Below are positions 1 through 64,000 of a stretch of 64,000 nt of DNA, one piece after another. The stretch lies in assembly GCF_018919265.1 (NCBI RefSeq), contig NZ_JAHLQO010000003.1, positions 124,001 to 188,000 of the forward strand, given 5' to 3'. The position numbers were made by a program, and so were the translations under genes. The notes below the pieces were generated by a model. It was not told the origin of the DNA and made no database searches. It worked only from the letters and a program-made list of their open reading frames with translations. Source of the DNA: Peptoniphilus ovalis. Lineage in GTDB: Bacteria; Bacillota; Clostridia; Tissierellales; Peptoniphilaceae. Within the stretch, counting starts at the first letter, position 1. Each line of letters starts with the position of its first letter.

Positions 1-2
1 TA

Positions 3-530
3 GAAAATCAAAGGGATGGAATTTGTTATATAGTTGATCAACACGCAGCTCATGAGAGAGTAAATTATGAAAAATACTTAGATATGTATCTAAATAAAAG
101 TATTAACTCTCAGATACTTTTAAAACCTGAAATAATTCAGCTCAATCAATTGGAATTTGATAAACTTCAGAATTATTTAGAAATTTTTGAAAAGCTAGGA
201 TTTAAAATTGAAAACTTTGGAGATAATGAGGTTGTTTTAAGAGAAGTTCCAATGATATTCGGTCTACCAACTTATGTTGATTTTATTAGAGATATTATAG
301 ATTCATTAGACAAAAATATTTCATCAAATTATGAAGCTGATTTATATAAAATTATGAAAAAAGCTTGTAAAGCCTCAGTCAAATCAGGCGATAAACTTTC
401 TAACTTGGAGATTGAAGAATTAATAAAGAGTCTTAAAAATTGTGACAATCCTTATACTTGTCCTCACGGAAGACCAACTATTATAGAAGTTTCAATTTCA
501 ACTATTGCAAAATTATTTTTGAGGGAATAA
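3..530 (+). CDS. mutL: DNA mismatch repair protein MutL, C-terminal part (5' end outside window)
   Basis: The reading frame is open from the first base of the window, so only the C-terminal dimerisation/endonuclease part (about 175 residues) is seen; an internal ATG at 84 is not the real start. The endonuclease metal motif DQHA-x2-E-x4-E is complete at 36-71 (DQHAAHERVNYE). The later ACKASVKSGDKL segment and the CPHGRP motif near the C-terminus are the other conserved metal-binding blocks of nicking-type MutL. Known for the family: MutL couples MutS mismatch recognition to strand nicking in bacteria that lack MutH. The intact motif set predicts an active nickase. Its stop codon touches the miaA start, as in the common mutS-mutL-miaA order; mutS would lie upstream of the window. 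Confidence 0.95.
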   Translation, partial: ENQRDGICYIVDQHAAHERVNYEKYLDMYLNKSINSQILLKPEIIQLNQLEFDKLQNYLEIFEKLGFKIENFGDNEVVLREVPMIFGLPTYVDFIRDIIDSLDKNISSNYEADLYKIMKKACKASVKSGDKLSNLEIEELIKSLKNCDNPYTCPHGRPTIIEVSISTIAKLFLRE

Positions 531-1445
531 ATGGAAAATTTAATTATAATTACAGGTCCAACAGGAATAGGAAAGACGGAGTTATCTTTAGAACTTGCTC
601 GAAAATTTAATGGTGAAATAATTTCAGCTGATTCAATGCAAATTTATAAAAATTTAGATATTGGAACAGCAAAAATCAATATTGATTTAACAGAAATCCC
701 TCATCATATGATAGATATTGTAGAACCTTGGGACAATTTTTCTGTTTCAGACTTTAAAAATCAAGTAAACAACTTAATAACTGAGATTAATAATAGGGGC
801 AAAATTCCCTTTTTAGTGGGGGGAACAGGCCTTTATATTAATTCAATAGTTTATAATTTAGATTTTGCAAAAACTGAAGTTGATTGGGATTATAGAGATT
901 ATTTAAATAATTTACTTGAAGAAAAGGGCTCGGAATTTCTTTATGATAAATTGGTTGAATTAGATGAAGAAATGGCTGAAAAAATTCACAAAAATAATGG
1001 ACAGAGAATCATTAGAGCTCTTGAAATAAATAAAAATGGAACAACAAAAGGTAATAACTTTCGAGAAGAAAATAATCAATATAATCTTATATATATAGGG
1101 CTTAATATGGATAGAGAAAAGCTATATAATAAGATAAATCATAGAGTTGACAAGATGATTGAAAAAGGTCTTGTCGAAGAAGTTAAAAATATTCTTGAAA
1201 CCGGAATAGATAAAAATACCCAATCCCTTAAAGCCATAGGATACAAAGAAGTTATTTCTTATTTAGATAAAGATATAGATTATGATGAAATGATTGAGCT
1301 AATAAAAAGAAATTCTAGAAGATATGCAAAAAGACAGCTTACTTGGTTTAGAGCTGACAAGAGAATCAAGTGGTTTGATAGAGAAGCAAATACATTAATT
1401 AGTGATATAGAGAGCTATATAGGAGAAAAAATTGGCAGAATATAA
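531..1445 (+). CDS. miaA: tRNA dimethylallyltransferase MiaA
   Basis: 304 residues, normal family length. It transfers the dimethylallyl group from DMAPP to A37 of tRNAs reading UNN codons, the first step of i6A/ms2i6A formation in the cytoplasm. The P-loop GPTGIGKT is at residues 9-16 and is followed by the DSMQIYKNLDIGTAK substrate-binding segment; HHMIDIV, VGGTGLYI and the later AIGYKEV block are typical. The ATG follows GAGGG by a few bases and directly abuts the mutL stop, so the two are translationally linked. The 3' end overlaps the next gene by 14 nt. Confidence 0.97.
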   Translation: MENLIIITGPTGIGKTELSLELARKFNGEIISADSMQIYKNLDIGTAKINIDLTEIPHHMIDIVEPWDNFSVSDFKNQVNNLITEINNRGKIPFLVGGTGLYINSIVYNLDFAKTEVDWDYRDYLNNLLEEKGSEFLYDKLVELDEEMAEKIHKNNGQRIIRALEINKNGTTKGNNFREENNQYNLIYIGLNMDREKLYNKINHRVDKMIEKGLVEEVKNILETGIDKNTQSLKAIGYKEVISYLDKDIDYDEMIELIKRNSRRYAKRQLTWFRADKRIKWFDREANTLISDIESYIGEKIGRI

Positions 1446-2727
1446 TAGATTATTTGAAGAAGAATATGGAATTAAAGAAAAAGTAATAAATTTTGTAAAT
1501 CAAAGGGAAGAGGAGTTGCTTAAAAGGTTTAAAGAATTTAGCGATGTTTCACAATACAATCAAGTTAAAATCTTAAAAGCAATGCAAGAAGAAGATTTAA
1601 AATCCACTGACTTTAACTGGACCACTGGATATGGATATGGAGATATAGGAAGAGATAAAGTTGAAAGAATATTTTCTAGAATATTTAAAACTGAAGATAG
1701 TTTAGTTAGACCTAATATTGTATCTGGGACTCATGCAATAACTATCGCTTTAAAATCAGTTTTAAAACATGGGGATCATTTTGTTTCTATAACATCTACT
1801 CCTTATGACACACTTCAAAAAGTAATAGGTTTAAGAGGTAATAGTGAAGACTCACTAATAAATTCTGGACTAGAGTATTCTGAAGTTCCATTATTAGAAG
1901 ATAATAAAATTGATATATCTAATATAAAAAATTACATCAAAGATAATACAACTCTAGCAATTTTACAAAGATCAACTGGATATTCAAATAGAAGAGCATT
2001 CACAGTATCTGAATTAAAAGAGGCAGTAGATGAAGTTAGAAAAATAAATCCAGATATAAAAATATTTGTTGATAATTGTTACGGGGAATTTACAGAAATT
2101 ATTGAACCTAGCGAAATTGGAATAGATATTATGGCTGGATCACTTATAAAAAACCCAGGCGGTGGTCTTGCTTATACTGGTGGCTATATTACTGGAGATT
2201 CTAAACTAATTGAAAAATCTGCAAATATTTTAACAGCACCTGGAATAGGTAAAGACTGTGGACTTACTTTTGGTATGACAAGACAAATTTTACAAGGCTT
2301 ATTTTTATCGCCTAAAATTGTTGAAGATGCGTTAAAAGGCGCAACATTATTTGCAAAATGTTTTGAAGATTTAGGATTTTCATCAATTCCTTCAAGCACT
2401 GATAAGAGGAGCGATATTGTAACTGCCATAAAACTTGGAGATTCAGAAATTCTTGAAACATTTTGTAAATATATTCAGTTTTCATCTCCAGTTGATTCAC
2501 AATTTACTCCAATTCCATGGGATATGCCAGGATATGACGATCAAGTAATAATGGCTGCAGGTGATTTTATAGAAGGCTCTTCAATTGAACTTTCAGCAGA
2601 CGGACCTATGAGAGAACCTTATTATGTATATTTCCAAGGTGGGCTTTCTTATTACCACATTAAATTTGCACTAATAAACTTGTTAAATGCCCTTGATAAA
2701 AACAAATTAATAGAAATAAATTATTAA
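1432..2727 (+). CDS. PLP-dependent YnbB / methionine gamma-lyase-family protein
   Basis: 431 residues of the family annotated as aluminium-resistance or methionine gamma-lyase-like protein, found next to miaA/hfq in many Firmicutes (YnbB in Bacillus subtilis). Visible hallmarks are the Gly/His-rich SGTHAI segment, the VDNCYGEF stretch that should hold the PLP-binding aspartate, and SLIKNPGGG, where Lys240 is the expected Schiff-base lysine. The start is TTG at 1432, six bases after AGGAG (1421-1425), inside the end of miaA. The fold and cofactor are clear, but the true substrate of this subgroup is not established, so the methionine lyase name should be read as family homology only. A bidirectional terminator follows. 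Confidence 0.88.
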   Translation: MAEYNRLFEEEYGIKEKVINFVNQREEELLKRFKEFSDVSQYNQVKILKAMQEEDLKSTDFNWTTGYGYGDIGRDKVERIFSRIFKTEDSLVRPNIVSGTHAITIALKSVLKHGDHFVSITSTPYDTLQKVIGLRGNSEDSLINSGLEYSEVPLLEDNKIDISNIKNYIKDNTTLAILQRSTGYSNRRAFTVSELKEAVDEVRKINPDIKIFVDNCYGEFTEIIEPSEIGIDIMAGSLIKNPGGGLAYTGGYITGDSKLIEKSANILTAPGIGKDCGLTFGMTRQILQGLFLSPKIVEDALKGATLFAKCFEDLGFSSIPSSTDKRSDIVTAIKLGDSEILETFCKYIQFSSPVDSQFTPIPWDMPGYDDQVIMAAGDFIEGSSIELSADGPMREPYYVYFQGGLSYYHIKFALINLLNALDKNKLIEINY

Positions 2728-2733
2728 AAAAAG

Positions 2734-2766
2734 AACTTGCTACAAATTAAAGTAGCAAGTTTTTTA
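2734..2766. terminator. Bidirectional terminator between ynbB-like gene and lexA
   Basis: Ten-base-pair perfect stem (2734-2743 with 2752-2761) with an 8-nt loop, followed by T-runs on both strands. It sits between two convergent genes and can serve both. Confidence 0.88.
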
Positions 2767-2790
2767 ATTAGCTTGATCAAAATAATTAAA

Positions 2791-3411
2791 TTAAATAAAT
2801 TTTCTATATAGTCCTATAATTTTACCAAGTATTGAAATTTCTTTAAAATACATTGGCTCCATATTATCATTTTCTGGTTGTAATCTATAACCATCACTTT
2901 CTTTGTAGAAAGTCTTTATTGTAGCTTCATCTTCAATAAGTGCTAAAACCTTATCACCGTTTTTTGCAGTATTTGTCTTTTCAATAATTACATAATCATC
3001 GTCAAAAATTCCAGCATTAATCATACTTTCTCCAGAAACTCTTAAAATAAAAACTTCTTTGTCAGAAACAAAGTCAAGAGGTAGGGGAGTAGTATCTTCT
3101 ATATTTTGAACTGCAAGAATTGGTGCACCAGCAGTTACCTTACCAAGTACAGGGATATCAACAGTCTTTTTCTTTGGAATTAAGTCATCATCGTCTTGTG
3201 GAACAATTTCTATAGCTCTAGTCTTGGAAGCATCTTTTCTTATATAATTTTTGCTCTCAAGTTTTTCCAATGCATAATAGACAGTTGAAGTCGATTTAAT
3301 ATTACAACCAGTACAAATTTCACGAACAGTAGGCGGGTAACCCTTAGATTCAATAAACCTTTTAATGAAAAAAATAATTTCTAAATCTCTTTGGTTTAAA
3401 TCCTCGTACAT
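2791..3411 (-). CDS. lexA: SOS repressor LexA
   Basis: 206 residues from the ATG at 3411, which follows AAGGAGGT at ideal spacing; an upstream in-frame start (3450) would include that ribosome site and is rejected. Residues 1-70 form the winged-helix DNA-binding domain (TVREICTGCNIKSTSTVYYAL). The self-cleavage bond is Ala94-Gly95 (VTAGAP). The catalytic dyad is Ser129 (SGESM) and Lys166 (EATIKTF), so the protein should undergo RecA-stimulated autoproteolysis. It is divergent from a YneA-like gene with shared operators in between, as in B. subtilis lexA-yneA. Autoregulation is expected because an operator abuts its own -35 box. Confidence 0.97.
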   Translation of the reverse strand: MYEDLNQRDLEIIFFIKRFIESKGYPPTVREICTGCNIKSTSTVYYALEKLESKNYIRKDASKTRAIEIVPQDDDDLIPKKKTVDIPVLGKVTAGAPILAVQNIEDTTPLPLDFVSDKEVFILRVSGESMINAGIFDDDYVIIEKTNTAKNGDKVLALIEDEATIKTFYKESDGYRLQPENDNMEPMYFKEISILGKIIGLYRKFI

Positions 3412-3440
3412 ATTTATACCTCCTTTTCTAATTTTATTTA

Positions 3441-3469
3441 ATAATATCATATATGAACAACTATTTCAA
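3441..3469 (-). promoter_or_regulatory. lexA promoter
   Basis: On the minus strand, TTGAAA (plus 3464-3469) and TATTAT (plus 3441-3446) are separated by 17 bp, upstream of the lexA ribosome site. The first LexA-type box begins at the last base of the -35. Confidence 0.8.
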
Positions 3470-3478
3470 ACTCTTGTT
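3469..3478. promoter_or_regulatory. LexA operator box 1
   Basis: Core AAC-TCTT-GTT, the AAC-N4-GTT dyad of the Gram-positive SOS box. On the other strand it reads AACAAGAGTT, the same core as box 2. It touches the lexA -35. The assignment is from motif and position, not experiment. Confidence 0.7.
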
Positions 3479-3499
3479 TAAAAATGTCTGGAAAATCTA

Positions 3500-3528
3500 T
3501 TGACAAAAAAGAACAAGAGTTGTAACAT
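3500..3528 (+). promoter_or_regulatory. Promoter of the YneA-like gene
   Basis: TTGACA (3500-3505), 17-bp spacer, TAACAT (3523-3528). LexA boxes 2 and 3 lie in the spacer and over the -10, so LexA binding would block RNA polymerase. Confidence 0.8.
3512..3521. promoter_or_regulatory. LexA operator box 2
   Basis: Core AAC-AAGA-GTT within GAACAAGAGTTG, close to the Firmicutes GAAC-N4-GTTC consensus; located in the promoter spacer. Confidence 0.75.
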
Positions 3529-3533
3529 ATGTT
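3524..3533. promoter_or_regulatory. LexA operator box 3
   Basis: AACATATGTT, a perfect 10-bp palindrome of the AAC-N4-GTT type that covers most of the -10 element. Its centre is 12 bp from the centre of box 2. Confidence 0.72.
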
Positions 3534-3600
3534 TAGAACTTGTATTTGATATGTATGTTCGACACAATTGTTTAGAACTTTTATTTTTTAGAGGTGAATC

Positions 3601-3897
3601 ATGAAAAAAGTTAGAATTTATAAGACAAAAGTTTTATTATTTTTATTTACAATATTAATATTTAATTTAGGGCTAATTGTAACTGGAGAAAATAATATTA
3701 ATCCAATTAAAAATAATGAAAAATCCTTTGTTATATATACAGTAAAATCAGGAGATACATTTTGGACTATAGCAAATAATTATAATTATAGTAATAAAAT
3801 GAAATTCATAAGTGATATTGAAAGAATTAATAATTTGAATTCCGAAAGCTTGAAACCTGGTTATAAAATTGCAATTCCTATTTATAAAAGTAAATAG
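3601..3897 (+). CDS. Small LysM membrane protein, YneA-like SOS cell-division inhibitor
   Basis: 98 residues: short positively charged N-terminus, one hydrophobic segment (about 11-28), then a LysM domain (about 46-93, YTVKSGDTFWTIA to LKPGYKIAIP). B. subtilis YneA has the same size and plan and is likewise divergent from lexA; it delays division after DNA damage. Here the promoter carries two LexA-type boxes and the ATG follows GAGGTG, so SOS induction is the natural reading. The function is inferred from architecture and neighbourhood; a generic peptidoglycan-binding LysM protein is the alternative. The hydrophobic segment could be a signal peptide or a membrane anchor. Confidence 0.8.
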   Translation: MKKVRIYKTKVLLFLFTILIFNLGLIVTGENNINPIKNNEKSFVIYTVKSGDTFWTIANNYNYSNKMKFISDIERINNLNSESLKPGYKIAIPIYKSK

Positions 3898-3923
3898 TTG
3901 AACTTAATACACCTATATTTAAT

Positions 3924-3952
3924 TTGACTTATATTATTAAAAGATATACAAT
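3924..3952 (+). promoter_or_regulatory. Promoter of the RNase Y gene
   Basis: TTGACT (3924-3929), 17-bp spacer, TACAAT (3947-3952). The transcript would begin near 3959, where a 6-bp hairpin (3960-3965 with 3971-3976) lies at the very 5' end. Confidence 0.75.
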
Positions 3953-4029
3953 TATTTAAGGATAATTTTTTTATCCATTGATTTATGATTTTAAAATTTG
4001 AAACATGAAAATTGAATAGGAGGTGTATG

Positions 4030-5556
4030 ATGGTTTTATATATTTTATTATCTGTAATTATTGGCTTAGCCATAGGCTATGCTGTTAGAAAATATATTTC
4101 AGAAGGAAAGATTAATAATGCTGAACAGATAGCTCAAAAACTAGTATATGAAGCTGAAAATCAGGCTCAAACACAAAAGAAAGTTTTACTTGTTGAAGCT
4201 AAAGAAGAAATTCAAAAGCTAAGAACGGAGCAAGAAAATGAAGCAAAATCTAGAAGAGCTGAAATTAAAGAAATGGAAGACAGACTTCTTGATAAGGAAA
4301 AACTTCTTGATAAGAAATCTTCACAGGTAGAGAAAAAAGATGAAAAACTTACTAGAAAATTAGAAGGCTTGAGAGAAAAAGAAGAAGCCGCAGATGATTT
4401 AGTTAAACAGAGAGAAGAAGAACTGCAAAAAGTAGCTGGACTTACTAAAGAAGAAGGTAAGGATATTCTTTTAAATGAACTTAGAAAAGAAATAACTAAT
4501 GAATCAGCACTAATTATTAAAGAAAACGAAAACAGAATTAAAGAAGAATCTAGTAAATACGCAAGAAATATAATTTCACAAGCTATCCAAAGATGTGCAG
4601 CTGATCAAGTAGCTGAATCTACTGTAGCTGTTGTTAATTTACCTAACGATGAGATGAAAGGTAGAATTATTGGTAGAGAAGGTAGAAATATTCGTGCCAT
4701 TGAATCTATAACAGGTGTAGACTTAATAATCGATGATACTCCAGAAGCGGTTGTATTATCTTGCTTTGACCCAATAAGACGTGAAATAGCAAGAGTTGCT
4801 CTTGAAAAACTTGTTAATGATGGAAGAATCCATCCAACAAAAATAGAAGAAACTGTTGAAAAGGCTAGATCAGAAGTCGAAACTATTATTAAGGAATCTG
4901 GAGAGCAAGCAGCTTATGATGCTGGAGTGCACGGACTTCATCCTGAAATTATTAAATATTTAGGTAGATTAAAATATAGAACAAGCTACGGACAAAATAA
5001 TTTAAAACACTCTGTAGAGGTTTCTGAAATTGCTGGTCTTTTAGCCAAAGAACTAGGAGCAGATGTCAAACTTGCTAAACGTGGAGGTCTTCTTCATGAT
5101 ATTGGAAAATCTATAGATAGAAATGTTGATTTACCACATGTTGATGTAGGCGTTGAAATTGCCAGAAAATACAATGAATCTGAATATGTAATTAACGCAA
5201 TTCAATCACATCATGGTGATGTAGAACCTAATTGCGTAGAATCTATCTTAGTTCAAGCTGCAGATGCAATTTCTGCTGCAAGACCTGGAGCTAGAAGAGA
5301 AACAGTTGAATCCTATATCCAAAGACTTGAAAAGCTTGAAGAAATTGCAAATGAATTTGATGGAATTGAAAAATCTTATGCAGTTCAAGCAGGACGTGAA
5401 GTTCGAATTATTGTAAAACCTGAAAAAATATCTGAAGCAGAAATAACAATTACCGCTAGAGATATTGTTAAGAGAATAGAAGCTGAACTAGATTTCCCAG
5501 GTCAAATTAAGGTAAATGTCATTAGAGAAACTAGAGCAGTTGAATATGCTAAATAA
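4030..5556 (+). CDS. rny: Ribonuclease Y
   Basis: 508 residues from the ATG at 4030, six bases after AGGAGG; the ATG at 4027 is too close to the ribosome site, and the farther TTG at 4012 lies upstream of it. Order of domains: N-terminal membrane helix (about 3-20), a long charged coiled coil to about 180, a KH domain ([15 protein letters not shown]) and an HD domain with His356-Asp357 ([10 protein letters not shown]) and the [10 protein letters not shown] segment. RNase Y is the membrane-anchored endonuclease that starts mRNA decay in Firmicutes. In many clostridia it follows recA; here it has moved beside lexA and has its own promoter and terminator, so it forms a single-gene unit. Confidence 0.96.
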
Positions 5557-5564
5557 TGTAATAG

Positions 5565-5593
5565 AGCCTGACTGTATGTCAGGCTTTTATTTT
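5565..5593 (+). terminator. Terminator after rny
   Basis: Stem AGCCTGAC/GTCAGGCT (5565-5572 with 5578-5585), 5-nt loop, then a T-rich tail. Confidence 0.88.
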
Positions 5594-5612
5594 TATATAA
5601 GTAGGTGAGAAA

Positions 5613-6590
5613 TTGATAAGTTCAAATTTAATTGACGATTTCCTTGATTATCAAAAATCTACAAAAGGACTTTCTGATAATACTATTAAAGAGTATTATT
5701 ACGACTTAAGAATTTTTGTTAGATTTGTAAAAAAAAGAAAAGGGTTAATAGAAGACGGAACTGATTTTGAAGATATAATTATTGAAGACATCACACCAGA
5801 ATTGCTAGAATCAGTTACAAAGCAAGATATTTATGCCTATAATGCATTTCTCGAGAAAGAGAGAAAAATAGGAAATAGGGGTAAATTTAGAAAGCTATCT
5901 TCGATTAGAAGTTTTTACAATTATCTATTTACTAAAATCGATGTAATTGATAAAAATCCTGTAGTAGATATTGATATGCCTAAAATTGAAAAAACTCTTC
6001 CAGTATACTTAACTCTGGAGCAAAGCAAAAATCTTTTAAAAACTATAGAAAACTCAAAATCAAAACCCATTTACAAAAAAAGAGATTATGCAATAGCTAC
6101 ATTATTTTTAAATTGTGGAATGAGACTTTCTGAACTTTCTGGAATTAATTTATCACATATTGAAAATGGAAATACTTTGACAGTTGTAGGTAAGGGAAAT
6201 AAAGAAAGGACTATATATTTAAACGAAGCTTGTATTCGAGCAATAGATGATTACTTAAAACTTAGACCTCAGGTCAAAGATGACGCACTATTTTTATCAA
6301 TGAGAGAAAATAGGATGAGCAATAGATCTATACAACATATGATTGAAAAACATATGAAAAATTCTGGGTTAGATACTACAAAATATTCAGTTCATAAATT
6401 AAGACATACAGCAGCAACATTAATGTATGAGTATGGTAATGCAGATATAAGATCACTTCAAGAGATATTAGGACACGAATCAGTAAATACTACAGAAATA
6501 TATACTCATGTAAATAAAAAATCTCTTAGGAAAATGGTTGAATCAAATCCTTTATCAAATCTAAATGCTAGTGAGGAGGAAGAAGAATAA
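5613..6590 (+). CDS. Tyrosine recombinase of the XerC/XerD type
   Basis: 325 residues with a TTG start after AGGTGAG. N-terminal SAM-like core-binding domain (about 1-110) and a C-terminal catalytic domain with the full residue set: Arg171 (GMRLSEL), Lys194 (VGKGNKER), His261 and Arg264 (HKLRHTA), His288 (LGHES) and Tyr297 (IYTHV). Xer recombinases resolve chromosome dimers at dif during division together with FtsK, which is also encoded in this window (16697). It is somewhat longer than the usual 300 residues and ends in a run of glutamates. No integrase-style neighbours or attachment repeats are seen, so a housekeeping Xer is favoured. XerC versus XerD cannot be decided here. Confidence 0.9.
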   Translation: MISSNLIDDFLDYQKSTKGLSDNTIKEYYYDLRIFVRFVKKRKGLIEDGTDFEDIIIEDITPELLESVTKQDIYAYNAFLEKERKIGNRGKFRKLSSIRSFYNYLFTKIDVIDKNPVVDIDMPKIEKTLPVYLTLEQSKNLLKTIENSKSKPIYKKRDYAIATLFLNCGMRLSELSGINLSHIENGNTLTVVGKGNKERTIYLNEACIRAIDDYLKLRPQVKDDALFLSMRENRMSNRSIQHMIEKHMKNSGLDTTKYSVHKLRHTAATLMYEYGNADIRSLQEILGHESVNTTEIYTHVNKKSLRKMVESNPLSNLNASEEEEE

Positions 6591-6662
6591 AACATAATTA
6601 TTTTTTCTAATTTAAATAGTAATTTTAGGTGGAGAATAGAGAGAAAATTAAATTTAATACAC

Positions 6663-6711
6663 AAAAATAGTCACAAAATAATAATTTTGTGACTATTTTT
6701 GTTTTATTTTT
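6663..6711 (+). terminator. Terminator downstream of the Xer gene
   Basis: Seventeen-base-pair perfect stem (6663-6679 with 6684-6700), 4-nt loop, then GTTTTATTTTT. The A-run before the stem makes it potentially bidirectional. Confidence 0.88.
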
Positions 6712-7016
6712 AAAGATTTTTGCTTTTTCTTGTTTTTTTGTCTTTTTCTATGATCTATTAAATTTTTAGATTTTCCCAAATTCATTTAAATAATTACTTC
6801 CAAAACACCCCCAAAATTAGGTTTTTATTCTTCCTTCATAGAAATTCCTCATTATATTAAATATTGTTTTAAAAAATATTTAGTCTTAATGTTAAAATTA
6901 TTATTATTTCTTTTCATACTTTTTTACTTTAATGTATTCATAACCCTTCTATAATTATTTTATATATTATACATTTGTTCTGAATATATGTTTAGATATT
7001 TTGTTCCCAATTATTG

Positions 7017-7025
7017 TGTTATAAT
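7017..7025 (+). promoter_or_regulatory. Candidate extended -10 promoter of rqcH
   Basis: TGT followed by TATAAT (7020-7025) with no good -35. It would place the transcript start almost on the ribosome site at 7031-7038. Confidence 0.45.
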
Positions 7026-7041
7026 ATCTAAAGGTGATCAA

Positions 7042-8763
7042 ATGTCTTTAGACGGTACTGTAGTAAAAAATTTAGTTTATGAATTTAATAATGAAATATT
7101 AAATGGTAGAATTGACAAAATCTACCAAAATAATAACAATGAAATATTAATCAACATAAGAGCACAAGGAAAAAAGTATAGACTTTTTATATCACTTTCT
7201 GGAAATCCTAGAATACATTTCTCTGTGCTTGAATTTGACAATCCTCAAAATCCACCAGCATTTTGTATGCTTCTTAGAAAACATTTAGAAAATGGTCAAA
7301 TTATAAGTATTGAACAGTATTTAATGGATAGAATAATTAAAATTAACATTAATTCAAGAGACGAATTAGGCCTAGATACAAGTAAAGGAATAATTGTTGA
7401 ATTAATGGGAAAATATTCTAATATTATATTAATTGATAATAATGATAATAGAATTATTGATGCACTTAAGAGAATAAATTTTAATGTTTCAAGTGTGCGT
7501 GAAATTTTACCTGGGCTAACTTATAATCCAAAAGATATTTCAAATGGAATTGATCCATGCGATGATATAGATATAACGGATCTAATAATAAAATATCCAG
7601 ATAATGTAAATATTAAGAGATTTTTATTAGATTCCTTTACTGGAATTAGTCCACAAATGTGCGAAGAAATATCTTATAGAAGTGGTCTTGATTTAAATAT
7701 TAATATTAAAGATTTAGAGGATAATGAGTTATCTATATTTTCTAAATCTTTTGATGAAATTTTTAGTTTAATAAAAACCTACTCCTTCTCTCCTATTAAG
7801 ATTTATAAAAATGAAATATTTAAGGATTTTTATTCAATAGATCTTCAAAATCTTAATAATAATGAAAAAGAGTTTCATGAAAGTATTTCAGAAATAATTG
7901 AAGAATTTTATAACTCAAAGAGTATTAGGGATTCAATAAGTTCAAAAAGTTCAAATTTAAAGAAAATTATTAATAAGGATATTAAAAAAATTTCTAGAAA
8001 GATTGCCAATCAATCAAATGAACTTAATGTAGCACTAAATCGTGAGAAATTTAAGATTTATGCAGATTTACTATCTTCTAATTTCTATAAAATCAATAAA
8101 GGTGACGAGAAAGTCCTTGTTGAAAATTTTTATGATAATATGAAAGAAGTTGAAATACCCTTAGATCCAACTCTTGACGGACCTCGCAATGCTTCCAAAT
8201 ATTATAAAAAATATTCCAAGTTAAAAAATGCTTCTATATATCTTGAAGAACAGATAGATTTAGGAAAAGCTGAATTAAATTATCTAAATTCAATTTTATT
8301 AAATATTGATATGGCTGAGAGCCCTGACGACTTTGATGAAATCTATGAAGAACTTGAAAAGCAAGGTTACATTAAAAAGAGAAATAGAAAATTAAAGAGA
8401 AAGAAAAACACCGAAGAAAACTATCTAATTTTTGAAACTGATGATGGTTTTAAAATTTATGTAGGAAAAAATAATAAGCAAAATGATTATTTGACGCTAA
8501 AATTTGCAAATAAAAAAGATCTTTGGTTTCATGTAAAGGATGCACCAGGATCCCATGTAATATTAAAAGATGATAATAGAAATTTTACAGATAAAGCATT
8601 AATTGAAGCTGCAAGACTTGCTGCGAAATACAGTTCCATTTCTACTTCATCAAATATTCCTGTGGATTACACATTTAAGGCTAATATAAAAAGACATCCT
8701 TCAAAGAAACCAGGATTAGTAAATTATACAAACTACAAAACTATAAATATAAAAAAAGAATAA
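7042..8763 (+). CDS. rqcH: RqcH / NFACT-family ribosome quality control protein
   Basis: 573 residues from the ATG at 7042, which follows AAGGTGAT; an upstream in-frame ATG at 6988 lies before the candidate promoter and is rejected. NFACT-N domain begins at MSLDGTVVKNLVYE; the Asp96-Arg97 pair (MDRIIKI) matches the functionally essential DR of this family. A helical/coiled middle follows, and the NFACT-R domain near the C-terminus has DLWFHVKDAPGSHV. Known role: RqcH binds the obstructed 50S subunit and recruits Ala-tRNA to add C-terminal alanine tails. Older annotations call it fibronectin-binding protein. The stop codon lies in a convergent terminator shared with yerC. Confidence 0.93.
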   Translation: MSLDGTVVKNLVYEFNNEILNGRIDKIYQNNNNEILINIRAQGKKYRLFISLSGNPRIHFSVLEFDNPQNPPAFCMLLRKHLENGQIISIEQYLMDRIIKININSRDELGLDTSKGIIVELMGKYSNIILIDNNDNRIIDALKRINFNVSSVREILPGLTYNPKDISNGIDPCDDIDITDLIIKYPDNVNIKRFLLDSFTGISPQMCEEISYRSGLDLNINIKDLEDNELSIFSKSFDEIFSLIKTYSFSPIKIYKNEIFKDFYSIDLQNLNNNEKEFHESISEIIEEFYNSKSIRDSISSKSSNLKKIINKDIKKISRKIANQSNELNVALNREKFKIYADLLSSNFYKINKGDEKVLVENFYDNMKEVEIPLDPTLDGPRNASKYYKKYSKLKNASIYLEEQIDLGKAELNYLNSILLNIDMAESPDDFDEIYEELEKQGYIKKRNRKLKRKKNTEENYLIFETDDGFKIYVGKNNKQNDYLTLKFANKKDLWFHVKDAPGSHVILKDDNRNFTDKALIEAARLAAKYSSISTSSNIPVDYTFKANIKRHPSKKPGLVNYTNYKTINIKKE

Positions 8764-8783
8764 AGGATTCCTTTATTCTTTTT
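8753..8783. terminator. Bidirectional terminator containing both convergent stop codons
   Basis: Fourteen-base-pair stem (8753-8766 with 8770-8783) with a 3-nt loop; A-rich on the left arm and T-rich on the right, so usable from both sides. The rqcH stop (8761-8763) and the yerC stop (8773-8775) are both inside the stem. Confidence 0.8.
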
Positions 8784-9090
8784 CTTCGTCTTCATCTATT
8801 ATATTTAGCTTTTGTAAAATAAGTTTGTATCCATCTGCTCCATAGTTAAGAGATCTATTAATTCTAGAAATAGTTGCAGTAGATGCTCCAGTCTCACTTT
8901 CAATTTCATGATAAGTCTTATTTTTTACTAAAAGTTTAACTACTTGAAGTCTTTGAGCGATCGCTTGAACTTCTTTAACCGTGCAGATATCTTCAAAAAA
9001 TCTATAACATTCTTCTAGATTATCTAAAAGTAGTATAGCTTCGAATAAATCGTCAACTTGTTCATTTTTAATTTTTGATTTGTAAATCAT
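8773..9090 (-). CDS. yerC: TrpR-like protein of the YerC/YecD family
   Basis: 105 residues with the family signature: IAQRLQVVKLL, a TYHEIESETGASTATISRINR helix-turn-helix, and LNYGADGYKL. It is a Trp-repressor-fold DNA-binding protein; the regulon of this family is not firmly known. In many Firmicutes the gene sits beside pcrA-ligA, but here it is about 50 kb away, behind the split Rad50 genes. The ATG follows GGAGG, and it has its own promoter. Confidence 0.88.
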   Translation of the reverse strand: MIYKSKIKNEQVDDLFEAILLLDNLEECYRFFEDICTVKEVQAIAQRLQVVKLLVKNKTYHEIESETGASTATISRINRSLNYGADGYKLILQKLNIIDEDEEKE

Positions 9091-9163
9091 CTATTCGGCC
9101 TCCTTGCCTAATCTAATATTAAATTATATCTTGAGACTTTTTAGTTGTCGCATTTTCATTAAT

Positions 9164-9192
9164 ATATTAACAATTTTATCTATTAAAGTCAA
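9164..9192 (-). promoter_or_regulatory. yerC promoter
   Basis: On the minus strand, TTGACT (plus 9187-9192), 17-bp spacer, TAATAT (plus 9164-9169). It lies between the last split-Rad50 ORF and yerC; no clear terminator separates the two. Confidence 0.65.
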
Positions 9193-9218
9193 GATTAATT
9201 AAAGCCTAAATAAATAGA

Positions 9219-9866
9219 TTATTCATAGATCTTTACTTCACTCACGCCATTTCTAATAGTAACTTGAAATGACTTGTCGCATATTTGTGACAAATGGGGA
9301 TTGTGAGTTACCATTATGATTTGTCTATTAAAAATCATTGATGACTTTTTTAAAAATTCTCCTAAATTAAAAATATAATCATTACTTACATGTTTTCCAG
9401 GTTCATCTAGAATTAATGGTCCAAGAAGTTCAGGTTGATTTAATTGCATAAATGCAATTCTAAGAGCTAAAGAAATAACATCTACAACTCCCCCACCTCG
9501 TGAAATTTCAGGTTGAGTTTTAACGCTATAACCTTCACTATAATTACTTTGAACAAAGAATTCAGCTACTGGAACTGATCTTGATTCAGATAGTTCTATG
9601 ATAAACTCAATATCTGTCTCAAATATAAATTGTAAGCACTTAGTAACAGTATCTTCAATTTGTCTTTTAGATTGCTCTCTAGCAAACTCTGAAGTTTTTT
9701 GAAACAATAAGGATACTTGCAATAAGATATCGCTGCATTTTTCTTTTTCAGAAAGATTTGTTTCTATGTTTTTTAGTTGTTCTTCTAAAATTTGAATTTT
9801 TCCCTCTTCAGATACTATTTTATTATTTAATTCTTGTAATTTTAAATCTAAATCATTTAAATTCAA
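9219..9866 (-). CDS. Split Rad50/SbcC-like ATPase, C-terminal half (signature motif, Walker B)
   Basis: 215 residues. An N-terminal coiled coil (about 1-70) leads to an ABC/SMC-type C-terminal ATPase lobe: signature-like ISRGGGVVDVISLALR (121-136), Walker B LILDEP (151-156, Asp154 and Glu155) and H-loop His188 (MVTHN). There is no Walker A in this ORF; that is supplied by the ORF at 10105-11556. The start is TTG at 9866, 4 nt after the stop of the 77-residue coiled-coil ORF, with AGGTTGTGAT upstream (the same ribosome-site form as before the Mre11-like gene). Together with its neighbours it should build one Rad50-like ATPase head. The role in DNA-end processing is inferred from the family. 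Confidence 0.82.
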   Translation of the reverse strand: MNLNDLDLKLQELNNKIVSEEGKIQILEEQLKNIETNLSEKEKCSDILLQVSLLFQKTSEFAREQSKRQIEDTVTKCLQFIFETDIEFIIELSESRSVPVAEFFVQSNYSEGYSVKTQPEISRGGGVVDVISLALRIAFMQLNQPELLGPLILDEPGKHVSNDYIFNLGEFLKKSSMIFNRQIIMVTHNPHLSQICDKSFQVTIRNGVSEVKIYE

Positions 9867-9870
9867 TTTA

Positions 9871-10104
9871 TCACAACCTAGGCATTAATTCCTCAGCTTC
9901 ATTAAATAATTTGTCAATTTCATCCTTTAAATTATTTATTTCGCTTTCTAAATCTTCTGGTTTTACTCCAAGTTTTTCTATTTCTTCAAGTATATCCTTT
10001 TTTTGGGCATTTAATTGTTCTAGTCTTGCTTCAGCTTTATATTTTAAGCTTTTTGCTCTATCTAGTTCTTCCTTTAAATTCTTTAAATTTTCTTCGTAAT
10101 TCAT
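9871..10104 (-). CDS. Short coiled-coil protein between the two Rad50-like halves
   Basis: 77 residues, almost entirely charged heptad-like helix with one break at KLGVKPEDLE (about 44-53); no catalytic motif. Its ATG follows the TAA of the upstream ORF with no bases between and in the same frame, so the two ORFs are divided only by that one stop codon. GAGG lies 9 nt upstream of the ATG, so independent translation is plausible. It probably forms part of the returning coil of the Rad50-like arm and may pair with the upstream half. It has no recognised family of its own. Confidence 0.7.
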   Translation of the reverse strand: MNYEENLKNLKEELDRAKSLKYKAEARLEQLNAQKKDILEEIEKLGVKPEDLESEINNLKDEIDKLFNEAEELMPRL

Positions 10105-11556
10105 TTAATCATTCCTCAAATGGTATTTTATATGTTCCAATGATTCATTATTTATTTCACTATAACAAAATGGACAAATTCCTTTTTTAATTATTAAATC
10201 TTCGTATTTATTTGAAAGAGATTTTATTTTAATATTAATATCCTTGTGCATATTTCTTGTTTCTTTATAATCATTTTCAAGTTTTAAAATATTATCATTA
10301 ATTCTTTTCACTAAATCCAATCTTGAAGATAAAGAATTTATTTTATTTAAATTCATTTCAATTTTTTCATTATTTTTAAATTTTTCTAAATAGTCATATC
10401 CAATTTTTAAAGATGAATTTACCTTTTTAATACTATTATTTAAATTTAAATTTTTATTAAAAACTTCTATTTTTAAAGATATATTGTTTAGTTTATTTTC
10501 AATTTCATTTAAATTTCTATAATTTTTTAATACATCTTCATTTCTTTTTAAAAGATTTTCATTAGTTATAAAATTATTTGAAAGTCTTTTATAATTTATT
10601 AGTTTATGATTTAAAGTTTCAGCAGATTTAATTTTATCTTCCAAGGTATTTAGGTTTTGCAAACTTTTTAGAGTATAATTTACCGAATTTAATCCTATAT
10701 TAATTTTATTAAATCTATTAAATATATTGCTAATATTTAAAAATTTAAGAGATTTATTTTCTAAATTTGAATATAATTTCTCAACTTCATCTATGGATTT
10801 TAAATTATTATGTAATACTTCTGTTTTAGAAATATTATCTCTATTTTCTTTATATCTATCATTTAAATTTTTTAATTTATCAAGTTTATCACTTAATTTA
10901 GAAATTTCATTTCTAATATTTAAAATTTTAGAATAAGAATCTTTATAATCTTTTATATATTCAAAGGATTTTAATTTTTCTTTATACCCTTCTTTCTGTT
11001 TATTTAATAAGTCAATATCTTGATTTATTCTTTTATTATCTCTTACAACTTCTCTTAACGCATCGTCAATATAATTTACACCAATTAACCTACCAATTGC
11101 TGAAGCTCTAACTGAAGGCTGCTCATTTAATAAAAACGGACCATCTAATTGCTCAGATATATTTAATATAGTTTTAGTATTTGAGCTATCTAAAACAGTT
11201 TTATACATATTTGTAATCTCAACTATTTCTTTAGGTACTTCTGTACCAAAACCTTCAAATCTCATTTCTTCACCAGATGGCTTTTGTAAATAATAGGCAT
11301 TTTTAGAAGGAGTTTTACTTCTCTCAACAACTGCACCGTTAGAAAAAGTTATCTTAACAGAAACATTTTTCTCTCCCTGTCTTATAAAATAATCTCCCCT
11401 AGGTTCATTGTATAATGCCCATTTTATAGCTCTTAAAATAGCAGTCTTACCAGAATCTGAATTGCCAAGGATTACATTTAATCCCCTATCAAATTCAATA
11501 ACTGTATCTTTATGAGATTGAAAATTATGAAGTTCAATTTTATCTATATAGATCAT
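10105..11556 (-). CDS. Split Rad50/SbcC-like ATPase, N-terminal half with C-terminal zinc-type motif
   Basis: 483 residues. The N-terminal ATPase lobe starts IELHNFQSHKDTVIEF, with Walker A GNSDSGKT at 31-38 and a Q-loop-like LLNEQPS near 150. A long Asn/Lys-rich coiled coil follows (about 175-455). The protein ends with CPFC at 461-464 and HIKYH at 475-479, a C-x2-C-x10-H-x3-H set that could bind zinc. Canonical SbcC/Rad50 has a central CPxC hook and both ATPase halves on one chain of about 1000 residues; here the chain ends just after the hook. It overlaps the Mre11-like gene by 4 nt and has only a weak ribosome site, so translational coupling is likely. Confidence 0.85.
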   Translation of the reverse strand: MIYIDKIELHNFQSHKDTVIEFDRGLNVILGNSDSGKTAILRAIKWALYNEPRGDYFIRQGEKNVSVKITFSNGAVVERSKTPSKNAYYLQKPSGEEMRFEGFGTEVPKEIVEITNMYKTVLDSSNTKTILNISEQLDGPFLLNEQPSVRASAIGRLIGVNYIDDALREVVRDNKRINQDIDLLNKQKEGYKEKLKSFEYIKDYKDSYSKILNIRNEISKLSDKLDKLKNLNDRYKENRDNISKTEVLHNNLKSIDEVEKLYSNLENKSLKFLNISNIFNRFNKINIGLNSVNYTLKSLQNLNTLEDKIKSAETLNHKLINYKRLSNNFITNENLLKRNEDVLKNYRNLNEIENKLNNISLKIEVFNKNLNLNNSIKKVNSSLKIGYDYLEKFKNNEKIEMNLNKINSLSSRLDLVKRINDNILKLENDYKETRNMHKDINIKIKSLSNKYEDLIIKKGICPFCYSEINNESLEHIKYHLRND

Positions 11557-12530
11557 ATATAATCAGCCCCATCAATCTGAGCTTTTTCAACTCTTTTAAG
11601 TGATTCTTTTTTAACTTCATCAGAAATATTTTCACTTTCAGAAATCTTTAGTAACAAATTAAAAATATCCATGCTGTTAAAATTTGAAGTTGCATCAAGA
11701 CTTTCTTTAAATTCAGCCATCTTTATTCCCTTAAATTGATGTCTCTCCATTTCAGTCCTATCAAGTACTTCTTCACCTGGTTTTGCACATTTTAAATATC
11801 TGTCTTCTATTTTTATTTCATCATCAAGTGTAATAATATTTATTTTAGGCTTTCTTTTCATTTCGGTTAAGGAATTTGAAATTCTAATTAGTGCACCGGG
11901 ATTAATAAAATATTTACCATCTATTTTAGTCGTTTTAAATCCAAAGTGATAATGACCTGCAAGTGTAATATCTGCTTTTGTGTCCTTAATATCTTCAAGT
12001 AATGTATGTGAAACTTCTTTGACAAAGGGTTTATCTATTAAAAATCCATGTGTCATATGAATAGAATATTTACAATCACTATCTACATTTCTAACAATAT
12101 AATTTTCTCTATTGCTTTTTTCATCCATAGAATAAATATAAGGTGAAGCAGTTAATTGAACTTTAAAGTCTTTCTCAAGAATAATTTTTTTATAATTTAC
12201 AAGATTTAGAATACCTAAATTGCATAGGAGTCCTAACATTGTTCTATCAAGAGTATCTGGATTATGTCCGAATATGTCATGGTTCCCACTAACTATATAA
12301 ATGGGAACTTTATAACTTTGAAATATTTTTGCAAACTCAGATACAATACTAACAGACACATCAGGCCTATCAAATAAATCTCCACCATGAAGAACAAAGT
12401 CAATATTTTCCTCTTTTATAATATCGCCAATTTCTCTAAGCTTTGTTTTTAAAGTTTCACTATAATCATCTAAACGATTTTTAGGACTAGTTCCTCTAAT
12501 ATGAGTGTCTGTAAAGTATAGTAGCTTCAA
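11553..12530 (-). CDS. Mre11/SbcD-like metallophosphoesterase
   Basis: 325 residues with the calcineurin-like nuclease motifs in order: Asp8-x-His10 (FTDTH), GDLFDR with Asp51, GNHD with Asn83-His84, MTHG and GHYH. The C-terminal part (about 235-325) is longer and less conserved and may be the capping or Rad50-binding region. The start is TTG after GAGGTTGTGAT, only about 15 nt downstream of recA. It is followed by the two-part Rad50-like ATPase, so it is best read as the nuclease subunit of that complex, cutting DNA ends or hairpins. A strict orthology to SbcD is not claimed because the partner is so different. Confidence 0.88.
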   Translation of the reverse strand: MKLLYFTDTHIRGTSPKNRLDDYSETLKTKLREIGDIIKEENIDFVLHGGDLFDRPDVSVSIVSEFAKIFQSYKVPIYIVSGNHDIFGHNPDTLDRTMLGLLCNLGILNLVNYKKIILEKDFKVQLTASPYIYSMDEKSNRENYIVRNVDSDCKYSIHMTHGFLIDKPFVKEVSHTLLEDIKDTKADITLAGHYHFGFKTTKIDGKYFINPGALIRISNSLTEMKRKPKINIITLDDEIKIEDRYLKCAKPGEEVLDRTEMERHQFKGIKMAEFKESLDATSNFNSMDIFNLLLKISESENISDEVKKESLKRVEKAQIDGADYI

Positions 12531-12545
12531 GTAATCACAACCTCA

Positions 12546-13613
12546 TTAATCTTCTAAAAAGTTTTCCTCACTAGTTACATTTTCATTATCTTCTTCAGGA
12601 GTTTCTTCTCCATTTAAGTTAAAGTGAACTCTAACTTTTTCTTCAATTTCTTTTAGCATTTCTGGATTTTCTTCTAAGAATTCTTTTGAATTTTCTCTAC
12701 CTTGTCCAAGTCTTGTTTCTCCATAAGAATACCAGGCACCAGCTTTTTTAACAATTTCTGCATCAGCTGCAACATCAAGAATATTTCCAACTTTAGAAAT
12801 TCCTTCACCATACATAATGTCAAATTCAGCTTGTTTAAAAGGTGGAGCAATCTTGTTTTTAACAACTTTTACCCTAACTCTGTTACCTATAATATCGTCG
12901 CCTTTTTTAATATTTTCAGATTTTCTAATATCAAGTCTAACAGATGAATAAAATTTAAGCGCTCTACCACCAGTTGTAGTTTCTGGGTTACCAAACATAA
13001 TACCAACTTTTTCTCTAAGTTGATTTATAAATACAACTGTACATTTAGATTTATTAATAGCTCCTGTTAATTTACGAAGAGCTTGAGACATCAAGCGAGC
13101 TTGAAGTCCAATTTGTGTAGCCCCCATCTCTCCATCAATTTCAGCCTTAGGTACAAGCGCAGCCACAGAGTCAATTACAATTAAATCAACAGCATTTGAT
13201 CTTACCAATGCTTCTGTTATTTCTAAAGCTTGTTCTCCTGTATCTGGTTGAGAAATAACTAGGTTTTCAATATCTACACCAAGATTTTTCGCATATCCTG
13301 CATCAAGAGCATGTTCAGCATCAACAAAAGCACCTGTTCCGCCTAATCTTTGAGATTCAGCTAACATGTGAAGAGCAAGAGTTGTCTTACCTGAAGACTC
13401 AGGTCCATAAATTTCAATAATTCTTCCCTTAGGAATACCACCAATTCCAAGAGCGATATCAAGAGCAAGAGATCCTGTAGGAATAGATTCAATGTCTAAT
13501 TTGACATCTTCACCAAGTCTCATAACTGCTCCCTCACCAAATTGTTTTTCTATTCTTGATAAAACTTTATTAAGAGCTTCCTGCTTTTCATCAAAATTAT
13601 TTGTATCTTTCAT
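12546..13613 (-). CDS. recA: Recombinase RecA
   Basis: 355 residues. Walker A GPESSGKT at 70-77, [16 protein letters not shown] Walker B, the [12 protein letters not shown] and INQLREKVG loops and an acidic C-terminal tail are all present. RecA forms the filament for strand exchange and stimulates LexA self-cleavage; lexA is 10 kb away on this window. The ATG follows AAGGAG. It lies only 9 nt after cinA with no LexA-type box seen in the junction, so SOS control of recA, if any, must act through a promoter farther upstream or inside cinA. Confidence 0.98.
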
Positions 13614-13622
13614 TTTTACTCC

Positions 13623-14849
13623 TTAAAATTTTCTTCTTAAAATATAGAGTAATTTTGATAATACTCTATAGACAGTTTGCTTTCTAATTTTATTTCTGTT
13701 TCCAGATAAGAAATAATGATTAATGTCATTGTCTTCATCTGAAAAATAAATACAAGTATAAACAGTTCCAACTTCTGTTTCTGATGGATTTGGGCCAGCT
13801 TCGCCTGATGTTGAAATTGCTATATCACAATTTGTTTTTTCTTTTAATCCTCTTGCCATTTCAAGAACAGTTTCTTCGCTTATAGCCCCATGACTTTTTA
13901 AAGTTCCTTCTGAAACATTTAAATTTTTATGTTTTGAATCATTAGAATAAGTTACTATAGAAGTTTCTAATACACTTGAAGCTCCGCTAATATCAGTTAT
14001 AGCAGAAGCTAACATTCCTCCTGTAATTGATTCAGCAAAAGAAAGTTTAAGATTATTATTTTTTAAAATATCTACAATTTTTTCAGCTACATCTTCATTA
14101 CTCTCAGAAAATATATGATTTCTAAATTCTTCATATAGTTTATCCATTGCATCTTTTATAGAAATCTCAAGCTTTTCTTTATCACTGCTCTTTCCTATAA
14201 TTTTAACTTCTGTATGAGTGCTCATAGCAAAAGTATTAATGCTTAAAGATTTATCAAATTTCATTTTTCTGATTTTATCTTCTATCGCTGATTCTCCAAT
14301 TCCTATAACATCAATAGATTTGATTATTATAAATTCATCACTATTTATATTTTCAATTAAATAAGAATCAAACATTGGCTCCATTTCACTTGGTGGTCCA
14401 GGAAGTAGTAAAATTTTCTTGTTATCAAGGGAAACCACTTCTCCTAATGCTACTCCCCAATTGTTATTAATTTTTTCAGATCCTTCAATTAACATAATCT
14501 GTTTTAAATTGTTTTTGGTGAAAGTTTTTTTTAATTTCAAAAACCTTTCTTCCATTTTTCTCTTTTCATTTTCGTCTAAATAAATTTCTCGATTTAAGTA
14601 CTTTGCTACAGCTTCTCTTGTTATATCATCATCAGTTGGCCCAAGACCCCCTGTCAAAATAATTAAATCAGATTTTTCTACAGATGTTTCAATTTCCTTA
14701 ACAATATCATCCATATTATCGTCAACAGAAGATTGTCTAATAACATCTACGCCTGCATCAGTTAGTTTAGATGAAATATATTTTGAATTTGTATTTAAAA
14801 TTGATCCTATTAAAATTTCTGTTCCTACAGTTATTATTGATGCCTTCAT
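13623..14849 (-). CDS. cinA: CinA, competence/damage-inducible protein (NMN deamidase type)
   Basis: 408 residues with the two-domain plan of full-length CinA: an N-terminal molybdopterin-binding-like domain (ILIGSILNTNSKYISSKL, TGGLGPTDDD, LLPGPPSE) and a C-terminal PncC-type domain from about 250 (SFAESITGGMLAS, TSGEAGP). Members of the family hydrolyse nicotinamide mononucleotide or ADP-ribose in pyridine nucleotide salvage. The pgsA-cinA-recA order is standard in Firmicutes. The start ATG follows AAGGTGAT. A 9-bp inverted repeat lies in its last codons, just before recA. Confidence 0.93.
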   Translation of the reverse strand: MKASIITVGTEILIGSILNTNSKYISSKLTDAGVDVIRQSSVDDNMDDIVKEIETSVEKSDLIILTGGLGPTDDDITREAVAKYLNREIYLDENEKRKMEERFLKLKKTFTKNNLKQIMLIEGSEKINNNWGVALGEVVSLDNKKILLLPGPPSEMEPMFDSYLIENINSDEFIIIKSIDVIGIGESAIEDKIRKMKFDKSLSINTFAMSTHTEVKIIGKSSDKEKLEISIKDAMDKLYEEFRNHIFSESNEDVAEKIVDILKNNNLKLSFAESITGGMLASAITDISGASSVLETSIVTYSNDSKHKNLNVSEGTLKSHGAISEETVLEMARGLKEKTNCDIAISTSGEAGPNPSETEVGTVYTCIYFSDEDNDINHYFLSGNRNKIRKQTVYRVLSKLLYILRRKF

Positions 14850-14857
14850 AAATCACC

Positions 14858-15391
14858 TTAAATATTTTCTAAATCCAATACTTTTTTGTTCTTAATCAAA
14901 TAATCTATTCCAGAAATTGCAGTAAATAAAACTGATAGATAAAAAATTCCAATCCCAGCTGGTCTTAGTGTTTCAATTCCAGTCAAAAGAAGTATGTTAG
15001 ATATGAGTTGTGTCACGGTTTTAAACTTACCTAATGGACTTGCTGCTATAGTTATATTTTCAGAAGCAGCAATAATTCTAAATCCTGTAATAGTAAATTC
15101 TCTTGCAATTATAATTATTACAGCCCATGCTGGTATCTCATTGTAAGAAACTAGCATAATCATTGCCGAACATACTAAAATTTTATCAGCTAAAGGATCT
15201 GCAAATTTTCCAAAATTAGTCACTAAATTATCTCTTCTTGCAAGGTAGCCATCAAGAAAGTCTGTAAATGATGCTATGGCAAATATTGCAGTTGCTATAA
15301 ATCTTGATCCTTCAAAATCAAGATACATAAAAATTATAAATATAGGTACCATTAAAGTTCTAATTAATGTTAATTTATTTGGAGTATTCAT
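14858..15391 (-). CDS. pgsA: CDP-diacylglycerol--glycerol-3-phosphate 3-phosphatidyltransferase
   Basis: 177 residues, strongly hydrophobic with several membrane helices. The CDP-alcohol phosphotransferase motif is complete: Asp44, Asp47-Gly48, Ala51-Arg52, Gly61, Asp65 and Asp69. The enzyme makes phosphatidylglycerophosphate, the committed step to phosphatidylglycerol, in the membrane. The ATG overlaps the rimO stop (ATGA) after a GGAG site, so it is coupled to rimO. Confidence 0.95.
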   Translation of the reverse strand: MNTPNKLTLIRTLMVPIFIIFMYLDFEGSRFIATAIFAIASFTDFLDGYLARRDNLVTNFGKFADPLADKILVCSAMIMLVSYNEIPAWAVIIIIAREFTITGFRIIAASENITIAASPLGKFKTVTQLISNILLLTGIETLRPAGIGIFYLSVLFTAISGIDYLIKNKKVLDLENI

Positions 15392-16704
15392 TTTACATCT
15401 CCTATTAAATCGTAATCTAAATTATCAACTATCTCAACTTTTATAAAATCACCAATTTCAAGTTCTTTACTTGATCTAACATATGTTATACCGTCTATTT
15501 CTGGTGAATCCATATAAGTTCTTCCTGTATAATTTTCTTCGTCTATTTTTTCTTCAATTAAGACTTCTAAAGTTTTTCCGATATTGTTAGACAAAAGTTC
15601 ATTTGAAATCTCATTCTGAGTTTCCATTATTTCGTTTTGTCTTTCTTCTTTAATACCTTCAGGAATTTGATTTTCCATATTATATGCTCTTGTTCCCTCT
15701 TCTTTAGAATATTTAAATACTCCTAATTTATCGAATTTTATTTCTTTAATAAAGTTTAATAATTCTCTAAAATCTTCATCAGTCTCTCCAGGAAAACCAA
15801 CTATAAAAGTAGTTCTTATAACTATATCTGGAATTTCTTTTCTAAGTCTTTGTAGAATTTTTAAAATTTGAGTTTCATCAGTATTTCTATTCATATTATT
15901 TAAGACATTATTTGAAAAATGTTGAAGGGGAACATCCACATAATTTAATAATTTTGGATTGTTTTTAAATTCTTCAATTAATTCATCTGTGAAATTATCC
16001 GGATATAAATAAAGAACTCTAATCCATTTTAAATCTTCAATTTTAGAGATTTCTTGAATTAATCTTGTAAGTGAATATTTTGAATAAAGATCTATTCCAT
16101 AATCTGTTGTATTTTGTGCTATTAAAATAATTTCCCTAGTTCCATTATCTACAAGATATTTAATTACTTCATAAATATCTTCAATTTTTCTAGATCTATT
16201 TCTGCCACGAAGACTAGGAATAATACAATATGAACAGTTGTTATTGCAACCTTCAGAAATTTTTACATATTCTGTTATATTTACTTTTTCTTTTTTTAGT
16301 CCTTCAATATATTGGCTGTTAATATTATCTGTTTTAATAAATAAATCGCCAGCCAAACTTCTATCAAGCAATTCATTTATATAATTTATATTTCCAGTTC
16401 CTATTATGCCATCAACTTCAGGTATTTCTTTTATTAGCTCTTCTGGATATCTTTGAGCTAAACATCCAGAAAGTAGAACTTTTTTACAATTCCCAGATTT
16501 TTTATACTCTACTGATTCTAAAATTGTATCAATTGATTCTTCCTTAGCTGCATCTATAAAGCCACAAGTATTAACTATTAAAATGTCAGCATCATTGGCA
16601 TTCTCAACCATTTTATATTTATCTCTATCAAGCAGCGAGTACATAATAGAAGAATCCACATCATTTTTCGAACATCCCAATGTTACAATATGAACATTAT
16701 TCAT
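15388..16704 (-). CDS. rimO: Ribosomal protein S12 methylthiotransferase RimO
   Basis: About 438 residues from the ATG at 16704 (MNNVHIVTLGCSKND), five bases after AGGTGA; the GTG at 16713 lies inside that ribosome site. An N-terminal UPF0004 domain carries cysteines for the auxiliary cluster (LGCSKND, VNTCGFI, LSGCLAQRYPEEL). The radical-SAM motif C-x3-C-x2-C is in EGCNNNCSYC, followed by IPSLRGRNRSR, which is typical of RimO rather than MiaB. A TRAM domain closes the protein. RimO thiomethylates Asp88/89 of S12. It overlaps the ftsK stop by 8 nt. Confidence 0.93.
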   Translation of the reverse strand: MNNVHIVTLGCSKNDVDSSIMYSLLDRDKYKMVENANDADILIVNTCGFIDAAKEESIDTILESVEYKKSGNCKKVLLSGCLAQRYPEELIKEIPEVDGIIGTGNINYINELLDRSLAGDLFIKTDNINSQYIEGLKKEKVNITEYVKISEGCNNNCSYCIIPSLRGRNRSRKIEDIYEVIKYLVDNGTREIILIAQNTTDYGIDLYSKYSLTRLIQEISKIEDLKWIRVLYLYPDNFTDELIEEFKNNPKLLNYVDVPLQHFSNNVLNNMNRNTDETQILKILQRLRKEIPDIVIRTTFIVGFPGETDEDFRELLNFIKEIKFDKLGVFKYSKEEGTRAYNMENQIPEGIKEERQNEIMETQNEISNELLSNNIGKTLEVLIEEKIDEENYTGRTYMDSPEIDGITYVRSSKELEIGDFIKVEIVDNLDYDLIGDVK

Positions 16705-19054
16705 TTTCATCACCTAAAATTTCTTTTACTTCTTCCCTAGTTTTTAAGAGTTTTCTTGGTTTAGATCCCTCGTGTGGACCTATTATACCCATTTCCTCCA
16801 TCTGATCCACAATTCTACCTGCTCTTGAATAACCAACTTTTAACTTTCTTTGAATATAAGAAATAGAAGCTTGTTCATCATTAATTACCAGCTCAACAGC
16901 TTCATTAAATAACGGATCTCTTTCTTCACTTATTTTTACTTTTTTATCTTCAATAGCTTGTTCAATTTTTGATTCAACATTTTTCTTAACTTCGTTATTA
17001 TTTTTTACAAAATCCACTATTCTCTCTACTTCTCCATCACTTATTAGAGCACCTTGAACTCTCTTAGGTTTTGGAAATTTACTTGGATAAAAAAGCATGT
17101 CTCCCTTTCCTAAAAGTTTTTCAGCTCCTCCCATATCAAGAATTGTTCTTGAATCCACTGAAGATGCAACTGAAAATGCAATTCTTGATGGAATATTTGC
17201 CTTTATAGTACCAGTTATTACATCAACTGAAGGTCTTTGAGTAGCTAAAATTAAGTGCATTCCTGCAGCTCTTGCCTTTTGTGCAAGTCTTGCAATATAT
17301 TCTTCAACTTCTTTAGAAGCAACCATCATAAGATCTGCAAGTTCGTCTACTATTATTAATATTTTTGGAAGTTTTTCTTCTACTTTTCCAAGAGATACCA
17401 TCTTCTTGTTGTATCCCTTTAAATCCCTTACATGATTTTCAGCAAAAAGTTCATATCTTTTTTCCATTTCATCCACTGCCCAATTAAGAGCAAAAGCAGC
17501 CTTTTTAGGATTTGTTACAACGTCTATAAGAAGATGTGGTATTCCATTATAAACGCTTAATTCAACCACTTTTGGGTCTATAAGCATAAGTTTAACTTCA
17601 CTTGGCGATGATTTGTAAATAACACTTGTAATAATTGAATTAATACAAACTGATTTACCTGAACCTGTAGCACCAGCTATTAACATATGAGGCATATCTT
17701 CCATACCAGAAATTATAATATTGCCTTCAACATCTTTTCCAAGAGTCAATGGTATATCAGAGTTAATTGTTCTAAATTCATCTGATTCTAATAATTCTTT
17801 AAGTCCAACTGCATCTTTTTCTTTATTTGGCACTTCTATTCCTACTACTGTCTTACCTGGAATTGGAGCTTCAATTCTAAGATCAGAACTTGCAAGAGCC
17901 ATTGCAATATTATCACTAAGTCCTACAATTCTTGAAAGTTTAATGCCTGGTGCTGGTTTAAGTTCATAAGAAGTTATTACAGGGCCTCTATTTATAGCAA
18001 CAACCTTTGATTCAATTCCAAAGTTTTGCATAGTACTTTCTATAATCTTACCATTATTTATTATAGTATCTTTTGAAAATTTTCCTTTAGATTTTATTCT
18101 ATCTAATAGAGCAGTATCTGGATAAGTATAAATAAATTCTTCTTGAGACTTACTTTCAATATCTTCTTTTATTGTGTCTTCCTCAACTTCTTCAGTTTCA
18201 ACAATTGAAGTTTTCAAAGTCTCATCTGCATCTTCGATGTCTTCAGTTTCAGGAAAATTAAATTCAATTTCTTCAGGAATTTCTTCAATTTCTAAATTAT
18301 TATCTATATTTTCTTCAGTGTAATCTTTAACAACTAAGTTTTCCTTTGGAGCTTTTTTATCCTTTTTCTTATTTTCTTTTTTAGCTTTGTTTAATTCTTT
18401 TTTTCTTTGTTTTTCTTCTCTTTCTAATTTTTTAATTTCATAAGATTTTTTCTTGTCATCGATATACTCGCCAACATCTTCGGCAAACATAATGATTTGA
18501 TCCATATTTATTTTTAACATAAAATAAATTGAAATAAAAATAATCGCAATTAAAACTATATAAGTACCAAGAGAACCTAATAGTTTATAAGAAAAGAATC
18601 CAAAGATAGCTCCTATAATTCCACCACTTCTTGTTATATCCATATATTCAATTGACTTTGTAATTCTGTCAATTAAAGTCATGTCAAGTTCCTTTGATCC
18701 ATCTAAAAATATTAAAATACACAAAAAAATAACTAAAGTGCAAATTATATATCTCTTCATGTGATATTTAGTAGCTTGAAGATTAAATAATATTCCCCAA
18801 ATAATTAACAAAATTGGAATTAAAAAATTTGCAGAACCCGCTATTACAGAAAATAATTTATAAATTAATGTTCCTATAATGCCCATCTTTTGACTATAAA
18901 GAGATATAAAAGAAATTATTCCTAAAACCATTAAAAATAATCCAACGATTTCTTTTTTTACAGCCAATTCTGAAGTTCTGACTTCTCTATTTGATTTTGT
19001 CTTTGTGTTTTTTTTATTTGTAGTTTTTTTGCTTTTTCTTTTATTATTTATCAC
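16697..19054 (-). CDS. ftsK: DNA translocase FtsK/SpoIIIE
   Basis: About 785 residues. The GTG at 19054 is preferred because it lies 8 nt after GAGGTG; the GTG at 19063 overlaps that site. A basic N-terminus is followed by four or five membrane helices (to about 190), a Lys/Glu-rich linker, and the RecA-like motor with Walker A GATGSGKS (near 465) and Walker B IIVDELADLMM (near 568). The C-terminal gamma winged helix (LKVGYSRAGRIVDQMEEMGIIGP) reads polar DNA signals. FtsK clears DNA from the septum and activates Xer recombination; a Xer protein is at 5613. The linker is short compared with enteric FtsK, as in Firmicutes. Confidence 0.95.
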   Translation of the reverse strand: MINNKRKSKKTTNKKNTKTKSNREVRTSELAVKKEIVGLFLMVLGIISFISLYSQKMGIIGTLIYKLFSVIAGSANFLIPILLIIWGILFNLQATKYHMKRYIICTLVIFLCILIFLDGSKELDMTLIDRITKSIEYMDITRSGGIIGAIFGFFSYKLLGSLGTYIVLIAIIFISIYFMLKINMDQIIMFAEDVGEYIDDKKKSYEIKKLEREEKQRKKELNKAKKENKKKDKKAPKENLVVKDYTEENIDNNLEIEEIPEEIEFNFPETEDIEDADETLKTSIVETEEVEEDTIKEDIESKSQEEFIYTYPDTALLDRIKSKGKFSKDTIINNGKIIESTMQNFGIESKVVAINRGPVITSYELKPAPGIKLSRIVGLSDNIAMALASSDLRIEAPIPGKTVVGIEVPNKEKDAVGLKELLESDEFRTINSDIPLTLGKDVEGNIIISGMEDMPHMLIAGATGSGKSVCINSIITSVIYKSSPSEVKLMLIDPKVVELSVYNGIPHLLIDVVTNPKKAAFALNWAVDEMEKRYELFAENHVRDLKGYNKKMVSLGKVEEKLPKILIIVDELADLMMVASKEVEEYIARLAQKARAAGMHLILATQRPSVDVITGTIKANIPSRIAFSVASSVDSRTILDMGGAEKLLGKGDMLFYPSKFPKPKRVQGALISDGEVERIVDFVKNNNEVKKNVESKIEQAIEDKKVKISEERDPLFNEAVELVINDEQASISYIQRKLKVGYSRAGRIVDQMEEMGIIGPHEGSKPRKLLKTREEVKEILGDENE

Positions 19055-19074
19055 GAAGTCCACACCTCAATAAT

Positions 19075-19083
19075 ATTATATCA
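19075..19083 (-). promoter_or_regulatory. Candidate extended -10 promoter before ftsK
   Basis: On the minus strand TGA-TATAAT lies about 20 nt before the ftsK start, with no clear -35. Confidence 0.35.
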
Positions 19084-19093
19084 ATTTGTAAGC

Positions 19094-19525
19094 TTAAAGA
19101 CCAGTATGACCGAAGCCTCCATCGCTTCTTTCTGTATCATTTAGCTCATCAACTTCAACTATTTTAGGCGTTTCTATTTTCATGAAAACTAATTGGGCAA
19201 TTCTTTCTCCATCAGAAATTTTGACATCTTCTTTACTCCAATTTATTAATAGAACTTTTAACTCTCCCCTGTAGTCAGAATCAATTGTGCCAATACCATT
19301 TGGTAGACCCAAGCCTTTTTTTAATGCAAGACCTGATCTTGCTCTTACTTGAGCTTCGTATCCTTTTTCAAATTCAAAAAAAAGTCCTGTAGGTATTAGA
19401 ACTCTATCAAGAGGTTTCATTATGATATCTTCTTCTAAATTTGCTCTTAAATCCATTCCTGATGAGCCTTCTGTGGCAAACCTTGGAAGTTCGTGTTTAC
19501 TTTTATTTATAACTTTTAATTCCAT
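19094..19525 (-). CDS. dut: Deoxyuridine 5'-triphosphate nucleotidohydrolase (dUTPase)
   Basis: 143 residues with the five trimeric dUTPase motifs: GSSGMDLRA, RSGLALKKG, NGIGTIDSDYRGEL, GERIAQLVF and the glycine-rich SDGGFGHTG at the C-terminus. It hydrolyses dUTP to dUMP, keeping uracil out of DNA and feeding dTMP synthesis. The ATG follows GGAGG. A terminator-like hairpin lies 17 nt upstream, so it is separated from pnp unless polymerase reads through. Confidence 0.96.
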   Translation of the reverse strand: MELKVINKSKHELPRFATEGSSGMDLRANLEEDIIMKPLDRVLIPTGLFFEFEKGYEAQVRARSGLALKKGLGLPNGIGTIDSDYRGELKVLLINWSKEDVKISDGERIAQLVFMKIETPKIVEVDELNDTERSDGGFGHTGL

Positions 19526-19536
19526 AAATCCTCCAT

Positions 19537-19573
19537 TTTAAAAAATCGCATTAAAATATTATTAATGCGATTT
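19537..19573 (-). terminator. Terminator-like hairpin between pnp and dut
   Basis: Twelve-base-pair stem (19543-19554 with 19562-19573), 7-nt loop, then a T-run on the minus strand that runs straight into the dut ribosome site. Confidence 0.82.
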
Positions 19574-19581
19574 AAAATTTA

Positions 19582-21693
19582 TTATTTATCTTGTTCTTTT
19601 TCTTCTTTATCTTTTTTTGGTAATAATGCTTTTCTAGAAAGTGAAATTTTTCCATTTTCTTCAGAAACTTCAATAACTTTAACTTGAACTGTATCCCCAA
19701 CTTTTAAAACATCTTCAACATTATTAGTTCTTTCATGAGCAATTTCTGAAATGTGAAGTAAGCCTTCAGTTCCCTTCTTGAGCTCTAAAAATGCTCCAAA
19801 TTTAACAATCTTCTTAACTTTAGCATTATATACGTCGCCAACTTCAACTTCTTTTACAATTGATTCAATGATTTCAATAGCTTCTCTTGCTTTTTCATCA
19901 CTTTCTGAAAGAATTGAAATTTGACCATCATCATCTATATCAATTTTAACTCCAGTTTGTTCAATTATCTTATTGATAATCTTTCCACCAGCACCTATTA
20001 CTTCTCCGATTCTTTCTGGATCAATAGTCATCAAGTGAATAATTGGAGCGTATTTAGATAATTTTTCTCTTGGTTTTTCAATAGTAGTTGCCATATGATC
20101 TAGAATTTCAAATCTTGCAGCTTTTGCTCTTTCAAGCGCAACTTCTAGTATTTCTTTTGAAATACCTTCAACCTTGATATCCATTTGAATTGCAGTAATA
20201 CCTTCTCTAGTACCTGCAACTTTAAAGTCCATATCTCCGAAGTGGTCTTCAAGTCCTTGAATATCAGTAAGAATTTTTATAATTCCATCTTCTTCAATAA
20301 GACCCATGGCTATACCAGCAACAGGTGCTTTAATTGGAACTCCTCCATCCATTAATGCAAGAGTTGAGCCACATACTGATGCTTGAGAGGAAGAACCATT
20401 AGATGATAAAACTTCTGATACAACTCTAATAGTATATGGGAAAACTTCTCTATCAGGAATTACTGGAAGTAAAGCTCTTTCAGCTAATGCACCATGACCA
20501 ATTTCACGTCTTCCAGGTGATCTCGATGGTTTTGTATCTCCAACTGAAAAACCAGGGAAATTATAGTGATGAATATATCTCTTAGGTTTGTCATCACCAA
20601 GTCCATCAATAACTTGTTCTTCAGATAATGCTCCAAGGGTAGCAATTGATAGTACTTGAGTTTGGCCTCTTGTAAAAAGTCCTGATCCATGAGTTCTAGG
20701 AAGCACTGATACTTCCGAAGAAAGTGGTCTGATTTCAGTTAAAGATCTGTCATCAGGTCTTCTTTCTTCTTCAATTATTCCTCTTCTTACTTCATGAATT
20801 TCTATTTCTTCAATAGCTGCTTCTATATCTTTTGAATATTCTTCACATAGTTCTTCGAAGTGCTCTCTTATATTTGCTTTAGCTTCTTCAGTTTTTTCAT
20901 TTCTTACAATTTTATCTTTTTGTCTAATTGCATCAACTAATAAATCTTTTCCATATTCTTTAACTTTATCAACAATTTCTTGATTTGGTTTAAATACTTC
21001 ATATTCAGCTTTCTCTTTTCCAACTTCATTAGTTATTTCTTCAATAAAACTACAGATTTCTTTAATAGTTTCATGCCCTGTAAGAATTGCATCAAGCATT
21101 TCTTTTTCAGTAACTTCGTTCGCTCCAGCTTCAACCATCATTATTGCTGATTTAGTTCCAGCTAAAGAAAGACTGATATCAGATTTATTAGATTCTTCTT
21201 CATTTGGATTTATAATATATTTTCCATCAATGTATCCTACTTCAACAGAACCAGTGGGTCCATCGAAAGGAATATCAGAAATTGATAAAGCTATTGATGA
21301 GCCTATCATAGCAGCAATCTCTGGAGAATGATCTTGATCGACACTTAAAACTGTAGCTACAATATGGACGTCATTTCTATATCCTTCAGGAAATAGAGGT
21401 CTTAAAGGTCTGTCGATTAGTCTTGCTGAAAGTGTTGCCTTCTCACTTGGTCTACCTTCTCTCTTAATGAATCCGCCAGGAATCTTACCTACTGAATACA
21501 TTTTTTCTTCATAGTCAACACTTAGAGGGAAAAAGTCAATTCCTTCTCTAGGCTTTGAAGATGCGGTAGCTGTTACTAGCACGACAGTATCACCATATTG
21601 AACTAGACAAGCCCCATTAGCTTGCTCTGCTACTTTTCCAATTGTAATTTTTAAGGTAGAACCTGCCAATTGCATAGTGAAAATTTTTTCCAT
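19582..21693 (-). CDS. pnp: Polyribonucleotide nucleotidyltransferase (PNPase)
   Basis: 703 residues, normal length. Two RNase PH-like domains ([27 protein letters not shown] is split between the usual N-core blocks; the second core has [11 protein letters not shown] and [15 protein letters not shown]), then KH ([17 protein letters not shown], about 560) and S1 ([20 protein letters not shown], about 625) RNA-binding domains. It degrades RNA 3' to 5' by phosphorolysis in the degradosome with RNase Y, whose gene is also in this window. The ATG follows GGAGG; the rpsO-pnp order is conserved, with a hairpin in the junction as in many bacteria. Confidence 0.97.
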
Positions 21694-21706
21694 TATTACC
21701 TCCTTC

Positions 21707-21733
21707 TAAAAAGAAAGAGCGGATTTACCGCTC
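21707..21733 (-). terminator. Hairpin between rpsO and pnp
   Basis: Stem GAGCGG/CCGCTC (21717-21722 with 21728-21733), 5-nt loop, then TTTCTTTTT on the minus strand. It could be a partial terminator or a processing site, 23 nt before the pnp start. Confidence 0.75.
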
Positions 21734-21736
21734 CTA

Positions 21737-22003
21737 TTATCCTCTAATTTGTAGTTTTTTGATAAGTGTACGATATCTTTCTATATCATTATTTTTTAAA
21801 TATCTTAATAAATTTCTTCTCTTACCAACCATCTTTAAAAGACCTCTTCTTGAGTGGTGATCTTTCTTATGGATTCTAAGGTGTTCGTTTAAATCGTTGA
21901 TTCTTCTAGTAAGAATAGCGATTTGTACTTCTGGAGATCCAGTATCTCCTTCATGAGTTTGAAATTCTTCGATAATAATTTTTTTAATGTTTCCTTCTAA
22001 CAT
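21737..22003 (-). CDS. rpsO: 30S ribosomal protein S15
   Basis: 88 residues, the standard length, with [36 protein letters not shown] and the RRNLLRYLK segment that contacts 16S helix 22. S15 is an early 30S assembly protein and often represses its own mRNA. It has its own promoter and a structured leader (22027-22075), and the ATG follows AGGAGG. Confidence 0.98.
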
Positions 22004-22026
22004 ATTTTCCTCCTAAATTTTAATTT

Positions 22027-22075
22027 GGCTAATCAGAGTAAGCGTCGAGGAGCGTCAAACTATGACTAGCTAAGT
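22027..22075 (-). promoter_or_regulatory. Structured rpsO leader, candidate S15 autoregulatory site
   Basis: The transcript from the promoter at 22086-22114 starts a few bases upstream of a long imperfect hairpin. In RNA the 15-nt arms pair at 13 positions, including one G-U, enclosing a loop with two GACGC copies. The ribosome site follows about 13 nt later. S15 leaders in other bacteria are short structured elements of this sort but differ in fold, so the assignment is inferred from position. Confidence 0.5.
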
Positions 22076-22085
22076 TACTTGTCCT

Positions 22086-22114
22086 ATTTTATCACAAAAA
22101 AATATATGTGTAAA
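22086..22114 (-). promoter_or_regulatory. rpsO promoter
   Basis: On the minus strand, TTTACA (plus 22109-22114), 17-bp spacer, TAAAAT (plus 22086-22091), directly after the ribF stop. Confidence 0.75.
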
Positions 22115-22116
22115 GA

Positions 22117-23025
22117 TTATCTATTCTTAGTTACCTCTACATCTTTTGCAATTTGATCAAATAATTCTTTGACATTATCAAACTTTAATTCTGGTCTAAT
22201 AAAATCTATTAATTCAAGTTCAACTATCTCTCCATATATATCTTCGTCAAAGTCTAATATATGAGCTTCGATTTTTATACCATCATGTTCAACAGTTGGG
22301 TTTGTTCCAATATTTGTGGAAGCTTTGAATTTTTTGCCATTCACATAAATATTGCTGTCGTAGACTCCGTATTTAGGTATCACAAAATTATCAATTAATT
22401 CTAAATTAGCAGTAGGATAACCCATTTTCTTGCCTAAACCCTTTGCATGAATAACTTTTCCAATTAATTTATATGGTCTACTCAATAAATAATTTGCATC
22501 TTTAATATTTCCATCTACAATTAAATTTCTGATTAATGTCGAGGAAATTTTTTCGCCATTAAAACTTATTTGTTCGATTACACTAACACTTTCAAACAAA
22601 TCTTTATTATCTAATAAAAATTTAGTGTCTCCTGATTTTTTGTAACCAAAAGTATAGTCATATCCAACTACAACTCCAATAATTTTTAAATTTTCTATTA
22701 AAAAGTCTTTTAAAAATTCCATTGGACTATATGACATAAATTCCTTAGTAAATTTAATGAGATAGACTAAATCAACTCCAAGTTCTTCTAGAATTTTAAA
22801 CTTTGTATCATTGGTTGTTATAATGTTTTTCTTGCCCATTTTTATAATATTATCAGTGTGTTCTTCAAATATTAATAGACTTGATTTTTTATTTAATTTT
22901 TTTGCATTTTCAACAGCTATTTTTATAAGTTCAATATGACCTCTATGGACTCCATCAAAATTCCCAAGTGCTATAATTGACTCTTCTGTAGCTTTATAAT
23001 CTAAATCTATTTTTATTATTTTCAT
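22117..23025 (-). CDS. ribF: Bifunctional riboflavin kinase / FAD synthetase
   Basis: 302 residues. The FAD synthetase domain has GNFDGVHRGH (residues 22-31) and GYDYTFGYKKSGD with SSTLIRNLI; the riboflavin kinase domain from about 185 has GKKMGYPTANLEL and IEAHILDFDEDIYG. It converts riboflavin to FMN and FAD in the cytoplasm. The ATG overlaps the truB stop and follows AGGTGG. It belongs to the rbfA-nrnA-truB-ribF tail of the nusA-infB operon. No FMN riboswitch is seen, as expected for an internal gene. Confidence 0.95.
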   Translation of the reverse strand: MKIIKIDLDYKATEESIIALGNFDGVHRGHIELIKIAVENAKKLNKKSSLLIFEEHTDNIIKMGKKNIITTNDTKFKILEELGVDLVYLIKFTKEFMSYSPMEFLKDFLIENLKIIGVVVGYDYTFGYKKSGDTKFLLDNKDLFESVSVIEQISFNGEKISSTLIRNLIVDGNIKDANYLLSRPYKLIGKVIHAKGLGKKMGYPTANLELIDNFVIPKYGVYDSNIYVNGKKFKASTNIGTNPTVEHDGIKIEAHILDFDEDIYGEIVELELIDFIRPELKFDNVKELFDQIAKDVEVTKNR

Positions 23026-23909
23026 AAACCACCTGTTAAATTTTTCTTCATTTTAAGAAAATATTCATTATCTATAATTCTAATTTCCCCAATTCCTAAA
23101 AACTCTCCGTCGCAATATACTCTGTATTTTTCATCAGGATATTTTTTATTTAATTTATAAAACCTGCCATTTAATATGAATTTTTTATAATTTTTGTTAA
23201 TTGAAATTTCCTTTAAATCAAGTAAGGCTTTATCCATAGGAATCATTAAAGAAGTTATTTCTTCAATACTCATATCATTAAATTCATCAACTGTAACAGC
23301 ATCTTCTATTTTGAATTCTCCTGTTCTTGTTCTTCTTAAAGAACTAAGAGTTGCATTAGTATTTAGCTCTTTTCCAATATCATAAGCAAGAGATCTTATA
23401 TAAGTCCCCTTTGATACATCTACATTAATAGTAAACTCATCTTTTCCATTAAAATCAACTAATTCATTATTATATATTTCTACATTTCTTGATTTGACTT
23501 CAACTTCTTTGCCCTCTCTTGCGTATTCATAAAGTTTTTTTCCATTTACTTTAATCGCTGAATACTTCGGAGGGACTTGAGTGAGGTTTCCCGTAAATTT
23601 TTCCAAGACTTTTAATATTTCATCTTTAAAAACTTTTACATCTTCTTTCTCTAAAATATTTCCTTCCATATCATATGAATCAGTCAAAATCCCAAGTTTA
23701 ATACCTGCAAAATATTCTTTATCACTTGATAGAATATATTCACTTACTTTTGTAGCTTCCCCTACACATATTACTAATACACCAGTTGCCATAGGATCTA
23801 ACGTTCCAGTATGACCAACTTTTTTTATATTTAATTTTTTTCTGACAATATAGACTAAGTCATGTGAAGTTATGCCTTTTGGCTTATCAAAAACTATTAG
23901 GCCCTTCAT
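23022..23909 (-). CDS. truB: tRNA pseudouridine(55) synthase TruB
   Basis: 295 residues. Catalytic Asp38 lies in GHTGTLDPMATG. The N-terminal KPKGITSHDL, the YSAIKVNGKKLYEYAR and GTYIRSLAYDIG blocks are typical. It isomerises U55 in the T-loop of all tRNAs. It ends with a PUA-like segment. The ribosome site is weak (GAAGAG), which fits coupling to nrnA, whose stop is one base upstream. Confidence 0.96.
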   Translation of the reverse strand: MKGLIVFDKPKGITSHDLVYIVRKKLNIKKVGHTGTLDPMATGVLVICVGEATKVSEYILSSDKEYFAGIKLGILTDSYDMEGNILEKEDVKVFKDEILKVLEKFTGNLTQVPPKYSAIKVNGKKLYEYAREGKEVEVKSRNVEIYNNELVDFNGKDEFTINVDVSKGTYIRSLAYDIGKELNTNATLSSLRRTRTGEFKIEDAVTVDEFNDMSIEEITSLMIPMDKALLDLKEISINKNYKKFILNGRFYKLNKKYPDEKYRVYCDGEFLGIGEIRIIDNEYFLKMKKNLTGGL

Positions 23910-23910
23910 T

Positions 23911-24894
23911 TTACAACTCTTCTTTTGCTGCTTTTACTATATCATCAATTGCTTTATCAAAATCTTTATGATGAATTGTCCCACCTGAAGCTCTAACATG
24001 ACCTCCACCATCAAATTGTGAAGCTATTTTTGTACAGTTAATTTCTGATTTTGATCGCAGTGAAAGTCTAATGCAATCTTCTTTTTCTTTTAAAAGAACT
24101 GCAAGCTCAACTCCATCAGTATCTCTTACAAATTCTACAATACCATCAGCATCGCCTTTTTCAGCATTAGTTTCTTCCATATCTTTATTAGTTACTATTG
24201 CTACAGCAATTTTATTGTCGCAAAAATATTTTATTGAATTTAACGCTCTAATTAATAGATTTGTCTTTTCAATAGATCTACTTTGATATACATTTACAGC
24301 AATATCATTTAAACTTATATCGTATTTTACAAGTTCTGATGCAATCCTAAAAGTTTCAGAATTTACAGAATCGTATTTAAATGACCCAGTATCAGTAGAT
24401 AGTCCTGTATAAAGAGAAGTTGCTATATCCTTATTTAATTCAAAATCAATACTTTCAAAAACTCTATAAAGAAGTTCACAAGTTGCAGGAGAATTAGAGT
24501 CAACAATATTTAAATCAGCAAAATTTTCATTAGTCTTATGATGATCAATATTAATAGTCTTAGAGCTTTTTTCAAAAATCTCTTTTAGATTATCTCCCAT
24601 TCTATTAGTATCAGAACAATCAAGAGTTATAAATAAGTCAAAATTTATATCTTTAACTTCTTCTGGGCTTTTATTCTCTTCTATATTTGGTAGAAATTTA
24701 AACGAAGATGGAATTAAATCATCTAATAAAAAAATTGGAGTTTTTCCATATTTTTTTAACAAGTTTTTCATTGCAATCACAGAACCCAGATTGTCTCCAT
24801 CTGGGTTTAAATGTGATGCAATAGCAATTTTTTCACTTTCTTCAATTAGTTTCTTAAATTCAAAAGCTAGATTAGTCAAGTTTATCATTTCCAT
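23911..24894 (-). CDS. nrnA: DHH/DHHA1 phosphoesterase, NrnA-type nanoRNase / pAp phosphatase
   Basis: 327 residues. The DHH domain has SHLNPDGDNLGS, DCSDTNRMGD and the NIDHHKTN motif; the DHHA1 domain ends with GGGHVRASGGTI. NrnA-type enzymes degrade RNA dinucleotides and dephosphorylate pAp. The gene lies between rbfA and truB as in Bacillus and clostridia. It overlaps rbfA by 23 nt, and the ATG follows GAGG at good spacing. Confidence 0.93.
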   Translation of the reverse strand: MEMINLTNLAFEFKKLIEESEKIAIASHLNPDGDNLGSVIAMKNLLKKYGKTPIFLLDDLIPSSFKFLPNIEENKSPEEVKDINFDLFITLDCSDTNRMGDNLKEIFEKSSKTINIDHHKTNENFADLNIVDSNSPATCELLYRVFESIDFELNKDIATSLYTGLSTDTGSFKYDSVNSETFRIASELVKYDISLNDIAVNVYQSRSIEKTNLLIRALNSIKYFCDNKIAVAIVTNKDMEETNAEKGDADGIVEFVRDTDGVELAVLLKEKEDCIRLSLRSKSEINCTKIASQFDGGGHVRASGGTIHHKDFDKAIDDIVKAAKEEL

Positions 24895-25234
24895 GATTTA
24901 CCTCTTCAATTAATTTATTCATTTCTAAAGCTCTTTCAATGGAATCATCTTTTATAAATATTAATTCTGGCATAGCTCTAAGTTTAACTTGTTTTGCAAG
25001 CTCTTTTTTTATAAAGCCCTTTGCAGAATTAAGTCCTTCAACTGCTTCTTCTCTGTCGTGGTCATTTCCTAATACTGATACATAGACTTTAGCAAAAGAT
25101 AAGTCATTAGTGACATCAACATGAGAAATGCTAGTTAAATCAGGAACTCTAGGATCTTTAATTCCATTTTGTAAAATATTGGAAATTGCTTTTTTAACTT
25201 CTTCTGAAATTCTATTAATTCTCTTATTATTCAT
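24872..25234 (-). CDS. rbfA: Ribosome-binding factor A
   Basis: 120 residues with the RbfA pattern: RINRISEEVKKAISNIL, the DPRV segment, VTNDLSFAKVYVSVLG and LRAMPELIFIKDDSIE. It binds the immature 30S subunit near helix 1 and is needed for late 16S processing. The start overlaps the infB stop by one base (TAATG). Confidence 0.95.
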   Translation of the reverse strand: MNNKRINRISEEVKKAISNILQNGIKDPRVPDLTSISHVDVTNDLSFAKVYVSVLGNDHDREEAVEGLNSAKGFIKKELAKQVKLRAMPELIFIKDDSIERALEMNKLIEEVNHGNDKLD

Positions 25235-27495
25235 TATGATCTCTTAACTTCCTTTAAAATATATGACTCAAGTAAGTCGCCTTCTTTGACATCATTAAAT
25301 CCGTCAACCATAAGTCCGCCTTCGTATCCAGTAGCAAGTTCCTTCGCATCATCTTTAAATCTCTTAAGTGAGGAAATATCTCCTTCATGAATAACAATAT
25401 CATCTCTAAGCACTTTGACTTTAGAATTTCTTAAAATTTTACCACTTAATACATAAACTCCTGCAACCATTTGGTTGTTTGGAAGTTTAAATGTTTGTCT
25501 AACTTCACATCTTCCAAGAATTTCTTCAATAATATCTGGATCTAGTAGACCTTTAGCCGCTTGCTCGATATCATTGATAATTTCATAGATAACTCTATAA
25601 GTTCTGATTTCAACCTCTTCTTCCTTTGCAAGATCAATTGCATTGATATTAGGTCTTACGTTAAATCCAATAACAATTGCATTTGATGCAGAAGCAAGGG
25701 TAACGTCAGATTCATTAATTCCACCTACACCAGAGTGAATTACAGAAATCTTAACTTCTTCATTTGAAAGTTTAAGAAGCGATTGAATCAAGGCTTCAAC
25801 AGATCCCTTAACATCAGCTTTTACAACAATGTTAAGTTCTTTTACGTCTTCTTCACTAATCTTTTCAAATAGATTGTCAAGACTTATCTTAGTTGTTTGG
25901 CTAAGTCTTTTTTCTCTAGAAATTTCTGTATTTTTATCAGCTATCGCTTTTGCAGTTTTATCGTCTTTAACTGCATAAATAGTATCTCCGGCATTTGGGA
26001 CATCGTTGAGTCCAAGTATTACAACTGGCATAGAAGGTCCAGCTTTTTTAACTTGCTTTCCTTTGTCATCTTCCATAGCTCTAACTCTACCAGAGCAAGT
26101 TCCTGAAACTATAGAATCACCAAATCTAAGTGTTCCATTTTTAATTAAAACAGTAGCCATAGGTCCCTTTGATTTATCTAAATTTGCTTCAATTATGTTA
26201 CCAATAGCTCGTCTATTAGGGTTAGCTTTTAATTCTCTCATTTCAGCAACAAGAAGGATCATTTCTAATAAGTCATCAATACCTTCTCTAGTTTTAGAAG
26301 AAACTCCAACCATTATAGTATCTCCACCCCATTCTTCAGAAACAAGATTTTCGTTCATTAATTCTTGTTTAACTCTTTCTGGGTTTGCTTCTGGTTTGTC
26401 GATTTTTGTAATTGCTACAATAATTGGAACATCAGCTGATCTTGCGTGAGAGATTGCTTCAACTGTTTGTGGCATAACTCCATCATCAGCTGCTACAACA
26501 AGAATAGCTATATCAGTAGTCTGTGCACCTCTAAGTCTCATTGAAGTAAAAGCTTCGTGACCTGGGGTATCTAAGAAAGTAATCTTTCTACCACTTAAAT
26601 TAACTGTATAAGCTCCAATATGTTGAGTGATACCTCCAGCCTCAGAGTCTGTAACATGAGTTTTCTTAATAGAATCAAGTAAAGATGTCTTACCATGGTC
26701 TACGTGCCCCATAACTGTTACGACAGGTGGTCTAGCTTTAAGATCTCTTTCTTTATCTTCTTTTAATAATCCATATTCTTCTTCAACTGATTCATCTAAT
26801 TGAGGTTCTTCAATTTCTATCTCTACACCCAATTCATCTGCTAAAAGTATGCATGTATCTTCATCAATTGTTTGATTTTGATTTGCCATTACTCCTAGAC
26901 CTATTAATTTTGTTATAACTGTTGAAACAGAAACTCCCAATTGATCTGCAAAATCTTTTACTGTGATTGGTGCTATTACTGTTATAGGATCATCCCCCTT
27001 ATTAGTGTCTTCAGTTTTATGTTTAGACTTAACTCTCTTTTTTGGTTTTTTCTTAGTTAAATCTCTGTTATAAGAATTTTGTTTTTTATTATCTTCTTTT
27101 TCATTAGAAGATTTATTATTATTTTTATTCTTATTGTGATTTTTATTGTTTTTATTATCATCATTTTTATTTTGATGATCTTTTTTAGAATTGTTATGAT
27201 TTTGGTTATGTTTTTTATCTCTATTATTATTTTTGTTGCTATCTCTATTATTGTTAGATTTTTTATTCTTAGTGTCTTCTTTAGTATCTATATTTTTAGA
27301 TTTTTCATTCTTTCTTGGAGATTCATCTTTAGAAGAATTTTTAGAATATAATTTTCTAACTCTTTCTTCATAAGATTCTTCTAAAGTTGACATGTGATTT
27401 TTAACTGGTATTTCAAGTTCATTTAACTTATTTAAAAGTTCCTTACTGCTAATTCCCAGTTCTTTTGCCAACGCGTGCACTCTAATTTTTGACAA
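25234..27495 (-). CDS. infB: Translation initiation factor IF-2
   Basis: About 753 residues from the TTG at 27495 (SKIRVHALAKELG), eight bases after AGGAGG; the GTG at 27504 directly abuts that site. An N-terminal IF2_N module is followed by a very Asn/Lys/Asp-rich linker (about 65-165), a second IF2_N module (ITVKDFADQLGVSVSTVITKL), and the G domain with GHVDHGKT (near 263), DTPGHEAF and TKIDKP. Domains II to IV follow. IF-2 brings fMet-tRNA to the 30S subunit. The linker is low-complexity coding DNA and gives a spurious long hydrophobic ORF on the other strand. Confidence 0.97.
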   Translation of the reverse strand: MSKIRVHALAKELGISSKELLNKLNELEIPVKNHMSTLEESYEERVRKLYSKNSSKDESPRKNEKSKNIDTKEDTKNKKSNNNRDSNKNNNRDKKHNQNHNNSKKDHQNKNDDNKNNKNHNKNKNNNKSSNEKEDNKKQNSYNRDLTKKKPKKRVKSKHKTEDTNKGDDPITVIAPITVKDFADQLGVSVSTVITKLIGLGVMANQNQTIDEDTCILLADELGVEIEIEEPQLDESVEEEYGLLKEDKERDLKARPPVVTVMGHVDHGKTSLLDSIKKTHVTDSEAGGITQHIGAYTVNLSGRKITFLDTPGHEAFTSMRLRGAQTTDIAILVVAADDGVMPQTVEAISHARSADVPIIVAITKIDKPEANPERVKQELMNENLVSEEWGGDTIMVGVSSKTREGIDDLLEMILLVAEMRELKANPNRRAIGNIIEANLDKSKGPMATVLIKNGTLRFGDSIVSGTCSGRVRAMEDDKGKQVKKAGPSMPVVILGLNDVPNAGDTIYAVKDDKTAKAIADKNTEISREKRLSQTTKISLDNLFEKISEEDVKELNIVVKADVKGSVEALIQSLLKLSNEEVKISVIHSGVGGINESDVTLASASNAIVIGFNVRPNINAIDLAKEEEVEIRTYRVIYEIINDIEQAAKGLLDPDIIEEILGRCEVRQTFKLPNNQMVAGVYVLSGKILRNSKVKVLRDDIVIHEGDISSLKRFKDDAKELATGYEGGLMVDGFNDVKEGDLLESYILKEVKRS

Positions 27496-27522
27496 ATTGA
27501 ACACCTCCTAAAAAGAAGCTTA

Positions 27523-27786
27523 TTAATCTACTGACTGTATTAGTTCTTCATATGTTTCTTTACTAATTTCTGTAGAAAATGCTCTATTTAAAGCCTTTGA
27601 TTTTACAGCTTTTTCTAAACAATTCTTGTCATTACATATATAAGCTCCTCTTCCATTTGCCTTTCCAGTTTTATCTATAAAGATTTCATCTTCTTTATTT
27701 TTTACTACTCTAATTAAATCTTTTTTTGGTTTCTGCTCTCTGCAACCTATGCAAGTTCTCATAGGTATTTTCCTAATTTTAGTCAT
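27523..27786 (-). CDS. ylxR: YlxR-family RNA-binding protein (DUF448)
   Basis: 87 residues with the family marks RTCIGCREQKPKKDLIRVV and GKANGRGAYICND. YlxR lies between nusA and infB in most Firmicutes and is reported to bind RNA or act in regulation; its exact role is uncertain. Only 27 bases separate its stop from the chosen infB start, so the L7Ae-like ylxQ gene usually found here is missing. The ATG follows GGAG. Confidence 0.93.
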   Translation of the reverse strand: MTKIRKIPMRTCIGCREQKPKKDLIRVVKNKEDEIFIDKTGKANGRGAYICNDKNCLEKAVKSKALNRAFSTEISKETYEELIQSVD

Positions 27787-27815
27787 TATTCACTCCATTA
27801 AATTAAGAATATTTA

Positions 27816-29072
27816 TTAATCTTCAAGTTCTTCAGAAACTTCTTCATTTTCAGTTTCTTCAATTTCAAAATCTTGTTCTAAATCCGTAGATTCTTCTTCT
27901 GTAGAGATTTCTTCATTATCTAGATTCTCTTCAATAAATTCTACATTTTCATCTAATTCAAGATTTTCTTCTGTATTTTTCTTTTTAGAAAATTCTTCAG
28001 CAAGCTCATCTTCTGTAATTCCTTCTTCTTCAAGGTAGTTTTCAAATTGCTCAACTGATTTTATATCTATTTTCCAACCTGTAAGCTTAGCTGCAAGTCT
28101 TACATTTTGTCCTTCTTTTCCTATTGCTAGAGAAAGTTGATAATCAGGAACTATTGCAAGTGCTGATTTTTCTTCCTCATTAATAAATACTTTTTCAACC
28201 TTTGAAGGGCTTAGCGAATTTGCTATAAATTTATCTATTTCTTTTTCATAAATGACAATGTCAATTTTTTCATTGTGTAGTTCATCAACTATAGAGTTTA
28301 CTCTTTGACCCTTGTATCCCACACAAGCTCCTAAAGGATCAACTTCCTCGTCTCTAGAAAATACTGCGATTTTAGTTCTTGATCCAGCTTCTCTAGAAAT
28401 AGAATAAATTTCAACGATGCCTTCAGTGACTTCTGGAACTTCTAGTTCAAATAATCTCTTTACTAAATCTGGATGAGATCTTGAAAGAACAATTTGCGGT
28501 CCCTTTGTAGACTTTGCAACTGAGAGGATAAGCATCTTATATCTATCTCCATGTTCATAGCTTTCACCTTTTATCTGTTCACTAAAAGGTAGAACTGCTT
28601 CAGTTTTTCCCAAATCAACATATACATTACTATGTGAAGTCCTTTGAACTACTCCAGTTATAATTTCCTTTTCTCTTTCGACATACTCGTCAAAAACTAC
28701 ATCTCTTTGGGCATCTTTAATTCTTTGAATTACCACTTGTTTTGCAGTTTGTGCTGCAATTCTTCCAAAATTTTTTGGATGAATTTCAACATTATATACA
28801 TCTCCAAGTTCATAGTCTTTGTCAATTTGTTTTGCATTTTCTAAAGATATTTGAAGTTGTTCATCTTCAACTTCTTCTACAATTTCTTTAGATGCATAAA
28901 GCTTAATTTCTCCAGTTTCTCTATTCATATTTACAATAACATTTTGTGATGTTCCGTAATTTTTTCTATAACTAGATACAAGAGCTGACTCTAAAGCCTC
29001 AAAAACTATTTCTTTAGAAATACCTTTTTCTTTTTCTATTTCATCTAATGCATCTATAAACTCTTGGTTCAT
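27816..29072 (-). CDS. nusA: Transcription termination/antitermination factor NusA
   Basis: About 418 residues from the ATG at 29072, which follows GGAGG; the ATG at 29084 overlaps that site. An N-terminal RNA-polymerase-binding domain, S1 domain (about 130-200) and two KH domains with DPLGACVGYKGQRV and LAIGKEGQNVRLAAKLTGW. The last 65 residues are a highly acidic Glu-rich tail with no extra repeats. NusA binds RNA polymerase and promotes hairpin-dependent pausing and termination. Its operon begins with a promoter followed at once by a terminator-like hairpin, which suggests NusA-sensitive feedback. Confidence 0.97.
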   Translation of the reverse strand: MNQEFIDALDEIEKEKGISKEIVFEALESALVSSYRKNYGTSQNVIVNMNRETGEIKLYASKEIVEEVEDEQLQISLENAKQIDKDYELGDVYNVEIHPKNFGRIAAQTAKQVVIQRIKDAQRDVVFDEYVEREKEIITGVVQRTSHSNVYVDLGKTEAVLPFSEQIKGESYEHGDRYKMLILSVAKSTKGPQIVLSRSHPDLVKRLFELEVPEVTEGIVEIYSISREAGSRTKIAVFSRDEEVDPLGACVGYKGQRVNSIVDELHNEKIDIVIYEKEIDKFIANSLSPSKVEKVFINEEEKSALAIVPDYQLSLAIGKEGQNVRLAAKLTGWKIDIKSVEQFENYLEEEGITEDELAEEFSKKKNTEENLELDENVEFIEENLDNEEISTEEESTDLEQDFEIEETENEEVSEELED

Positions 29073-29083
29073 ATATTCCTCCA

Positions 29084-29545
29084 TTAAAATTTAATAGCTT
29101 GTTTCATTGAAGATATTGACTTAATAGGAAGAGTAATCTCTTCTTCTTCAGATGTTAAATAAATATTTTGATCATCATAATCTTTTAAAACAGCACTAAA
29201 TTCTTTTTTATTATCCATTGGAGCATAAAGTTTTACTTCAACTTCATTTCCAATATTTCGTCTATAATCATCTTTTGTCTTTAAAGGTCTATCAAGTCCA
29301 GGTGAAGATATTTCAAGATAATAAGGATTTTTCAAAATATCTAATTCATCTAATTTCTTTTCGATCATTCTACTCATCTCTGAACAATCATCTAAATCAA
29401 TTCCATCCTTTTTAAAGATAAATATTGACAATAAATCGTGTTTAGAACCATTTTGAAATTCAATATCTACAATTTCATAACCAAGTTCTTTTGCAGCCTC
29501 TTCTGCTAGTGGGTAAATTTCTTTTTTTAATTCTTTTTTATTCAC
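29084..29545 (-). CDS. rimP: Ribosome maturation factor RimP
   Basis: 153 residues from the GTG at 29545 (VNKKELKKEIYPLAEEAAKELG), which follows GAGGTG; the farther start at 29587 lies inside the upstream hairpin and is rejected. GYEIVDIEFQ, ISSPGLDRPLKT and the C-terminal Sm-like beta domain are visible. RimP is needed for 30S assembly. It is the first gene of the nusA-infB operon, as in most bacteria. Confidence 0.93.
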   Translation of the reverse strand: MNKKELKKEIYPLAEEAAKELGYEIVDIEFQNGSKHDLLSIFIFKKDGIDLDDCSEMSRMIEKKLDELDILKNPYYLEISSPGLDRPLKTKDDYRRNIGNEVEVKLYAPMDNKKEFSAVLKDYDDQNIYLTSEEEEITLPIKSISSMKQAIKF

Positions 29546-29560
29546 ATAACACCTCACTAT

Positions 29561-29592
29561 TAAAAAACAAAGAGTGGGAAACCCCACTCTTT
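29561..29592 (-). terminator. Terminator/attenuator hairpin in the rimP-nusA leader
   Basis: Ten-base-pair perfect stem (29569-29578 with 29583-29592), 4-nt loop, then TGTTTTTT on the minus strand. It lies about 20 nt downstream of the predicted transcript start and 23 nt before the rimP start, so it acts on both polC readthrough and transcripts from the operon's own promoter. Confidence 0.85.
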
Positions 29593-29618
29593 ACCTCTAA
29601 AATATCTTTCTATATAAA

Positions 29619-29646
29619 ATTATATCACAATTTCTCTATTTGACAA
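29619..29646 (-). promoter_or_regulatory. Promoter of the rimP-nusA operon
   Basis: On the minus strand, TTGTCA (plus 29641-29646), 16-bp spacer, TATAAT (plus 29619-29624), in the short gap after polC. It lies upstream of the hairpin at 29569-29592. Confidence 0.75.
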
Positions 29647-29650
29647 GTTC

Positions 29651-32600
29651 TCATAGGTTAAATAAAGAAATTTGATTTGTTTCATCTAAATTATTTAAAA
29701 GTCCATTTTTTTGCAAAATTGAGATAACAGAATTACCAGATTTAGTTCTCTTAGAAAAATCTTCAATTGATAAGAACTTTGATTTTTCAGCTTCTTCTTC
29801 AATTAAATTTGCACAGTTTTCTCCTATGCCAGGAATAGCTCTTAAAGGCATTCTTATTTTTCCATCTTCTATAGTAAACTTAGATGCTTTTGATTTGTAC
29901 AAATCTGGCGCTAAGAATTCAAAACCTCTAGCATACATTTCAAGTGCAACTCTATTTACATTTATTTCTCCCTTGTCCTTTTGTGTAGGCTTTTCAATTT
30001 GTGATAATGCTTCAAGCCTATTCTTCAAAAATCTTGGTCCTTCTAAAATTATTTCTCCATTAAAATCACTTAGTTTAATACTGAAGTGAGTTGCATAAAA
30101 TGCCAATGGATAATTTAATTTATAATAGGCAATTCTAAAGGAAAGCATTACATAAGCAACGGCATGAGCTTTAGGGAACATATACTTTATCTTTTTACAG
30201 GAGTCTATATACCACTCAGGAAGATCTAAATTATTCATAATCTCTTCTTGTTCAGGAGTTAGACCTTTACCTTTTCTAACTTTTTCCATTGTATCAAATG
30301 CCATTTTATTTTCAGCACCAGCATTTATTAGATAAACCATTATGTCTTCTCTTGTTGCAATAACATCTGATAGCTCTGCCCTTCCAGAGTTCACAAGTTC
30401 TTGTGCATTAGAAAGCCATACGTCTGTACCATGTGATAAACCTGAAATTCTCACTAAATCTGCAAAGTTCTTAGGTTTAGTTTCTTTAAGCATGCTGATT
30501 ACAAATCCTGTACCAAATTCAGGTATACCTAAAGTTCCTGTGTCTGTATCAAAAATTTCCTTGTCTAAATTAAGAGCATCAGAACTATTAAAAATCGAAA
30601 GAGTTTCCTTGTCGTCTAGCTTTACATCATTTGCATTTGTTCCAGTGAAATCTTCAAGCATTTTTATAATTGTAGGCCCATCATGACCTAGGATATCAAG
30701 TTTTAAAATCTTTCCATGTATAAAGTTATAATCAAAATGAGTTGTAATTACTCCTGAACTTGGATCATCTGCTGGATATTGAATTGGTGTAAAATCGAAA
30801 ATACTTTTGCTCTTTGGTACAATCATTACACCGCCAGGATGCTGACCACTTGTCCTTTTAACTCCAATTATAGATTTTGAAAGTCTATCGACTTCTACTG
30901 GTGAGATGTTCTTATTTTCAAAGTACTTCTTCACATAACCATAAGCAGTTTTTTCAGCTATAGTTCCTATAGTACCTGCTCTAAATACATATCCTTCTCC
31001 AAAAAGTTCTTCTGTGTATTTGTGAGCCTCAGGTTGATATTCACCCGCAAAGTTTAAATCAATATCAGGTTCTTTATCTCCATAAAATCCAAGGAATACT
31101 TCAAAAGGAATATTGTGTCCATCTTTTCTAAGTGGAGTTCCGCATTCTGGACAATCTTTTTCTGGCATGTCCACACCTGAACCATATTTCAAATCTTCAG
31201 TAAATTCTGAATGTTTGCAATTTGGGCAAACATAGTGAGGCGGAAGTGGATTAACTTCAGTAATACCTGACATAGTTGCTACAAATGATGATCCTACAGA
31301 ACCTCTTGATCCAACTAAAAATCCATCATCATTGGATTTTTTAACAAGTTTTTGAGCAATTATATAAAGAACAGCATATCCATTTGAAATAATCGAATCA
31401 AGTTCCTTTTGTAATCTTTCTTCAACAATTTGTGGAAGATTTTCTCCATAAATTTCATGAGCTTTTTTAAAAGTCATTTGTTTCAAATCTTCATCTGACC
31501 CTTCAATAACTGGTGGAAAAGTTCCATCAGGAATCGGTTTTATATCATCTAAAGATTCTGCAATTTTATTAGTATTTTCAACAACTACTTCGTAGCTTTT
31601 TTCTTCACCTAAATAAGAAAATTCTTTTAGCATTTCTTCAGTCGTCTTAAAATACAATTTTTGTTCTCTGAAAGCTCTCGAATCAGGTCGTCCAGGCTTT
31701 CCATTTAGAACTATCCTTCTTTTTATATCATCAATTTCATCAAGATAATATGTGTCTGAGTCCGCTATAACTGGAATATTTAATTTTTCTCCAATTTCGA
31801 CAATCTTTTTATTTATATCTTTTATATCTTCGATTGTATATTTTCCATCTTGAATTGATAATATATTATCCATTACAGGTTGGATTTCTAAGAAATCATA
31901 ATAATTTGCTATTCTTTCTAACTCCTCTTGTGGTACATTTCTAAAAATAGCATCAAAGAGTTCAGATGAAGAATTTCCAGATCCAATTAATATTCCTTCT
32001 CTATAATTATCTAAAAGTGTTCTAGGAACTTTTGCAGTAAAATTATAAAATTTCATATGCGAAGCCGAAATTAATTTGTATAAATTAGTTAGACCAGTAA
32101 TATTTTTGACTATTAATAATAATGAATTTTCAAATAAACGTTCTGAATGTATGTTTTTAATTTCTTCGTTTAAATTATCAAAATTAAATTCTTTATCTTT
32201 TTTAAACTTTTCAATTAGTTTTATAAACATTGCCGCTGTAGCTTCTGCATCATTTACTGCTCTATGTGCACCTACTAATGAAATCCCTAAATTTTTACAA
32301 AGAGTTCCAAGGTTAAATCTCTTTAAATCACATAATAATGCTCTAGCCATAACTAATGTATCTAAAATTGGATGATTGAATTCTAAATTATTATTTTTAT
32401 ATTCTCTTCTTATAAAAGAAATATCGAACTTAGCATTGTGAGCTACTAAAACTGCATCTTTTGAAAACTCATAAAATTTTGGTATTATATCTTCAATTGT
32501 CGGTTTATCACTTACAAGTTCATTACTTATTCCAGTTAAATTAACAACTACTTCAGGAATTGGTATTTCAGGATTTATAAGTTCTGAAAATCTATCAGTG

Positions 32601-33898
32601 ATAATTCCATTTTCAATTTTAACAGCACCAATTTCTGTAATTTTATCATTTCTAGAAGAAAGTCCAGTTGTTTCAATATCAAAAACTACATAAGTATTAT
32701 ATTCCTTATTTGAATCATAATATGTCACAATCTTTTCTGTGTCGTCTACAAAATTAATATCGGCTCCATATAAAATTTTTAATCCATATTTTTTAGCTGC
32801 ATCCATTGCTTCAGGAAATCCCTGCACATCATTTGTATCGGTAATAGCTAAAGCTTTATTCCCCCACATATTTGCTCTATTTGCAAAATCATCAAAAGAA
32901 GTAACACCCGACATTTGCGACATTTTCGAATGAATTCTAAATTCAACTCTTTTTTCCTCATCATTATCTAACTTATATAATTTTTCTCGTTTTTCTATAT
33001 AGCCAATCATAATAGTTTCGCATCTCGAATAATTATCATAACTAACTTTTCCAGTGATAAGAACGTGATCTCCATTTTTAAAGCTATTTAAGAACTCTTT
33101 GCACTTTTCTGGTTTTAAAAATATTTTAGCCAAAGTAGAAGATGTATAATCAGTTACTGAAAGAGATACTAGAAAATTTTTGTTTTTAAGTTCTCTACAT
33201 TCTACATTAAAGATATCAACTTCAACAGTAATTTTTTGAGAATTTAAATCCATTTGAGCTAGATTTGTAATATTGTCAATATCTTTTCTACCATAACTTG
33301 AAATTTCATTATTTTCACTTTCAGTTTTAGCTTTTGAAATATTTTTTTGAGCTTCAGTCTTTTGTCTTATATAGATATCTTGCTCTTCTTTTTCAATTTC
33401 AACTAAATAATCATCTATACAAGTTTCATTTTGTGATTCATTTTCGCATAATATCTCTACATTGTATTCTCCAAATATTTTAAGCTTTTCTATTAGATGA
33501 TTTTTAAATCCATTTCTAGTTAAGCTATAAAAAGCTTCTTGTGAAGGGATTTTTAAAATTAATTTCTTAAGATTTAAATCTTTACTTATCTCTAAATCAT
33601 TTATCCAAGCTTTTGATGAAGGATTGTATTTTAGTATCTCCTCATAAATTAAAGAATCTTCACTTTCATAAAGAGAAGATTCTAAAAATTCAATATTAAT
33701 TTTATAATCATTGAAATTATTTGAGAAAATTTTACAGATCTCATTTTTTTTAAAATCATCTAAATGTGTTTTAGAATCAATTTTTATAAGAACTTCCATT
33801 TTAGATTTGTTTCTTTTTATAGATTTAATTTCAACTTTATCATCTATTTTTAAATTATTGATACTAAGTTTATTTAGAATATCCTTTAATAAAATCAT
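29651..33898 (-). CDS. polC: DNA polymerase III PolC-type alpha subunit
   Basis: 1415 residues from the ATG at 33898 after AGGTGAT; the start at 33919 lies inside ispG and before that site. Order: N-terminal domain, OB fold, PHP split around an inserted DEDDh exonuclease (FDIETTGLS near 402, HNAKFD, HRAVNDAEAT), a zinc-binding segment CPNC/CPEC (near 890), and the catalytic PDIDLNFAGEYQ (near 944). PolC is the essential leading-strand polymerase of low-GC Gram-positives and carries its own proofreading. Location after rseP-ispG matches clostridia. It ends with SLFNL, which resembles the C-terminal clamp-binding motif QxxSLF (here QISLFNL). Confidence 0.97.
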   Translation of the reverse strand: MILLKDILNKLSINNLKIDDKVEIKSIKRNKSKMEVLIKIDSKTHLDDFKKNEICKIFSNNFNDYKINIEFLESSLYESEDSLIYEEILKYNPSSKAWINDLEISKDLNLKKLILKIPSQEAFYSLTRNGFKNHLIEKLKIFGEYNVEILCENESQNETCIDDYLVEIEKEEQDIYIRQKTEAQKNISKAKTESENNEISSYGRKDIDNITNLAQMDLNSQKITVEVDIFNVECRELKNKNFLVSLSVTDYTSSTLAKIFLKPEKCKEFLNSFKNGDHVLITGKVSYDNYSRCETIMIGYIEKREKLYKLDNDEEKRVEFRIHSKMSQMSGVTSFDDFANRANMWGNKALAITDTNDVQGFPEAMDAAKKYGLKILYGADINFVDDTEKIVTYYDSNKEYNTYVVFDIETTGLSSRNDKITEIGAVKIENGIITDRFSELINPEIPIPEVVVNLTGISNELVSDKPTIEDIIPKFYEFSKDAVLVAHNAKFDISFIRREYKNNNLEFNHPILDTLVMARALLCDLKRFNLGTLCKNLGISLVGAHRAVNDAEATAAMFIKLIEKFKKDKEFNFDNLNEEIKNIHSERLFENSLLLIVKNITGLTNLYKLISASHMKFYNFTAKVPRTLLDNYREGILIGSGNSSSELFDAIFRNVPQEELERIANYYDFLEIQPVMDNILSIQDGKYTIEDIKDINKKIVEIGEKLNIPVIADSDTYYLDEIDDIKRRIVLNGKPGRPDSRAFREQKLYFKTTEEMLKEFSYLGEEKSYEVVVENTNKIAESLDDIKPIPDGTFPPVIEGSDEDLKQMTFKKAHEIYGENLPQIVEERLQKELDSIISNGYAVLYIIAQKLVKKSNDDGFLVGSRGSVGSSFVATMSGITEVNPLPPHYVCPNCKHSEFTEDLKYGSGVDMPEKDCPECGTPLRKDGHNIPFEVFLGFYGDKEPDIDLNFAGEYQPEAHKYTEELFGEGYVFRAGTIGTIAEKTAYGYVKKYFENKNISPVEVDRLSKSIIGVKRTSGQHPGGVMIVPKSKSIFDFTPIQYPADDPSSGVITTHFDYNFIHGKILKLDILGHDGPTIIKMLEDFTGTNANDVKLDDKETLSIFNSSDALNLDKEIFDTDTGTLGIPEFGTGFVISMLKETKPKNFADLVRISGLSHGTDVWLSNAQELVNSGRAELSDVIATREDIMVYLINAGAENKMAFDTMEKVRKGKGLTPEQEEIMNNLDLPEWYIDSCKKIKYMFPKAHAVAYVMLSFRIAYYKLNYPLAFYATHFSIKLSDFNGEIILEGPRFLKNRLEALSQIEKPTQKDKGEINVNRVALEMYARGFEFLAPDLYKSKASKFTIEDGKIRMPLRAIPGIGENCANLIEEEAEKSKFLSIEDFSKRTKSGNSVISILQKNGLLNNLDETNQISLFNL

Positions 33899-33902
33899 AA
33901 TA

Positions 33903-34958
33903 TCACCTGTCGTTTTCAATTACTTGTAGTAATTCTTCTAAAAGCACTTCTTCAGGTACTTTTTTTATAATTTCACCTTTTTTAAATATTAAGCCTTCTT
34001 TATTTCCACAGGCTATACCATAATCAGCTTCTCTTGCCTCACCAGGCCCGTTAACAGCACAACCCATAATTGCAATAGTTAAATTATCATTTAATTTTTC
34101 AAATTTATCTTCTGCCTTTTTAACTATCTCAATTAAATCAACTTTAGTTCTTGCACAAGTTGGACATGAAATCATGTCAATGCCTTCTGTCTTAAGTCCT
34201 AAAGATTTCAAAATTTCTCTTCCTGCAATAACTTCATCTACAGGATCAGAGGTTAAAGAAACCCTAATAGTGTCTCCAATACCTTCTGCTAATAAAGTTC
34301 CTATTCCAATTGCAGATTTAATAGTCCCCTTATAATTTGTCCCAGCTTCTGTAACTCCTAAATGAAGTGGATAATCAGATAGTTCTGAAAATTTTCTATA
34401 ACTTGCTATTGTTAAATTGACATTCGATGCTTTAAGAGAAACTGCAATATCTTTAAAATTATATTTTTCTAAGATTTCAACTTCTTCAAGTCCACTGTAA
34501 GTAATTGAGTTTTCATTAACTCCATTGTACTTGTCTAAAAATTCCTGCTTAATAGATCCAGAATTTACTCCAACCCTAATTGGTAAATTGTAAAACTTGC
34601 AAGCTTCTACAACCTCTTTAATTTTCCACTCTGCTCCAATGTTTCCTGGATTTAGTCTAATTGCATCACTATCATTTTCACATGCAGCTAAAGCAAGTTT
34701 ATAATCAAATTGGATGTCTGAAATAATTGGGATTCTAATCTCTTTTTTAATCTCTCTTAGAGCTTTTGCATCTTCTAAATCATTAACTGCCATTCTAATG
34801 ATTTCACATCCTGCTTCTTCAAGTCTTTTAATTTGTGAAACAGTAGATTTTACATCTTTAGTATTTGTATTAGTCATTGATTGAACTGTAATAGGAGAAT
34901 TACCTCCGACTTCAACATTGCCAACTTTTACTTTTTTCGTTAATTTTCTATTAATCAT
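33903..34958 (-). CDS. ispG: 4-hydroxy-3-methylbut-2-enyl diphosphate synthase IspG
   Basis: 351 residues. TIM-barrel part followed by the iron-sulphur domain with SCPTCARTKVDL (cysteines near 265 and 268) and MGCAVNGPGEAREAD (Cys near 299), the ligands for the 4Fe-4S cluster. It makes HMBPP in the MEP isoprenoid route. The ATG is coupled to the rseP stop. The usual neighbour dxr, the second enzyme of the same pathway, is not between cdsA and rseP here, so the pathway must be completed elsewhere. Confidence 0.95.
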   Translation of the reverse strand: MINRKLTKKVKVGNVEVGGNSPITVQSMTNTNTKDVKSTVSQIKRLEEAGCEIIRMAVNDLEDAKALREIKKEIRIPIISDIQFDYKLALAACENDSDAIRLNPGNIGAEWKIKEVVEACKFYNLPIRVGVNSGSIKQEFLDKYNGVNENSITYSGLEEVEILEKYNFKDIAVSLKASNVNLTIASYRKFSELSDYPLHLGVTEAGTNYKGTIKSAIGIGTLLAEGIGDTIRVSLTSDPVDEVIAGREILKSLGLKTEGIDMISCPTCARTKVDLIEIVKKAEDKFEKLNDNLTIAIMGCAVNGPGEAREADYGIACGNKEGLIFKKGEIIKKVPEEVLLEELLQVIENDR

Positions 34959-35965
34959 TATTTGAACAACCTTCCAATATCATTAAAAATTGTAACATAA
35001 ATCATTAAACTTATGAGAAGTGAAATTCCTATTAGTGTTATTCTTTGTTCTATTCTTTCATCAATGGGTCTTCCTATAATAGCTTCAATTAATAAAAAGA
35101 AAAACTTTCCACCATCAAGTGCAGGTATCGGTAATAAATTAAATACTCCTAGATTTATAGAAATAAGCCCTAGAATTTGCAAGAAATTTAGAAATCCTTT
35201 AGATGATTCTTGTCCAATAACTTGAACAACTCCAACAGGTCCTGATAAATATTCCATTTTAAAAGAACCTGAAAACATCATTTTTAAGCTCTGAAGAATT
35301 ACTTTTATCATATCGATTGTTCTTGTAAAACCATACTGAATAGATTTGAAAATAGAATGTTTGAGTTCAGTATTAATTCCTATTAAGTATCTATTGTTTT
35401 CTTTTGAAAATTCAGGAGTTAATTTTAGATTAATAATTTCATCATCTCTTTTAATTTTTAATTCAATACTATTATTTTTAGCATTTTGAATTATTTGATT
35501 TAAATCATGCAAATCTTTTACTTTTTGATTTGATGTTTCTAAAATTATATCTCCACTTCTAATTCCAGCAATTTCCGCAGGCGAACCAGCAATTACTTCA
35601 TTAACAAAATTAGAAGGATATCCTATTATAGAAAATATTAAAGTAAATGCCAAAAATCCCAAAATAAAATTCATTGATGCTCCTGCAAGTACAACTGCCA
35701 TTCTCTTTAATATACTTGCATTATTAAAAGACCTTGGATTTTCAGAATGTTCTTCTTCTCCTTCCATCGCCACATATCCGCCAATAGGTAGGGCTCTTAA
35801 ACTATATTTAGTTTCATCTGTTTCTTTTTGCAAAATTTTAGGTCCCATTCCAATGGAAAATTCATTTACTTGTATTCCAGATAATTTAGCCATCGAAAAG
35901 TGACCAAATTCATGAATCATAACAACAAGTAGAAAAACCATTAAGGAACTTATTAAAGTTATCAT
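34958..35965 (-). CDS. rseP: Site-2 metalloprotease RseP/RasP
   Basis: 335 residues, four membrane segments. The zinc site is HEFGH with His18, Glu19 and His22, and the third ligand region NLLPIPALDGG is near 280. A PDZ domain (about 110-190, VIAGSPAEIAGIRSGDIIL) lies between. These proteases cut membrane-embedded anti-sigma factors and signal-peptide remnants. The ATG follows GGAGG. Confidence 0.94.
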   Translation of the reverse strand: MITLISSLMVFLLVVMIHEFGHFSMAKLSGIQVNEFSIGMGPKILQKETDETKYSLRALPIGGYVAMEGEEEHSENPRSFNNASILKRMAVVLAGASMNFILGFLAFTLIFSIIGYPSNFVNEVIAGSPAEIAGIRSGDIILETSNQKVKDLHDLNQIIQNAKNNSIELKIKRDDEIINLKLTPEFSKENNRYLIGINTELKHSIFKSIQYGFTRTIDMIKVILQSLKMMFSGSFKMEYLSGPVGVVQVIGQESSKGFLNFLQILGLISINLGVFNLLPIPALDGGKFFFLLIEAIIGRPIDERIEQRITLIGISLLISLMIYVTIFNDIGRLFK

Positions 35966-35976
35966 TATTCCTCCAT

Positions 35977-36759
35977 CTAAATAAAGAAATACAAAAGATA
36001 TACAAAAGGGCTAATAAAAATAAGTGAATCAAATCTATCTAAAATGCCACCATGACCTGGTAGAAGTTTAGAATAGTCTTTTATACCTGTATATCTTTTT
36101 ATTTTGGAAGCAAATAAATCTCCAAATTGTCCAGAAATTGATGCTGCCAGTATTATAATTACAGAATACAGGTTTATAAAATAGCTTGAATTGTATCTAT
36201 TTAACATTATAAAATAAATTGATGTAATTATAATTGCAGAAATTGTTCCACCTATTGCACCCTCTACAGATTTATTGGGACTTACTCTTTCGATTAGTTT
36301 GTGTTTTCCAAACATTGATCCGATAAAATAAGCGAAAGTATCTGTGGAAAAAGAAATAATAAACGCTGCAATTATTAAATAAATGTCGTCAATATTTCCT
36401 AAAAGATTTAATAAAAATACTGTATAAAAATAAGAAAAATTAGTATACATATATTCTTCTATACTGTAATTTATAGAAACTATTAGACAAATAGAATTCA
36501 TTATAAAAAATAATATAACTGCATATATTAATTTAATTTCATAATAAGAAAATAAAAATGTTGCCAAAGCACCAATTAATAATGTCGGCAAATATAATTT
36601 AATATTCTTTTTCATAAAGGCATTATGTAGTTCTCTAATTGCTTCAAGGGTTAATATAAAAATAGAAATTTTAATAGCACTAAGTCCAAGATAAATTATA
36701 AAAATAATTAGTAAAATTCCAATAACGCCTGTAATAACTCTTTTATATAAATCTGACAA
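35977..36759 (-). CDS. cdsA: Phosphatidate cytidylyltransferase CdsA
   Basis: 260 residues, about seven or eight membrane helices. The C-terminal signature SPNKSVEGAIGG, GQFGDLFASKIKR and KLLPGHGGILDRFDSL is complete. It makes CDP-diacylglycerol for phospholipid synthesis, which PgsA (14858) then uses. The start is TTG, seven bases after GGAGG, and directly follows the uppS stop. Confidence 0.95.
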   Translation of the reverse strand: MSDLYKRVITGVIGILLIIFIIYLGLSAIKISIFILTLEAIRELHNAFMKKNIKLYLPTLLIGALATFLFSYYEIKLIYAVILFFIMNSICLIVSINYSIEEYMYTNFSYFYTVFLLNLLGNIDDIYLIIAAFIISFSTDTFAYFIGSMFGKHKLIERVSPNKSVEGAIGGTISAIIITSIYFIMLNRYNSSYFINLYSVIIILAASISGQFGDLFASKIKRYTGIKDYSKLLPGHGGILDRFDSLIFISPFVYLLYFFI

Positions 36760-37485
36760 TTACAAACCTCCAAATCTCCTATTGCGGTTTTGATAATCAT
36801 AAATAGCCTTATAGAATTCATTTTCATTAAAATCTGGCCATAGAATGTCTGAAAAATAAAATTCACTATAAGCTAATTGATATAATAAAAAATTTGAAAC
36901 TCTAAATTCTCCACTAGGTCTGATAAGTAAATCTAAATCAGATTGTCCCTTAGTATAAAGATAGTCCTTGAAAGTTTCTGTATTGATATCATCTATACTT
37001 ATTTTATTATCTCCAATATCTTTAACAATTTTTTTAGTTGCATCAACTATTTCAGTTTGTCCTCCATAGTTAAGTGCAATATTTAATATCATTTTATCAT
37101 TTGATTCAGTTCGCTGCAATGCATTATCTATTAACTTTACAATTGAGCTTGGGAATTTAGTATAATCTCCCAATACATTAATTTTTATATTATTTTTAAT
37201 AATTTTTTCTAGTTGATTTTTTATATAATAAGCTAATAAATCCATAAGTTTTGAAATTTCATCTTCTGGTCTTTTCCAATTTTCTGTTGAAAAAGCATAT
37301 AAAGTTAAGGATTTAATATTTAATTTATAGGCAGTTTCTACTATATCTATTACTCTTTTAGTGCCTTCTTTATGACCAAAAGTCCTTGGTAAGTTTCTCT
37401 TTTTTGCCCATCTTCCATTACCATCCATTATTATTCCAATATGAGATGGAATATTTTCAAAATCTAATTTATCGTAATAATTCAT
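36760..37485 (-). CDS. uppS: Isoprenyl transferase / undecaprenyl diphosphate synthase UppS
   Basis: 241 residues with IIMDGNGRWAKKRNLPRTFGHKEG (catalytic Asp21), FSTENWKRP and LLIRPSGEFRVSNFLLYQLAYSE-type blocks. It condenses eight IPP units on FPP to give the C55 lipid carrier used by MraY and MurG in this window. A terminator-like hairpin is 19 nt upstream of the ATG, which follows AAGGAG. Confidence 0.95.
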   Translation of the reverse strand: MNYYDKLDFENIPSHIGIIMDGNGRWAKKRNLPRTFGHKEGTKRVIDIVETAYKLNIKSLTLYAFSTENWKRPEDEISKLMDLLAYYIKNQLEKIIKNNIKINVLGDYTKFPSSIVKLIDNALQRTESNDKMILNIALNYGGQTEIVDATKKIVKDIGDNKISIDDINTETFKDYLYTKGQSDLDLLIRPSGEFRVSNFLLYQLAYSEFYFSDILWPDFNENEFYKAIYDYQNRNRRFGGL

Positions 37486-37495
37486 AAATCTCCTT

Positions 37496-37527
37496 AAAAA
37501 ATAAAGCCTTAGAGCGAATCTAAGGCT
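37496..37527 (-). terminator. Terminator-like hairpin between frr and uppS
   Basis: Nine-base-pair stem AGCCTTAGA/TCTAAGGCT (37505-37513 with 37519-37527), 5-nt loop, then TTTATTTTTT on the minus strand, running into the uppS ribosome site. Confidence 0.82.
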
Positions 37528-37532
37528 AAAAT

Positions 37533-38090
37533 TTAAATTTCCATAAGTTCTTTTTCTTTTGCTTCTTGAACTTCATCAATTTCTTTAATGTATTTATCAG
37601 TTAATTTTTGAATATCTTCTTCGTAAGAAACTTTGTCATCTTCAGAAATTTCTTTAGATTTTTCAGCTTTTTTAATTTCCTCCATTGCATCTCTTCTAAT
37701 ATTTCTAACAGAAACCTTAGCATCTTCTGCATTTTTACCAACAGTTTTAGCTAAATCTTTTCTTCTTTCTTCTGTTAGTTGAGGAATAACAAGTCTAATA
37801 ATCTTTCCATCATTAGAAGGAGTTATACCTAAATCAGATTTTAAAATAGCCTTTTCAATATCTTGAATTAAGTTTACATCCCATGGTTGAATTGCTAAAA
37901 GTCTTGGTTCAGGTGCCGATAAAGAAGCAACTTGGTTAAGTGGAGTTTGTTGACCATAATAATCAACAGTTACTCTATCAAGTAAACTTGTATTAGCACG
38001 TCCAGCTCTTATAGATTGAAGTGTTTCAGTAAGTGAGCTAACGGACTTTTTCATTCTACTTTCAGTATTCTTTTTTAGATCAGATATCAT
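37533..38090 (-). CDS. frr: Ribosome recycling factor
   Basis: 185 residues, the standard length, with [22 protein letters not shown] split over the usual N-terminal helix and hinge, and [21 protein letters not shown] near the C-terminus. RRF separates ribosomal subunits with EF-G after termination. The ATG follows GGAGG; the gene is in the conserved pyrH-frr order. Confidence 0.97.
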
Positions 38091-38099
38091 AATATCCTC

Positions 38100-38804
38100 C
38101 TATTTTACATTAGTACCTATGTCTTCGCCGCATACAACTTTATACATTGCATCTTCCTCATCAATTCCAAAAACAATTAATGGAATGTTGTTGTCCATAC
38201 AAAGTGTAGTTGCTGTTGCATCCATAATTTTTAAATTTTTATTCAAAATTTCCCTATAACTTAAATTATCGTATTTTTTTGCATTCTCATTGAATTTAGG
38301 GTCGGAATCATAAATTCCATCAACGCCTTTTTTAGCAAGTAAAATCACATCTGCGTCAATTTCTGCCGCTCTAAGAGCAGCTGCAGTATCAGTTGAAAAA
38401 TAAGGATTTCCAACTCCTGCTGAAAATATAACAACACGTCCCTTTTCTAAGTGTCTAATAGCACGTCTTCTTATATAAGGTTCAGCAACTTGCTTCATTT
38501 CAATAGCAGTTTGAACACGAGTAATAACGCCTAATTTTTCTAAAGAATCTTGTAAAGCCAAAGCATTCATAACAGTTCCAAGCATACCCATATAATCTGA
38601 AGTAGCTCTGTCAATGTTGTTTTCGTCTCGACCTCTCCAGAAGTTTCCGCCTCCAACTACTATTCCTGTTTCCACGCCTAGATCATATATTTTTTTAACT
38701 TGTGTGGCAATTAAATTAATATACTCCATATCAATTCCTACAGAATTAGATCCTGCTAATGCTTCACCACTAAGTTTTAAAACAATTCTTTTATAGCTTG
38801 GCAT
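38100..38804 (-). CDS. pyrH: UMP kinase
   Basis: 234 residues of the amino-acid-kinase fold: [41 protein letters not shown] and the [20 protein letters not shown] segment. It phosphorylates UMP to UDP and is a hexamer controlled by GTP and UTP in other bacteria. The start follows GGAGG; the gene is in the rpsB-tsf-pyrH-frr operon. Confidence 0.96.
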
Positions 38805-38820
38805 TTACTCCTCCTAATAA

Positions 38821-39465
38821 TTATTTAATTTGTGCTGCTACTTCTGCTGCAAAGTCTTCTTCTCTTTTTTCTAGACCTTCTCCAACTTCGTATCTAACAA
38901 ATCTTCTAATTTTGATATTTTCACCAATTTTAGCAATTAAATCATTAAGAAGTTCTCCAACTTTTTTGTCTGGATCTTTGATGAAGTTTTGATCAAGTAG
39001 AACAATTTCTTCATAGAATTTTTCAAGTCTACCTTCAACCATTTTTTCAATAATGTGCTCTGGTTTGTTTTCTCCTCTAGCTTGTTCAGTTAAAACTTCT
39101 CTTTCGTGTTGTAATTCTTCTTCTGGAACTTCATCACGAGTTACATATTTAGGAGCTACTGCTGCAATTTGCATAGCTACATCTTTAACAAAAGCTTTAA
39201 AATCCTCATTTTTTGCAACAAAGTCAGTTTCGGAGTTAACTTCTACAAGAACTCCAATTCTTCCACCGTGAATATAAGCTTCAACAATACCTTCTGATGC
39301 TATTCTAGAAGATTTTTTTGCTGCAGAAGCCAGTCCCTTTTCTCTTAGAAAGTCAATGGCTTTATCCATATTGCCATCAGTTTCTTGTAAAGCCTTTTTA
39401 CAATCCATCATTCCTGCGCCAGTTTTTTCTCTTAATTCTTTAATAAGTGCTGCTGTAATTGCCAT
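38821..39465 (-). CDS. tsf: Translation elongation factor Ts (short form)
   Basis: 214 residues: N-terminal UBA-like domain ([20 protein letters not shown]), then [13 protein letters not shown], the contact that displaces magnesium from EF-Tu. It is shorter than the 280-295 residues of Escherichia coli or B. subtilis, so one of the two core repeats appears reduced, as in the short Thermus type. It catalyses nucleotide exchange on EF-Tu. The ATG follows GAGGAG. A hairpin separates it from rpsB. Confidence 0.94.
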
Positions 39466-39489
39466 ATTAATCCACTCCTCATTTATTTT

Positions 39490-39527
39490 AAAAAAAGAGA
39501 GTTATAAAGGATTACTTTAGAACTCTC
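39490..39527 (-). terminator. Terminator-like hairpin between rpsB and tsf
   Basis: Outer stem GAGAGTT/AACTCTC (39497-39503 with 39521-39527) and inner stem TAAAG/CTTTA, then seven T on the minus strand. tsf starts 31 nt downstream. Confidence 0.8.
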
Positions 39528-39537
39528 AAAATATATC

Positions 39538-40329
39538 TTACTCTTCTGTAGTTTCTTCTTCAGAGTTTTCTTCTTCAGATTCTTCTACTGAAACTTCTTG
39601 TTCAGATTCATCATAATCATTTACTTTTTCATCATCTTCAATTTGATTACCTTGATTGCCCTCGATAACTGCATTAGCAATAGTTTCAGTGATTAATTTA
39701 ACTGCTCTAATAGCATCATCATTTCCAGGAATAGGTATATCTAATTCATCAGGATCACAATTAGTATCAACAATTCCAATTACAGGAATTCCTAGGATAT
39801 GTGCTTCTTTAACTGCAATCTTTTCTTTTTTAGGATCTACTACAAATAGAGCTTGTGGCATACCCTTCATATCCTTAATTCCACCAAGGAATTTTTCTAA
39901 TTTTTCTCTTTCGTGAAGAAGTTGAGCAACTTCTTTTTTAGGAAGAACATCGAAAGTTCCATTTTCTTCCATTTCATATAACTTATAAAGTCTATCAATT
40001 CTATTTTTGATAGTTTTATAGTTTGTTAAAAGACCACCTAACCATCTTTGGTTAATGTATGGCATTCCACATTTAGTTGCTTCTTTTTCAATTGCATCTT
40101 GAGCTTGTTTTTTAGTTCCTACAAATAAGATTTCTCCATTATTTGCTGCAACTTCTCTTACAAAATCATAAGCTTCTTCAACTTTTTTTACTGTTTTTTG
40201 AAGATCTATGATATAAATTCCGTTTCTTTCTGTGAAGATGAATTTCTTCATTTTAGGATTCCATCTTCTAGTTTGGTGTCCAAAGTGTACACCGGCTTCT
40301 AATAAGTTTTTCATTGATATTACTGACAT
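39538..40329 (-). CDS. rpsB: 30S ribosomal protein S2
   Basis: 263 residues with [43 protein letters not shown] and [23 protein letters not shown]. The last 40 residues are a strongly acidic tail (Glu/Asp/Ser) beyond the usual core. S2 is a late-binding 30S protein. The gene has its own promoter, a structured leader and a nine-codon ORF directly upstream; the ATG follows GGAGG by eight bases. Confidence 0.97.
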
Positions 40330-40359
40330 TTAAGCCACCTCCGTGTTTTTTTCCTCCAT
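40330..40359 (-). CDS. Possible nine-codon leader ORF before rpsB
   Basis: ATG at 40359 reads MEEKNTEVA and stops with TAA whose last base is immediately followed by the rpsB ATG (TAAATG). AGGTGA lies five bases before this ATG. The mini-ORF contains the rpsB ribosome site, so its translation would cover or couple to rpsB initiation. It may also be a chance ORF spanning two tandem ribosome-binding sites. Confidence 0.35.
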   Translation of the reverse strand: MEEKNTEVA

Positions 40360-40370
40360 TTTCTTCACCT

Positions 40371-40402
40371 AATAAGAGGACTATATAAGCAACTCTCTTA
40401 TT
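40371..40402 (-). promoter_or_regulatory. rpsB leader stem-loop
   Basis: Stem AATAAGAG/CTCTTATT (40371-40378 with 40395-40402) with a 16-nt loop, in the roughly 100-nt leader between the promoter and rpsB. It could be an S2 regulatory site, as ribosomal-protein leaders often are; this is by position only. Confidence 0.4.
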
Positions 40403-40435
40403 ATCCAAAAATGTGTGTATTAGTTACCGGATAAA

Positions 40436-40464
40436 AGTATATCATAGCGAAAAATATTTTTCAA
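40436..40464 (-). promoter_or_regulatory. rpsB operon promoter
   Basis: On the minus strand, TTGAAA (plus 40459-40464), 17-bp spacer, TATACT (plus 40436-40441), just after the ftsZ terminator. Confidence 0.8.
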
Positions 40465-40490
40465 TAAATACTTTTAACACAGTTATATAT

Positions 40491-40518
40491 TTAAAAAGCG
40501 GTGCTTTAAACACCGCTT
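40491..40518 (-). terminator. Terminator after ftsZ
   Basis: Stem AAGCGGTG/CACCGCTT (40496-40503 with 40511-40518), 7-nt loop, short T-run on the minus strand. Confidence 0.85.
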
Positions 40519-40524
40519 AAATAA

Positions 40525-41619
40525 TTATTTATTTCTATTAATTCTTAAAAAAGATGGGATTTTAAGTTCTCCATTATCTTCTTCAACTTCATTTCTATTT
40601 TCTGAAATGGGAGTTCTAGTATTATTAGCCTCGAACTTATTATCTTTTTTCTTTTTATCATCTTTATATTGATCAAATTCAGTTGCTATAACTGTAATCT
40701 TAACTTGATCTTTAAGTGATTCATCAATTCCTGCACCAAAGATGATATTTGCATCTTCAGATACACAGTCTCTAATTAAATCAGCTGCTTCATTAACTTC
40801 AAAGATTCCTAGATCAGAACCTGCAGTGATGTTAAGAAGTACTGACTTAGCACCTTCAATTGACGTTTCTAATAGAGGAGAATTAATTGCAAGCTTTGCT
40901 GCTTCTGTTGCTCTATCATCACCTGATGCAAGACCTATACCCATATGTGCAACGCCTTTGTCATACATAATTGTCTTAACATCGGCAAAGTCAAGGTTGA
41001 TTAAGTTTGGAACTGAAATTAAATCAGATATACCTTGGATACCTTGTTTTAAGATATCGTCAGCCATTTCAAAAGCTTGTGAGAAGCTAGTCTTTTTATC
41101 AGCAATGCTTAGAAGTCTATCATTTGGAATTATAACAAGTGTGTCAACTTTCCCTTTAAGAGCATTTATTCCCTTTTCAGCAGATTGAGCTCTTTTACGT
41201 CCTTCAAATGTAAATGGTTTAGTAACTACACCTACAGTAAGTAATCCTAATTCTTTAGCAACATCAGCTATAATAGGAGCTGCTCCTGTACCAGTTCCAC
41301 CACCCATTCCTGCTGTAATAAATACCATGTCAGCACCTTCAAGGGCTTCTCTTATTTCGTCTCTAGATTCTTCTGCTGCTTCTTCTCCAACTTCTGGGTT
41401 AGCTCCAGCACCAAGTCCTTTAGTAGCTTTTTCTCCAATTTGTATTTTTTCTTCAGCAAGTGAATTTTTTAAAGCTTGCTTGTCAGTATTACAAACTAAG
41501 AATTCAACACCTTTAACACCGGCATTAATCATTCTATTTACAGCATTGTTTCCGCCTCCGCCAACTCCGATAACTTTGATTTTGGCGAAATCATCTTGGT
41601 CCATATCGAATTCCAACAT
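40525..41619 (-). CDS. ftsZ: Cell division protein FtsZ
   Basis: 364 residues from the ATG at 41619 ([10 protein letters not shown]), six bases after GAGGAGG; upstream ATGs at 41634 and 41625 lie in or against that site. The GTPase domain has [15 protein letters not shown] and the tubulin signature [10 protein letters not shown] near residue 105. A variable linker and the conserved C-terminal tail ending [11 protein letters not shown] (the FtsA/SepF-binding peptide) are present. FtsZ forms the division ring. No ftsA lies next to it; it has its own promoter and terminator. Confidence 0.97.
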
Positions 41620-41671
41620 AAACATCCTCCTCATATACTAAATTTAATTATTTTTATATCTATTACTCTTA

Positions 41672-41700
41672 TTTTATAGAAAATTAGCCAAATAGTCAAT
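41672..41700 (-). promoter_or_regulatory. ftsZ promoter
   Basis: On the minus strand, TTGACT (plus 41695-41700), 17-bp spacer, TAAAAT (plus 41672-41677), in the gap between ftsQ and ftsZ. Confidence 0.7.
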
Positions 41701-41733
41701 ATATAAAGCTTCTAAATATGACATAAGCTTATT

Positions 41734-42573
41734 TTAAACATTTTCTTTTGACTTTTCTACATATCTTTTATCTTTGTCATCATTTTTATCATCTGATGAT
41801 TTATTTTTTTCACTGTCATCAGTTATTAAAATTGGATTTTCTCCCTTTTCCATTTGAATTGTTAATGCATTCTTATCCGTATTTTTAATATCTTCAAGAA
41901 TAAGAGAAAGCATTTTTAATTTATAAGAAATATTTGAATAAGATCCAAATTCAATTTTTATTCCATCTATTGTTACAAAAGTTGCTATTGAGTCAAGAAG
42001 CTCTATATCTTTTATATTTCCTTGAAGTTTGTAATCTGGATTTTTTAGTTCTATTAAGAGATTTTTCTTTTCTTCATCTTCTTTGAAATTTAAAATATAT
42101 TTTCCAGGTTGAGGATCTTCAACATTTAATCCAATGAGATTAATTAAATTTTCTGATTTTGAATCGCTATTTTCAAGAATTCTAAATTCCTCATCAACTA
42201 ATAAATACTCACTTGATTCAATTTGATAGTAAGGCGTTCTTTCTTTAACAATTATCTTCACATCTCCACCAAGACTGTATTTAATATCTGCATCTTTTAT
42301 GTAAGGAATGTTTTTTATATTTGAAATTCTATCTTTTTTAGCAACTTCAAAATATTTATTGCCTCTCTCGATTCCCGCAGCCTTTTTTATTTCACTTATG
42401 CTAACTTTATTATTACCTTCTACTATTACATTTGAAATATTAAAAATATTTGAATTTCTCAATGCAAATATAATTAGGTAAGTAAAAAGAAAAAGCATAA
42501 AAAATCTCGAGAAGATTCTAAAATATCTCTTTCTTTTATTTAGTTTTCTTCTAGGTTTTCTATGCTTTTCCAT
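41734..42573 (-). CDS. ftsQ: Cell division protein FtsQ/DivIB
   Basis: 279 residues: basic cytoplasmic N-terminus (about 1-18), one membrane helix (about 22-42), a POTRA domain (FNISNVIVEGNNKVSISEIKKAAGI) and a beta-rich extracellular part, ending in a charged Lys/Asp tail. DivIB/FtsQ is part of the FtsQLB complex that activates septal synthesis; ftsL is also in this cluster. It lies 4 nt after murG. In clostridia the name DivIB is equally used. Confidence 0.88.
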   Translation of the reverse strand: MEKHRKPRRKLNKRKRYFRIFSRFFMLFLFTYLIIFALRNSNIFNISNVIVEGNNKVSISEIKKAAGIERGNKYFEVAKKDRISNIKNIPYIKDADIKYSLGGDVKIIVKERTPYYQIESSEYLLVDEEFRILENSDSKSENLINLIGLNVEDPQPGKYILNFKEDEEKKNLLIELKNPDYKLQGNIKDIELLDSIATFVTIDGIKIEFGSYSNISYKLKMLSLILEDIKNTDKNALTIQMEKGENPILITDDSEKNKSSDDKNDDKDKRYVEKSKENV

Positions 42574-42577
42574 AAAA

Positions 42578-43657
42578 TCACTTTAATAATATTTCTACAA
42601 TTTTAGAAACGGCGTCAGGACTTGCCATTTTCTTAGAGTTGTCAGCCATCAAACTTCTTTCTTTGTCATTATTTAAAATCTTATTTATGCTTTCAAGAAG
42701 AGCTTTGCCATTAAAGTCCTTTTCTTCAATGACAGAACTTGCTCCCATATTACTGTAGCTTTTTGCGTTAAAAAATTGATGATTTCCTGCAGTGTATGCC
42801 TTTGGAATCAAAATTGATGCTATTCCAACTGCTGAAATTTCTGCAAGAGTCATAGCTGAAGAAGAAGCTATGACTAAATCAGCACTTGATAGATAATCTG
42901 AAACTCTATGTGTATAATCAAGTATCTCTACATTTTCAGGTATTTCTTTTACTCTTTTCATAAAGTCTTCGTAATGATCTCTTCCCGTAACATGAGTTAA
43001 TTTAAATGGTATATCTTCTCCAGAGTTTATTATTTCTATTATTGCATCATTTGTGGATTCTTGTCCTCCACTACCTCCAAAGGAGAATACAAATTTTTCT
43101 TCATTTTTAATACCTAATTGCTCTCTAGATTTTTCTTTATCTATATGTGAGAATACTTCTCTAATAGGATTTCCAGTAAATATAATATTTTTATTGTTCA
43201 AATATTTTTTTGCTTCTAAAAAGTTTATAAAAACGTAATCTGCTTTTCTAGCTAGTATTTTATTAGTCTTTCCAGGATAAGCATTTTGTTCTTGAATTGC
43301 CGTCTTAATCTTTTTTTGTTGAGCTTTAAATACAATTGGCGCACATACATATCCACCTGTTCCGATTACAATATCAGGTTTAAATTCATTTATAATTTTG
43401 CTACATTCATTAATTCCCTTTAATAAATTAAAAAAGGTAATAACTGTATCTCTGTTTAGCTTTCTTCTTGGAAGACCTGATATATCAATTCCTCTGAATT
43501 CATATCCGTATTTATTTGCAAGCTCTTCCTCTAAAGATCCTTTTTTCCCAACATAGAGAATCTCTGCATCTTTGTCTTCTTTTTTTAATTCATCACCAAT
43601 TGCGAGAGCTGGATAAATATGTCCACCAGTCCCCCCACCTGATAAAATATATTTCAT
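42578..43657 (-). CDS. murG: UDP-GlcNAc:lipid I N-acetylglucosaminyltransferase MurG
   Basis: 359 residues, GT-B fold. N-terminal SGGGTGGHIYPALAIG (residues 6-21), GTGGYVCAP, and the C-terminal ASSSAMTLAEISAVGIASILIPK donor site with HQFFNAK. It adds GlcNAc to lipid I to give lipid II on the inner membrane face. It has its own promoter and the ATG follows GGGG. The usual murC and murB neighbours are absent. Confidence 0.96.
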   Translation of the reverse strand: MKYILSGGGTGGHIYPALAIGDELKKEDKDAEILYVGKKGSLEEELANKYGYEFRGIDISGLPRRKLNRDTVITFFNLLKGINECSKIINEFKPDIVIGTGGYVCAPIVFKAQQKKIKTAIQEQNAYPGKTNKILARKADYVFINFLEAKKYLNNKNIIFTGNPIREVFSHIDKEKSREQLGIKNEEKFVFSFGGSGGQESTNDAIIEIINSGEDIPFKLTHVTGRDHYEDFMKRVKEIPENVEILDYTHRVSDYLSSADLVIASSSAMTLAEISAVGIASILIPKAYTAGNHQFFNAKSYSNMGASSVIEEKDFNGKALLESINKILNNDKERSLMADNSKKMASPDAVSKIVEILLK

Positions 43658-43704
43658 TTACTAAATCCCCTTTATTAATATCATTATTAATGTTACTATT
43701 AGGT

Positions 43705-43733
43705 ATTATACACAGTTTTAGTTCAAATGACAA
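43705..43733 (-). promoter_or_regulatory. murG-ftsQ promoter
   Basis: On the minus strand, TTGTCA (plus 43728-43733), 17-bp spacer, TATAAT (plus 43705-43710), downstream of the ftsW terminator. Confidence 0.8.
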
Positions 43734-43791
43734 ATAGCTACATACTAAGTTATACTTTCATTTTATATACAATTGTTTTTATATTGAATCC

Positions 43792-43819
43792 AAAAAAAGC
43801 ACAAAATAAATTGTGCTTT
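43792..43819 (-). terminator. Terminator after ftsW
   Basis: Stem AAAGCACAA/TTGTGCTTT (43796-43804 with 43811-43819), 6-nt loop, then a run of T on the minus strand. It closes the mraZ-ftsW unit. Confidence 0.85.
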
Positions 43820-43826
43820 TTATATT

Positions 43827-44939
43827 TTAAACTCTGCTTTGTTTTGAGATTTTTAATAACATTGCTGTAGAAATAATTGCAATTACAAGAGCAGTACCTC
43901 CATAAGATATAAATGGAAGTGTAATTCCAGTAACAGGAAGAAGTTTAACACCTACTCCCATATTAAAGAATGCTTGTATACCGATATAACTTGAAAGCCC
44001 TACTGCTACAAACTTATCAAAAAAATTAGTAGCTTTATATGCAATAATAAATCCTCTATAAATATATGTCATAAATAAAATTACAATAAATAAACTTCCT
44101 ATAAATCCAAATTCTTCTGCTATTACAGAAAAAATAAAATCTGTATAAGCTTCTGGAAGGTTTGTGTATTTTTGCCTTGATCTAAATAATCCTACTCCAG
44201 AATATCCTCCTAGAGCAAAAGCATACAATGATTGTCTTGCTTGATATAAATCTGCAGATTGATAATCAGTTGAATCTGAAAATAGTCCAAAAATTCTGAA
44301 CAATCTAAATCTATTATCTGGATCAAATAATACTAAAGCTACAAGAATAACTCCTAAAACTAAAATTATCAAAAATTGCTTTTTATTAAGACCTGCTGCT
44401 ACAAGCATTACAAACATTGCAAAACCAATTACCACTGCAGTGGAAAAGTCCTTTATCATTATTGGTCCAACTGAAATTCCCATTATTGCAATTGCACCTA
44501 AAAATACTGGCATTTCTTTCAATCTTTTGATATTTTTTGATAAATATTTTGCAAAAAATACAATTGCTGAAATTTTTAAAATATCAGATGGTTGGAATCT
44601 AAATTTTAATATAGGGACTTCAAGCCATCTAACTTGACCTTTTACACCTTTGCCAAGTGGTGTCCATAATAAGATTATTAATAAAATACTTATAGGAAAT
44701 ATCCAAGTTATATTTTTATAGATTACCCCTTTAGGTATTCTAAGTATAAAGAATGTAGCAATTATTCCAATTATTAAAAATGCAGATTGCCTAATTAAAT
44801 AGTGCAAACTGCTAAAATTATATTTTTTTGCTGTTGGAAAAGATGCAGATGTAACTGCTACAAGGCCAATAATAATTAATAAAATTGTAGCCACAAGTAG
44901 CACTAGATCAACATTTTGAATCCTATTTTTAAGCTTCAT
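43827..44939 (-). CDS. ftsW: Lipid II polymerase FtsW (SEDS family)
   Basis: 370 residues with about ten membrane helices. Typical SEDS blocks: QPSDILKISAIVFFAKYL, the RQSLYAFALGGYSGVG loop with AYTDFIFSVIAEEFGF, and LLPVTGITLPFISYGGTAL. It polymerises glycan chains in partnership with a class B PBP; the PASTA PBP at 47232 is the likely partner. It overlaps the murD 3' end by 11 nt and has only a weak ribosome site. RodA is the close alternative, but the cluster context favours FtsW. Confidence 0.93.
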   Translation of the reverse strand: MKLKNRIQNVDLVLLVATILLIIIGLVAVTSASFPTAKKYNFSSLHYLIRQSAFLIIGIIATFFILRIPKGVIYKNITWIFPISILLIILLWTPLGKGVKGQVRWLEVPILKFRFQPSDILKISAIVFFAKYLSKNIKRLKEMPVFLGAIAIMGISVGPIMIKDFSTAVVIGFAMFVMLVAAGLNKKQFLIILVLGVILVALVLFDPDNRFRLFRIFGLFSDSTDYQSADLYQARQSLYAFALGGYSGVGLFRSRQKYTNLPEAYTDFIFSVIAEEFGFIGSLFIVILFMTYIYRGFIIAYKATNFFDKFVAVGLSSYIGIQAFFNMGVGVKLLPVTGITLPFISYGGTALVIAIISTAMLLKISKQSRV

Positions 44940-46260
44940 TATTTTTCAACTCTCTGACTAGATTTTTGAAATGTCTTCCTCTTTCTTCATAATCATTGTA
45001 CATATCCCATGATGCACAAGCTGGAGAGAATAAAACATCTTCTCCTTTTTTTGCAAAATTATTAACAAGCTCAATTGCCTTTTGTAAATTTTCCACTACA
45101 AAAAACTCGATTCCATTTTTCTTACAAGAGCTTGCAATCTTATCAGCTGTTTCACCAAATAAAACAACAGAATCTAATTTTTCCTTTGACTTTTCAATCA
45201 ATTCATCAAAATTAGCTCCCTTGTCATATCCTCCAGCAATTAATATTACTTCTCCGTCCATAGCTTGTATTGCAACTTCAGTTGAGTCAGGATTTGTTCC
45301 TTTAGAATCATTATAATATTTAATTCCATTTATATTTCTTACAAATTCAATTCTGTGCTCAACACCAGTAAAATTAGATATGCTATTTCTAATTATTTCG
45401 TCTTCAATTCCAAATAATTTAGCGATAATTATTGATCCCATTATATTTTTTATGTTGTGAATTCCTGGGATTTTAATTTCATTTGTATCAATTATTTCAG
45501 AAATTTCTCCTTCATCTCTAAAAAATATTTTATTATCTTTTAAATATGCACCATTTTCATTGACATCTTCTGTTGAGAAATAATAAATTTTGCTCCTAAT
45601 ATTGTGTTTTGCTGCCAAATCTTTATCTTCGTAATTTAAAATTGCATAATCATTTTCATCTTGATTTGCAAAAATTTTAAACTTAGCATTTACATAATTT
45701 TCAACACTTTTATGCCAATCTAAGTGATCACTAGTTACATATGTAAGAAGTGCTATATTTGGTTTAAACTCAATTGTATCTTCAAGTTGGAAGGATGAAG
45801 CTTCAATTACTACGAAGTCATCAATGCTAGCTTCATTAGTAATTTCAAGAATTCCCTTACCAATATTACCTACTACATAAGTTTTATTTTTTCTCTGTAA
45901 AATATCTCCAACTAATGTAGTTGTAGTGGTCTTTCCATTAGTTCCTGTTATAGCAACTATCTTATCTGTCTTTAAATTTCTATATGCAAGCTCAATATCG
46001 GAAATAATATTAATATTTAATTCTCTAGCTTTTTCTAAAATTTCATGATCAGGATAAATTCCAGGACTCTTTACTATTAAATCAATATTTTTTAAATCTT
46101 CTTCTTTAAATATTATAAAATCTTCTTCAGTTTCTATATTTTCTAAATCTAAATTTTTATCATAAACATAAATCTTGCATGGAAAGTCGTTTAAAAACTT
46201 TAGAGCAGATTTTCCTGTTATACCAAATCCAAAAATTAGAACATTTTTATTTTTTAACAT
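44929..46260 (-). CDS. murD: UDP-N-acetylmuramoyl-L-alanine--D-glutamate ligase MurD
   Basis: 443 residues from the ATG at 46260 (MLKNKNVLIFGFGITG), which follows AGGTGATAG; the start at 46299 lies in mraY. ATP site GTNGKTTTTTLVG near residue 105, and the later HRIEFV, YYNDSKGTNPDST and SPACASWDMYNDYEERG blocks are typical. It adds D-glutamate to UDP-MurNAc-L-Ala. It sits between mraY and ftsW, as in the standard cluster. Confidence 0.95.
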   Translation of the reverse strand: MLKNKNVLIFGFGITGKSALKFLNDFPCKIYVYDKNLDLENIETEEDFIIFKEEDLKNIDLIVKSPGIYPDHEILEKARELNINIISDIELAYRNLKTDKIVAITGTNGKTTTTTLVGDILQRKNKTYVVGNIGKGILEITNEASIDDFVVIEASSFQLEDTIEFKPNIALLTYVTSDHLDWHKSVENYVNAKFKIFANQDENDYAILNYEDKDLAAKHNIRSKIYYFSTEDVNENGAYLKDNKIFFRDEGEISEIIDTNEIKIPGIHNIKNIMGSIIIAKLFGIEDEIIRNSISNFTGVEHRIEFVRNINGIKYYNDSKGTNPDSTEVAIQAMDGEVILIAGGYDKGANFDELIEKSKEKLDSVVLFGETADKIASSCKKNGIEFFVVENLQKAIELVNNFAKKGEDVLFSPACASWDMYNDYEERGRHFKNLVRELKNNEA

Positions 46261-46268
46261 TCTATCAC

Positions 46269-47219
46269 CTAAAATAAAATTATATATGAAATTATGCAAA
46301 GAATAATTTCAACAATTGAAAATACTGCAACTATCTTTGTCTCATGCCAACCTTTATGTTCAAAATGATGATGAAGTGGTGACATTAAGAAAACTCTCTT
46401 CCCTGTTGTTTTGAAGCTAATTACCTGAATAATAACTGATAGAGTTTCAATAAAATAAATTCCTCCAGCAATTGGTAAAATTAGTGGAATATTCAATAAA
46501 ATTGCAATTGCTGATATTGCTCCTCCAAGAGCTAGTGAACCAGTATCTCCCATAAAAACTTTTGCTGGATATTTATTATAAAATAAAAATCCAATTAGTG
46601 CTCCTGATAAAGCTAAACAAAATATTGCAATCTCTGGTCTATTAAACTTAACTGAGCAAATTGTAAAAAACAATAAACAAATAATTGTAACACTTGATGA
46701 TAAACCATCTAGCCCGTCAGTTAGATTAACAGAATTAACAGTTCCAACTACAACAAATATTATAAATGGAATGTAGAGTAATCCTATATTAATATAATCC
46801 TTTAGAAATGGAATATATAAATCAGTTGACATGTTTTTTGAATTTGACTGATAAATTATTAGGATTACAGAAGCTATTATTTGTAAAAATAATTTTTGAT
46901 AAGCTCTTAAACCTAAGTTTCTCTTTTTAACCACTTTGATATAATCATCTATAAAACCTATGGCCCCAAAGGCAAAAGTAGAAAATAAAATCATAAAAAC
47001 GGAAATTTTAAAATTTCCTGTAATTAATATGGTAATCAAAACAGAACTAAGAAAAATTATTCCACCTATGGTAGGTGTTCCACTTTTAACTAAATGTGAT
47101 TTAGGCCCATCTTCTCTAATGCTTTGGCCCGCATGTAATTTTCTAAGTAAGGGAATAAATACCCTCCCTAAGATTATAGAAAGTATTAATCCAATTATTA
47201 TATTTATAAAATAAATCAT
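46269..47219 (-). CDS. mraY: Phospho-N-acetylmuramoyl-pentapeptide transferase MraY
   Basis: 316 residues, about ten membrane helices. Visible blocks: GPKSHLVKSGTPTIGGI, FIDDYIKVVKKRNLGL, the catalytic NLTDGLDGL, FMGDTGSLALGG and SPLHHHFEHKGW. It makes lipid I from UDP-MurNAc-pentapeptide and undecaprenyl phosphate. The ATG follows GGAG. Confidence 0.97.
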   Translation of the reverse strand: MIYFINIIIGLILSIILGRVFIPLLRKLHAGQSIREDGPKSHLVKSGTPTIGGIIFLSSVLITILITGNFKISVFMILFSTFAFGAIGFIDDYIKVVKKRNLGLRAYQKLFLQIIASVILIIYQSNSKNMSTDLYIPFLKDYINIGLLYIPFIIFVVVGTVNSVNLTDGLDGLSSSVTIICLLFFTICSVKFNRPEIAIFCLALSGALIGFLFYNKYPAKVFMGDTGSLALGGAISAIAILLNIPLILPIAGGIYFIETLSVIIQVISFKTTGKRVFLMSPLHHHFEHKGWHETKIVAVFSIVEIILCIISYIILF

Positions 47220-47231
47220 TATATCTCCAGC

Positions 47232-49634
47232 TTAATTTTTATTATCTTTATCTTTATCTTTATTTTTATTTACATTATTATTTTTTGTGCTTCTATCTTC
47301 ATTATTTGAAACAATATTTTTTTCTTCAGTGGGTTCTTTTTTCAAATTATCGTCATTATTAGCATAATTAACTGTTACTCTTGTTGAACTATCTACCTTT
47401 GTACCAGCTTTAGGCGCTTGCGATATAAAGTCGCCATTTCCTTTGATATTATACTCCAAATTCATGTAATTTAAAATAGATTCAACTTCTTTTCTAGTCA
47501 TCTTACTTAAATTAGGCATGACTTTTTCAGCACCTAAATTATCATTTACCGCTAAATCTATAATTGAGTCCTCAAGTACATAGGATCCCGCTGAAGGATT
47601 TTGATTTGTAACAACTGCATAATCTAAACCCTTATCAGTGTTGATGTTAAATTTTAATTTGTTATTTAAAATTTTTCTTCCAGCATCTTCTAAAAGTAGT
47701 CCCTCAACTTCTGGAACTGTTACATAATTTTCTTCAGATTTAATTTCTTCTGTTTTTTGAATCTTTAAATAATTTAAAGACTTATTTAATACCTCTGAAA
47801 CTACAGGTGCAGCAACAGCTCCACCAAGAATTCCATTTTTAGGATTATTTATAACTACTAAAACTGTAAGTCTAGGATCATTAAGTGGCGCTACTCCAAC
47901 AAAGGAAGAATTATATGCATCTAAATACCCTGTTGGTGTTGCAATATTTGCAGTACCTGATTTTCCTCCAACTTGGTAACCGTCTACAGCTGCAAGCTTA
48001 CCAGTACCATTTTCTACAACTTTTTTCATCATGTACTTCATTTTTTCAGAAGTTTCTTGTGATATTACTCTTCTTCTAAGTTGAGTTTTATTCTTTTCAA
48101 TTATATTTCCATTTGCATCAATTGCTTCTTTAAAAATCGTTGGTTTGTTTAAATAGCCACCATTACAAATTGCACTCACAGCATTTACAAGTTGAATTGG
48201 AGAAACCGCGATGGAGTGTCCGTAAGACATAGTTGCAAGATTTACTGCACTAATTTCATCTGCACTCCTAGGAATTATTCCTGTAGACTCTCCATATAAT
48301 TCTATTCCAGTCTTTTTGCCAAATCCAAATGCTTTAATATATCTCAAAAGTTCCTCTTTACCAAGTTCATTCCCCACTTGAATTAGAGTCATATTACAAG
48401 ACTCTTCAATGGCTTTTGCTAAAGTCTTTGGTCCTCTAGTATGAGATGTACAAGTTAAGGTTCTATCTCCTACCCTCATACTTCCATTACAAGTAAAAAT
48501 ACTATCGGGTTGTGCTACATTTTGTTCAATTGCTGCAGCAGTTGTGATAACTTTAAATGTAGAACCTGGTTCATACTGATCATTTATATTAAAATCTCTC
48601 CAATTATCATACCAAATTTTAGTTTTTTCTTCGTCAGTATATTCGTCCCAATTTTTTTCTTGCTCTTCATTAATTGGCTTCTTAGGATCATTCAAGTTGT
48701 AGTCATCTTTTGTTGTCATGGCAATTATTTCGCCAGTCATTGTATCCTGGACAATTATAGAAACTTTATCGGCTTTGTTTTCTTTCTTTGCATTTTCAGC
48801 AGCAGTCTCTGCAAATTGTTGAATATTTGCATCAATAGATAAAACTATTGAATAGCCTTCTTTGGGAGCATAGGTTTCTTCGTCTGTTAATGGAATTTTA
48901 TTAGATGCATTGTCTTTTAATGACACGTTTTTTCCAGGAATTCCTGTAAGTTCCTCATCATAACTTGCCTCTATTCCATATTGTCCCATGTTTTCATCGT
49001 TGGTAAAACCAATTATATAAGATGCAAGATTGTTAAAAGGATAAAGTCTTCTTGTAACATCATCAATAGACATTGCCGATAAGTTTTTCTTTTTTTCCTT
49101 AGAGCCTTCTTCTTTTTCATTTGCTAGTTGAGTTCTTAATTCTCTAAGTTTATTGGCTTTCATTTTATCTACATTAGTTGCAATTCTTACAACTTTATCT
49201 CCTTTAAACTTTTCACGAATTTCTTCGTAATCTTCTCCCAGCACATCAGAGATTAATTTCGCATCTTCATCAAATAATTTTTTCTTTCTATCATTAAAGT
49301 CAGTTAAACTTTCATTTTGTCTTTGATCTAGGACATCCATATTATAAAAAACATTTGATTTAGTAGTGTTAATTGCTAATTCTTTTTTATTTCTATCGTA
49401 AATTATTCCTCTATTCGAATTAATGGTCTCAGTTCTAGTTAGTTGATTTAAAGCTGAAATTGTAAGTTCTTCAGATTGTACAATTTGAATATGAAGTAGC
49501 TTTACAACTAATGCTCCAAATAAAAAAGCTAGTAAGATGAAAAACCAAAATATGGATTTATTTGCTCTGTTAAAAGATTTATAAAATCCATTCTTTAATT
49601 TTTTATCTCTAGCTTTGTCATTATTATTTTTCAA
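47232..49634 (-). CDS. Class B penicillin-binding protein with two PASTA domains (FtsI/SpoVD type)
   Basis: 800 residues. One N-terminal membrane helix (about 29-50), dimerisation domain, and transpeptidase domain with SxxK in EPGSTFK (serine near 357), SCNMT and KSGTAN (near 560). Two PASTA repeats (about 645-710 and 712-765) precede a hydrophilic Asn/Lys/Asp tail. Such proteins crosslink septal peptidoglycan and work with FtsW. The start is TTG, eight bases after GGGGG. Vegetative PBP2-type versus sporulation SpoVD cannot be told from sequence alone; position in the dcw cluster favours the division enzyme. Confidence 0.93.
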   Translation of the reverse strand: MKNNNDKARDKKLKNGFYKSFNRANKSIFWFFILLAFLFGALVVKLLHIQIVQSEELTISALNQLTRTETINSNRGIIYDRNKKELAINTTKSNVFYNMDVLDQRQNESLTDFNDRKKKLFDEDAKLISDVLGEDYEEIREKFKGDKVVRIATNVDKMKANKLRELRTQLANEKEEGSKEKKKNLSAMSIDDVTRRLYPFNNLASYIIGFTNDENMGQYGIEASYDEELTGIPGKNVSLKDNASNKIPLTDEETYAPKEGYSIVLSIDANIQQFAETAAENAKKENKADKVSIIVQDTMTGEIIAMTTKDDYNLNDPKKPINEEQEKNWDEYTDEEKTKIWYDNWRDFNINDQYEPGSTFKVITTAAAIEQNVAQPDSIFTCNGSMRVGDRTLTCTSHTRGPKTLAKAIEESCNMTLIQVGNELGKEELLRYIKAFGFGKKTGIELYGESTGIIPRSADEISAVNLATMSYGHSIAVSPIQLVNAVSAICNGGYLNKPTIFKEAIDANGNIIEKNKTQLRRRVISQETSEKMKYMMKKVVENGTGKLAAVDGYQVGGKSGTANIATPTGYLDAYNSSFVGVAPLNDPRLTVLVVINNPKNGILGGAVAAPVVSEVLNKSLNYLKIQKTEEIKSEENYVTVPEVEGLLLEDAGRKILNNKLKFNINTDKGLDYAVVTNQNPSAGSYVLEDSIIDLAVNDNLGAEKVMPNLSKMTRKEVESILNYMNLEYNIKGNGDFISQAPKAGTKVDSSTRVTVNYANNDDNLKKEPTEEKNIVSNNEDRSTKNNNVNKNKDKDKDNKN

Positions 49635-49646
49635 TTAATAATCCCC

Positions 49647-50054
49647 CTAGTCTTTAGTGAAAGATCTCAGTACTGATACTATGGGACTTAGAAATACGTT
49701 ATAATTAATATCTCCAGTTGTTTTTTCTTCCTTAGAATCTATATATACTATTTGATCTTCAGACGGATAGATCATGCCAAGTTTATACATTGCTTCTTCT
49801 GCAATTTGAGATGATGATTTTACTTTTTTTATTTCACCAGTTAATGTGCTCATAGTTTTATTTAACTCATCTATCTCATTTTTTTGCTTTAAAATTTCCC
49901 TATCAAGCCCAGCTATTTGAGTATACATTAGAGTTGTAGCTGCAATAACAATAATAACAATAGCCATAGTAAGTAGAAAAGGTTTGTTTTGCAAAAATCT
50001 ATTCCTATTTATATTATATCTTTTTTTTGATGTTTTAGTTGCCTTTTTTAACAT
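49647..50054 (-). CDS. ftsL: FtsL-like septum formation protein
   Basis: 135 residues: basic N-terminus, one membrane helix (about 29-47), then a leucine-zipper-like coil (LDREILKQKNEIDELNKTM). This plan, and its place between rsmH and the PBP gene, identify FtsL, although the family is poorly conserved in sequence. FtsL pairs with DivIC/FtsB and FtsQ. The C-terminal 40 residues are a less structured extracellular tail. The ATG follows GAGGTG. Confidence 0.8.
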   Translation of the reverse strand: MLKKATKTSKKRYNINRNRFLQNKPFLLTMAIVIIVIAATTLMYTQIAGLDREILKQKNEIDELNKTMSTLTGEIKKVKSSSQIAEEAMYKLGMIYPSEDQIVYIDSKEEKTTGDINYNVFLSPIVSVLRSFTKD

Positions 50055-50055
50055 T

Positions 50056-50994
50056 TTACACCTCTAATTTTTCTGCAACTCTAAGCTTAGCCGAATGAGA
50101 TCTTTTGTTTTCATTTAATTCTTCCTCACTTGCTGTTATAGGCTTTCTAGTTATTATTTTTATTTCTCTTCTTTTATTGCAAGTACAAATCGGTGCACTT
50201 GGTGGGCATATACAATCTTTTTCTAAATACTTAAAGCTATTTTTAACAATTCTATCTTCCAAAGAATGAAAAGTAATTACTGCTATTCTTCCCCCTGGAT
50301 TTAGTCTATGTACAAATCTTTCAATAGATTTCTCTAAAACCTCTAATTCTCTATTTACTTCGATTCTAAGTGCTTGAAAAGTTCTTTTAGCAGGATGTGG
50401 GCCTTCTCTTCTAGCTCCAGCTGGAATTGCATTTTTTATAATTTCTACTAAATCAAAAGTTGTTTCAATTTTCTTTTCTTTTCTAGCTTGCACAATAAAT
50501 TTCGAAATTCTAGCTGCCCATTTTTCTTCGCCGTAGTCCTTGATAATTTTTGTTATTTCATCTTCTGAGTATGAATTAACAATATCCTTTGCAGAAATAT
50601 CTAAGCTAGTATCCATTCTCATATCCAGTGGTGCTTCAAACCTATAGGAAAATCCTCTTTCAGGATTATCAAATTGATAAGATGAAACACCTATATCCAG
50701 CAGTACTCCGTCTATTTTATCTATGCCAAGCCCATCTAATGCTTCTTCAAAATTTGCATAGTTTAAATTAAAAAACTCTACATTATCAAATTCACTTAAT
50801 CTTTCTTTAGCAACATTTAAAGCTTCTATGTCTTGGTCAATTCCAATTAAAAGTCCGTCTCCATTAAGTTTCTTTAAAATTTCTTTGCTATGTCCTGCTC
50901 CACCAAGAGTTCCATCTAAATAAATTTTCCCTTTTCTTATATTTAAATTTTCAATAACCTCATCTAAAAGTACGCTTTTATGTTGAAACTCCAT
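50056..50994 (-). CDS. rsmH: 16S rRNA (cytosine-1402-N4)-methyltransferase RsmH
   Basis: 312 residues. SAM-binding [15 protein letters not shown] (26-40), [39 protein letters not shown] and the C-terminal cysteine group [12 protein letters not shown] are all standard. It methylates C1402 in the ribosomal P site. It follows mraZ, with the start overlapping the mraZ stop. Confidence 0.97.
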
Positions 50995-51422
50995 TATATA
51001 CCCAACTCCGACATTTTTTCTGCAAGCTCTTCATAAGAAAGAGCTTCTTCTTCGTTATATAAATTCCAATTTTCTTCAGACCATATTTCAGCTCTATTTG
51101 AAAGTCCAATTATTACACATTTATCTTCAAGGGAAGCATATTCACGGAGATTTTCAGTAATTAGCACTCTTCCTTGTTTGTCTAAAGTGCAGTCAATAGC
51201 TCCTGAAAAGAAGGTTCTCACAAAGGATCTAACAGCTTTATTTGTCATTGGCAATTCTTTTAATTTATTTTCAATTTTTTCCCATTGGTCTTTAGGATAC
51301 AAAAACAAACAGTTATCTAGACCTTTAGTCATTACAAAAACTGTTAAATCTTCTCTAAATTTTGATGGAATTGTAATTCTCCCTTTCGGGTCTAAATTAT
51401 GCCTGAATTCACCAATTAACAT
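50994..51422 (-). CDS. mraZ: Transcriptional regulator MraZ
   Basis: 142 residues from the ATG at 51422 ([16 protein letters not shown]); the GTG at 51434 overlaps the GGAG ribosome site. Two SpoVT/AbrB-type half-repeats: [14 protein letters not shown] and [14 protein letters not shown]. MraZ binds GTGGG-like direct repeats before its own gene and controls the division cluster. Matching GTGG-type boxes are seen just upstream. Confidence 0.95.
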
Positions 51423-51459
51423 TTTATTCTCCACTTTAAACCATTTTTATTAATTTATG

Positions 51460-51506
51460 ACCCACTTTGCTCCACTTAAATTTATTTTACTACATTATTT
51501 CTCCAC
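51460..51506 (-). promoter_or_regulatory. MraZ-box-like repeats upstream of mraZ
   Basis: On the minus strand GTGGAG (plus 51501-51506), GTGGAG (51470-51475) and GTGGGT (51460-51465). Spacings are 31 and 10 bp, close to whole helical turns. A further GTGGAG (51429-51434) overlaps the ribosome site. MraZ boxes in other bacteria are GTGG-type repeats 10 bp apart. The promoter itself is not clear. Confidence 0.6.
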
Positions 51507-51591
51507 ATTCTAGTATTTTCAGCACTTTTGAGAAATAAGGTCTTTGGTCCCTAAACTTTATATTCTTTGAAAAACTACATTTTTTTAGACA

Positions 51592-51624
51592 CAAAAAAAT
51601 CCTAAGCCTTAATGACTTAGGATT
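51592..51624 (-). terminator. Terminator after the histidine kinase gene
   Basis: Nine-base-pair stem AATCCTAAG/CTTAGGATT (51598-51606 with 51616-51624), then seven T on the minus strand. Confidence 0.88.
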
Positions 51625-51635
51625 AAAAATTTTAA

Positions 51636-53084
51636 TTATTTAGTTGCTATGAAATAAAAATCAGAACCTTCGCCAAATTTTGAATGTACTCCGTACTCAA
51701 AATCGTGAAGCTCTAAAATTGTTTTTACAATGTAAAGACCAAGTCCAGTTCCAATTTCAGGTCTTGCGTGATTGTCACGAACTCTATAGAATCTATCCCA
51801 AATTCCATTTATATCCTCTTCTTTAATTCCAATGCCATTATCTATACAGTGGAATTCTGTAAATTTACTATCTCCTTTTATTACAATCTCAATTTCTTTA
51901 TTGTCAGGAGAATAATTAATAGCATTGTTAATTAAATTATAAATAACTTGGTTGATTTTTGATTTATCAGCTTTGATTTTAGTATTGCCTTTAGATTTAA
52001 TATTAAATTTATATTCAGAATAATTTTTATTAATTTTAAATCTGTCTAAAACATAGTAGAGTGAATCTTCTAAATTAAATTCTTCTTTTTTAATTTCTTC
52101 AAGATTTGATTCAACTTTTGATAAATCAAGTAAATCATTTACAAGTGCCGTTAAATTATCTGCTTCACTTATAATTGTCTCTAAGTGCTTGTTTCTAAGC
52201 TCTTCATTGGGTCCAGATATATCTCTTATCATCTCTCCGTAGGACTTAATAACTGTTAGTGGAGTTTTTAAATCGTGACTTACATTTGCCACAAGATCTT
52301 TTCTCATTTCTATTGTCTTGGTTAACTCATCTTTAGCATAGTTTAAAGTATTTGAAAGGTCATCAATCTCAGTATACTCTCCCTTTCTAAACTCTACTTT
52401 ATAATCTCCTTTTGCAAGCTCTTTTGCAGTGTTGCTCATTCTAACAAGTGGTCTTGAAAGTCTTTTAGAAACAAAATAAGAAATTATAAGTGCCATTACA
52501 AGAGAAATAAAAGAAATAATTATAAGCATTCTCCTAATTACATCAACTGTTGCATCAACTGGTTTTAATACAGAATTTATATATAGATAATAATCTTCTC
52601 CATTGGTATTTCCAAGATAACCTGCATAAATAATAGATGGATCCTTTAGATTTTCGTATCTTACAGTATAAATTTTGTAGATTCTATTATCTCTTTTTAG
52701 TGATCCAAAAAATTTATCGAAATTTTCCCAAATCATTCTAGGTCTTTCAATAAATTCATCAAATAGTCTTAATGGAAAGACCCATGCTCCAGTTTCATCA
52801 AGAACTTTAATCTCCAATCCTTTTGTATTTGCATAATTTGAGAGTTTAGTTTCAAAATCTTCAGATTCATATTCAGCTCTGAGTTGATTTCCAACTTTAG
52901 TTACTTCATGAATCTTCATTGTTTCGTAAAAGCTAGACAAAAATACAGTTTGGAAAAGCCATATAGAAATTAAAATAAGCGCTGCAAAGCTGACAAAATA
53001 TTTCCATAATTTAAAGAGAATACTATTTTTATCAATTCTTATTCTCCTTATTTCCTTAACCTCTTGTGTCAAACTTATATCCAA
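51636..53084 (-). CDS. Sensor histidine kinase
   Basis: Up to 482 residues. N-terminal membrane helix, an extracellular sensor domain of about 140 residues, second helix, HAMP (SKRLSRPLVRMSNTAKELAKGDY), HisKA with the phospho-accepting His in NVSHDLKTPLTVI, and HATPase_c with NLINNAINYSPD, DNGIGI and GTGLGLYI. The partner is the response regulator just upstream, which it overlaps by 29 nt. The start is uncertain: TTG at 53084 abuts a GGAG, while the best-spaced AGGAG (plus 53044-53048) points to ATT at 53036. The signal is unknown; location beside the cell-wall cluster hints at envelope sensing, but that is inference. Confidence 0.9.
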   Translation of the reverse strand: MDISLTQEVKEIRRIRIDKNSILFKLWKYFVSFAALILISIWLFQTVFLSSFYETMKIHEVTKVGNQLRAEYESEDFETKLSNYANTKGLEIKVLDETGAWVFPLRLFDEFIERPRMIWENFDKFFGSLKRDNRIYKIYTVRYENLKDPSIIYAGYLGNTNGEDYYLYINSVLKPVDATVDVIRRMLIIISFISLVMALIISYFVSKRLSRPLVRMSNTAKELAKGDYKVEFRKGEYTEIDDLSNTLNYAKDELTKTIEMRKDLVANVSHDLKTPLTVIKSYGEMIRDISGPNEELRNKHLETIISEADNLTALVNDLLDLSKVESNLEEIKKEEFNLEDSLYYVLDRFKINKNYSEYKFNIKSKGNTKIKADKSKINQVIYNLINNAINYSPDNKEIEIVIKGDSKFTEFHCIDNGIGIKEEDINGIWDRFYRVRDNHARPEIGTGLGLYIVKTILELHDFEYGVHSKFGEGSDFYFIATK

Positions 53085-53727
53085 CTCCTCTCACTGTCAC
53101 AATAAATTTTCTATATTCTTTAATAGAATTTCTAAGCATTTTTATGTGAGTGTCAACTGTTCTATCTTCTCCATAAAAATCATACCCCCAAACTTGATTT
53201 AAAAGTTTGTCCCTTGAAAGAGCGATGTTTTCATTCTTAACCATATAGACCAATAAATCATATTCTTTAGGTGTAAGTTCAACTTTTTCATCATTTACAA
53301 ATACTACACGACCATCTAAATCAATTTTAAGTCCTTCATACTCTAAATAATTTGTATCATCAGTTTTATTATTCCTATTTACGATAACATTAAGCCTTGC
53401 CATTAATTCCTTTGGGGAGAATGGCTTAGTTACATAATCATCTATTCCAATTTCAAATCCAAATAATTTATCATATTCTTCACTTCTTGCTGAAAGCATT
53501 AAAACTGGAATATTTTTTATCTTTTTTATTTCTTTGTAAGAAGAAAAACCATCAAGTTTTGGCATCATAATATCCATTACAATTACATCAAAGTCTTCTT
53601 CTTTAATTTTTTCTATAGCGTCAAGCCCATCTTTTGCCTCGACAACTTCATGTCCTTCAAATTCAGCATAAGTTCTTATAACTTCTCTTATACTTTTTTC
53701 ATCATCAACAACTAAAATTTTAAACAT
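53056..53727 (-). CDS. OmpR/PhoB-family response regulator
   Basis: 223 residues. Receiver domain with acidic pocket VVDDE, phospho-acceptor Asp52 (VMDIMMPKLDG), SAR and KPF; the C-terminal winged helix has ELTPKEYDLLVYMVKN and VRGVGYKF. It should bind promoter DNA as a dimer after phosphorylation by the adjacent kinase. It has its own promoter and lies between gatB and mraZ. Confidence 0.93.
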   Translation of the reverse strand: MFKILVVDDEKSIREVIRTYAEFEGHEVVEAKDGLDAIEKIKEEDFDVIVMDIMMPKLDGFSSYKEIKKIKNIPVLMLSARSEEYDKLFGFEIGIDDYVTKPFSPKELMARLNVIVNRNNKTDDTNYLEYEGLKIDLDGRVVFVNDEKVELTPKEYDLLVYMVKNENIALSRDKLLNQVWGYDFYGEDRTVDTHIKMLRNSIKEYRKFIVTVRGVGYKFDTRG

Positions 53728-53816
53728 TAAATCACCTTTTAAAATTATATTAATAATCTGTGAATATTAAATGATATAAACTTGATAAAATCTTGTATTT
53801 AATATTCTTTTCTCTC

Positions 53817-53844
53817 ATTATAATAGATTTTTCCATCTTTTCAA
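53817..53844 (-). promoter_or_regulatory. Promoter of the two-component pair
   Basis: On the minus strand, TTGAAA (plus 53839-53844), 16-bp spacer, TATAAT (plus 53817-53822), just after the gatB terminator. About 85 nt separate it from the gene. Confidence 0.8.
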
Positions 53845-53847
53845 CGT

Positions 53848-53882
53848 AAAAAATAAAAGCCTCTAGAAAATTCTAGAAGCTT
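53848..53882 (-). terminator. Terminator after gatB
   Basis: Eleven-base-pair stem with one G-U in RNA (53857-53867 with 53872-53882), 4-nt loop, then TTATTTTTT on the minus strand. Confidence 0.85.
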
Positions 53883-53893
53883 ATATATTTCTT

Positions 53894-55318
53894 TTAGCTC
53901 ATTTTTTTAACTAATAATTCATTTGCCATTTGTGGATTTGCTTTTCCCTTAGATTTTTTCATTACTTGTCCTACTAAAAATCCTAAGGCTCTATCTTTTC
54001 CATCTTTGTAATCAATAACTGATTGTTCGTTTTCTGCAAGTACTTCATCAACAATCGCTTCGATTGCTGACTCATCTGAAATTTGAACAAGACCAAGTCT
54101 ATCTATAATTTCTTTAACACTGTCATTAGTTTCAAACATTTCTCTTAAAACTTTCTTACCAGCATTGTTACTAATCTTTGAACTTTTAATTGAATTTAAT
54201 AGCTCAACAAATTCTTTATTTTCAAATGGAAGTTCAAATTTTTCATCATCAGAAATTTCAACTCTTCTTAAAATTTCTGTTTGAATCCAATTTGAAAGCA
54301 TTGTGTAATCATCAAATTCTTTTGCCATACATTCAAAGAAATTAGCAAGTTCTCTTGATGAGACTAAAACTTTTGCATCTTCATTAGTTATGTTGTAATC
54401 ATTTACAAATCTTACAACCATAGCATCTGGAAGTTCAGGCATATTATTAACAACTTCTTGGATTTCTTCATCTGAAAGATTTAGAGGTGGAAGATCTCCT
54501 TCAGGGGCAAATCTATAATCATTTGCTGTGTATTTTACTCTCATTAATATAGTTTCGTTTTTGGCATCGTCCCATCTTCTTGTAGTTTTTATTTCATCCT
54601 CATTATTTTCAAGTAACTTAATATGTCTTTGAGTTTCAAAGTCTATTGCCTTTTCCACTCCTCTAAAGGAGTTTAAGTTTTTAACTTCAGTTACTTTGGT
54701 TTTCTTTCCAGTTTCCGTATCTTTGACATTTATATTGACATCACATCTTAGAGACCCTTCTTCCATTTTACAGTCTGAAATATCAAGAAATCTAAGAGTT
54801 GCCTTTAGTTTTTCTAAAAAATCTCTAGCTTCTTTTCCACTAGACATATCTGGCTTAGTAACAATTTCTATAAGAGGAACTCCACATCTATTGTAGTCCA
54901 TTAATGTTTCATCAGATTCTGTATGAAGACTTTTTGCAGTATCTTCTTCCATTTGAATTTGGAAAAGTCCTATTTTCTTAAGTCCTTTTTCTGTTTCAAT
55001 TTCTAGATATCCATCTGTACAAATTGGCTCATCATTTTGTGTGATTTGAAAACCCTTAGTGAGGTCAGGATAAAAATAATTTTTTCTATCAAATTTTGAT
55101 CTATTGTGAATTTCACAATTAAATGCAGTTCCCGCCATAATTGTATAATTAATTACATTTCTATTTAAAACAGGAAGTCCCCCTGGAAGCGCCAAACAAA
55201 CTGGACATACATTTGTATTAGGTTCATCACCAAAGGAGTTCTTGCATGAACAAAAAGCCTTTGTTTCAGTTGAAAGTTCAACGTGAATTTCTAAGCCTAC
55301 AATTGTCTCATATCTCAT
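53894..55318 (-). CDS. gatB: Aspartyl/glutamyl-tRNA amidotransferase subunit B
   Basis: 474 residues. N-terminal kinase domain begins YETIVGLEIHVELST with the cysteine motif CSC...CPVCLALPG, followed by FDRKNYFYPDLTKGFQITQ; the YqeY-like tail domain is at the C-terminus. With GatA and GatC it converts Glu-tRNA(Gln) and, where needed, Asp-tRNA(Asn) to the amidated forms. Its start overlaps the gatA stop by 4 nt. Confidence 0.97.
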   Translation of the reverse strand: MRYETIVGLEIHVELSTETKAFCSCKNSFGDEPNTNVCPVCLALPGGLPVLNRNVINYTIMAGTAFNCEIHNRSKFDRKNYFYPDLTKGFQITQNDEPICTDGYLEIETEKGLKKIGLFQIQMEEDTAKSLHTESDETLMDYNRCGVPLIEIVTKPDMSSGKEARDFLEKLKATLRFLDISDCKMEEGSLRCDVNINVKDTETGKKTKVTEVKNLNSFRGVEKAIDFETQRHIKLLENNEDEIKTTRRWDDAKNETILMRVKYTANDYRFAPEGDLPPLNLSDEEIQEVVNNMPELPDAMVVRFVNDYNITNEDAKVLVSSRELANFFECMAKEFDDYTMLSNWIQTEILRRVEISDDEKFELPFENKEFVELLNSIKSSKISNNAGKKVLREMFETNDSVKEIIDRLGLVQISDESAIEAIVDEVLAENEQSVIDYKDGKDRALGFLVGQVMKKSKGKANPQMANELLVKKMS

Positions 55319-56766
55319 TTTATCAAACTCCTTTCAAATCCAAGTGCAGCTTTTAATAAGTCTCTATCTTTAAATCTCTTTCCTGTAAATTCAATTCCAA
55401 TAGATAGCCCATCTTCTCCAAGTGGCATTGGAAGTGAAATTGAAGGAGCTCCAATCATATTTGCAGGTATTGTAAATAAATCTGCTTGATACATTTCAAT
55501 TGGACTCATATCGTCGTCAATCTTAAAAGGAAGAGTTGGAACTGTCGGACAAAGCATAATATCATAATCTTTAAACATCTTATCCATATCATTTTTAATA
55601 AGTCCTCTAACCTTTAGAGCCTTATAATAATACTCGTCGGCATTATCCATAGAAAGAATATGAGTACCAATCATTATTCTTCTCTTTACTTCCTCTCCAA
55701 ATCCTTCACTTCTTGAAGCTCTATACATTTCTTCGATGTTTTCATAATCTTTTGAAGTTCTGTGACCATATCTTATAGAGTCAAATCTAGCCATATTAGA
55801 AGCAATTTCACCATTTACAAGAATGTTATAAGTTTCAATAGTGTAGCCTAGTGAATCAATGTCATATTCTTCCACAATTGCACCATTATCCCTTAAAACT
55901 TTAATAGCTTCTTCAAGCTCTTTTCTAACTCTTTCATTTAAATTCATTTCAAGATAAAGTTTTGGAATTGCAAATTTAACCCCTTCTAAGTTTTTTATAA
56001 CATCATCTGAGTAGTCAAAGTTGTAATTTAATCCAGGATTTCCAACTGATGTTGCATCTCTTTCGTCTCTACCTTCAATTACATTTAGCATCATAATTGC
56101 ATCTCTGACATCTTTTGCAATTACACCAGGTTGGTCAAAAGTATTTGCCATAGTTGAGACTCCAAATCTTGAAATTGAACCATAGGTTGGCTTCATTCCA
56201 ACTGTTTGGCAAAAGCTTGAAGGCTGTCTAACTGATCCACCTGTGTCAGTTCCTATTGAAATAGCCGCTTGATTTGATTTTACAGATGCAGCCGATCCAC
56301 CTGATGAACCTCCTGAAACTCTTGTTAGGTCAAGTGGATTTTTAGTAACTCCATAATAAGATGTTCTCGTTGAAGCTCCCATTGCAAACTCATCAAGGTT
56401 TACCTTTCCTAATATAACTCCATCATTTGATTTAATTTTTTCAACTAAAGTCGCATCATAGGGTGAAATATAATTTTCAAGCATTTTAGATCCACATGTG
56501 AGTTTGACATCTTTTACAGAAATATTATCCTTTACAGAAATTGGAACACCTGAAATTTCAGATAATTCCTCTCTATTATTGAACTTTTCATCAACTTTTT
56601 TTGCTTGTTCTAATGCTAGATCTTTAGTGACAGTTAAATAAGCATTAATATCTTTATCTTTTTCTTCTATATTATTTAAAAATTCTTCAGTTACTTCAGT
56701 ACATGAAAAATCTCTATTTCTATATCCTTCAGCTATTTCCCAAGCTTTTAATTCTTTTAAAGACAT
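55315..56766 (-). CDS. gatA: Aspartyl/glutamyl-tRNA amidotransferase subunit A
   Basis: 483 residues of the amidase-signature family. The Ser-cisSer-Lys triad regions are visible: VSVKDNIS (lysine near 78), and SGGSSGGSAASV with TDTGGSVRQPSSF (near 150-180). It hydrolyses glutamine to supply ammonia for GatB. The ATG follows GGGAGG; the order gatC-gatA-gatB is standard. Confidence 0.97.
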   Translation of the reverse strand: MSLKELKAWEIAEGYRNRDFSCTEVTEEFLNNIEEKDKDINAYLTVTKDLALEQAKKVDEKFNNREELSEISGVPISVKDNISVKDVKLTCGSKMLENYISPYDATLVEKIKSNDGVILGKVNLDEFAMGASTRTSYYGVTKNPLDLTRVSGGSSGGSAASVKSNQAAISIGTDTGGSVRQPSSFCQTVGMKPTYGSISRFGVSTMANTFDQPGVIAKDVRDAIMMLNVIEGRDERDATSVGNPGLNYNFDYSDDVIKNLEGVKFAIPKLYLEMNLNERVRKELEEAIKVLRDNGAIVEEYDIDSLGYTIETYNILVNGEIASNMARFDSIRYGHRTSKDYENIEEMYRASRSEGFGEEVKRRIMIGTHILSMDNADEYYYKALKVRGLIKNDMDKMFKDYDIMLCPTVPTLPFKIDDDMSPIEMYQADLFTIPANMIGAPSISLPMPLGEDGLSIGIEFTGKRFKDRDLLKAALGFERSLIK

Positions 56767-56775
56767 ACATCCTCC

Positions 56776-61248
<4,473 letters not shown>

Positions 61249-61276
61249 ATCTTCTCCTTATTGCCATTTATTTACT

Positions 61277-61957
61277 TTAACTTTTTAAAATATCTCTAAT
61301 AACATAAGATGCTAAGACCATACCACATACAGGAGGTACAAATGAGATAGATCCTGGCGTTCTATTTCCTGTTTTTCTTGGAATTTCAGTAGAATATGCA
61401 ACTTTAACCTTTTTAATATTTAACTCTTTTAATTTCTTTCTCATAATTCTAGCAACAGGATCATTTTTAGTATTCTCTATATTTGCAATTTCAAAGGCTG
61501 TTGGATCTAGTCGATTGCCTGCTCCCATAGAAGAAATAACTTTAATATTTTTCTCATATGCTAATTTTATAATCAAAATTTTAGATGTAATAGTATCAAT
61601 AGCATCAACTATGTAATCGTAATTTTCAAAATTTATCTCATTAATGTTTTCTTCATTTACAAATAAATTGTGTTTTTCTATTACAATATTGGGATTAATT
61701 TCTTTAAGTCTTTCACAAGCTGCATCAACTTTTGGAATTCCAAGAGTTTTATTAGTTGCAAATATTTGTCTATTAATATTAGATGTTTCAAATACATCTC
61801 CATCAACTATTCCTATTTTTCCAATGCCAGCTCTAACAAGACTTTCAGCACAAGATCCACCAACTCCACCAATTCCAAACACTAAAACTGATTTTTTATT
61901 TATTTTTAATACATCTTCTTCTGAAAGCATATTTTTAGTTCTTTGTAAAAAGTCCAC
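61277..61957 (-). CDS. tcdA: tRNA threonylcarbamoyladenosine dehydratase (TcdA/ThiF family)
   Basis: 226 residues of the E1-like fold: nucleotide site FGIGGVGGSCAESLVRAGIG (28-34 core), DGDVFETSNINRQI and DAIDTITSKILI. PRKTGNRTPGSISFVPPVCG near the C-terminus fits the TcdA (CsdL/YgdL) group, which cyclises t6A37 to ct6A in tRNA. The start is GTG, four bases after GGAGG. MoeB or ThiF are less likely because no sulphur-carrier gene is nearby. Confidence 0.88.
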   Translation of the reverse strand: MDFLQRTKNMLSEEDVLKINKKSVLVFGIGGVGGSCAESLVRAGIGKIGIVDGDVFETSNINRQIFATNKTLGIPKVDAACERLKEINPNIVIEKHNLFVNEENINEINFENYDYIVDAIDTITSKILIIKLAYEKNIKVISSMGAGNRLDPTAFEIANIENTKNDPVARIMRKKLKELNIKKVKVAYSTEIPRKTGNRTPGSISFVPPVCGMVLASYVIRDILKS

Positions 61958-61974
61958 TTTTCCTCCAATTGAAA

Positions 61975-61999
61975 TGGCTGTCTATAAAATAAACAGCCA
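61975..61999 (-). terminator. Weak terminator-like hairpin before tcdA
   Basis: Seven-base-pair stem TGGCTGT/ACAGCCA (61975-61981 with 61993-61999), 11-nt loop, only a short T-stretch after it. It lies 18 nt before the tcdA start. Confidence 0.5.
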
Positions 62000-62005
62000 C
62001 TATCT

Positions 62006-63052
62006 TTATTTTAATTTTATATTTAAAAGACTATTTTCACTAAGAGTAGCACTACCATTAACTATATCTCCAACTTTATGGTTTTTATAAGTATTAATGG
62101 TAATAATTTTATCTGGTTCAATTTTATTGGAATCAGAATTTTTAATTTTTACTTTTAAAACTCTAACTCCATTATTTTCATTTACCTCTGTAATTTCTCC
62201 AACAAAATTAACATCATTTGGATTACTTATATTATTTTCAATGGGCTGATTTTCTGGTGGATTAATAATTGAAACACCAGGATTTTCATCTACAATTTCT
62301 GTTATTTTATTATTTAAAGTATTTTCAGGTGATTTATCTTCGATTAATAAATCATCTGCAATATTGTCAAACAATGAATTAATTTTGTTATTTTCAATAT
62401 ATCCTAGAGTTTTATAGGAAATTGAAGCTATTTCACTTCTTCTAATTGCTAAATTCCCATTAAATTTCCCCTCAGATCCAGTGCTTGAAAATATATTATT
62501 TCTTACTAATTCAGGTAGATATTCCAAAGTAATAGGACTTATTTTATCAATATCTGTGTATTTTAAATTTGATTTATCCGAACTTTTATTTAATCTTAAA
62601 GCTCTTGCAATATAAGTTGCAACAGTGTTTCTGTTTGGAAAAACTTTATTATTTATAAAACCTCTAGTATTCGCAGTTCCAAGAGTTTTAGTTGTGATAG
62701 TGTTGTGATATAAGTTGTAACATACCGCATCTTTTGCCCATTCTGGAACAGAATTCGCATTTGCTGTTTCCATAAAGTTAGCTCTTGCCCTAGCCATTTC
62801 TTCCTCAGTAGGATTCATAAGAGTCTTAATAATTTGTAAAACTTCTAGGAAACTTACAGGATTATTTGGTTTAAAAGTTCCATCTTCATATCCATTTAAT
62901 ATATTTTTATTTGAAAGTTCATCTATATATTTATAAGCCCAAGAAACATTACCATCTTTTTTCACGTCTTTAAAAGATTTGGCAAAAATATTTATTGGAG
63001 CTCCTAATAAAGCCACTGAAAGACCAATGGCAATAAATTTATTCTTTTTCAT
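62006..63052 (-). CDS. Secreted SLH-domain cell-surface protein
   Basis: 348 residues from the ATG at 63052, seven bases after GGAG; the ATG at 63070 overlaps the -10 region and is rejected. A signal peptide (KKNKFIAIGLSVALLGAPINIFA) is followed by three SLH-type modules: FKDVKKDGNVSWAYKYIDEL with LNGYEDGTFKPNNPVSFLE, then a diverged second and third (FPNRNTVATYIARAL; RRSEIASISY). A Pro/Asn linker leads to a small beta-rich C-terminal domain (VGEITEVNENNGVRVLKVKI). SLH modules bind pyruvylated secondary wall polymers, so it is wall-anchored. The function beyond anchoring is unknown. The next gene also looks like a surface protein. Confidence 0.85.
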   Translation of the reverse strand: MKKNKFIAIGLSVALLGAPINIFAKSFKDVKKDGNVSWAYKYIDELSNKNILNGYEDGTFKPNNPVSFLEVLQIIKTLMNPTEEEMARARANFMETANANSVPEWAKDAVCYNLYHNTITTKTLGTANTRGFINNKVFPNRNTVATYIARALRLNKSSDKSNLKYTDIDKISPITLEYLPELVRNNIFSSTGSEGKFNGNLAIRRSEIASISYKTLGYIENNKINSLFDNIADDLLIEDKSPENTLNNKITEIVDENPGVSIINPPENQPIENNISNPNDVNFVGEITEVNENNGVRVLKVKIKNSDSNKIEPDKIITINTYKNHKVGDIVNGSATLSENSLLNIKLK

Positions 63053-63070
63053 CTTATCACTCCATGACAT

Positions 63071-63079
63071 ATTATAGCA
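63071..63079 (-). promoter_or_regulatory. Candidate extended -10 promoter of the SLH gene
   Basis: On the minus strand TGC-TATAAT (plus 63071-63079) without a good -35. The transcript would start at or just before the GGAG ribosome site, giving a very short leader. Confidence 0.5.
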
Positions 63080-63123
63080 TAAATTAATAAGTTAAAAAAT
63101 ATATCCATAACTTCATAATGTGT

Positions 63124-63155
63124 AAAAAAATAAAAGCCCAATGGACTTTTATTTT
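63124..63155 (-). terminator. Terminator after the surface protein at 63168
   Basis: Thirteen-base-pair stem with one G-U in RNA (63127-63139 with 63143-63155), 3-nt loop, then a long T-run on the minus strand. Confidence 0.88.
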
Positions 63156-63167
63156 AAAATTATAAAA

Positions 63168-64000
63168 TTAATAATAGTAGTATCCTGAACTGTTTCCTCT
63201 GTTATCAGTATAGTTGTCATCAAATTCCTTATAATCTCTAAAGTTTCTAGCATCTCTTGTTCTAGAATCAGTTCTTAATAAACGTCCAGGATTTCCCTTT
63301 TCTTGAACATTTGTTACAAATTGTAATTTAGTATCTCTATTAATATATCCATCAAAAGTTAATACTGTATAGTCTTTAAAAAGATTATTAGAATCAAAAT
63401 AAACAGTACTACCTGGTTTTAAAGAATCATTATTTGATTGAATAACTCTAAGTCTATTTCTATAATAACTGTGACTTCCAAATCCACCAATATCAGTTTG
63501 ATCAATAACTTGGAACATTCCACTAAATTGTGATCCCTTATCAACTATATAGATATCAGTGACAAATCCTCTATTATCAAGTTTTAATATAACTGATTGA
63601 CCCCTCAAATTTGATTCAGAAGTTTGAGTTCTTCTTATTCCACTTTTTTCATGAACATCAACATCATTATTTAGAATATAAGTCTTTGTTGCACCTTCAG
63701 CAGTTCTTATTTCAACATAAGGTCTTCTGTCGTGGAATGAATCAAATGGTGATCCTGTTGTATCAATCTCTTGAACAACACCAATTGCTTCATTTTCATT
63801 TATATTAGCTTTTCCTACTACAACTTTGTAATTTGCTTTAATTATCACTTCATCATTAAGTGAAACATCATTGATATTTTTAGTTTCATTTGTAATATAA
63901 AATTCATAATCTTTATTATCTGATAATCTTAATTTTAAAGAAGCTTTATCTTTATTTGTTCTGTCAAGATATACAACTTTACCCTTTACATTTGCTTCCT
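63168..64000 (-). CDS. Probable surface protein, C-terminal part (5' end outside window)
   Basis: The frame stays open to the window edge, upstream of the GTG at 63848, so this is the last 276 or so residues of a longer protein. What is visible is beta-rich and repetitive in style: VKGKVVYLDRTNKDKASLKLRL, IGVVQEIDTT, VILKLDNRGFVTDIYIVDKG and MFQVIDQTDIGGFG read like successive small beta modules. It ends in a Tyr/Asp/Arg-rich tail and four tyrosines. The similar style and adjacency to the SLH protein suggest it is the C-terminus of another SLH-anchored protein, but no SLH module is in view. Confidence 0.6.
   Translation of the reverse strand, partial: EANVKGKVVYLDRTNKDKASLKLRLSDNKDYEFYITNETKNINDVSLNDEVIIKANYKVVVGKANINENEAIGVVQEIDTTGSPFDSFHDRRPYVEIRTAEGATKTYILNNDVDVHEKSGIRRTQTSESNLRGQSVILKLDNRGFVTDIYIVDKGSQFSGMFQVIDQTDIGGFGSHSYYRNRLRVIQSNNDSLKPGSTVYFDSNNLFKDYTVLTFDGYINRDTKLQFVTNVQEKGNPGRLLRTDSRTRDARNFRDYKEFDDNYTDNRGNSSGYYYY

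Follow-up and report, generated by a model that had tools for sequence, protein, structure and literature searches.

A predicted four-subunit Mre11–Rad50-type complex of Bacillota with Rad50 divided over three genes

Organization of the Locus

The stretch of DNA analyzed here (hereafter the window; 64 kb of contig NZ_JAHLQO010000003.1 of Peptoniphilus ovalis) harbors the consecutive genes recA, MRE, NH, COIL and CH, all located on the minus strand (Table 1). The reading frames of MRE and NH share 4 bases, COIL begins immediately after NH and a 4-base gap separates COIL from CH. An SbcC/Rad50 protein normally comprises both ATPase lobes, both coil arms and the hook in a single polypeptide; in the window, as in its relatives, these elements are distributed over three ORFs, and each piece corresponds to a PHROGs family of its own and of fitting length, namely phrog_16465 (491 positions; 8.9e-69) for NH, phrog_18563 (77 positions; 2e-7) for COIL and phrog_15167 (211 positions; 6.2e-64) for CH. 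The boundaries assigned to these pieces in the original prediction (9219-9866, 9871-10104 and 10105-11556) match the ORFs found, and its claim that the ATPase motifs are intact but reside on different chains is borne out by the presence of Walker A in NH and of the signature region, Walker B and H-loop in CH. A search for the SOS box GAACNNNNGTTC across the window, allowing at most one mismatch, yielded 12 matches vs 13.5 expected, i.e., no excess.

Table 1. Genes and protein features of the locus, in window coordinates
Feature	Position	Strand	Remarks
recA	12546..13613	-	directly upstream of MRE, same strand; Pfam RecA 1.1e-141
MRE, Mre11/SbcD-like phosphoesterase	11553..12530	-	325 aa, TTG start; Pfam Metallophos 6.7e-14
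NH, predicted Rad50 N-half (lobe I, long arm, terminal hook)	10105..11556	-	483 aa; Pfam AAA_23 4.2e-24; phrog_16465
NH, ATPase lobe I (residues ~1-165)	11062..11556	-	Walker A 31-38, Q-loop region 134
NH, helical ascending arm (residues ~166-458)	10183..11061	-	AlphaFold
Four 47-residue repeats in NH arm, residues 255-442	10231..10794	-	autocorrelation, phase, helix breaks
CPFC zinc-hook motif of NH, residues 461-464	10165..10176	-	19 residues, then end of NH
COIL, small coiled-coil subunit	9871..10104	-	77 aa; phrog_18563 at 2e-7
CH, predicted Rad50 C-half (N-terminal helix 3-82, lobe II)	9219..9866	-	215 aa, TTG start; phrog_15167
GGG, ABC signature region of CH, residues 124-126	9489..9497	-	invariant in 56; near 3aux signature region
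Walker B LDEP of CH, residues 153-156	9399..9410	-	motif in aligned CH
H-loop histidine 188 of CH (TH 187-188)	9303..9305	-	invariant in 56

The Four Gene Products

The alignments comprise 67 rows for NH (A1; the window and 66 of 74 long NH), 56 for CH (A2; the window and 55 of 79), 32 each in A3 (31 of 70) and A4 (31 of 77) and 28 in A5. MRE displays the complete metal motifs of a Mre11-type nuclease (DTH at residue 8, GGDLFD at 49, GNHD at 82, THG at 160 and GHYH at 192), and D8, H10, D51, N83, H84, H161, H193 and H195 are invariant among 32 aligned sequences. Against solved structures its profile finds P. furiosus Mre11 (1ii7) at 4e-8, and its score for the curated SbcD model TIGR00619 lies below the cut-off (42.2 vs 77.65 bits).

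NH possesses the Walker A and Q-loop of Rad50 lobe I; residues N11, F12, Q13, S14, H15, G31, G36, K37 and Q136 are invariant in the 67 aligned NH, the PDB comparison finds Rad50 3qkr_A at 3.6e-12 and the best Foldseek match of the AlphaFold model is Rad50 1f2u, the score for the curated PRK03918 being below cut-off (79.1 vs 700). The other end of the chain carries a CxxC zinc hook: CPxC is invariant in 67/67 aligned NH, it begins 6-32 residues from the chain end in 201 of the 209 NH examined, phages included, and the top PDB matches of the NH-end profile are the Rad50 hooks 1l8d (5e-7) and 6zff (1.4e-6), with CPxC aligned. As judged from the sequences, the NH chain ends at the predicted Rad50 zinc hook and the chain break falls just after it. 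A C2H2 zinc finger, considered in view of the histidines that follow CPFC in the window, was rejected: these histidines are not conserved, and Rad50 hooks are the first matches of the end profile. Both the hook motif and the 47-residue repeat of the arm (see below) were absent from the original prediction.

CH has the Walker B, D-loop region and H-loop of Rad50 lobe II and finds Rad50 3aux in the PDB at 7.9e-9, its Pfam matches being of ABC type only and all below the Pfam cut-offs. Its signature reads SRGGG vs the usual LSGGE, with an invariant GGG near the aligned place. With the AlphaFold model of CH (pLDDT 88.6) Foldseek retrieves SMC 5h66 first, followed by Rad50 3qkr_B and 1f2u; on fold alone the best match is an SMC head, an observation that, like the SRGGG signature, counts against the Rad50 reading.

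COIL is conserved among the relatives and is present at 63 census places together with MRE, NH and CH as separate genes. The idea that it is a chance coil ORF was rejected in view of the enrichment of a coil-like small ORF directly before CH in viral loci: 41 of 80 loci have such an ORF ending at CH vs 3 of 80 with one just after CH, coil-like ORFs accounting for 123 of all 1262 small ORFs. In profile comparison, 28 divergent viral coil ORFs give 95% with bacterial COIL, 1.7 and 0.5% with two NH arm segments but 89% with the N-terminal helix of CH; their match to COIL may reflect plain coil similarity.

Distribution and Natural Fusions

Strong CH is found in 65 of 398 genomes of the phylum. 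MRE, NH, COIL and CH occur together at 63 of 68 census places, arranged as MRE-NH-COIL-CH at 58, in the same way with NH in two ORFs at one and as NH-COIL-CH-MRE at four, the rest being three fusions and two contig ends. The split and order whose recurrence the original prediction had proposed to look for are thus found again in the loci of relatives and in a separate genome census, and the four-gene layout is not due to chance.

Consecutive ORFs such as these resemble a broken long gene, and a few relatives do contain broken copies (MRE of L002 and L077, NH of L034 and L256, several genes of L073, and L128 with short MRE and CH), as would be expected of a degenerate sbcC disrupted by mutation and heading to loss. 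This reading is refuted by conservation and has virtually no likelihood left: breaks at the same places are shared by 26 GTDB families (our own count from the census listing and layouts) and by phages, the catalytic and hook residues are invariant and, as mentioned above, each piece is a PHROGs family in its own right. The split is neither a frameshift nor a single-strain oddity.

In three census genomes the nuclease and both lobes form a single chain (MRE+NH+CH) of 684-700 aa. Arm and hook are missing from it, but the motifs of the nuclease and of both lobes (Walker A, GGG, Walker B, H-loop) are kept; COIL has no match on the stretches bearing these fusions. In two of the three the Q-loop glutamine is replaced by glutamate, a point against the MR reading. 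In the tree (109 rows, including 20 of 80 named and 22 of 80 viral loci) they constitute one clade placed among the split chromosomal genes. This natural fusion links the parts. No relatives of it were found in viral contigs, 5 of 80 viral loci (e.g., L130) having an MRE-NH fusion with CH as a separate gene. The genes of one phage cassette (L279) are all annotated as hypothetical proteins, and weak NH matches occur in public Streptococcus phages, of which the one examined (L278) showed no CH or MRE match.

Relation to SbcCD and recA

A full-length sbcC elsewhere, combined with a locus unique to one strain and disrupted in its relatives, was named in the original prediction as grounds for rejecting it and is not what was found: the genome of P. 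ovalis contains neither SbcC nor SbcD over cut-off (TIGR00618 29 vs 478.5), and the relatives are mostly intact. The SbcC search covered this genome only, with a strict cut-off that just 1 of 14 control genomes passes. Among the 65 genomes with strong CH, 2 have SbcD over cut-off, compared with 160 of the 333 other genomes (Fisher p 7e-14, related genomes not being independent). The count uses one HMM cut-off, just below which some CH genomes have a separate hit (e.g., G218, 73.7 vs 77.65 bits, first 88 positions only). If the five genomes of mobile or contig-end type (G097, G209, G386, G156 and G082) are assigned instead to the comparison set, a choice made after the data were seen, the figures become 0 of 60 vs 162 of 338. 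The P. ovalis genome also has an AddA-like gene whose match is below its cut-off.

The suggestion that the system is tied to recA holds in part. recA lies on the fetched stretch at 24 of 68 census places, at 23 of them within 1 kb of MRE, and the recA-MRE gap has a median of 32 bp in 74 loci; at the other 44 places there is no recA on the stretch, some stretches ending at contig ends. The adjacency is real but lineage-specific.

A RecA-like gene is found beside the divergent phage versions in 30 of 80 loci, mobile-type copies exist (L123, L236, L237 and L255, the CH of the latter being identical to that of viral L134 in the tree), nine plasmid records carry relatives and the best PADLOC match is LmuB on NH (3.2e-16). 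These findings could mean that the genes beside recA are a domesticated phage cassette for recombination or defence, serving a function other than break repair (e.g., defence, or plasmid/phage replication). Such a reading seems improbable, however, for the tree of the chromosomal lineage agrees with taxonomy, and this lineage lies between recA and rny in 8 census families and seldom coexists with SbcD, and PADLOC yields no strong full-length matches to the gene set, those of MRE (3.9e-6) and CH (1.1e-7) being weak and that of COIL 0.0013.

A Probable Four-Subunit Mre11–Rad50-Type Complex

The four genes very probably encode one Mre11–Rad50-type complex, with Rad50 in three chains, that replaces SbcCD in this lineage; its assembly, stoichiometry, activity and role we infer. 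In favor of a complex are the tight spacing of the genes, their recurring layout, the conserved motifs, the natural fusion, the rarity of SbcD in the same genomes, the matches of the pieces to Rad50 lobe I, hook and lobe II and to Mre11 structures, and the agreement of the models. The assembly of the ATPase head from separate subunits, as originally proposed, is supported by homology, the fixed layout and the natural fusion; the proposal of a distinct MR lineage is likewise supported.

NH would provide lobe I, the outgoing arm and, at its tip, the zinc hook; CH would supply lobe II together with the base of the returning arm, COIL would be a dedicated arm subunit and MRE the nuclease. Judged by homology, a pair of NH-CH heads would bind ATP between their Walker A and signature surfaces, grip DNA ends and control access to MRE. 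The nuclease may in turn open or trim ends that are blocked or form hairpins, before RecA is loaded, and paired hooks at the NH tips could tether DNA or dimerize the complex.

The Arm

The NH arm is predicted by AlphaFold to consist of helices 162-196, 199-298, 302-345, 350-391 and 396-458. Autocorrelation over 161 NH sequences peaks at lags 47, 94 and 141, and the repeat has a hydrophobic period of 3.37. As defined by CPxC positions and trimmed lengths, 135 NH fall into classes of 429-445 (30), 476-490 (102) and 529-532 (3) residues, i.e., length shifts by steps of about 47; since moduli 48, 47, 49, 46 and 50 score nearly alike, the modulus test fixes no exact step and the value of 47 rests on the repeat. 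An apparent class near 576 (L236) was traced to an over-long ORF start and discarded, this NH measuring 532 once trimmed.

COIL and CH do not lengthen as NH does, and the helical arm of about 297 residues on NH faces the 77 residues of COIL plus part of CH helix 3-82, as anticipated by the claim that the arms have unequal coding lengths. A simple antiparallel coil with one copy of each chain therefore does not fit. A refinement of the four-subunit explanation, compatible with it, retains the NH-CH head and replaces the Rad50-type antiparallel coil by a rod, formed either by pairing of two NH arms or by several COIL copies lining one arm. The unequal arms, the repeat with its hydrophobic period and the length classes without matching lengthening of COIL or CH argue for this rod; against it, the models are of single chains and that of NH has a pTM of 0.32. 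We consider the rod a serious candidate with somewhat less than an even chance of being correct.

More tentatively, the data might reflect a second, old Rad50 architecture, present on Bacillota chromosomes, on plasmids and in divergent phages, whose chain would end at the zinc hook and whose arm would be a modular rod of 47-residue repeats, varying by whole units and braced by COIL (or by arm-to-arm pairing) instead of a same-chain return strand. One lineage would have fused to about 700 residues without arm and hook, so that hook tethering would be dispensable and head and nuclease would not.

The roles of the Rad50 arms and zinc hook are a long-standing question, hard to address as long as a single polypeptide contains the hook, the arms and both lobes. 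In the present system the hook with the outgoing arm, the return-arm subunit and the second lobe belong to different genes that could be mixed, omitted or swapped with little engineering, and the NH classes about 47 residues apart and the armless, hookless fusion offer matched comparisons. An annotation gap is also filled, in that Bacillota lacking SbcD over the curated cut-off can carry a predicted MR complex.

Comparison with Known Systems

In the literature searched, no description was found of a four-chain system with Rad50 split at the hook. The locus shares with Mre11–Rad50/SbcD–SbcC (Rad50 3aux and 3qkr, hook 1l8d, Mre11 1ii7) the nuclease motifs, lobes I and II, the CPxC hook and gene adjacency, and differs in the division of Rad50 into three chains, broken behind the hook, an additional COIL, a 47-residue repeat arm, the SRGGG signature and scores below the curated cut-offs for SbcC, SbcD and Rad50. 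YhaO-YhaN comprises a nuclease and an SMC-like ATPase of Bacillota; the P. ovalis genome has a YhaN-like gene elsewhere (G000:C4:7643-7804, AAA_27 44.6 bits), and NH itself is below the AAA_27 cut-off (20.3 vs 22 bits). Phage T4 gp46 is a single chain. Together with gp47 it forms a phage Rad50–Mre11 pair (PMC3175470), unlike the phages considered here, which have a split Rad50 and a separate COIL.

Yoshida et al. 2011 (PMC3175470) described Mre11/Rad50 fusions in which the nuclease is joined to a Rad50-like part, and noted that those of Anaerostipes and Bacillus phage 0305phi8-36 lack one P-loop segment; these two would fit, we infer, the MRE-NH fusions with separate CH described above. The text consulted mentions no separate C-half or COIL. 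Nuclease and ATPase are unfused in the window and share one chain in the three census genomes (MRE+NH+CH) and the five viral loci (MRE+NH only). Finally, the P. furiosus head entries 1f2t, 1f2u and 1ii8 likewise consist of separate N and C chains (A and B), and 1f2t and 1ii8 indicate that a two-chain head is feasible; the split of the P. furiosus head is man-made, whereas that of the window genes is natural.

Organization and distribution of the split complex

The split system is real and widespread; it is a variant of the Mre11–Rad50 complex in which Rad50 is made as three chains, cut past the hook; the function of the complex can be provisionally assigned from homology and gene linkage. In the window, cinA, recA, the Mre11-type nuclease gene (MRE), the Rad50 N-half (NH), a small coil protein (COIL) and the Rad50 C-half (CH) follow one another in this order on the minus strand (recA, cinA and rny being named from Pfam), and the coordinates that the original prediction gave for the split operon are correct.

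Genes of the split operon in the window and the gene following it
Gene	Coordinates	Length	Strand	Characteristics
MRE		325 residues	minus	Mre11/SbcD-type phosphoesterase
NH		483 residues	minus	Walker A and long helical arm
COIL		77 residues	minus	coil protein
CH		215 residues	minus	GGG signature, Walker B, H-loop
YerC-type gene	8773-9090			follows CH

The first matches of the NH, CH and MRE profiles are the Rad50 N-lobe (3qkr_A, 3.6e-12), the Rad50 C-lobe (3aux, 7.9e-9) and Mre11 (1ii7, 4e-8), respectively. With the AlphaFold model of NH (pLDDT 78.8, pTM 0.32) the best Foldseek match is Rad50 1f2u (6.4e-7), and with that of CH (pLDDT 88.6, pTM 0.69) it is the SMC head 5h66 (1.4e-8), followed by Rad50 3qkr_B and 1f2u; judged by modelled fold alone CH is a lobe of SMC/Rad50 type, its sequence favoring Rad50 over SMC identity.

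A search of genome contigs with the C-half yielded 260 relatives, the best 80 of which were kept; these occur in Peptoniphilus, Tissierella, Caloramator, Thermosediminibacter, Alkalicoccobacillus and others, and among them the order recA-MRE-NH-COIL-CH is repeated, often with rny next. Among 81 loci, the window's own included and several cut by contig ends, the best BLAST matches comprise recA at 75, MRE at 76, NH at 80, COIL at 78, CH at all 81 and rny at 70; two of the three loci lacking a COIL match (L031, L032) have a coil ORF in its place. Since this set was chosen by similarity, a census was made in which phrog_15167, the PHROGs family of CH, was compared with 398 genomes of the phylum (Bacillota). 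A strong CH (E below 1e-20) was found in 65 genomes, at 68 places and in 26 GTDB families (counted by hand from the listing). The order MRE-NH-COIL-CH is present at 58 of these places, plus one that is identical except for an NH in two ORFs, and NH-COIL-CH-MRE at four; three places hold one-chain fusions and two are contig ends. recA lies on the stretch at 24 of the 68 places, a lower bound because the stretches reach at most ~7 kb upstream and some stop at a contig end; it is <1 kb from MRE at 23, and rny is present at all these 24 places, which belong to eight families.

One single-contig genome (L256, G341) has NH divided into two ORFs, its recA-MRE-NH-COIL-CH operon being complete in all other respects. 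A 6466-bp Peptoniphilus harei contig (L013) contains the operon end twice, in opposite orientations; the ORFs are broken there, and the arrangement may be an artefact of assembly. In family f38 three genomes carry two copies each (L126/L236 in G108, L245/L127 in G295, L249/L128 in G070); in the tree one second copy (L236) clusters with the phage-type lineage and the other two with a separate clade.

Phages and plasmids

CH occurs in nine plasmid records. Of 113 viral relatives, the best 80 loci were analyzed. NH is matched at 69 of these 80 loci, MRE at 67 and the two together with CH at 66; a RecA-like gene is found at 31, 30 of which have NH, MRE and CH. COIL is matched directly at 11/80, and at 41/80 the ORF that runs up to CH is coil-like and similar in size. 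In Microcystis phage Mvi-JY20 (L279, 2559-7807) RecA-like, NH, MRE, coil-like ORF and CH are consecutive, all annotated as hypothetical protein. Bacillus phage vB_BboS-125 (L209, NC_048735.1) has an AP2-domain gene (5155-5727) between NH and COIL, perhaps a homing-type insertion; its MRE (6995-7975, 326 aa, 3.3e-83 against the MRE profile) corresponds to none of the annotated features listed. Because it is spread over phages and chromosomes, the split variant is probably old.

The hook and the arm

Among the 80 genome loci (best 80 of 260) CPxC is located near the C-terminal end of all NH of ≥420 residues. Scored as C[PA]xC with a position limit, the motif is present in 75/79 bacterial NH (starting 14–29 residues from the end), in 61/62 census NH, the window counted (17–32 residues), and in 65/68 viral NH (6–22 residues). 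Seven of the eight misses are ORF fragments of 70–148 residues, two of which (L013, L062) have CPxC ahead of the limit; the eighth (L160), which is viral and 368 residues long, lacks C[PA]xC. An alignment of 67 NH has 26 invariant columns, C461, P462 and C464 among them. When a profile built from the C-terminal 83 residues of 28 sequences was run against 177,635 PDB sequences, both Rad50 hook structures came first (1l8d, 5e-7; 6zff, 1.4e-6), with CPxC aligned onto the hook, followed by a RING-finger chain (2.6e-5). The position of the motif and these matches indicate that the NH chain stops just past the Rad50 hook; the would-be return arm and lobe II are carried by COIL and CH.

Trimmed to the profile start, the 135 NH of >400 residues fall into classes of 429–445 (30), 476–490 (102) and 529–532 residues (3), and the CPxC positions group in parallel (408–422, 456–469, 508–515); COIL and CH lengths do not rise with NH class. 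Self-comparison of 161 NH arms peaks at lags 47, 94 and 141, and the hydrophobic pattern averaged over 135 sequences recurs at 47, with a dominant period of 3.37 residues. The window NH repeats begin at residues 255, 302, 349 and 396 and the modelled long helix is broken at 299–301, 346–349 and 392–395, an agreement and not independent proof, since model and repeat derive from the same sequences. This arm is not compatible with a plain 1:1 antiparallel coil; several COIL copies or arm-to-arm pairing may take its place.

Natural fusions

Three genomes of GTDB family f54 (two genera) encode a single ORF of 684–700 residues with the domain order MRE, NH lobe I, CH lobe II, without arm and CPxC; no COIL match was found on the 11-kb stretches around them. 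The nuclease motifs, Walker A, GGG, Walker B and H-loop are retained, the Q-loop glutamine being glutamate in two of the three. These fusions link MRE, NH and CH as parts of a single machine and suggest that COIL is part of the arm. In the tree they form one clade (100/100), which falls among chromosomal genes of the split type; support is weak at the nearest fork (80/69) and stands at 83/96 and 90/83 for the wider ones, and the fusion reads as a later event with loss of the arm. Among the 80 viral loci (best 80 of 113) MRE and NH are fused with CH separate at five, L137 and L139 being near copies, and no NH-CH fusion was found. On the viral contig L130 (218,948 bp) MRE and NH are fused, while COIL and CH are genes of their own.

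Relationship to SbcCD

SbcD (model TIGR00619) exceeds the cut-off in 162 of the 398 census genomes, namely 2/65 with strong CH (G097, G386) versus 160/333 others (p 7e-14, a guide only because the genomes are related). For the 65 genomes the E-values were read by hand, and a rerun of nine doubtful or excluded ones agrees (2/9 pass), G218 being closest under the cut-off (73.7 versus 77.65 bits). Both SbcD-positive genomes carry a mobile-type CH (L123, L255); with mobile and contig-end types reassigned to the other group, the counts become 0/60 versus 162/338. In family f26 SbcD passes in none of three CH genomes versus six of nine others among those listed. Seemingly, the split complex replaces SbcCD in the chromosomal lineage.

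In the tree the L255 CH (G386) and the CH of viral contig L134 fall as identical, so that the L255 copy most likely sits in a prophage. Some CH genomes have an extra phosphoesterase gene (G218:C31:20832, G117:C7:25123, G382:C5:128935; open frames of 440–458 aa) whose match is confined to the first part of the SbcD model and scores slightly under the cut-off.

Comparison with known systems

By titles and abstract openings among the matches listed, no treatment of a Rad50 split over chains was found in the open-access literature. Mre11/Rad50 fusions have been described, two of which, that of Bacillus phage 0305phi8-36 being one, are reported to lack one P-loop segment (PMC3175470). The Rad50 split offers an explanation for the segment missing from the two fusions and, among the papers listed, the work in PMC3175470 comes nearest to a split Rad50.
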